Positions 1 through 23,795 of a DNA stretch of 23,795 nucleotides are shown in pieces; position 1 is the stretch's first letter, and each line of letters opens with the position of its first letter. The notes under the pieces are model-generated. The model was not told the DNA's origin. It worked only from the letters and a program-made list of their open reading frames with translations, and made no database searches. The position numbers and the translations under genes are program-made. Source of the DNA: a virus; the IMG/VR virus record IMGVR_UViG_3300034119_000279, positions 1 through 23,795 of that record. One strand, given 5' to 3'.

Positions 1-224
1 GCAATCCGACGGTAGACGGCTAGCAATTCCGACAGGCGGAAAACGGTACTAGTGCATTCCACGCGGTAGTCGTCGATTGCGGCCGCCAACCACCGTTGGT
101 TGAGATTGGACAGGCGCCCGACCGCCAACCGCCGTTCGTCGTCGGTTGGTTGGTACCGCGGCCATAGGCCGTTGATTCGTTGGCGGTTGTTTTCCCATGT
201 TGCGTCGGCGTGTTCGGTTGTCAT
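1..224 (-). CDS. Hypothetical phage protein, cut by the left window edge
   Basis: The reading frame opens at ATG 224-222, which overlaps the TGA of the upstream replication gene as ATGA, and stays open to the window edge (74 codons). A good ribosome site (AAGGG) lies about 8 bases upstream. The visible protein starts MTTEHADATWENNRQRINGL and is acidic and helical, with motifs WPRYQPTDDERRL, LNQRWLAAAIDDYR and VFRLSELLAVYRRI. This looks like an amphipathic helical family I associate with phage replication regions, but I cannot name a function. It is the last visible gene of the leftward replication/recombination operon. Its tight coupling to the replication gene suggests a related role (inference). 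Confidence 0.75.
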   Translation of the reverse strand, partial: MTTEHADATWENNRQRINGLWPRYQPTDDERRLAVGRLSNLNQRWLAAAIDDYRVECTSTVFRLSELLAVYRRI

Positions 225-709
225 ATGCCACCCTTCCGCGCGTGCGCGCGTAACACACGCGTAGCGTGTGTATCTTCTCTTATCTCCTCTTCTCTAGATA
301 ACGCGGTTGTAATGTCGCCTTTAGGTAACGCGGTTGTAACGGTCGAACCGTTACGCGCGCGGTGAGTCGCAACGCGGCGCGCGGTTTCGGCGCGACTCTT
401 CGCCGTGGCGCCGTTGTGTTCGTCGAATCGCGGGATAGCGGGCGAACCATCCGACACGTCCACCAACCACCCGACACCGCGAAGCGCGGCCGACAGGGTT
501 AGCCGTTCGGCAATCGGCCCGCCGCCTAACGCGTCTACGTCGGCGGTCGTGTGGTAACGCAAAACGCCGTCGGTGGTGAATTCGTCGGCCCACGACCACA
601 ACGTAACCAACGCACCGACGACCGTTGCAGGGTGCAAGCCCGTTGCACGCGCGACGTACGCTACCCGTGGGTCGTTGTGTAGGTTCGTGCGTACTTTGAT
701 CCATGCCAC
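221..709 (-). CDS. Phage replication protein with winged-helix N-terminal domain
   Basis: 162 residues from GTG 709, one base after the TAG of the upstream gene; upstream in-frame codons would need a long overlap. The N-terminal part (residues 2-110) has the pattern of a phage replication-initiator winged helix: AWIKVRTNLHNDPRV, then GLHPATVVGALVTLWSWAD, then AALRGVGWLVD and IPRFDEHNGATAKSRAETA. A basic stretch (about 112-130, RRVATHRARNG) follows, then a short acidic tail with SREEEIRE. In related phage proteins this domain binds the origin or recruits a helicase loader (family knowledge); the exact partner is not visible. The C-terminal part contains a 9-residue tandem repeat (TTALPKGDI, TTALS). 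It is co-transcribed with the ERF protein and exonuclease. Confidence 0.75.
   Translation of the reverse strand: MAWIKVRTNLHNDPRVAYVARATGLHPATVVGALVTLWSWADEFTTDGVLRYHTTADVDALGGGPIAERLTLSAALRGVGWLVDVSDGSPAIPRFDEHNGATAKSRAETARRVATHRARNGSTVTTALPKGDITTALSREEEIREDTHATRVLRAHARKGGI
299..339 (-). repeat. Two 14-bp direct repeats with 27-bp period inside the replication gene
   Basis: The 14-mer TAACGCGGTTGTAA (plus strand) occurs at 299-312 and 326-339, exactly 27 bp apart, so the repeat keeps the reading frame. It encodes a repeated TTAL in the C-terminal tail of the replication protein. It is probably a small in-frame duplication. Because replication genes of some phages contain iterons, origin function cannot be excluded, but two copies are too few to claim it. 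Confidence 0.55.
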
Positions 710-710
710 G

Positions 711-1073
711 CTATCCCCCAATCCTGCGCGCGCGCGCAATCGCGACCGCACGGCGCACGACGTCGAACCTCATCGAATCGTCGGCACACTCCCACAACAG
801 CAACGCCACGCGTACGACGTCGGGCGCGACGCGTAGACGCCGTGCCACGACGTCGCGACGCGGCGACAGGTGCGCGGGCATCATGTCGAACACGATCCCC
901 GCCACCGCGATTTCCCGCGGTAGTTCCGTATCGGGCCACACGACGTCGGCCGCGGCGAGAGATTCGGCAAGCGTAAACGGTGCCGACGACGGGCGACGGC
1001 CGACGACGTCGGCCGCGGCCGTCGGGGGAAGTTCCCCCGACGCCGCGACAGGGTTAGAACGGCAATTCGTCAT
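711..1073 (-). CDS. Hypothetical protein of the replication operon
   Basis: 120 residues from ATG 1073 (start MTNCRSNPVAASGELPPT); an ATG at 1085 in the same frame is the alternative. The 1073 start has a weak GGGGG site about 7 bases upstream and a 20-base overlap with the end of the ERF gene. The N-terminal third is Ala/Pro-rich and probably disordered. The rest is helical with LAAADVVWPDTELP, VVARRLRVAPDVVRVALLLW and a basic end (AIARARRIGG). The pattern PDVVRVALLLWECADDSMRFD resembles helix-turn-helix-like replication accessory proteins, but I do not recognise the family. It sits between the annealing protein and the winged-helix replication protein, one base from the latter. Confidence 0.65.
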   Translation of the reverse strand: MTNCRSNPVAASGELPPTAAADVVGRRPSSAPFTLAESLAAADVVWPDTELPREIAVAGIVFDMMPAHLSPRRDVVARRLRVAPDVVRVALLLWECADDSMRFDVVRRAVAIARARRIGG

Positions 1074-2052
1074 CGGCGCCCCCATTCGTCGTGGGTGCCA
1101 CGGTTCGGACGTCTACCACCATTGGCATTTTGCTACCGCGCGATTGCACAACAGGGATAAGCGTTTGCCCAACCAATTCGGGTAGCCACGTCGCTATCGC
1201 GTCGGCCACGACGTAGTCGGTTACTTCGCCGTTCGACAGGAAGCCCGCGACACGGAAACTACGGTTTCCGACCGTTCGCGTTTCCAATCGGTGCAGCACC
1301 GCGGCCGCTATGGCGGTAGGTTCGCCCGTAGCGGCGTTCCCCGCGTCGGGGGCGGCCGTCGGCGGGTTCGGCACGTCGGACGCCGTAGCGGGCATCGTAG
1401 GGGCATTTCCCGCAAGCGCCGAATTTACCGCCGCGGCGCCCGTCGAACGTGGCGCGCGCTTCGGGCCGTCGGTCGGTGCCGACGTCGCGGGCGCGACGCG
1501 GTCGCGTACCCCGTGCCGCGTTTCGTTACGGTCGTCGTTGCGACCGTCCATATGCCCCGATTCATCCTCGCGAGGTAGGCACAACAGGTCGCGAAGCCAA
1601 TAGGAAAGGCTAGTGGTCAACGCGCTAGCCACCGCCTTATCGACGGGGCGCCCCTTTTCAACCACGATAGGCCACACCACCACCGATTCGGCCGATTCGC
1701 CCGTCCAACCGTGGCACACGGTTAGACGCGACTGCACGTACAGACCGTCGGCGACGATTTCCCAACCCGTGCGGCGGGCGACGACGCCGCCACGCTGCAA
1801 CGCGTCGCGGCACGCCGAAATCATCCCTTCCGCCGACGTATACGCGTAGCGGTGGAACGTATTCCGCGAATCCTTCGATACGCCCGATATCGCGCCTTGC
1901 GCGACCAACAGGCCGTCGGAGAGAGACACCGTACCCGAACGCGGGCACGCGGTCGGCGCCGACGCCATCGGCAACGGCGGACTATCTTCTATCGGCGTGG
2001 CGGGATGCGACACGCCACGCGCCATTCGGCTAGCGCGTCGTTGGTCGTGCAT
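1054..2052 (-). CDS. erf: ERF-family single-strand annealing protein with SSB-like acidic tail
   Basis: 332 residues from ATG 2052, the first ATG after the exonuclease stop. The ERF core (about 46-165) shows GVSKDSRNTFHRYAYTSAEG, CRDALQRGGVVARR, WPIVVEKGRPVDKAVASALT and YWLRDLLCLP, matching the ERF pattern of a Y-x-S early motif and a late P-x-x-x-KG...DKA...AxT motif. A Pro/Ala/Thr-rich linker (165-245) follows, then a small C-terminal domain (about 246-325). The last six residues are DDELPF, the kind of acidic tip that ends bacterial SSB proteins and recruits partners. ERF proteins anneal complementary single strands during phage recombination and circularisation (family knowledge); pairing with the adjacent 5'-3' exonuclease makes a two-component recombination system. 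The role of the C-terminal domain is inference. Confidence 0.85.
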   Translation of the reverse strand: MHDQRRASRMARGVSHPATPIEDSPPLPMASAPTACPRSGTVSLSDGLLVAQGAISGVSKDSRNTFHRYAYTSAEGMISACRDALQRGGVVARRTGWEIVADGLYVQSRLTVCHGWTGESAESVVVWPIVVEKGRPVDKAVASALTTSLSYWLRDLLCLPREDESGHMDGRNDDRNETRHGVRDRVAPATSAPTDGPKRAPRSTGAAAVNSALAGNAPTMPATASDVPNPPTAAPDAGNAATGEPTAIAAAVLHRLETRTVGNRSFRVAGFLSNGEVTDYVVADAIATWLPELVGQTLIPVVQSRGSKMPMVVDVRTVAPTTNGGADDELPF

Positions 2053-2066
2053 TGGTTCCGAAGGAT

Positions 2067-2867
2067 TCAAGCGCCACCCCCAATCGCCCACGCGGGAAGG
2101 GGCAAATCTTCGATGAACCCCGAATAGCCCGACCATACGCCCGACGCGGTCGCGGCCGCGTACGCGTTGCACGCGGCTTCAATCGTCGGCAACATCGCGT
2201 CCAAATCCGCATCGGCTAGGCCGTACGTCGCGACACAATGCGGCGCCGCCTTTTCGACGGCAACCAACACCGCACCAGTAACCCGTCGGCCGTTCGCGCG
2301 CAGAATCTCGCGATAGAACGCCATTTGGAGATAGTACCCGTAATCAACGGCCGACCGCGCGAACGCGCGCGGCGCGGCGCACGTGGTCGTTTTCAGGTCA
2401 ACCAACATACCGTCGGCGCAATAGGCGTCTACGCGACACTTGCACGGCACCCCGAATAGGTCGGCGGTAAACACACGTTCGGCGAACGTCACGCGCGACA
2501 TAATGAGGCTAGCCGCGTTGTGTTGTTGCATCGCGGCGACCATCGCATCTACGCCCGCGTATTCCGATTCGTCTACGACGGTTTTCCCGACGTTCAACGC
2601 CGCGAACGCTTCGGCCGCCTCTTTCCCCGCCTTTGTGCGGCGGTCGAATTTCGGGCTAGTCGCGAATTCGTTCGCGAAATCCGCGGGGCGAAGCGCGGCA
2701 CAATGCAACGCGCGGCCGACGCGAAACGCGTCGGTATCCTCTTCGGCGCTGTTCATACGCGCGAACAGGTGCGCGGGGGTTTGACTTGCTAGGGTTTTCA
2801 CCCACGACGCGCGCAAGCCCGCAAGCGCCGCGTATTCGGCTTCCGACATGATTAGCCCGCTATTCAT
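2067..2867 (-). CDS. RecE/YqaJ-like exonuclease, PD-(D/E)XK fold
   Basis: 266 residues from ATG 2867, which overlaps the stop of the small upstream gene as ATGA and has a GGAAGGGTGG ribosome site; ATG at codon 7 is a possible alternative. Nuclease motifs appear in order: GRALHCAAL with His55, Glu130 in FAERVF, Asp147 in RVDAYC, Asp157-x-Lys159 in LVDLKTT, and Gln181 to Tyr185 in YYLQMAFYREIL. This is the order seen in RecE C-terminal/putative exodeoxyribonuclease VIII enzymes, which resect double-strand ends 5'-3' and hand the single strand to an annealing protein. The ERF gene follows directly downstream, 14 bases away, which supports the role. Length fits the family. Confidence 0.88.
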   Translation of the reverse strand: MNSGLIMSEAEYAALAGLRASWVKTLASQTPAHLFARMNSAEEDTDAFRVGRALHCAALRPADFANEFATSPKFDRRTKAGKEAAEAFAALNVGKTVVDESEYAGVDAMVAAMQQHNAASLIMSRVTFAERVFTADLFGVPCKCRVDAYCADGMLVDLKTTTCAAPRAFARSAVDYGYYLQMAFYREILRANGRRVTGAVLVAVEKAAPHCVATYGLADADLDAMLPTIEAACNAYAAATASGVWSGYSGFIEDLPLPAWAIGGGA

Positions 2868-2980
2868 CGCGTACCACCCTTCCGACGCGTAGCGCGTCCA
2901 CGTTGCAAGAATTCACGTTCGACCGCGCATCCGAAAAGGAAGGCGCACCCGACGACGACCAACAATGCGAGAATGTCCAT
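2864..2980 (-). CDS. 38-residue single-pass membrane protein
   Basis: A short ORF from ATG 2980 to TGA 2864. It starts MDILALLVVVGCAFLFGCAV, a hydrophobic segment at residues 3-19, followed by a basic tail (EREFLQRGRATRRKGGTR). A clear AAGGG ribosome site lies 8 bases before the ATG, and the stop overlaps the exonuclease start as ATGA, so it is translationally coupled to the exonuclease. No function is recognised. An N-out, C-in single-pass topology is predicted by the positive tail. It is preceded by an array of three hairpins. Its small size makes it easy to miss, but start, ribosome site and coupling all agree. Confidence 0.6.
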   Translation of the reverse strand: MDILALLVVVGCAFLFGCAVEREFLQRGRATRRKGGTR

Positions 2981-2993
2981 TATTAGAACCCTT

Positions 2994-3056
2994 GCGCCGT
3001 CCGTCGGCGCGACGTTCCGCCCGTGTGACGGGTAGCCCGCCGCGAATCGCGGCGGG
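2994..3056 (-). other. Three tandem perfect hairpins in an intergenic leader
   Basis: Three perfect inverted repeats fill most of the gap between two early genes: 3036-3056 (9-bp stem CCCGCCGCG/CGCGGCGGG, 3-base loop), 3020-3032 (5-bp CCCGT/ACGGG, 3-base loop) and 2994-3010 (6-bp GCGCCG/CGGCGC, 5-base loop). On the minus-strand transcript the last one ends immediately before the AAGGG ribosome site of the 38-residue membrane protein. No U-run follows any of them, so they are not classic intrinsic terminators. They could be an RNA processing or translation-control element. Confidence 0.6.
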
Positions 3057-3064
3057 TTGGCCTA

Positions 3065-3313
3065 TCACACGGTAGCGGCTTGCAATTCGCGTTCGTAACC
3101 CCATTCGCGGCTTACTGCGGTATGTAGGTCGTTCGCCTTCCTACGGAGTTGCGCGGCCGTCCACGTGGCGCCGCATCGGCGCGCGCACGCGGCGTAGTCG
3201 TTCAACGCGTGTTGAACGGAGTAGAGACAACACGCCACGCGAACGCGGTGCGGTTGTTGGAGCGCCATAGCGGCTTCGATTGCGAGTTGCGCGAATTGTT
3301 GCGACTTATTCAT
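3065..3313 (-). CDS. Hypothetical small helical protein, first gene of the early operon
   Basis: 82 residues from ATG 3313, with AAGGGG about 9 bases upstream. The sequence begins MNKSQQFAQLAIEAAMALQQ and is almost entirely helix-forming, with CCLYSVQHALNDYAACARRC, then TWTAAQLRRKANDLHTAVSREWGYE. Four cysteines lie in the middle part. I do not recognise the family. It is the first gene downstream of the promoter/operator at 3376-3404, so it is probably expressed early and could be a regulator or a host-takeover protein; this is position-based inference only. Base use matches its neighbours. Confidence 0.68.
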   Translation of the reverse strand: MNKSQQFAQLAIEAAMALQQPHRVRVACCLYSVQHALNDYAACARRCGATWTAAQLRRKANDLHTAVSREWGYERELQAATV

Positions 3314-3375
3314 TTTGCTAACCCCTTGCGCCGCGTTCGGGCCGCGGTTGCCCTGTCGCGTTAGGCGACGTGCAG

Positions 3376-3404
3376 ACTGTAACGCTATCGGCGTTACGTG
3401 TCAA
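3376..3404 (-). promoter_or_regulatory. Sigma70-type promoter with overlapping palindromic operator
   Basis: On the minus strand there is a perfect -35 box TTGACA (3404-3399), a 17-base spacer, and a -10 box TACAGT (3381-3376, 4 of 6). This drives the leftward early operon starting at 3313. A perfect inverted repeat GTAACGC/GCGTTAC with a 5-base centre (3379-3397) covers the spacer and part of the -10 box, where a repressor would block RNA polymerase. A second smaller repeat GTCGC/GCGAC lies at 3355-3369, near the expected start of transcription. No repressor gene was recognised in the window. Confidence 0.7.
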
Positions 3405-3466
3405 GGCGCATTGGACATAATTCGAAAAATTTCGGTAACGAACCCGCGCGGGGTATTATTCGACGC

Positions 3467-3877
3467 GTGGGGCGCGTACGAATCCGAACCAACACCGATA
3501 CGACCGCGCAAGCAATCACCGCGACGCGCGACGACCTACGCGCGGCGTGGGCTATGGCCTGTCTCGTCCGTAGCGGGCGCCGCGTGCCGCGTTCCGTGGC
3601 CGTTGCCGTAACGGCCGACAGGCGCGCCCGTATCGACGTCTACCGAATCCTTCGCGCCATGTCGGAACGCGCGCCCCTGTCGCGGCCAACGTTTCTAGAC
3701 GCACCGACGCGCCTAACGCGGGCGCCGACGATGCCGCAAATGCTAACGATGATAGACACCCTTCGAACGACGCACGACCTAGCCGACCGCGAATTGGTGC
3801 GCGCGGCGGTGAACAATTACCGCGGCGTGATTCTCGCGAAGTTCCACCGCGAACAATCACGAAATGAGGGTGTCTAG
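3467..3877 (+). CDS. Hypothetical protein, the only supported plus-strand gene
   Basis: 136 residues from GTG 3467. The frame can be extended to GTG 3398, but that overlaps the minus-strand promoter and the intervening codons (AGG, GGA, CAT, AAT) look unlike the phage's coding bias; ATG 3554 is a shorter alternative. No start has a convincing ribosome site. The product is helical, with ATRDDLRAAWAMACLVRSGR, RARIDVYRILRAMSERAPL, MPQMLTMIDTLRTTHDLADR and a basic C-terminus. No family is recognised. It faces the tail operon and overlaps the 3' end of the tail gene by 21 bases. Candidate -10 boxes CATAAT (3416-3421) and TATTAT (3454-3459) lie upstream. Being divergent from the early promoter, it could be a regulator (inference). 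Confidence 0.55.
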   Translation: MGRVRIRTNTDTTAQAITATRDDLRAAWAMACLVRSGRRVPRSVAVAVTADRRARIDVYRILRAMSERAPLSRPTFLDAPTRLTRAPTMPQMLTMIDTLRTTHDLADRELVRAAVNNYRGVILAKFHREQSRNEGV

Positions 3878-5233
3878 AATGGTTTCGCCGCCCGCCGTGT
3901 TCGCGGGTAGCACGTAGCCATTTTCGTACATGGCAAAGAATCGGTCAAATTCGGTATTGAAAATCCCTTCGGCGTTGTTCGTGACCGTCAACCCTAGGTG
4001 GTCATTATTTACCCAATCGGTCGAACCCGCAAGGATTACGAACCCTTGCGAACCGCGCGCCGATTGCCGTACTTCGGCCAACACCAATTCGTCTAGGTAC
4101 ATGATGCCGCCCGAATTGAGCGCGGTAGTCTGTTCGACCACCGCGTATACCGTAGACGGTAGCGATAGCGGCGCGCGGAAAAACGCGTATTGCCAACCGT
4201 ACGTCGTTCCGACGGTATAGGGGAGCGAAACCGACGTACCCGATACGACGGTGCCGCTGTTGTCTTGCAACGAAACGCGCACCGTGCCCGCGCTTGCGCC
4301 CGCGTTCACACGCGCGGCAATCGCCAACACGTACAGACGGTCGGACGTAATCGCGTGCGGCGTGCCCGCGTCGGCTTGCATTTGTTGGCGAACCTTCGCA
4401 AGCGTCGAACCGTCGCCAATCATTTTGAACGCCGAACCGCCGCGGTAGGTTACGCTAGTTTCCTGCGCGAAGTGTGTACCCGCGGTGCCCGTACTCACCG
4501 TCCAATAGTCGGGGATATTCGCCGTCGTGTAATTCGTGAACGCGCCGTTTCGTAGCAATTGTTCGTAGCGCGCGCCCGTGTCTAGCGCGGCATTCAAGCA
4601 TGACATAACGAACCGCGCGCCGCTACCCGAAGGGAATCGGTAGTCAAGGTTCGTATAGGCGGCTTGCCCGCGTACCTCGAAAATCTCCGAACCGCGCGCA
4701 ATCTCGCCCGATTGCGAATCGGCGATACAACGGATTTGCAGACGTTCGGTGCGGATGTTCGGGAATTGGGTGATACCACCCTTTAGCCCTAGCGGGATAA
4801 GTTCCGTATACAACAACGTACCGTTTCCGACGTTGCCCGTACCGACGGCGATAGCACCTTTGCTAATCGTCGTACCGTCCACCGTTTCGCTGTCGTTCGC
4901 CATTTCGCGAATAAGGAATTGGATAGCGTCGCCGACAGACTTCGACGGCATCGGCGTACGCCCGCCCGCGATTGCTTCGGCGTAGCACATTTCGACCAAC
5001 GTCGATTGGGAAGCGCGGCGGATGTCGTCAAGAATCGCGCCCGCGGCGGCCACGCGTTGTTCCAATTGCGCGACCAAATCGCCGACCATATAAGAATCGG
5101 CCGAAGTGTATTCGGCTTGAATCGCGGCGATGCGCGTAACGATGTCCTGTTGGTGATTGCGAACGGCTTCGGCTAGGCCGAAGAGTTTTCCCAATCGTGT
5201 GAATAGCCCGTTGGAACCGTCGTACGTTAGCAT
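3857..5233 (-). CDS. Tail-tip or receptor-binding protein with coiled coil and jelly-roll domain
   Basis: 458 residues from ATG 5233 (MLTYDGSNGLFTRLGKLFGL), five bases after the upstream stop; upstream in-frame codons would encode an arginine-rich stretch that is clearly a shadow. Residues 15-75 are heptad-like and may form a coiled coil. Residues 90-220 are mixed. Residues about 226-388 resemble a carbohydrate-binding jelly roll: NGAFTNYTTANIPDYWTVST, FKMIGDGS, LYVLAIAARVNAG, VRVSLQDN, YGWQYAFFRAP, then an aspartate in GGIMYLDELVLAEV, the usual closing strand. The C-terminal 70 residues are unassigned. It ends the rightmost-promoted late operon, where tail fibres usually lie, so a receptor-binding role is reasonable but unproven. 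Confidence 0.72.
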   Translation of the reverse strand: MLTYDGSNGLFTRLGKLFGLAEAVRNHQQDIVTRIAAIQAEYTSADSYMVGDLVAQLEQRVAAAGAILDDIRRASQSTLVEMCYAEAIAGGRTPMPSKSVGDAIQFLIREMANDSETVDGTTISKGAIAVGTGNVGNGTLLYTELIPLGLKGGITQFPNIRTERLQIRCIADSQSGEIARGSEIFEVRGQAAYTNLDYRFPSGSGARFVMSCLNAALDTGARYEQLLRNGAFTNYTTANIPDYWTVSTGTAGTHFAQETSVTYRGGSAFKMIGDGSTLAKVRQQMQADAGTPHAITSDRLYVLAIAARVNAGASAGTVRVSLQDNSGTVVSGTSVSLPYTVGTTYGWQYAFFRAPLSLPSTVYAVVEQTTALNSGGIMYLDELVLAEVRQSARGSQGFVILAGSTDWVNNDHLGLTVTNNAEGIFNTEFDRFFAMYENGYVLPANTAGGETILDTLIS

Positions 5234-5238
5234 TCGCG

Positions 5239-5511
5239 TTACTCCGTAGGGGTAGTATCGGTGAACGGCACGGCGCGGTTTAGTGCGGCGCGACGTTCGG
5301 GGCATCGGCAATTCGGCGCGACCGCGTCCACGACGGCCGCAACGCCCGTAACCGTCGCGGCAATCGCTACGACGTCGCCTAGCCCGCGCGGCTTGCCACT
5401 ATACATTCGGCACGTATCACACTTCGGGCCGACGTCGCCGCCGACGCCCGCGTGTGTGCAGCGGGTGCCGTTCGCAAATCTGCACGGGTGGTCGTTACGT
5501 GAATGAGACAC
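5239..5511 (-). CDS. Small cysteine-containing phage protein (GLGD...ERR type)
   Basis: 90 residues from GTG 5511, overlapping the upstream gene by 17 bases; upstream in-frame sequence is shadow. The N-terminal half carries five cysteines (HPCRFANGTRC, KCDTC) that could bind metal. The C-terminal half contains GLGDVVAIAATVTGVAAVVD, then NCRCPERRAALNRAVP. The combination of GLGD, a hydrophobic helix and a C-x-C-x-ERR-x-x-LN ending matches a small protein seen in many phage genomes near tail or lysis genes, of unknown function (from memory, no search). The hydrophobic stretch is only weakly membrane-like. It lies between a cysteine-rich virion candidate and the receptor-binding candidate. Confidence 0.62.
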   Translation of the reverse strand: MSHSRNDHPCRFANGTRCTHAGVGGDVGPKCDTCRMYSGKPRGLGDVVAIAATVTGVAAVVDAVAPNCRCPERRAALNRAVPFTDTTPTE

Positions 5512-6277
5512 TAGCGGTACCCGTATACGTGTGGCGTTGCGATAGCGCGGGGTCGACGTACGTAGCGTTTTGGAGTCGTATCGGGCCAATGATCGGGTAC
5601 GCGTCCGATTCACGTAGAAAGGTAACTTCGATTCCCGCGGTTGGACAATTGCAGAGCGCGCTATCTTCAATCGGTGGCAAAGGCGCATCGCATCCCGCAC
5701 CGAATAATCCGCGAACGCGTAGCCGTGTGTTGTATTGATAGACCGACGAACACACGGCGCCATCGCCGCAACAATCGTTCAAAAAATTGATCGTATAGAC
5801 ACCCGTACCACTAAACAACGATTCTAAAAACCACGTGTTCCCGTTGACGGTGTCGCGTTGACATACGACACCGCCGAACGATATAGGCATGGTAGACGGT
5901 AGGGTTTCTACTTGACACGCAACCCACGTACCGCACGGGTAGGGTAGTTCCCTATTGAATTTCGTATCTTTTCGCCACGATACCGTCGCCGAACCTGTTG
6001 GCGGATTTGGTGGCGCTTGTCCTCCATCGACTCCGCCTAACGCGTTGAATGCCGAAGTGTAAACCACCGAAAAACTACCGCTATAGGTTATGTAATCCCT
6101 ATAGGTAACGATTTCTACCGTAGGGTGGCAAAGGTCGATTTGTTCCAACAGGTACGAACCCGAAAACGACACCGTAACCGTGACGGGGAATTGAGGGATA
6201 CAACCCTGCACCCATTGCAAACACGGGCTAGTCGCGGGGTCGGTGTTGCAGCAACACACGGCGGCTAACCGCGACAC
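5495..6277 (-). CDS. Cysteine-rich putative virion protein
   Basis: 260 residues from GTG 6277, whose G is shared with the TAG stop of the upstream gene. I count 15 cysteines, beginning with a CCC triplet at residues 8-10 and including NDCCGDGAVC and LCNCP. The rest is beta-rich and Ser/Thr-rich (FPVTVTVSFSGSYLLEQIDL, YITYSGSFSVVYTSAFNAL), as in extracellular or virion-surface proteins. No family was recognised. The many cysteines suggest disulfide stabilisation outside the cell or metal binding. Its place in the tail operon, between a small beta-sandwich protein and the receptor-binding candidate, suggests a tail-tip component (inference). The local base composition is slightly more AT-rich than its neighbours. 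Confidence 0.7.
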   Translation of the reverse strand: MSRLAAVCCCNTDPATSPCLQWVQGCIPQFPVTVTVSFSGSYLLEQIDLCHPTVEIVTYRDYITYSGSFSVVYTSAFNALGGVDGGQAPPNPPTGSATVSWRKDTKFNRELPYPCGTWVACQVETLPSTMPISFGGVVCQRDTVNGNTWFLESLFSGTGVYTINFLNDCCGDGAVCSSVYQYNTRLRVRGLFGAGCDAPLPPIEDSALCNCPTAGIEVTFLRESDAYPIIGPIRLQNATYVDPALSQRHTYTGTASVSFT

Positions 6278-6642
6278 TAGGCCACCCCTTCGCTACCGTA
6301 GACGTTGACGGACACAACGCCCGCCACGCTTGCGCGACCCTGCAACGACTCCGACGGCAATAGGTGCCGCGTAGCCTCATCTATCACGGTGCCCGCGTTC
6401 GCCAATCGCGCGTCGTAATACTGCGCGTTCACAACCGCGGGCGACGCGGCGGGCTTGCAATGATGCACGCGGAACGTGGTAGCCGCGGTATGCGTGTTGC
6501 AAATCACGATGCACGTAAGCACCGCGCTACGATCCGACGGCACGCTATAGATGCGTTGGTCGGTGGTACCCAACGTGAACGACGCTAATAGACGCGGGTT
6601 GCGGTCGGCGCGTAGCGGAATTGTGGTTGTTAGGGTGGACAT
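6277..6642 (-). CDS. Small beta-sandwich virion protein
   Basis: 121 residues from ATG 6642, overlapping the upstream gene by 13 bases. The sequence is beta-strand rich: LLASFTLGTTDQRIYSVPSD, then AVLTCIVICNTHTAATTFRV, then VVSVNVYGSEGVA. The order (a strand ending in a turn plus 'VPSDRSAVLTCIVICNT' and 'FRVHH') resembles small immunoglobulin-like or decoration-type phage proteins that I recall from other siphoviruses. The exact family is not named here. It probably decorates the tail or tip, given the neighbours, though a head-decorating role cannot be excluded from sequence alone. Confidence 0.66.
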   Translation of the reverse strand: MSTLTTTIPLRADRNPRLLASFTLGTTDQRIYSVPSDRSAVLTCIVICNTHTAATTFRVHHCKPAASPAVVNAQYYDARLANAGTVIDEATRHLLPSESLQGRASVAGVVSVNVYGSEGVA

Positions 6643-7415
6643 TGGACGTTTAGCGCGTTGGGAATTGAGAAATAGGCCGATTGTGCAGAGAATGCCATCG
6701 GCACCACCGTACCTACGGAAATCGGCGCAATCGTGATAATGGCACCCGCGGGGCCGCTACCCCACACGGCGCCCGTTTCGCAACCGTTCACCGCGTACGG
6801 GCCTTGATTGTTCGCGCCGCCACCCGCGCCGCCTGTTTTGATTCGCCACACGATGTCGGCGGGTTGCCCCGCGGGCACCACGATATCGGCGTAAACTTCG
6901 CGCCACGTGTATTTCCAACGCGTAGCGGGATTCGTGACGGCGCCTAGCGGCGCGGCGCTATCAATCACGGCGGGTATTACCGATTGCGCGACGGCCGACA
7001 GAATCAACCACGACACTTTGCCGTCGGCGCCAACGAGTCGCAACATAGACACGATGCTATTCACGTTCAAAGACACGCCCGCGCCCGTGGCAACGCTCCA
7101 CGCGGGCACCGCGTACGCGGGTTGGTACCTGTCGCCGTCGGTGCTTGCGAATGATTGGCGACCGTCGGGCCGATCCTCCCATTCTACGTAGCGGTTGTAA
7201 TCGGCTTTCATTTTCGGCCACACCTCCACCCAACGATGGTCGCCGTACGTGCCAACCGTGTTCGTAATGCGCGCGAAAACTAGGTCGGGCGTGTTCAACG
7301 TCGCCGCGTTCGGCGTAATGAGTAGCGGCCGCAACCTATCGACGGTGTCGCAAATTTCGTTCAAGTGTTCGAACGTAAGCCGCCCTAATTGTCCGCTAGT
7401 GAATCGGGGTAGCAT
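6630..7415 (-). CDS. Putative tail or tail-tip structural protein
   Basis: 261 residues from ATG 7415, three bases after the upstream stop. It starts MLPRFTSGQLGRLTFEHLNE, followed by ICDTVDRLRPLL, an N-terminal helix that I recall from phage minor structural proteins. The middle is strand-rich with Trp and Tyr (HRWVEVWPKMKADYNRYVEW, DGDRYQPAYAVPAW). A Gly-rich segment (KTGGAGGGANNQGPY) precedes the C-terminal region. No enzymatic motif is visible. It sits in the run of minor tail genes after the tape measure gene, where distal tail and baseplate-hub proteins are normally encoded, but no such family was recognised. Confidence 0.68.
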   Translation of the reverse strand: MLPRFTSGQLGRLTFEHLNEICDTVDRLRPLLITPNAATLNTPDLVFARITNTVGTYGDHRWVEVWPKMKADYNRYVEWEDRPDGRQSFASTDGDRYQPAYAVPAWSVATGAGVSLNVNSIVSMLRLVGADGKVSWLILSAVAQSVIPAVIDSAAPLGAVTNPATRWKYTWREVYADIVVPAGQPADIVWRIKTGGAGGGANNQGPYAVNGCETGAVWGSGPAGAIITIAPISVGTVVPMAFSAQSAYFSIPNALNVQCPP

Positions 7416-7418
7416 GGT

Positions 7419-8291
7419 TCACCAATTCGTCGATATGGTCGCGAAATCCGCGGTGGAGGGGAACGGTTGACGCCAAAAAACCTTGCGCGCGCGGCGCGCG
7501 CCGTTCAATTCGGCACACGGGATTTTTCCGCTACCGTCGCGTTCGGGTACCTGTACCAAATGGTATTCGGAATCCTCGATAAACCGATGCGTAACGGTGA
7601 ACAACGACACGCCCGCGCGGCGAATCTGTCCGCCTGTATAGAGAACCGTACCGATAGCGAACCCTTCCCAAAGCGCCGAATTACGCTTGCCGCGCGCGGC
7701 GCGCATATTCGCAATCATCGTCGGCAAGCCCGACACCTGTTGGATGGTTTCATTAATGACCAATTCCGAAGTGTACTTCAATCGCGATAGCGGCACCCCT
7801 TCTAGGTCGATTTGCGTACCGCCCGTGATTTGCGTGTTCGCGGGATTCGATAGCGTGCCGTTCGACGGATACGTGGGCGCCGAAATGTAGGTGTCCGCGA
7901 ATGCCGCCGCGATATCCAACGTCCATTCAACGTAGCCGACTTCGGCGGGTTGTAGCGACGCCGCCGAAACTTGCGCGTTAGAATAGTTCCACGTAACCGT
8001 CCAAATGTCGGTATTCGGTTCGCGGGCAATCGCGTATGACTTCGCCCAAACGCCCGTTTCGTCGGGGAATACGTCACCCTTCGCGGGCAACGCATCGGGG
8101 CCGCTACTCACCAACCCCGATACGTTGTCACCTACGGCGATACCGAACCACGCGCGCACGTCGGCGGGCGTCTGCAACGACGACGGCGCCGTGTTGTCGT
8201 ATACCTTGAATACGCGCGACGTCGAAACCTTGCCCGCGTCGTACGACCACGCGCGGCTTGCCATCTGTTCGATGCAAAAAAAGTTCGGCAT
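7419..8291 (-). CDS. Putative distal-tail or minor tail protein
   Basis: 290 residues from ATG 8291, whose A is shared with the TAA stop of the tape measure gene, so the two are translationally coupled. Sequence features include ASRAWSYDAGKVSTSRVFKV, then DTNIWTVTW-like strands (PNTDIWTVTWNYSNAQVSAA), ISAPTYPSNGT and SEYHLVQVPERDGSGKIPC. The first gene after the tape measure usually encodes the distal tail protein or a tip protein. No signature of the Dit family was identified, so that assignment rests on position alone. The protein looks beta-rich, soluble and non-enzymatic. Confidence 0.68.
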   Translation of the reverse strand: MPNFFCIEQMASRAWSYDAGKVSTSRVFKVYDNTAPSSLQTPADVRAWFGIAVGDNVSGLVSSGPDALPAKGDVFPDETGVWAKSYAIAREPNTDIWTVTWNYSNAQVSAASLQPAEVGYVEWTLDIAAAFADTYISAPTYPSNGTLSNPANTQITGGTQIDLEGVPLSRLKYTSELVINETIQQVSGLPTMIANMRAARGKRNSALWEGFAIGTVLYTGGQIRRAGVSLFTVTHRFIEDSEYHLVQVPERDGSGKIPCAELNGARRARKVFWRQPFPSTADFATISTNW

Positions 8292-9475
8292 TATTGAAAC
8301 CCGATAGTAGAGATAGACGCGGCTACCTTTTCGGTCGCGTCGGCGGTTCGTTCCTGCACGCGGCGTTGAACTTCCGCGGGGTACGCGTCGAACGTGAACG
8401 CACCTAGCGCGGTATTAGCCGACGCGGTGCGGTTCGCGCCTTGCGATTCTGCGGCCGCGCGTTGTTCCTGTATGGTGGATAGTTCATCCTCTAATTTAAA
8501 CCGTTCGCGCAACGCTTCGCGTTCGGCTTCGGTGGTCGCATCGCGTAGCGCCTTTTCCCGCGTCGCCGCGCGTTCGGCGCGCTCGCGTTGGTCGGCGATA
8601 TTCTTCGCGGCTTCGGTGTTGCCGTCGGCGGCGGCTTTCTCTTCCATGATGCGTAGCCGCAACAACCGTACGTCCAATTGCGCCGCCTCAATTCGCGCGG
8701 CGTTTTGTTCGGCGAGTTTCTGCGCGGCTTCGGCTTCTTGCTTCGCCTTTTCCGCCGCGGCTTCTCGCTCTTTCTGCGCGGCTTCGCGGATGGTACGTAG
8801 TCGCGTTTCTAGTTCAATTTCGGCCGCGCGTTGTTTCTCGCGGTTCAATTCAAGTAACGCGTTTAGTTCTAGGTCGGAAATGCCCTCCGCCATTCGGAAC
8901 GCTAGTTCTGTGTCCTGTTCATCCTTGACGCGTGCGGCTTCCGCGCGTACGGCCGCCTCTTCATCGCCACGCGCGCGCGTGCGTGCGATTTCGTTGGTAA
9001 CTTCTAGGCGCTCGCGTTCGCGCATAAGCGCGGTAGTAGCGTTCGCCGCGGCTTGCGCCTCTTTCTCGCGTTCACCCGCGATACGCCGCCCCGTGTCGCG
9101 TGCGGCGTTTTGCTTCGCTAGTAGGTCGTCGGCCGCCTTATCCGCGGCGCCAAACGTCGCGTCGTAAATGGCGCTACCTAGATCGGCGAAGGCGCCGACG
9201 AACGGTATCGTTTTTAGCCCGTCTAGAATCGCGTCGGGTATGGCCTTATCCGAACGCAACACGCTAGCGGCCGCCTTTGCAAGCCCCGCCGCCATCATCG
9301 GCCCCGCAATGGTGCCGACGACGCCCTTTGCCTGTTCGGAAAACTTCCCGCCGAAATCGTAGCCTAGTTTAGCGCCCTGTTGAGTAGCGATAGGCTTCGC
9401 GGCTTGCAAGCCCTTTTCTAGGCCGTCAAGTTTTGCGGTAATGTCTATGAATACTTCACCGCCTTTTTCGGCCAT
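8291..9475 (-). CDS. Tail tape measure protein, short
   Basis: 394 residues from ATG 9475, with a strong AGGTGGAG ribosome site that overlaps the upstream TAG. Residues 1-60 are MAEKGGEVFIDITAKLDGLE followed by a Gln/Ala/Lys-rich helix. A hydrophobic segment (about 52-72, VVGTIAGPMMAAGLAKAAASV) and a second one near 88-110 may enter the membrane during DNA ejection. Residues 115-360 are a long alanine-, arginine- and glutamate-rich coiled coil (AEKAKQEAEAAQKLAEQNAA is typical). Tape measure proteins run through the tail tube and set its length. At the usual 1.5 angstrom per residue, 394 residues would give a short tail of roughly 60 nm (inference). It follows the frameshifting chaperone pair, the standard position. 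Confidence 0.82.
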   Translation of the reverse strand: MAEKGGEVFIDITAKLDGLEKGLQAAKPIATQQGAKLGYDFGGKFSEQAKGVVGTIAGPMMAAGLAKAAASVLRSDKAIPDAILDGLKTIPFVGAFADLGSAIYDATFGAADKAADDLLAKQNAARDTGRRIAGEREKEAQAAANATTALMRERERLEVTNEIARTRARGDEEAAVRAEAARVKDEQDTELAFRMAEGISDLELNALLELNREKQRAAEIELETRLRTIREAAQKEREAAAEKAKQEAEAAQKLAEQNAARIEAAQLDVRLLRLRIMEEKAAADGNTEAAKNIADQRERAERAATREKALRDATTEAEREALRERFKLEDELSTIQEQRAAAESQGANRTASANTALGAFTFDAYPAEVQRRVQERTADATEKVAASISTIGFQ

Positions 9476-9485
9476 AGCGCTCCAC

Positions 9486-9701
9486 CTATCGGTTTTGAGA
9501 TTCGACCCACGCCCGCGTATTCATCGGGCTAGACGTGCGTATCAATTCGCCCCGCGCGGCTAGTTCTAGATACGCGGTGAATTCTCCAACAGGCAACGCT
9601 AGCGGGTCGGCGATATTCGCCACGGTAGACACTAGGAACGCTTCCCCTATCCAATCGCGCGCGCGTTCGCGTCGGGGTTCAACCGCGAACGGCGTACCCA
9701 T
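9486..9701 (-). CDS. Downstream part of the frameshifted tail assembly chaperone (lambda T-like)
   Basis: 71 residues counted from ATG 9701 (MGTPFAVEPRRERARDWIGE), ending 10 bases before the tape measure start. It overlaps the upstream chaperone gene by 55 bases in the -1 frame. It is probably made mainly by a -1 frameshift at 9701-9707, giving a 194-residue fusion (123 + 71 residues), as for lambda G/GT. The ATG lies directly at the slip site, so independent initiation is possible but has no clear ribosome site. The sequence ...FLVSTVANIADPLALPVGEF, then TAYLELAARGELI is typical of the C-terminal region of long chaperone isoforms, which contact the tape measure protein. Confidence 0.8.
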   Translation of the reverse strand: MGTPFAVEPRRERARDWIGEAFLVSTVANIADPLALPVGEFTAYLELAARGELIRTSSPMNTRAWVESQNR

Positions 9702-10069
9702 TTTCCCGCGTCGTTGTCCCATTCGAACCCGATGACTTGCAACGCGAGTTCCACCAACGCATCGGGCGCGATTCCGTCCAACATGGATTCGGCGCGGTCG
9801 GCGCCGACCGATTCGGTTAGCACGCGGCACGCGCCGTCGAACGTGAAACACGAACGCACTAACGACGTAGCAAGCCGCGAATCCTCGCGGGCCGTGCGTG
9901 CGCGTCGGATTGTTTCGTCGGCGTCCAATCCTAGCGCGCGGCAATCGGCGATAGCGTCGGCCGCGGCGCGTTCGGCTAACGCTGTTTGCATCGTGCAGAC
10001 TTGACGAACGGACAACGGCGGGAACCTACGTTCCACGCCGTCTACGATTGCGACCGCGTCGCCGATCAT
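9647..10069 (-). CDS. Tail assembly chaperone, upstream isoform (lambda G-like)
   Basis: 140 residues from ATG 10069, which overlaps the upstream stop as ATGA. It begins MIGDAVAIVDGVERRFPPLS, then VRQVCTMQTALAERAAADAI, and is mostly helical and acidic, ending FEWDNDAGKWVRRSR. The length and helical character fit gpG-type chaperones that coat the tape measure protein before tube polymerisation and are absent from the mature virion (family knowledge). Ribosomes that do not slip at 9701-9707 make this isoform; those that slip make the 194-residue long form. Position between the major tail protein and tape measure genes supports the call. Confidence 0.82.
   Translation of the reverse strand: MIGDAVAIVDGVERRFPPLSVRQVCTMQTALAERAAADAIADCRALGLDADETIRRARTAREDSRLATSLVRSCFTFDGACRVLTESVGADRAESMLDGIAPDALVELALQVIGFEWDNDAGKWVRRSRLNPDANARAIG
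9664..9707 (-). promoter_or_regulatory. Programmed -1 ribosomal frameshift signal: slippery heptamer plus stem-loop
   Basis: On the minus strand the heptamer GGGAAAA (9707-9701) is in the canonical phase G-GGA-AAA relative to the upstream gene, at Gly122-Lys123. After a 9-base spacer comes a perfect 8-bp stem CGTTCGCG/CGCGAACG (9691-9684 and 9671-9664) with a 12-base loop. Slipping back one base gives GGG-AAA-ATG and enters the downstream frame, which is open. The heptamer is of the same class as the GGGAAAG of lambda G/GT. The location in the tail chaperone pair just before the tape measure gene is the classic place for this signal. Confidence 0.85.
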
Positions 10070-10326
10070 TGGTTGCCCCTCTTCGCTAGTAGTGCGCGCA
10101 ATTGGGTTTCGTAGTCGCCATCTGTGACGCGAACGTGTTCGGCGGCACGCACCACGCGAACATCGGTAACGGTGCGAATGTCGATTTTCCCCGCGCGAAT
10201 TGCACGACCAACGGCGCATTCTTCCGACACCGTGCTAGGCGCTACGCGGAATTTCGACACGATGCCGCCCGAATGCGTTACCGACACTATCCAATCGGTG
10301 TCGCTAGGTTGTATTAGCGGGTTCAT
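10066..10326 (-). CDS. Small tail-module protein of unknown function
   Basis: 86 residues from ATG 10326. Sequence: MNPLIQPSDTDWIVSVTHSG, then GIVSKFRVAPSTVSEECAVG, then RAIRAGKIDIRTVTDVRVVR. It has a beta-rich N-terminal half and a helical C-terminal end (YETQLRALLAKRG). No family is recognised. It is translationally coupled to the tail chaperone by ATGA and separated from the major tail protein gene by an 18-bp imperfect palindrome. It could be an extra tail chaperone or a minor tail protein; the position is consistent with either. Confidence 0.62.
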   Translation of the reverse strand: MNPLIQPSDTDWIVSVTHSGGIVSKFRVAPSTVSEECAVGRAIRAGKIDIRTVTDVRVVRAAEHVRVTDGDYETQLRALLAKRGNQ

Positions 10327-10329
10327 CGC

Positions 10330-10347
10330 GACGCACTATAGCGCGTC
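10330..10347 (-). other. Intergenic hairpin after the major tail protein gene
   Basis: An imperfect 18-bp palindrome begins within the stop codon of the major tail gene. On the minus-strand RNA it forms a 7-bp stem (GACGCGC with GTGCGTC) around a TATA loop, with one G-U pair. On the plus strand that pair would be an A-C mismatch. There is no U-run after it, so a classic terminator is unlikely. It may stabilise or process the upstream message. Confidence 0.45.
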
Positions 10348-10789
10348 AAGCCGTCGTCCAAACCACGGTCGGCCCGTTCGTGTCGTTCATACCGAAATTC
10401 ACGGTAAGGGTGCTATCCCCATTCTTATCGACGGAGAACGCGTACGCGCTGAACACCGCGTCGAATTGCAAAATCACGGCATTGGTAACGCTTGTAGCCG
10501 TTGACGTTCCACCCGTCAGAGATAGCGTAAGGCTACCGCCAGGTTGCGACGGTAGCACGTTAGACGTGATGGTACCGAACGGCGTACCCGTGTCGCGCGT
10601 CGGAGTACCCGCAAGCGTGCCCGTAATGTCGGTAACACCCAACCGACGAACGGCGCCGCTATGCGCGAAACCCGTTAGCACGGATTCCGTATACGCGATG
10701 TTTGCAGCGTACGTACGCACGTTCATGCTGAAATTGGTCGTAGGAAAGGCCACGTTGCCGTCGTTGCCGACAATGAATGAGGTAGGCAT
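10346..10789 (-). CDS. Major tail protein (tail tube subunit)
   Basis: 147 residues from ATG 10789 with AAGGGA 8 bases upstream, inside the end of the preceding gene. It begins MPTSFIVGNDGNVAFPTTNF and is strongly beta-rich (SMNVRTYAANIAYTESVLTG, ITGTLAGTPTRDTGTPF, GGSLTLSLTGGTSTATSVTN) with the closing segment AFSVDKNGDSTLTVNFGMND. This is the pattern of small tube proteins that stack as hexamers: a beta-sandwich with an early loop and a C-terminal strand pair. Its place between the tail terminator and the chaperones/tape measure matches the siphovirus gene order. The assignment is by pattern and position. Confidence 0.78.
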   Translation of the reverse strand: MPTSFIVGNDGNVAFPTTNFSMNVRTYAANIAYTESVLTGFAHSGAVRRLGVTDITGTLAGTPTRDTGTPFGTITSNVLPSQPGGSLTLSLTGGTSTATSVTNAVILQFDAVFSAYAFSVDKNGDSTLTVNFGMNDTNGPTVVWTTA

Positions 10790-10793
10790 TTTG

Positions 10794-11198
10794 TTATCCC
10801 TTCACGAACCCAACGATTTCGTATACGTCGGAAGTTGTCCACACATCATCGGCGAAAACGGGCACGCCCCGTTGCCGTAGGTATACCACCGCGCGCGCGT
10901 AGCCCGTGGCGGTTAGTTCCGCTCCGTCTAATAGCAATTTCAATCGCGCACTACCCGTCGGGCCGTAATAGCATTGGTTCGACGGTTCGAAAATCGAAAA
11001 CGTGACGTTCACCGTATCCAACGTGGAATCGAACGCGCGTTCGTATCGGTTTTGAGCGCCCGTATAGACGCACAACGGCAACGAATCATCCCCCGCGGCG
11101 CTGTCAAGGTAGACGCGACCGCTAAAGAGCGCCGCGAATCCCGAACCCGTGCCCGAGGTCGCGATTTTCGTACGCAACGCGTCTAGTAGATTATGCAC
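10794..11198 (-). CDS. Tail terminator / head-tail joining protein (DUF3168-like)
   Basis: 134 residues from ATG 11198, overlapping the upstream gene by 8 bases. It starts MHNLLDALRTKIATSGTGSG, continues with FAALFSGRVYLDSAAGDDSL, and has the beta-helix pattern YERAFDSTLDTVNVTFSIFE, then LLLDGAELTATGYARAVVYL, ending VWTTSDVYEIVGFVKG. The order (N-terminal helix, 'LPLCVYTGAQ' strand, 'VNVTFSIFEPS', long helix, closing strand) resembles tail terminator proteins that cap the tail tube and join it to the head. It sits directly before the major tail protein gene, the normal place. Confidence 0.75.
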   Translation of the reverse strand: MHNLLDALRTKIATSGTGSGFAALFSGRVYLDSAAGDDSLPLCVYTGAQNRYERAFDSTLDTVNVTFSIFEPSNQCYYGPTGSARLKLLLDGAELTATGYARAVVYLRQRGVPVFADDVWTTSDVYEIVGFVKG

Positions 11199-11757
11199 GC
11201 GGCGGCCCTCCGAAATGACGGCGGAGCGCGGTAGCCATTATTGGTTCGAATAGGTCGCGCGTCATAGCCATAGTAGGTTCGACGTACGGGCGCGGCTTGA
11301 CGCGACCCCAACCGCGGTCGATTCGCGCATACTTCAACGCGCTACCGAATCGGTAGCCGATTACGTTCCCGTTGCTTATCACCGTTAGCAACGCTTGCCG
11401 CGCTTCCGCGGGTACGGGTCGGCGCTTGCGTCGCGACGGCACAAACGTATCCGAACCCTTCGGGAACGCTACGCCGCCCGTTCCACCCTGCAATCCGCGG
11501 CCGACTTGCCACGACCTACGCAACGCGCCCGTATCGGGTGCGGGTGGTTGACCGCTACGCGATGCGCGGTGGAATCCACGTTCACGGAAGTTACGCCCGT
11601 TTTTCTTTCCCTTGCCAACACGGTAGACAAGCCCGCCGCCTTGCTTCGATAGCGTTTCGCGCATCGCGCGCGACACCGTCAAAAGGTACGCGTTCACGCC
11701 CTCTTGCACGGCGCGGCGTAGTTTCATCTGCACGTGTGGATCGGGTACGAACGTCAT
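11191..11757 (-). CDS. HK97 gp10-like head-tail joining protein
   Basis: 188 residues from ATG 11757, four bases after the upstream stop, with GAGGGG upstream; a TTG six codons earlier is less likely. The N-terminal helix (PHVQMKLRRAVQEGVNAYLL, then TVSRAMRETLSKQ) is followed by SGQPPAPDTGALRRSWQVGR, the conserved 'P-x-x-x-T-G-x-L-R-x-S' pattern of the gp10 family. A basic insert with KGKKNGRNFRERGFHRAS lies before it. The C-terminal part has KYARIDRGWGRVKPRPYVEP, then TMAMTRDLFEP, matching the 'PRPyl.P' closing motif of the family. Gp10-type proteins complete the head-tail interface. Confidence 0.82.
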   Translation of the reverse strand: MTFVPDPHVQMKLRRAVQEGVNAYLLTVSRAMRETLSKQGGGLVYRVGKGKKNGRNFRERGFHRASRSGQPPAPDTGALRRSWQVGRGLQGGTGGVAFPKGSDTFVPSRRKRRPVPAEARQALLTVISNGNVIGYRFGSALKYARIDRGWGRVKPRPYVEPTMAMTRDLFEPIMATALRRHFGGPPRA

Positions 11758-11761
11758 AGGT

Positions 11762-12133
11762 TCACCCCTCGACAAATGGAAAGGTTAGCCCGTTGACGCG
11801 GTCGGCTTCGACGATTGTATGGCAATTAGCCGCGGCGCTAGGTCGCAGAATCGGAATACGCACCGACCGTACCGTGTATTGTCCATCGGTAGCCACCAAA
11901 AAACCATCGGTGTCGAAAGATTGTTGCCCCGCAAAGTAGAACGTAGCGCCTACGCGCATACGCGGCGCGCCCGCGAAATCCGTATCGGCCGCCGACCGCG
12001 GTTGGACGAACGCGGCAAGTTGCGCGGTAAGTGTGTAGCCGTTCGTTACCGAACCGTTGGCGGCTATCGACGCGGTCGGCGTCCACACGTCTACCGTTAC
12101 GCCGTGTTGCGCGATGAGGCTAGATACGCTCAT
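11762..12133 (-). CDS. Head-tail adaptor (SPP1 gp16-like)
   Basis: 123 residues from ATG 12133, overlapping the stop of the connector gene as ATGA. It is a small beta-barrel type sequence: LIAQHGVTVDVWTPTASIAA, then LTAQLAAFVQPRSAADTDFA, RMRVGATFYFAGQQSF and QYTVRSVRIPI. The order (early strand with HGVTVDVW, 'A.VQPRSA', 'YTVRSV' near the end) matches the head-tail adaptor/stopper family, which plugs the connector and holds the packaged genome. The neighbours on both sides (gp6-like connector and gp10-like protein) are as expected. Confidence 0.8.
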   Translation of the reverse strand: MSVSSLIAQHGVTVDVWTPTASIAANGSVTNGYTLTAQLAAFVQPRSAADTDFAGAPRMRVGATFYFAGQQSFDTDGFLVATDGQYTVRSVRIPILRPSAAANCHTIVEADRVNGLTFPFVEG

Positions 12134-12981
12134 TTGTAGTACCGCCTATACGGTGCAATGAGCGCGCGCGCTTCGGCGTCCATCGAATCGGCGCCGCCTA
12201 GCGAATACGAATAATCGCCGAACGACTCCGACGCTAGCGCGGTGTCGCGCTTGCGGCCGTTGTAGATTCGGCTAGCGATTAGGTGGCACGCGTGGACAAT
12301 GTCGGGCGGAATCGTTTCGTACCCGCCGTCGTAATCGACTAGCACCGACACGGGCGCCGTAGGCCACCCGTCGCCGTTGTCGTCGTCGTAGCCGCTACGA
12401 CCAAAGTAGAGAATTCCGCGCGGTAGGTCGCCCGTTATGTCCATTTGCGCTTGATCGGCGAAGGTAACGGTAGCGACGCTGTCTTTCAGGTCGCGGCCTA
12501 CTAGCCGATTGATTCGGTATACCGAACAATTCACCGATGCCGACGCGGCGAAACCCGTAGTAGCGGTAATCTGCGCGGCGAGCGCGTTCGACGACTTATG
12601 GTTCGCGAAATTGATATCGGTTTGGGTTTCGTTGCCCGTTGAATCCGTGCGGGTTAGAGTAAGTTTTGTTTCTCTAACCGTGATAGTGGCCGAAATGTCG
12701 CTAGCGACCGTGCTACGTACCGTCATGCACGCAAGCGAACCAAAGCCCACGTAGTGAACGTGCCCCACGGGCGGATTGTGAACGACGAGCCCGCTATCGC
12801 CACGCGCTGTCGTCCATTCGTAGAAACGACGTTGGACGAATTTACGGTCGGCGTACGCTTCGATTGCGTAACTAGCGCGGTCGATTGCCGACTCCAACAC
12901 CGCGTCGTCCGTGGCGTAGGTAATCCCCATATAGGATTTCAACGCGGCGAGGGTGGTAAGTGCGTAGGTATCAACGGCCAT
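12130..12981 (-). CDS. gp6-like head-tail connector with a long insertion
   Basis: 283 residues from ATG 12981. Residues 1-60 (TTLAALKSYMGITYATDDAV, then LESAIDRASYAIEAYADRKF) and the C-terminal part (PPDIVHACHLIASRIYNGRK, then SYSLGGADSMDAEARALIAP, YRRYYK) match the alpha-helical head-tail connector family, which is normally about 100 residues shorter. In between, residues about 75-195 form a Thr/Ser-rich, beta-rich insertion (ATITVRETKLTLTRTDSTGN, then a repeated alanine/threonine stretch). Connector subunits sit under the portal as a dodecamer. The insertion probably faces outwards (inference). Confidence 0.82.
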   Translation of the reverse strand: MAVDTYALTTLAALKSYMGITYATDDAVLESAIDRASYAIEAYADRKFVQRRFYEWTTARGDSGLVVHNPPVGHVHYVGFGSLACMTVRSTVASDISATITVRETKLTLTRTDSTGNETQTDINFANHKSSNALAAQITATTGFAASASVNCSVYRINRLVGRDLKDSVATVTFADQAQMDITGDLPRGILYFGRSGYDDDNGDGWPTAPVSVLVDYDGGYETIPPDIVHACHLIASRIYNGRKRDTALASESFGDYSYSLGGADSMDAEARALIAPYRRYYK

Positions 12982-13014
12982 TGGTTGTTCCGTTCATCGG
13001 CACGCGTAGCCGCC

Positions 13015-13302
13015 TCATTTCGCCCGCGGCGGCCGTCCGCGCTTGCGTGTGGTGTCGGTAGGGGTTTCGACGTCGGCGGGCGCCACGGGCGATTCCCGCG
13101 GGGTTACGGCGGTCGTGGATTGCGTCACGAATTCCAACACGCCGCGGCGCTGCAATTGAACCGCAAGCGCGGGCGACACGGCGACAAGCGCGCCGCGCCG
13201 CGCGCCCGCCCACGGTTGCAACGCTATGCAAATTACGTTGGTGGTAGTGTCCAATCGGGTTTCCCGTTCGTGTGGTAGTCGTGCATAAATTGGTGGACGC
13301 AA
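13015..13302 (-). CDS. Hypothetical protein with a basic C-terminal tail
   Basis: 95 residues from TTG 13302, which has an AGGA site 8 bases upstream; a second TTG at 13254 (LDTTTNVICIALQPWAGARR) gives a shorter protein with less overlap (22 bases) with the upstream gene. The core is IALQPWAGARRGALVAVSPALAVQLQRRGV, a small helical segment. The C-terminal third is Pro/Thr-rich and ends TRKRGRPPRAK, which resembles an AT-hook (RGRP). It lies between the glycosyltransferase fusion and the connector genes. Small proteins at this place are sometimes head-completion proteins, but no family was recognised. Confidence 0.6.
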   Translation of the reverse strand: MRPPIYARLPHERETRLDTTTNVICIALQPWAGARRGALVAVSPALAVQLQRRGVLEFVTQSTTAVTPRESPVAPADVETPTDTTRKRGRPPRAK

Positions 13303-14426
13303 TTCAAGTTCCTATCGGGCCATGACGCGACGACTTGTAGGTGGCCGACGCGTACTTGCGGCGTGGTCGAAATCTTCCAACCCGCGGCGCGCGCCTTCTT
13401 CCAAAAGTAAACGTCGTCGTCTACGCGGTCGTTGCCCCAATCGCCCTTTGCGCCCGCCTCACCGACAAACCACGGCATCGGGAATTCGCGTAGGCGGTCG
13501 CACCGAATCAACGTAAGCCCGAAATGCCCGTGCAGCACGGGCCAATGATCGTCGGCGAGTCGTTCTACCGCTAGTTCCGAAACGGGTAGCCCCATGCCGT
13601 CGTCGATTTTCGCAAGCAATTGGTTTCGGTCGCGCCCAATCTGCAAGGGGCACAAAATGTCAAGGTCGTGCGCGTCGGCGATGTCTCGCAACATACATAC
13701 GTCGTGCGCGTCGAAAATCGTGTCGTAATCAATCGCTAGAACGTACTTATGCTGTCCGCCTTCCGCGATCTGTTGGAACAATCGTTGCAAGCATTGCCCC
13801 CAAAAGACACCAATCGACCGAACGAACGGAATATGCAACGGCCCTAACGCGGTATAGCAACACCCCATGTTTTCCGTCCACGCTAGCCGCGGCATACTCA
13901 TCACCGCGTGCATATCGGGGAGCGGGCGAACGGGGACGCGGCGCAACACGCCCGCGGCGCGCTTGACGGCGCGAATGTTCAACGACACGGGCAACGACGA
14001 ACACGAATTTGAGTCGCCCGCCCAATCTCCGACGACTTCGAAGCCCGCCGACGCTAGCGCGTCGGTGAGTTTCTGTCGGTTGAATATCGCGGCGTGGAAA
14101 TCGTTGGCGTCCGTCTGTCCGCCCATTATGTATTGCTCGACAGGCCACGCGACGCCGCGCGCGTACGCGTCCACGCATCTATCGAAATCGGGCACCGCTA
14201 CTAGCAACGTACCGCCAACGCGTAGCGCGCGATTCCATTCCCGCAACACGGCGAGCGTTTCGCGGTGCGGGATATGTTCTAGAACGTGGCTAGCCTTGAC
14301 GACTTCTAGCGAACCGTCGGCGATTCCGACTAGCGCGCGCGCGTCGCGGCCCTGCGCGATGTCCCACGGTTCAAAGCCCGCGGTACAACGATCCATACAA
14401 CCGATGTCGATTTTCGTGATTGTCAT
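13233..14426 (-). CDS. Methyltransferase-glycosyltransferase fusion protein
   Basis: 397 residues from ATG 14426. Residues 1-160 look like a class I SAM-dependent methyltransferase: KIDIGC at residues 5-10 stands where motif I lies, and KASHVLEHIPHRETLAVLRE, then RVGGTLLVAVPDFD (about 44-82) are typical post-motif strands. The glycine-rich loop is degenerate (GCMDRC instead of GxGxG), so catalysis is uncertain. Residues about 170-385 look like a GT-A glycosyltransferase: VLAIDYDTIFDAHDV with a DxD motif (Asp233, Asp235) for metal and sugar nucleotide, DDDVYFWKKARAAGWK near 336-351 and a histidine in RVGHLQV. It lies between decoration-protein and connector genes, so it may modify virion proteins (inference). 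No near-start ribosome site is seen; a hairpin ends 4 bases before the ATG. Confidence 0.83.
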   Translation of the reverse strand: MTITKIDIGCMDRCTAGFEPWDIAQGRDARALVGIADGSLEVVKASHVLEHIPHRETLAVLREWNRALRVGGTLLVAVPDFDRCVDAYARGVAWPVEQYIMGGQTDANDFHAAIFNRQKLTDALASAGFEVVGDWAGDSNSCSSLPVSLNIRAVKRAAGVLRRVPVRPLPDMHAVMSMPRLAWTENMGCCYTALGPLHIPFVRSIGVFWGQCLQRLFQQIAEGGQHKYVLAIDYDTIFDAHDVCMLRDIADAHDLDILCPLQIGRDRNQLLAKIDDGMGLPVSELAVERLADDHWPVLHGHFGLTLIRCDRLREFPMPWFVGEAGAKGDWGNDRVDDDVYFWKKARAAGWKISTTPQVRVGHLQVVASWPDRNLNCVHQFMHDYHTNGKPDWTLPPT

Positions 14427-14430
14427 AAGA

Positions 14431-14493
14431 CATAGCGACGGCTTTCGCCGCCGCTATGCGTAGCCTACTAACGGCTCCGACGCCCGTTGGCTA
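14431..14493 (-). other. Two tandem hairpins filling the gap before the methyltransferase-glycosyltransferase gene
   Basis: On the minus-strand RNA the first hairpin (14493-14461) has stems TAGCC/GGCTA and AACGG/CCGTT with a 4-base bulge and a 9-base loop. The second (14458-14431) is a 12-bp stem, CATAGCGGCGGC with GCCGTCGCTATG, with a GAAA tetraloop and one G-U pair. Two bases separate the hairpins, and only four bases (TCTT) separate the second from the ATG of the downstream gene. No ribosome site is free, so the structure may restrict translation or terminate or process the transcript. The short TCTT after it is too weak a U-tract for a confident terminator call. Confidence 0.62.
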
Positions 14494-14504
14494 TGGCGAT
14501 TCTA

Positions 14505-14936
14505 TCACCGTTCGGGCGACCGTACCCAAATGGTAGCGCCAACATCGTCTACCGCCTTTCGACCCATTGCAGGGCGCGCTAGGTTGGCGGTTGAAATGAT
14601 GTTTGACGACGCGCTAGGGGTGCAAGTAAAGAGTAGATACCGACGGTAGCCCGCGGTATCAATATCGAACACGCAATAGGGGTTGTTCGTACCCGCGGCT
14701 TGCGCGGGGATTGTGTAATCGGTTCCGCCTGTCAACCCGCACGCGACAAACGCGGTAGCGTCGGTCGTGTCGCCGTGTTCAATTTTGAACGTAGTCGGCG
14801 CGTGCGTTGTTGACTTGAATACGGCGACGCGTACCGAATCAAATCCCTTTGTATCTACCGTGGCGGTTGCGGTTTGACTTGTAGACGTGGTACCCAATGT
14901 AAGTAGCACGGTTTTCGTGTTGCTGTTGTGTTGCAT
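14505..14936 (-). CDS. Decoration-type virion protein, paralogue 2
   Basis: 143 residues from ATG 14936, with AAAGG 5 bases upstream. It is clearly related to the preceding gene product: both share KTVLL, VDT(R/K)GFDS, (K)xEHxDTTDAT, GTD, NPxxVFDI and TAGxRRYLxFT. The protein is beta-rich and Ser/Thr-rich (TSQTATATVDTKGFDSVRVA, NNPYCVFDIDTAGYRRYLLF), small, non-enzymatic, as expected for a capsid decoration or fibre subunit. It follows the major capsid protein gene, where decoration proteins are usually encoded. Whether both copies occupy the same capsid site is not known. Confidence 0.72.
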   Translation of the reverse strand: MQHNSNTKTVLLTLGTTSTSQTATATVDTKGFDSVRVAVFKSTTHAPTTFKIEHGDTTDATAFVACGLTGGTDYTIPAQAAGTNNPYCVFDIDTAGYRRYLLFTCTPSASSNIISTANLARPAMGRKAVDDVGATIWVRSPER

Positions 14937-14951
14937 TGTGGCCTTTCAACA

Positions 14952-14985
14952 CTACGGGGCGCGGGCTTGCACCCACGCCCCGTAG
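14952..14985 (-). other. Long hairpin between the two decoration-type genes
   Basis: On the minus-strand RNA a 14-bp stem forms: a 10-bp perfect arm CTACGGGGCG/CGCCCCGTAG, one U-G pair, then GGG/CCC around a 6-base TGCAAG loop. On the plus strand the U-G pair would be a C-A mismatch. It lies in the 74-base gap between the paralogous genes. The bases after it on the minus strand (TGTTGAAAGG) lack a proper U-run and contain the ribosome site of the next gene. It is likely an RNA stability, processing or attenuation element. Confidence 0.6.
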
Positions 14986-15010
14986 CAAGGTAGGAAGAGA
15001 CAGGAACGAA

Positions 15011-15451
15011 TTAGCGGCTAGGAACCGTAACCCAATTCGCCGCCGACAGGTCGGTGGCGCTGTCGATACCCGTCAACGGTCGGCCTAGTTCCGCGATAGC
15101 GACGACGTTCGACGTAGCCGCGGATGCGCCCGTGTAGGTGAACCGAAGGTAGCGACGTAGCCCCGCTGTCACGATGTCGAACACGGCCGACGGGTTCGTG
15201 GTCGTCGCGGTACTAGCGGCGGCGGTGAAATCGGTACCCGCTGTCGCGTTGATTGTTGCGAACGTCGTAGCGTCGGTGGTGTCGGAGTGTTCCACCTTCA
15301 ACACGGCGGGCGCGTTGGTGATGGAACTAAACACCGCGATGCGGCACGAATCGAAGCCGCGCGTATCGACGTTGGCGGTGGTCGTTGCGTTCGTTGCCAA
15401 CGATGCGCCGTTGACTAGTAGAACGGTTTTTTGGTTGGATACTTCAATCAT
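15011..15451 (-). CDS. Decoration-type virion protein, paralogue 1
   Basis: 146 residues from ATG 15451 with a strong GGAAGGGAAA ribosome site, 18 bases after the major capsid gene. It starts MIEVSNQKTVLLVNGASLAT and is beta-rich: TTANVDTRGFDSCRIAVFSS, then KVEHSDTTDATTFATINATA, SAVFDIVTAGLRRYLRFTYT. It shares the same blocks as the downstream paralogue. The Ala/Thr/Ser-rich composition is typical of small capsid-surface proteins. Strong ribosome site and position just after the capsid gene suggest high-level expression. The two copies probably arose by tandem duplication followed by divergence. Confidence 0.74.
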   Translation of the reverse strand: MIEVSNQKTVLLVNGASLATNATTTANVDTRGFDSCRIAVFSSITNAPAVLKVEHSDTTDATTFATINATAGTDFTAAASTATTTNPSAVFDIVTAGLRRYLRFTYTGASAATSNVVAIAELGRPLTGIDSATDLSAANWVTVPSR

Positions 15452-15469
15452 GGTTGGTTTCCCTTCCTA

Positions 15470-16861
15470 TCAACGGGTGAGCATGACGACGGCGCCCGCG
15501 GCGGTAGTGTCGCCGCAAGAATGGCAATTGATGTCGATTCGTTGGGTGCCACGGATTACGATTTCGTCCTGTTCGAACGCGTTTAGCGCGCTATCGGATG
15601 TCTTGATCGTGACGCTACGACGGTCGCCGAACCCGACGGCTTGCGTAAGGTCGCCGAAGTACGCCAACACGGCGCCGTCGGTGCCCGAACCAATGGTGCC
15701 CGACATGGCTTGCGAGAACACGACGGGGTAGCCGAAGAATCGCGGAGCGATTCCGTTTTGCATTTCTGCGGCGGACACGCCCCCCGCACCCATCGCGACG
15801 CGTTCGAACATCGCGTGGAAAACCGACTTGTGACAGTAGATTTTCGTATTCGGGGTCTGCGCGTACGCGGGGAGTAGTGCCATCATGCCGTGAATGTCGG
15901 CTTGAAGGTCTGCAACCGTGACGCTTGCCAATGCACCCGTACCGATGCCCGAATCCGACGTTCCCGCGCTACCGATTGCGTTCGCGAGTCCGACGATGCC
16001 GCCGAACGTGCTAGTACCGTCGCCGTTGAACCCCGCCTGATCTTCGCGCAACGCGAATTCGTAGGCGATTTCGCCCGCGACGTTGTCGGCGATGTTGACA
16101 ATCGCATCCTCTGCAAGTTCCGACGACGTCGTGGTGAGCGCAAAGAGTTTCTTCGCCTGTAGCATCACGTTGTCGAAGGTTTGCGTAGATTCGGTCGCCG
16201 CCTTTGTCTCGCCGACCCAATACGACGTAAGGGTGCCCGTACGTCGTGGAATGTAGATCACGTCGCGCGACATCGGCCAAACCTTCGCGTTGGCGCGGAA
16301 GACGCCGAATTGTTCGCGAAGCGAAATGAGCGTGTCGGAAAATTCGTCGGGAACTAGGAAGCCGCCCGCGCTGTTGTTGCCTTCGGAATGCGCCTTGACG
16401 GTAAGCCCGTTACGCGCGCACCAATCCGCCGATTTCGTGTGGTTGCACGCGGCGAAGAGGAAGCGACCGAATCGGTAGGCTTCGCGGTTGTCGCTGAAAT
16501 TCTTCAACCGACCGCCGCGGAACTTCGGCGCGTCGTCGTCGCCACCCGTCACAATCGCGCGACGTGCAGCGGGTGCGGCGTCGGCGATTGCCGCGCGGAT
16601 TTCTGCGCGGACAGACTTCGCCACGGCGGCGGTGTCCGCCTTCTCTTCGGGCTTTGCCATGTCGGTTTCGACTTCGGCGGGCGCGGCGGCGGGTGCCACC
16701 ATCACGTCGATATTCGCGGGGTCAATCGGTGCGCCCGATTCGTCCACGATCATGCAATCTTGCAACATGAGCGCTTTCGTGTGCGCCACGCCACGTTCGC
16801 CGTGTTGTGCGGCGGCGTTCTTTAGTGCGGTGGTGAATTCTGAAATTTTGAGTGTACGCAT
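15470..16861 (-). CDS. Major capsid protein, HK97 fold
   Basis: 463 residues from ATG 16861 with AAGGG about 10 bases upstream. Residues 1 to about 155 form the scaffolding-like delta region (helical ...AVAKSVRAEIRAAIADAAP). The mature part begins near 155-170: SEGNNSAGGFLVPDEFSDTL, the conserved N-arm start. It continues with VWPMSRDVIYIPRRTGTLTS, WVGETKAATESTQTFDNVML, KKLFALTTTSSELAEDAIVN and YEFALREDQAGFNGDGTSTF, then GIVGLANA, the standard HK97 spine-helix and A-domain motifs, and a C-terminal KTSDSALNAFEQDEIVIRGT. The neighbouring prohead protease would remove the delta region. The N-terminal extension is longer than the HK97 delta domain. Confidence 0.93.
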   Translation of the reverse strand: MRTLKISEFTTALKNAAAQHGERGVAHTKALMLQDCMIVDESGAPIDPANIDVMVAPAAAPAEVETDMAKPEEKADTAAVAKSVRAEIRAAIADAAPAARRAIVTGGDDDAPKFRGGRLKNFSDNREAYRFGRFLFAACNHTKSADWCARNGLTVKAHSEGNNSAGGFLVPDEFSDTLISLREQFGVFRANAKVWPMSRDVIYIPRRTGTLTSYWVGETKAATESTQTFDNVMLQAKKLFALTTTSSELAEDAIVNIADNVAGEIAYEFALREDQAGFNGDGTSTFGGIVGLANAIGSAGTSDSGIGTGALASVTVADLQADIHGMMALLPAYAQTPNTKIYCHKSVFHAMFERVAMGAGGVSAAEMQNGIAPRFFGYPVVFSQAMSGTIGSGTDGAVLAYFGDLTQAVGFGDRRSVTIKTSDSALNAFEQDEIVIRGTQRIDINCHSCGDTTAAGAVVMLTR

Positions 16862-16895
16862 ATCGGTAATCCCTTCGGTGTTGCGTCTAGTTCTA

Positions 16896-16933
16896 GGCTA
16901 CGCGTCTAGGCACATTGCCGCCCGTTCGTAGCC
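16896..16933 (-). other. Nested hairpin in the major capsid protein leader
   Basis: In the 78-base gap between the protease stop and the capsid start, a perfect 7-bp outer stem (GGCTACG/CGTAGCC, 16927-16933 and 16896-16902) encloses a smaller GGCA/TGCC hairpin (16909-16919, 3-base loop). It ends about 20 bases before the AAGGG ribosome site of the capsid gene. It is weaker than the hairpins downstream of this gene. It may serve as an RNA processing or stability element at the start of the capsid message. Confidence 0.4.
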
Positions 16934-16939
16934 GCCACG

Positions 16940-17617
16940 TCAACGCAACGCGCCGCGCGCGCGCGCCAATTCGCGACGCACTACGGCGGTAGTGTCCATC
17001 GGTTGAACCCGCGCCGCGCTTGCGGCGTCGGCCCACGTACGCGCGGGCACGGGCACGACAATTTGTACGCGCCGCGGTTCGACGTAATCCAACCAACGCG
17101 CGGCCGCGGCGGCGTCTACGGCGCCCTTGCGTACGGCGCTTATCAACGCTTGCGGATTGCATTGGAGCGGCGCCACGGAAATTTCCATAAGGCGCCATTT
17201 GTTGTAGACAGTATGCACGGCGTCGCCGTAACGCTTGCGGTCGTCAACGGTCGCGCGGCGCGTGCCGCCCTGTTCGGGTACGTAGCCAATGCTTACGCCC
17301 TTTACGACCCCTTGCCCAATCACGGCGCGCACGAAATCGGGGAAGAATTCGCCGACGTAATCCGCGGGCCGTTCGGCCAATTGGAATTCGCCCACGATGC
17401 TATCGGGGTTGCGTTGCAACGCGACGCAACGGCCGACGGGTAGCGTTAGGTCGTGATTCCAAAACAGCACGGGGTTGGATTCGTACTCCGTGCTATTCAT
17501 ACCTTGCGGGATTACCACCTCGCCGTCGCGGTCGATTGCGGCGGTTGTAACGGTCGCGGTGAATCCGCCCGCGCTAGGTACCAATTCGGCTTTGAGTTTC
17601 TTACGTTGCATGGTCAT
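16940..17617 (-). CDS. Prohead protease, HK97/U35-type
   Basis: 225 residues from ATG 17617, which overlaps the portal fusion stop as ATGA; a longer frame upstream is shadow. Motifs in order are IDRDGEVVIPQGMN, then FWNHDLTLPVGR with His55, VVKGVSIGYVP with Ser109, and WRLMEISVAPLQCNP with Glu145. These match the catalytic His and Ser, and the conserved L-x-EIS-x-V element, of the herpesvirus-like serine protease fold used by HK97 phages to remove scaffold delta domains. The usual 'ANP' after EIS is 'CNP'. The C-terminal 60 residues are basic and probably disordered. Portal, protease and capsid genes stand in the standard order. Confidence 0.9.
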   Translation of the reverse strand: MTMQRKKLKAELVPSAGGFTATVTTAAIDRDGEVVIPQGMNSTEYESNPVLFWNHDLTLPVGRCVALQRNPDSIVGEFQLAERPADYVGEFFPDFVRAVIGQGVVKGVSIGYVPEQGGTRRATVDDRKRYGDAVHTVYNKWRLMEISVAPLQCNPQALISAVRKGAVDAAAAARWLDYVEPRRVQIVVPVPARTWADAASAARVQPMDTTAVVRRELARARGALR

Positions 17618-20442
17618 ACCTTCCGCGCGCGTGCGCGTCGTTCGGCTTCCGCCGCAATGTTTTCGTAATCGTCTACCAACGTCGGTTGCATCGCGCATCG
17701 GCAATTCGGGTGCAGCGGCGGCGCCGAAATCTCTTCATAGTCGAGTTTCATTTTCCCGCCGTCGGCGCCCGTCAACGTGTCGCCCTTCGCGTAGAACGAA
17801 TCCTCTAGGCCGACGCCCTTTTCGGTAAACCTCTTCGCGACGGCTTCGCAGAATTCGCACGGGTCGGGCGCAAGTATCCAACGCTTGCCCGACACTAGCC
17901 CCGTGGATTTCCACGCGTCGGTTTCGGCGGTAGCCGCCGCGCGCGCGGCTTCGGTGCGTGCAATCATCGTTGCACGGCGGCGCGTCGCGCGCACGTCGTC
18001 GCCCTCGCCACGTGCCCATTCTTGCACACGTTCGGCGAGTTCATCGGTGTTTTCACCTAACGACATCCCCTCCCCGAACATATCGCGCAAGCGTTCGACG
18101 GTATAGCCGTTGATTGAATCGGCCGCACGCGACGCCAACCGAACGCTACCGCGTTCGACGTACTCCGCTAGTTCTTTGCTACTCCAACCCAATTCGGCGA
18201 CGGCCGTAGACGTCGCGAGTTTCGACAGGTTGGCAAATCCGATATCGGCGCCGTGCTGCAACGAACGACGAATGTATGGCGCTAGCGCGTCCACCAATTC
18301 GCGATGCCACGCGCCGCGCTCCAACACGCCCACGGCGCGCGCGACCGTTTCGGGCGTCGCGTCGCCCTCGCGTTTGATTGCGGCGACGACGGCGCGCACT
18401 TGCGCGGCAAACACGGCGTCTACCCCTTTTAGGAAGCCCGCCAACAATTCGTCGTCTACTAGTTCACCCGTACCCGCGGCTTTCGTGATTCGGTCGGCGT
18501 CGGTTAGCCAAAGGTCGGAATGCTTGACGGCGTGCGCGTCGGTGCCGCAACACGCGCACGACTTCGCGCGCGACTTCTCGCCGCGTTCGCGGTCGAATTC
18601 GTCGCGCTTTCGTTTCGCCCACGTCCACCCTTCATCGCCGCCCCAACCGTGCCACGCTTGCCACCCCTTGCCCTGTTCGTCCCACGTCGCGCCCTGTTTG
18701 TCGGATTCGTGGCGTTCGAAGTATGCAACCATCCGCCTTACGGTGTCCTCCGACACGGCGACGCGGTTCGCTAGGTCGCGGGCGCGCGCGATGCCCGTAG
18801 CCGTCATGCCGCGTTGGCTAGGCGGCTTCGATTCGCGTACTTCAAGCGCGCGCCGCGCGTTGTCGGCCACGGCTTGCGGCGGCACCGTGTCGATGTCTTG
18901 AAGCGCCTTTGATTCGCCGCACATTTCGTACGCGATAGCGGCGGCTTGCGATTCGTCGTAGCCTTCCGCTAGTAGCGTCGGAATCTTCGCGGCGACGCAA
19001 TCGGAAAGCGCCGACTTTGTGGCGGTGGTTGGTGCGGCCGACGGTGCCACGGCGTCGGCCGACGTCGCGACAGGCGGCGCGGGTGGCGTGATTGCCGCGG
19101 TTTGTGGCGGCGTCGCGTCTAGTGCCATTGGAGCGGGCGCCGCGGCCCCTAGCGGTTGCCCGTTTACCAACAGGCGGTCGGCCATTGGGTCGTCGGTACG
19201 TTCCAATCCGTAGCGTTCGCGCGCCTCATTCGGGGTAAGCCAACCACCCGATACCGCGACTTGCGTTTCGGTCAAATCCTGTTGGCGGTTCAACGGTACA
19301 GGGTCGTCATAGGCTAGCACCGCGTCGCCTTCTAGGCCGAACATCGGCAATAGCCGTTGGTTCAAAGTTTCTTCATCCATTCGGCATAGCGGTAGTACGG
19401 TCATTTCACGCCACGACGCGAACCCGATAGACGCGCCCGCTAGGTTCGGGTCGTTCGCCTTCAACATGGATACGGGCACGCCGAACACCGCGGCGATTTC
19501 CTCCACGACGTCGTCGCGCCCCGTGAGATCCTTCGGCGGGAACGCTAGCGGCTTCACGTCGATTTCCGCGGTAGATACCATGAAATTCCCGCGGTTACGC
19601 GGCCCGCGGAATTTCTGCTTTATGGCGCGCTCTACGCGTTCCAATTCATCGCCCGACGCGTTCCCCTTGATAGTCAACAGGTAGTCGGGGCGGCCGTTGT
19701 TTTGGAACATCGCCAAATCCATTGAATGTAGCGCGGCGTTGGCATTCGCGGCACCCCATGCGGCTTCGAGTTTCCCCATGCCGTAGAACAGGTCGCGCGG
19801 GTTCGGCCGTCGGAAATGGATAACCTCATCCGCGGGGAAGTTCTGTTTTGATTCGCTACCCTTGCCGTAGCGATAGCCGCTAATGAATTCTACGGGGTCG
19901 GGGATTACTTCCGTCCATTGTGGCGGCATCGGCCACAATTCCGTCGGCGTGCCGAACGCGTCGGTAATCACGTGCAGATAAGCGTTACCCGTCAATTCTT
20001 GCCACACGACACGCAACACCGTTGCGTCGTATCCGTTGAACCACGGGTTAGCCGTAGACAACAGGCGCAACAACGGGTGGTCGTCCGTAACCTCTTCGAA
20101 ATCGTCGCCTAGTTCCGCGGCTTTCCGCATCACAACCGCCGACGGTTGGTGCGCGGTGTCGCCGCGCAAGCGCGCGACAGACTTACGCGACGCGGCGCGC
20201 GTATTCCACAATTGCCGCGTGGCGTTGTCGCCGCGCACGTATAGCCGTAGTGGAGTAGACGCAACCGCGTTTGCGTTGATTGACGCCGCCGCGTAAATCC
20301 ACGAATTGTAGTAGGCCACCGCGGCTTTGTGGTCGAACGGCGCCGCGCGCCCTTCGCCCGTTCGCATTTCGAAACTTCGGGTGGATGCGCTAATCCACGC
20401 GCGTGGGTCGGCGGCTTTTACAATGGCGCGTAGTAAGTTCAT
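17614..20442 (-). CDS. Portal protein fused to a middle domain and a C-terminal MuF-type head morphogenesis domain
   Basis: 942 residues from ATG 20442, three bases after the terminase stop. Residues 1-425 are an HK97-type portal (AVAYYNSWIYAAASINANAV, ASTPLRLYV; RYGKG...DEVIHFRRPNPRD; FQNNGRPDYLLTIKG; ASIGFASWREMTVLPLCRMD). Residues 430-475 are an Ala/Pro/Thr linker. Residues 478-510 hold ALSDCVAAKIPTLLAEGYDE with a second Cys near 508. Residues about 518-625 are a domain with GIARARDLANRVAVSEDTVR, RMVAYFERH and WHGWGGDEGWTWAKR, followed by CACC. Residues about 655-925 are Mu gpF-like, with CEFC (Cys862, Cys865) and PPLHPNCRCAM (His911, Cys914, Cys916). The portal is the DNA gate; MuF-type proteins are minor head proteins. 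Most phages encode these as separate genes. Confidence 0.9.
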   Translation of the reverse strand: MNLLRAIVKAADPRAWISASTRSFEMRTGEGRAAPFDHKAAVAYYNSWIYAAASINANAVASTPLRLYVRGDNATRQLWNTRAASRKSVARLRGDTAHQPSAVVMRKAAELGDDFEEVTDDHPLLRLLSTANPWFNGYDATVLRVVWQELTGNAYLHVITDAFGTPTELWPMPPQWTEVIPDPVEFISGYRYGKGSESKQNFPADEVIHFRRPNPRDLFYGMGKLEAAWGAANANAALHSMDLAMFQNNGRPDYLLTIKGNASGDELERVERAIKQKFRGPRNRGNFMVSTAEIDVKPLAFPPKDLTGRDDVVEEIAAVFGVPVSMLKANDPNLAGASIGFASWREMTVLPLCRMDEETLNQRLLPMFGLEGDAVLAYDDPVPLNRQQDLTETQVAVSGGWLTPNEARERYGLERTDDPMADRLLVNGQPLGAAAPAPMALDATPPQTAAITPPAPPVATSADAVAPSAAPTTATKSALSDCVAAKIPTLLAEGYDESQAAAIAYEMCGESKALQDIDTVPPQAVADNARRALEVRESKPPSQRGMTATGIARARDLANRVAVSEDTVRRMVAYFERHESDKQGATWDEQGKGWQAWHGWGGDEGWTWAKRKRDEFDRERGEKSRAKSCACCGTDAHAVKHSDLWLTDADRITKAAGTGELVDDELLAGFLKGVDAVFAAQVRAVVAAIKREGDATPETVARAVGVLERGAWHRELVDALAPYIRRSLQHGADIGFANLSKLATSTAVAELGWSSKELAEYVERGSVRLASRAADSINGYTVERLRDMFGEGMSLGENTDELAERVQEWARGEGDDVRATRRRATMIARTEAARAAATAETDAWKSTGLVSGKRWILAPDPCEFCEAVAKRFTEKGVGLEDSFYAKGDTLTGADGGKMKLDYEEISAPPLHPNCRCAMQPTLVDDYENIAAEAERRARARKV

Positions 20443-20445
20443 AGG

Positions 20446-21645
20446 TCAAATTACCTTGAATAAAAACGGCTTATGTCGCCGCCGTGCGGCGAGCGCAAGC
20501 GCAAGCGCGCACACGCCGTCGTCGTGCCCCGATTGGGCTTCATACGTAACCCTACCCGCGTTATATCGGAAACCGAAGGAATCCAATTCGGCGCGCAACC
20601 AACCGTCGGGGTAGCGAACCTCGCGAGATTGAATCGCGGCGGATAGCCCCTCCATTATCTGTTGCTTGCTTGCGTTCGTGAATTTGAACCCTTCCGCGTT
20701 GCGGCACGCGCGGCATATGTCTTCCGTGATTGGGTCGCCTACCCCTGTTGAGTCGATATACGCCGTCGTATTCGCAACGATGCGCGCGACGCGTTCGCGT
20801 GTCGCGCCCCAATCCGATTGCCAACGCTCCAACACGCACACGGCGCCCGACGAATCGACGCCACAACAGACCGTCCAATCGTGCGATTTCGCTAGGTCAA
20901 CGCCGAACGCGACAGGCGCGGCCGTCGATAGCGGCGCGACACACGCGCGGATTGCGTCGCCGCCGAAAGGGTTGCTACCGTCGTCGGTTGGTTCGGCTAG
21001 GTATAACTCGCGAAAGACATTGTCGGGAAGAATCGCGCGCGCCTCTTCGATTTCGCGGGCGTCCAATACGCCGCCGTCTACGGCATCCCACGCGGTAAGG
21101 CGGTGGTAGGCCATATTCGGCGCGCCGCCTTCCGCCATTCGCGCCAATCGGTATACCCAATTCTTGCGGCCCTTTACGTTGCCGATGATTCGTAGCGGCC
21201 CGCGCGTCGCGGTGAGTGTCGAACGCACCGCGTTGAACGCGGCTTCGGGGCACCGCGTAGCCTCATCAATTACCGCCGCGCTTACGTCGTCGCCGAAGAG
21301 GCTATCGGGGTTGTCGGCGGATTTGAACCATACGCGCGAACCGTTCGCGAGTCGCACGCACAATTCGGAGTCGTTGTCGTCCCACGTGCGTTTGGCGGGG
21401 TCGGCCTGTCGTAGCATCGTCTGCAACCGCATATAGCCGACGGTTTTCGTAACGTGGAACGTGGGCGCAATCCACCAATAATTGCCGCCGCGCCCGTTCC
21501 ACGCGGCCGCGAACAACCACAATAGACACCCCGCGGTTTTCCCCGATTTCGTGCTAGCCTCAATTATCACGATACGCGCGGGGTCGCATATCGCGGCGAA
21601 TTGCCGCGGGTACATAGCGGGCAAGGTCGGCGGCGTAACAATCAC
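20446..21645 (-). CDS. terL: Terminase large subunit
   Basis: 399 residues from GTG 21645, whose GTGA overlaps the upstream stop. The ATPase has Walker A EASTKSGKT (29-37), Walker B AAVIDEAT with Asp127-Glu128, and a coupling motif IIGN (153-156). The RNase H-like nuclease has Asp250 in FGVDLAKSHDW, Asp298 in YIDSTGVGDPI and Asp375-Asp376 in GHDDGVCALALALA. These are all the catalytic elements of a phage packaging motor and concatemer-cutting nuclease. At 399 residues it is on the short side for the family but complete. Leucine codons avoid CTG (none in the first 9 leucines). The small-terminase candidate lies upstream. Confidence 0.93.
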   Translation of the reverse strand: MIVTPPTLPAMYPRQFAAICDPARIVIIEASTKSGKTAGCLLWLFAAAWNGRGGNYWWIAPTFHVTKTVGYMRLQTMLRQADPAKRTWDDNDSELCVRLANGSRVWFKSADNPDSLFGDDVSAAVIDEATRCPEAAFNAVRSTLTATRGPLRIIGNVKGRKNWVYRLARMAEGGAPNMAYHRLTAWDAVDGGVLDAREIEEARAILPDNVFRELYLAEPTDDGSNPFGGDAIRACVAPLSTAAPVAFGVDLAKSHDWTVCCGVDSSGAVCVLERWQSDWGATRERVARIVANTTAYIDSTGVGDPITEDICRACRNAEGFKFTNASKQQIMEGLSAAIQSREVRYPDGWLRAELDSFGFRYNAGRVTYEAQSGHDDGVCALALALAARRRHKPFLFKVI

Positions 21646-21992
21646 GAACCCGCGCCACCCGCGCGAAGCGTGATAGGCGCCAATTCTACGCGTTCAGTAG
21701 CGCCGCCACCGTCTAGCCGTTCGCAACGGTCGGCCGCCACCAACGCATCTAGGTTCGCGCGTTGCATAGCCAACAGGGTTTCCACGGCGCGCAACCTGTC
21801 GCGTTCGCTAGCGGCGTTGGTTGCCATTTCGGTAACTAGGTCGGGCAACGTCGCCAACACGTGCGGCGGGATTTTCCAACCTTCGCGTAGCGCGCGGCGA
21901 ACAATCACCAATCCCGCGCGATGCCCGACAGCGTCGATAGCGGAATCTGTCGCGGGTGATTCTGCGGGGGTAAGTTTTCGCGCGCGTGTCAT
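21642..21992 (-). CDS. Putative terminase small subunit
   Basis: 116 residues from ATG 21992, overlapping the previous stop as ATGA; the much longer upstream frame is shadow. The sequence starts MTRARKLTPAESPATDSAID and is helical: AVGHRAGLVIVRRALREGW, then KIPPHVLATLPDLVTEMATN, then RDRLRAVETLLAMQRANLDA, ending with VELAPITLR. It lies directly before the terminase large subunit with overlapping start and stop, the normal place for the DNA-recognition subunit. The helix pattern and C-terminal acidic/beta end are compatible with that role. No classical helix-turn-helix was proved, so the call relies mainly on position. Confidence 0.66.
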   Translation of the reverse strand: MTRARKLTPAESPATDSAIDAVGHRAGLVIVRRALREGWKIPPHVLATLPDLVTEMATNAASERDRLRAVETLLAMQRANLDALVAADRCERLDGGGATERVELAPITLRAGGAGS

Positions 21993-22174
21993 GGCGTGGG
22001 CGCGGTGAACCGCGGGCTTCCCTTCGGGTCGTATGTCCAACCGATGTCGCACGATTCGTCGACAAACAACGCAACCACGGTAGCGCTGTCGGGCGGTGTC
22101 CATTCGGCGATGCCGTCCCAAAGTATCACGTTGTCTACAACGCTTGCAACGACGATAGCGTGTCGGTCGTTCAT
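21989..22174 (-). CDS. Small phage protein of unknown function
   Basis: 61 residues from ATG 22174, which overlaps the upstream stop as ATGA. Sequence: MNDRHAIVVASVVDNVILWD, then GIAEWTPPDSATVVALFVDE and GWTYDPKGSPRFTAPTP. The pattern 'V.DNVI.WDG...W.PP....V.....D...GWTYD' is a small beta-type protein I have seen associated with phage tail fibre or adhesin genes. It follows the glycine-rich adhesin gene directly, so it may assist or cap the adhesin (inference). It overlaps the small-terminase gene by 4 bases. Confidence 0.65.
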   Translation of the reverse strand: MNDRHAIVVASVVDNVILWDGIAEWTPPDSATVVALFVDESCDIGWTYDPKGSPRFTAPTP

Positions 22175-23058
22175 TGTTCCACCACCAAAACATAGCCCGC
22201 GCCACCCGCGCCGCCGTCGCCCGCGCGCGCGTTGAAGCAAGCGCCGCCACCACCGCCACCGCTACCGCGGCCGCCCGCGCCGCCGTTGCCCGCCACCGCG
22301 GCATTGTTGCCACCGCCACCGCCGCCGCCCGTGCCGATGCCACGCCAAAGCCCTGTGACGCTACCCGCCGTGCCCGCCACGCCCGCGCCGCCGCCCGCGC
22401 CGCCACCGCCGCGCGTCGTCGTTTGCGAATTGACGCTACCGCCCGCGCTACCCGCTAAACCCGTTAGGCTTGCAAGGTCGAACGGCCCGCCGCCGCCGCC
22501 ACCCGCGCCCGAAAACCAACCGCGAACGCCGCCCGTAGACACCGACGCGACGTTGGACGCGCCGCCCGCGCCGTACGCGACGCCGAACGCCGCTACGGCC
22601 GTGCCGCCCGCCGCGTTTGCGTTGCTACCCGCGACACCACCGCCGCCACCCGCGACAGATAGCGCATCGAACGACGTAGTACCACCGCCGCCGCCATTGC
22701 TCGCGGTCGTGCCACCCGCGCCCAACGTGCCGCCCGCGGCGATTGTGACGGTAACGGACGTCGCCACGTCGGACGCTAGCAACACGACGACACCGCCGCC
22801 GCCGCCCGCGCCGCCACCACCCCCGCTACGGTCGGCCGCGGTCGTGTTGACGCGCGCGCCACCGCCACCGCCACCACCGCCGCCGACTAGGTAGACGGTT
22901 ATGGTTTCGGCGCCCGCCGACTTATAGAACGTGCCCGACCCCGTAAACTCCGTAACTGTCGCGCCGTAAACCAACCCGTCGCTACCGACGCCGATACCCG
23001 CGCCCGTGGCTAGCGGTAACGTGTTGGGGTCGATTGTGGTTAGGTAGCGTGGGTTCAT
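22171..23058 (-). CDS. Glycine-rich adhesin / receptor-binding protein
   Basis: 295 residues from ATG 23058, overlapping the HTH gene stop as ATGA. A short N-terminal part (1-35; MNPRYLTTIDPNTLPLATGA) leads to VTEFTGSGTFYKSAGAETITVYLVG, the entry strands of a glycine-rich domain. The following ~240 residues hold repeated blocks of 4-9 glycines separated by short loops with Ala, Thr, Asn and Ser. Such domains can form polyglycine II bundles at the tip of phage adhesins (family knowledge). It ends GGAGYVLVVEQ, a usual closing strand. A host-binding role is likely. The gene lies upstream of the terminase rather than with the tail genes. Confidence 0.78.
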   Translation of the reverse strand: MNPRYLTTIDPNTLPLATGAGIGVGSDGLVYGATVTEFTGSGTFYKSAGAETITVYLVGGGGGGGGGARVNTTAADRSGGGGGAGGGGGVVVLLASDVATSVTVTIAAGGTLGAGGTTASNGGGGGTTSFDALSVAGGGGGVAGSNANAAGGTAVAAFGVAYGAGGASNVASVSTGGVRGWFSGAGGGGGGPFDLASLTGLAGSAGGSVNSQTTTRGGGGAGGGAGVAGTAGSVTGLWRGIGTGGGGGGGNNAAVAGNGGAGGRGSGGGGGGACFNARAGDGGAGGAGYVLVVEQ

Positions 23059-23309
23059 TCGTTCCGCCTTGCACGGTCGTAGCCGTATTGAATTTCGAAC
23101 GCGCGAAGCGCCGCGATATGGACGCGCCTATCTCGCGATGCGGGTAGACGAATTCCCGCCAATCGGCCCGAATCAATCCACCGCGAAACTTGCGTGGCCG
23201 ACACCCCTAGCCGCGCGGCTATCTGTCCCGTGGTGAACCATTCGCGCGCGGGCGGTAGTGGTTCGTTCCCGCGGGGCGGTAGGTTACTCCGCGCGCGCAT
23301 CGTCAGCAT
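23055..23309 (-). CDS. MerR/excisionase-type helix-turn-helix protein
   Basis: 84 residues from ATG 23309 (ATG 23300 possible), overlapping the lipoprotein gene end by 26 bases. Residues 24-55 form a winged-helix MerR/excisionase motif: WFTTGQIAARLGVSATQVSR, then WIDSGRLAGIRLP, followed by the wing with RDRRVHIAALRAFEIQYGYD. Members bind DNA as excisionases or as small transcription regulators; no integrase is seen to support an excisionase role here. Its location in a late, virion-type operon next to the adhesin is unusual. It might regulate late genes or bind the packaging region (inference). Confidence 0.78.
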   Translation of the reverse strand: MLTMRARSNLPPRGNEPLPPAREWFTTGQIAARLGVSATQVSRWIDSGRLAGIRLPASRDRRVHIAALRAFEIQYGYDRARRNE

Positions 23310-23559
23310 CCTCCACGAACGACGGCGGCACGGCGTACCAACCTTCGGGAATCGTTACGCGGTTTGCCGATAGCGTCCATTCGCCGTCGGCGTAGGTATA
23401 GACGCGGCCGCTAATCGTCGGCCCTATCCGAATCGGAGCGGCTTCGGGTACTAGCACCGTTCGCGCGCAACCAATCGCGGACACGGCCACCGCCGCGGCG
23501 CAAAAGGCCACGATTCGTAGGCGCGTCGGTCGCGGTGGTTGTTCCAATGTACTTTCCAT
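23284..23559 (-). CDS. Putative lipoprotein, o-spanin candidate
   Basis: 91 residues from ATG 23559. A basic start and hydrophobic stretch (RLRIVAFCAAAVAVSAIGC) end in Cys31 of AIGC, a lipobox-like site with Ala rather than Leu at -3. The mature part contains IRIGPTISGRVYTYADGEWT, then IPEGWYAVPPSFVED, beta-type and acidic. No ribosome site is clear, and the gene overlaps the preceding small gene by 149 bases in another frame, as Rz/Rz1 spanin pairs often do. The gene neighbours a holin-like gene. I recall similar lipoproteins from Planctomycetota-related phages, where the function was unknown; the spanin role is inference. Confidence 0.7.
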   Translation of the reverse strand: MESTLEQPPRPTRLRIVAFCAAAVAVSAIGCARTVLVPEAAPIRIGPTISGRVYTYADGEWTLSANRVTIPEGWYAVPPSFVEDADDARAE

Positions 23560-23617
23560 AGGTGGCTAGGATTGATTGCAGCACGGCCGACGCGAACGCG
23601 GCTAGCGCCGCGATCAT
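23411..23617 (-). CDS. Small protein with hydrophobic N-terminus, possible i-spanin partner
   Basis: 68 residues from ATG 23617, overlapping the holin-like stop as ATGA; the longer upstream frame is shadow. It begins MIAALAAFASAVLQSILATY, a moderately hydrophobic helix at residues 2-20, followed by a basic and Arg/Ser/Asp-rich tail (GLLRRGGGRVRDWLRANGAS). More than two thirds of the gene overlaps the lipoprotein gene. A pair of N-terminally anchored protein plus embedded lipoprotein fits the spanin layout, but the protein is shorter than typical i-spanins and lacks an obvious coiled coil. Part of the tail may be constrained by the overlap. Confidence 0.55.
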   Translation of the reverse strand: MIAALAAFASAVLQSILATYGKYIGTTTATDAPTNRGLLRRGGGRVRDWLRANGASTRSRSDSDRADD

Positions 23618-23793
23618 TTCGCGCCCGCGCGTTCGGACGACACGCGGTTGTCGCGTGCGGCGATTAGCCCTAGCCCCGCCATAACCGCGGCCGCGACCGC
23701 GCCCCAATCGGGAATCGTTACGGGGTCGTTATCGAACAACGCCGTAACCGCGGTACCGACCGCGACCACGATTGCCGCGACACCCGCTACCGT
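23614..23793 (-). CDS. Holin-like membrane protein, N-terminus cut by the right window edge
   Basis: 59 visible residues, open to the window edge, ending TGA 23614 with an ATGA overlap to the next gene. A hydrophobic stretch near the visible start (VAGVAAIVVAVGTAVTALF) is followed by DNDPVTIPDWGAVAAAVMAG, then LGLIAARDNRVSSERAGAK. The pattern 'DxDPxTxPDWGAVxAAxxAGxGLxxARDNxVxSExAG' recurs in small phage membrane proteins usually annotated as holin-like or hypothetical (from memory). Two hydrophobic segments are visible. Its place just before a candidate spanin pair suggests a lysis cassette. The endolysin is not in the window. Confidence 0.68.
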   Translation of the reverse strand, partial: TVAGVAAIVVAVGTAVTALFDNDPVTIPDWGAVAAAVMAGLGLIAARDNRVSSERAGAK

Positions 23794-23795
23794 TG

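Follow-up and report, generated by a model that had tools for sequence, protein, structure and literature searches.

The window analyzed here, a complete viral record of 23,795 bases from an uncultivated tailed phage (IMGVR_UViG_3300034119_000279), carries among its tail genes a cassette that we interpret, with a probability of about 0.93, as a programmed -1 frameshift of the lambda G/GT type that would yield a short and a long tail assembly chaperone. Slippage, its efficiency and the chaperone function are inferred. The features of the cassette and its neighbors are listed in Table 1. The majority of ribosomes would read the 0-frame to its stop and release the short protein. A minority, paused by the hairpin while their Gly and Lys tRNAs sit on G_GGA_AAA, would shift to GGG_AAA and complete a 194-aa fusion, in which 10069-9701 is joined through the -1 slip to 9701-9486. 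By analogy with lambda gpG/gpGT, both forms would use their common part to bind the tape-measure protein, and the long form, the scarcer of the two, would bring in the tail tube protein through its -1 domain. The layout proposed by the first-pass annotation was recovered in full: the in-phase heptamer of the upstream gene agrees base for base, the 9-base spacer is followed by the 8-bp stem within 9691-9664, and an ORF check returned the 194-residue long isoform (10069-9486). As also proposed, the -1 frame is open and ends before the tape-measure-like gene, with its stop at 9488-9486 and the next ATG 10 bases on, at 9475. The 0-frame stop of the window (GCG ATT GGA TAG) is embedded in the conserved -1 codons CGC GAT TGG ATA.

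Table 1. Coordinates of the putative frameshift cassette and the adjacent tail genes in the window.
Feature	Position	Strand	Basis or remark
Tail-terminator-like gene, 134 aa	11198-10794	-	Position; homologues in 21/21 loci; weak match of one homologue to a tail terminator PHROG (E 0.021)
Tail tube (major tail) protein, 147 aa	10789-10346	-	Fold resembles phage tail tubes; 4 family members match a PHROG tail protein
86-aa gene between tail tube and chaperone	10326-10066	-	Conserved in 21/21 relatives examined
0-frame ORF (140 aa) of the short isoform, a putative G-like tail assembly chaperone	10069-9647	-	Conserved family A5/A8; AlphaFold pLDDT 86; located after the tail tube gene and before the tape-measure-like gene
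Slippery heptamer G_GGA_AAA, in slippage phase	9707-9701	-	GGA = codon 122, AAA = Lys123
Spacer TGGGTACGC, 9 nt	9700-9692	-	
Predicted stimulatory hairpin, 8-bp stem CGTTCGCG/CGCGAACG	9691-9684 with 9671-9664	-	12-nt loop; positional conservation family-wide
-1 frame extension, T-like domain, slip site to stop	9707-9486	-	Conserved domain A6
Post-slip ATG, -1 frame, opening a 71-aa ORF	9701-9699	-	Candidate start, weakly supported
Tape-measure-like gene, 394 aa, downstream of chaperone	9475-8291	-	Position; homologues in 17/21 loci

Using the short protein, the fusion and the -1 domain as queries against viral contigs, we obtained 35 contigs, the window not counted, that have both frames. At the same junction, 33 of these carry GGGAAA[A/C/G] in phase and within the same gene order, which bears out the conservation of the heptamer proposed as a check by the first-pass annotation. 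Identity of the upstream protein among the related contigs falls to 17%, and the family-wide 0-frame alignment is too diverged to be used in another scan. Besides GGGAAAA, the variants are GGGAAAC (L012, L030-32, L052, L056-60) and GGGAAAG (L065), so that the final base and hence the encoded residue (Lys or Asn) vary. That GGGAAA stays constant while the residue changes is consistent with selection acting on slippage and not on the dipeptide. The 0-frame ends 0-15 nt past the heptamer in one half of the tree, where the -1 frame continues into a conserved domain (RDW..EAHLIAR...NPLDLT..EF); in the clade of the window, the 0-frame extends for another 27-51 nt. Several lineages have their 0-frame stop 0-3 nt past the heptamer and no start codon before the conserved core, which makes a fusion the simplest way to express the -1 domain.

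The lysine codon of the slip site points in the same direction. Although AAG is the dominant lysine codon in several relatives, the slip-site lysine is nevertheless AAA: this codon accounts for 1 of 62 lysines in L050, where the slip site is its only occurrence, 3 of 44 in L069, 2 of 45 in L035, 3 of 39 in L053 and 2 of 45 in L055, the slip site being among them. One possible explanation is that a separate host tRNA-Lys(CUU) would make AAG non-slippery, hence the retention of AAA.

Two relatives, represented by one contig each, have lost the GGG half of the heptamer. In L048 (GTCAAAA) and L050 (TTCAAAA), the two frames persist together with the ATG, A_AAA and stems of 9-10 bp; these contigs carry TCAAAATGG in place of GGAAAATGG (L048:1492-1512, L050:1492-1512), with Gly replaced by Ser (TCA). 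Two separate losses are needed on the tree; L069, the sister of L050, has GGGAAAA. The first-pass annotation had named relatives that keep both proteins but lose the heptamer as evidence against its prediction, and this combination was found in part, in these two contigs only. Because A_AAA, the stem and the ATG are retained, the loss looks like a lineage-specific change and not like a refutation of frameshifting in the window. Single-tRNA -1 slippage on Z_ZZN is documented for IS1222 at G_CGA_AAG (PMC5009743), making A_AAA plus stem a plausible residual site in L048 and L050. As a model for A_AAA without its GGG half, IS1222 is thus possible; it is, however, a transposase gene with A_AAG and not A_AAA, and is inapplicable to the window itself. 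It is conceivable, if somewhat doubtful, that expression of the -1 domain is changing within the family, with tandem slippage being ancestral and the TCA_AAA contigs having since adopted either single-tRNA slippage or separate initiation of the -1 product.

For the window, a separate 71-aa protein starting with the ATG at 9701, either replacing the fusion or accompanying it, is an improbable alternative. This ATG and its ORF do exist, as the first-pass annotation had pointed out in suggesting an independent product; the ATG occurs in every one of the 10 rows for the window's clade, L048 and L050 without GGG among them, and in L033 and L034 a stop and a start overlap at that place as ATGA. However, the chaperone and tape-measure starts have a Shine-Dalgarno sequence and the post-slip ATG has none at a usable distance, its GGGA lying just 2 nt away and none being found in L048 and L050. 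Within the window's clade, the 0-frame stop is located 27-51 nt past the ATG, unfavorable for reinitiation. Moreover, L012, L030-32, L053/L055 and L065 contain no ATG, GTG or TTG in the first 12 -1 codons, yet keep the heptamer and the -1 domain. The ATG also cannot explain AAA in L035, L053 and L055, in which this codon is retained at the slip site and no ATG results. As the 0-frame reads AAA-TGG (Lys-Trp), the post-slip ATG is a by-product. With its Shine-Dalgarno sequence poorly placed and a start codon lacking in several heptamer-bearing lineages, we rejected separate initiation as the main mode; a separate 71-aa product, weakly supported, is not the conserved mode across the family, but may be made, with low probability, within the window's clade.

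Programmed frameshifting, our preferred reading, was also weighed against chance expectation within the window. GGGAAAA is not rare alone, with eight copies on the minus strand, and in-phase GGGAAA[A/C/G] was seen three times across all window genes vs. 0.76 expected. At the other two in-phase sites, the -1 frames span 6 and 54 codons and the 0-frame goes on for 139 and 200 codons. Since GGA represents 7.5% of Gly codons, the probability of G_GGA_AAA given Gly-Lys is approximately 1%. The hairpin had an unremarkable minimum free energy (MFE z = +0.58), but such z-scores are uninformative in this G+C-rich window and a background-position control was therefore used instead. The direct stem search gave P = 0.08-0.12 against shuffles and, with the remaining positions of this contig as background, P = 0.018. 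The spacing of the stem agrees with the roughly 5-9 nt expected between a slippery heptamer and its 3' stimulator. By itself, the stem of the window is modest and suggestive (P 0.02-0.12), and the earlier statement that three elements agree independently was overstated in this respect.

The stem becomes significant through its conservation across relatives. We searched for stems 3-11 nt past the site in 15 representative lineages, taking all other positions of the same contig as background, and obtained P<0.04 in 11 of them. The combined Fisher P over the 15 lineages was 1.4e-13, a value that is optimistic because the lineages share ancestry. The arms differ in sequence between lineages, as in GCCGTTCGCG/CGCGAACGGC (L010), GCCGCTCG/CGAGCGGC (L069), AGTCGCGACT/GGTCGCGACT (L012) and AGTCCCTCGGTGCC/GGTGCCGAGGGACT (L052), yet their distance from the site is equal. 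The 3' arm uses the RDW-coding bases in L012, L030 and L050 and lies upstream of those bases in the clade of the window. With the same search, L053/L055 had no stem and the stems of L028, L034 and L065 were no better than their contig background. Stem conservation in relatives, another check proposed by the first-pass annotation, was thus observed in most lineages. A chance origin of the heptamer and the stem, with no expression of the -1 ORF by slippage, is highly improbable and was rejected: the window does contain in-phase GGGAAA[A/G] elsewhere with no long -1 frame to follow, and its stem is marginal when taken alone, but the heptamer, the AAA codon, the stem position and the -1 domain are all conserved in strongly diverged lineages.

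The genomic context agrees with that of a tail chaperone. Across the 21 loci compared, we found a conserved order consisting of a tail-terminator-like gene, the tail tube gene, the 86-aa gene, the chaperone with its -1 ORF and a short tape-measure-like gene, with homologues of the first three in all 21 loci and of the last in 17. The G/GT gene order of tail tube, G/GT and tape measure is therefore present, with the tube recognized by fold (model pLDDT 64; best fold matches, phage tail tubes) and the tape measure mainly by position. For two homologues of the tape-measure-like protein, weak hits to tape-measure PHROGs were obtained (E 0.0018 and 0.013). The central proposal of the first-pass annotation, a canonical -1 cassette giving short and long isoforms at the tail-chaperone position, is supported by conservation of the heptamer, its phase, the stem position, the open -1 frame and the gene order. 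The 86-aa protein has a conserved N-terminal motif, DDW[IL]V[ST]. The tape-measure-like protein is very short, at 394 aa in the window and 323-418 in relatives. Tape measures scale at approximately 0.15 nm per residue, from which a tail of about 50-60 nm would be expected in the window if this protein is a tape measure.

Other regions of the window, all on the minus strand, also drew attention. In the 942-aa ORF at 20442-17614, the N-terminal portion matches portal proteins and residues 754-938 match Mu F-like head-morphogenesis proteins, so that it is an apparent portal-minor head fusion. Past the major capsid gene, the adjacent genes 14505-14936 and 15011-15451 both match phrog_5707, in an apparent tandem duplication. 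A methyltransferase-domain gene (14426-13233) is located inside the head-tail module, between capsid and adaptor genes, and shows a weak glycosyltransferase PHROG match near its C-terminus. In the tail region, a 260-aa ORF (6277-5495) is strikingly cysteine-rich; around it, ORFs 5239-5763 and 3857-5311, whose starts are tentative, overlap.

Searches for the identity of the chaperone gave little. PHROGs returned no match and Pfam no convincing match for the chaperone or its relatives, tblastn on reference phages matched neither the chaperone nor the -1 domains of two relatives, and no relative was found in the genome contigs searched. A search of Rfam gave no match. With the chaperone model (pLDDT 86), the best Foldseek match was an unnamed phage protein (E 0.0019), none being below E 0.001; annotated tail assembly chaperones were among the non-significant matches, and the PDB fold search produced no usable match. 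G proteins are very diverse. With the chaperone invisible to Pfam and PHROGs, it is the frameshift itself that identifies the gene.

The kind of signal described here is well known; the phage family is otherwise poorly annotated. Our analysis extends the conserved tail-chaperone frameshift to a family in which the chaperone escapes Pfam and PHROGs. The family also constitutes a natural series, with GGGAAAA, GGGAAAC, GGGAAAG and TCAAAA sites, 0-frame stops 0 to 51 nt downstream, and stems ranging from none to 14 bp, on which one could test what a bacterial -1 site requires. The slippery site of lambda is GGGAAAG, and that of the window is GGGAAAA. As in lambda gpG/gpGT, the -1 ORF overlaps the upstream ORF and ends before a tape-measure-like gene; the family differs by clear hairpins in most lineages and in that no relation to named chaperones could be detected by sequence or fold. 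Counterparts of the lambda frameshift are conserved among dsDNA phages with long tails (Levin 1993; Xu, Hendrix and Duda 2004, reviewed in PMC5009743). G-T frameshifts are also reported for the haloarchaeal siphoviruses HCTV-1 (G_GGA_AAC) and HCTV-5 (G_GGA_AAG) (PMC5009743). Although their hosts are archaeal and the likeness seen is one of heptamer type, these are the heptamers found in our relatives L012/L030 (AAC) and L065 (AAG).
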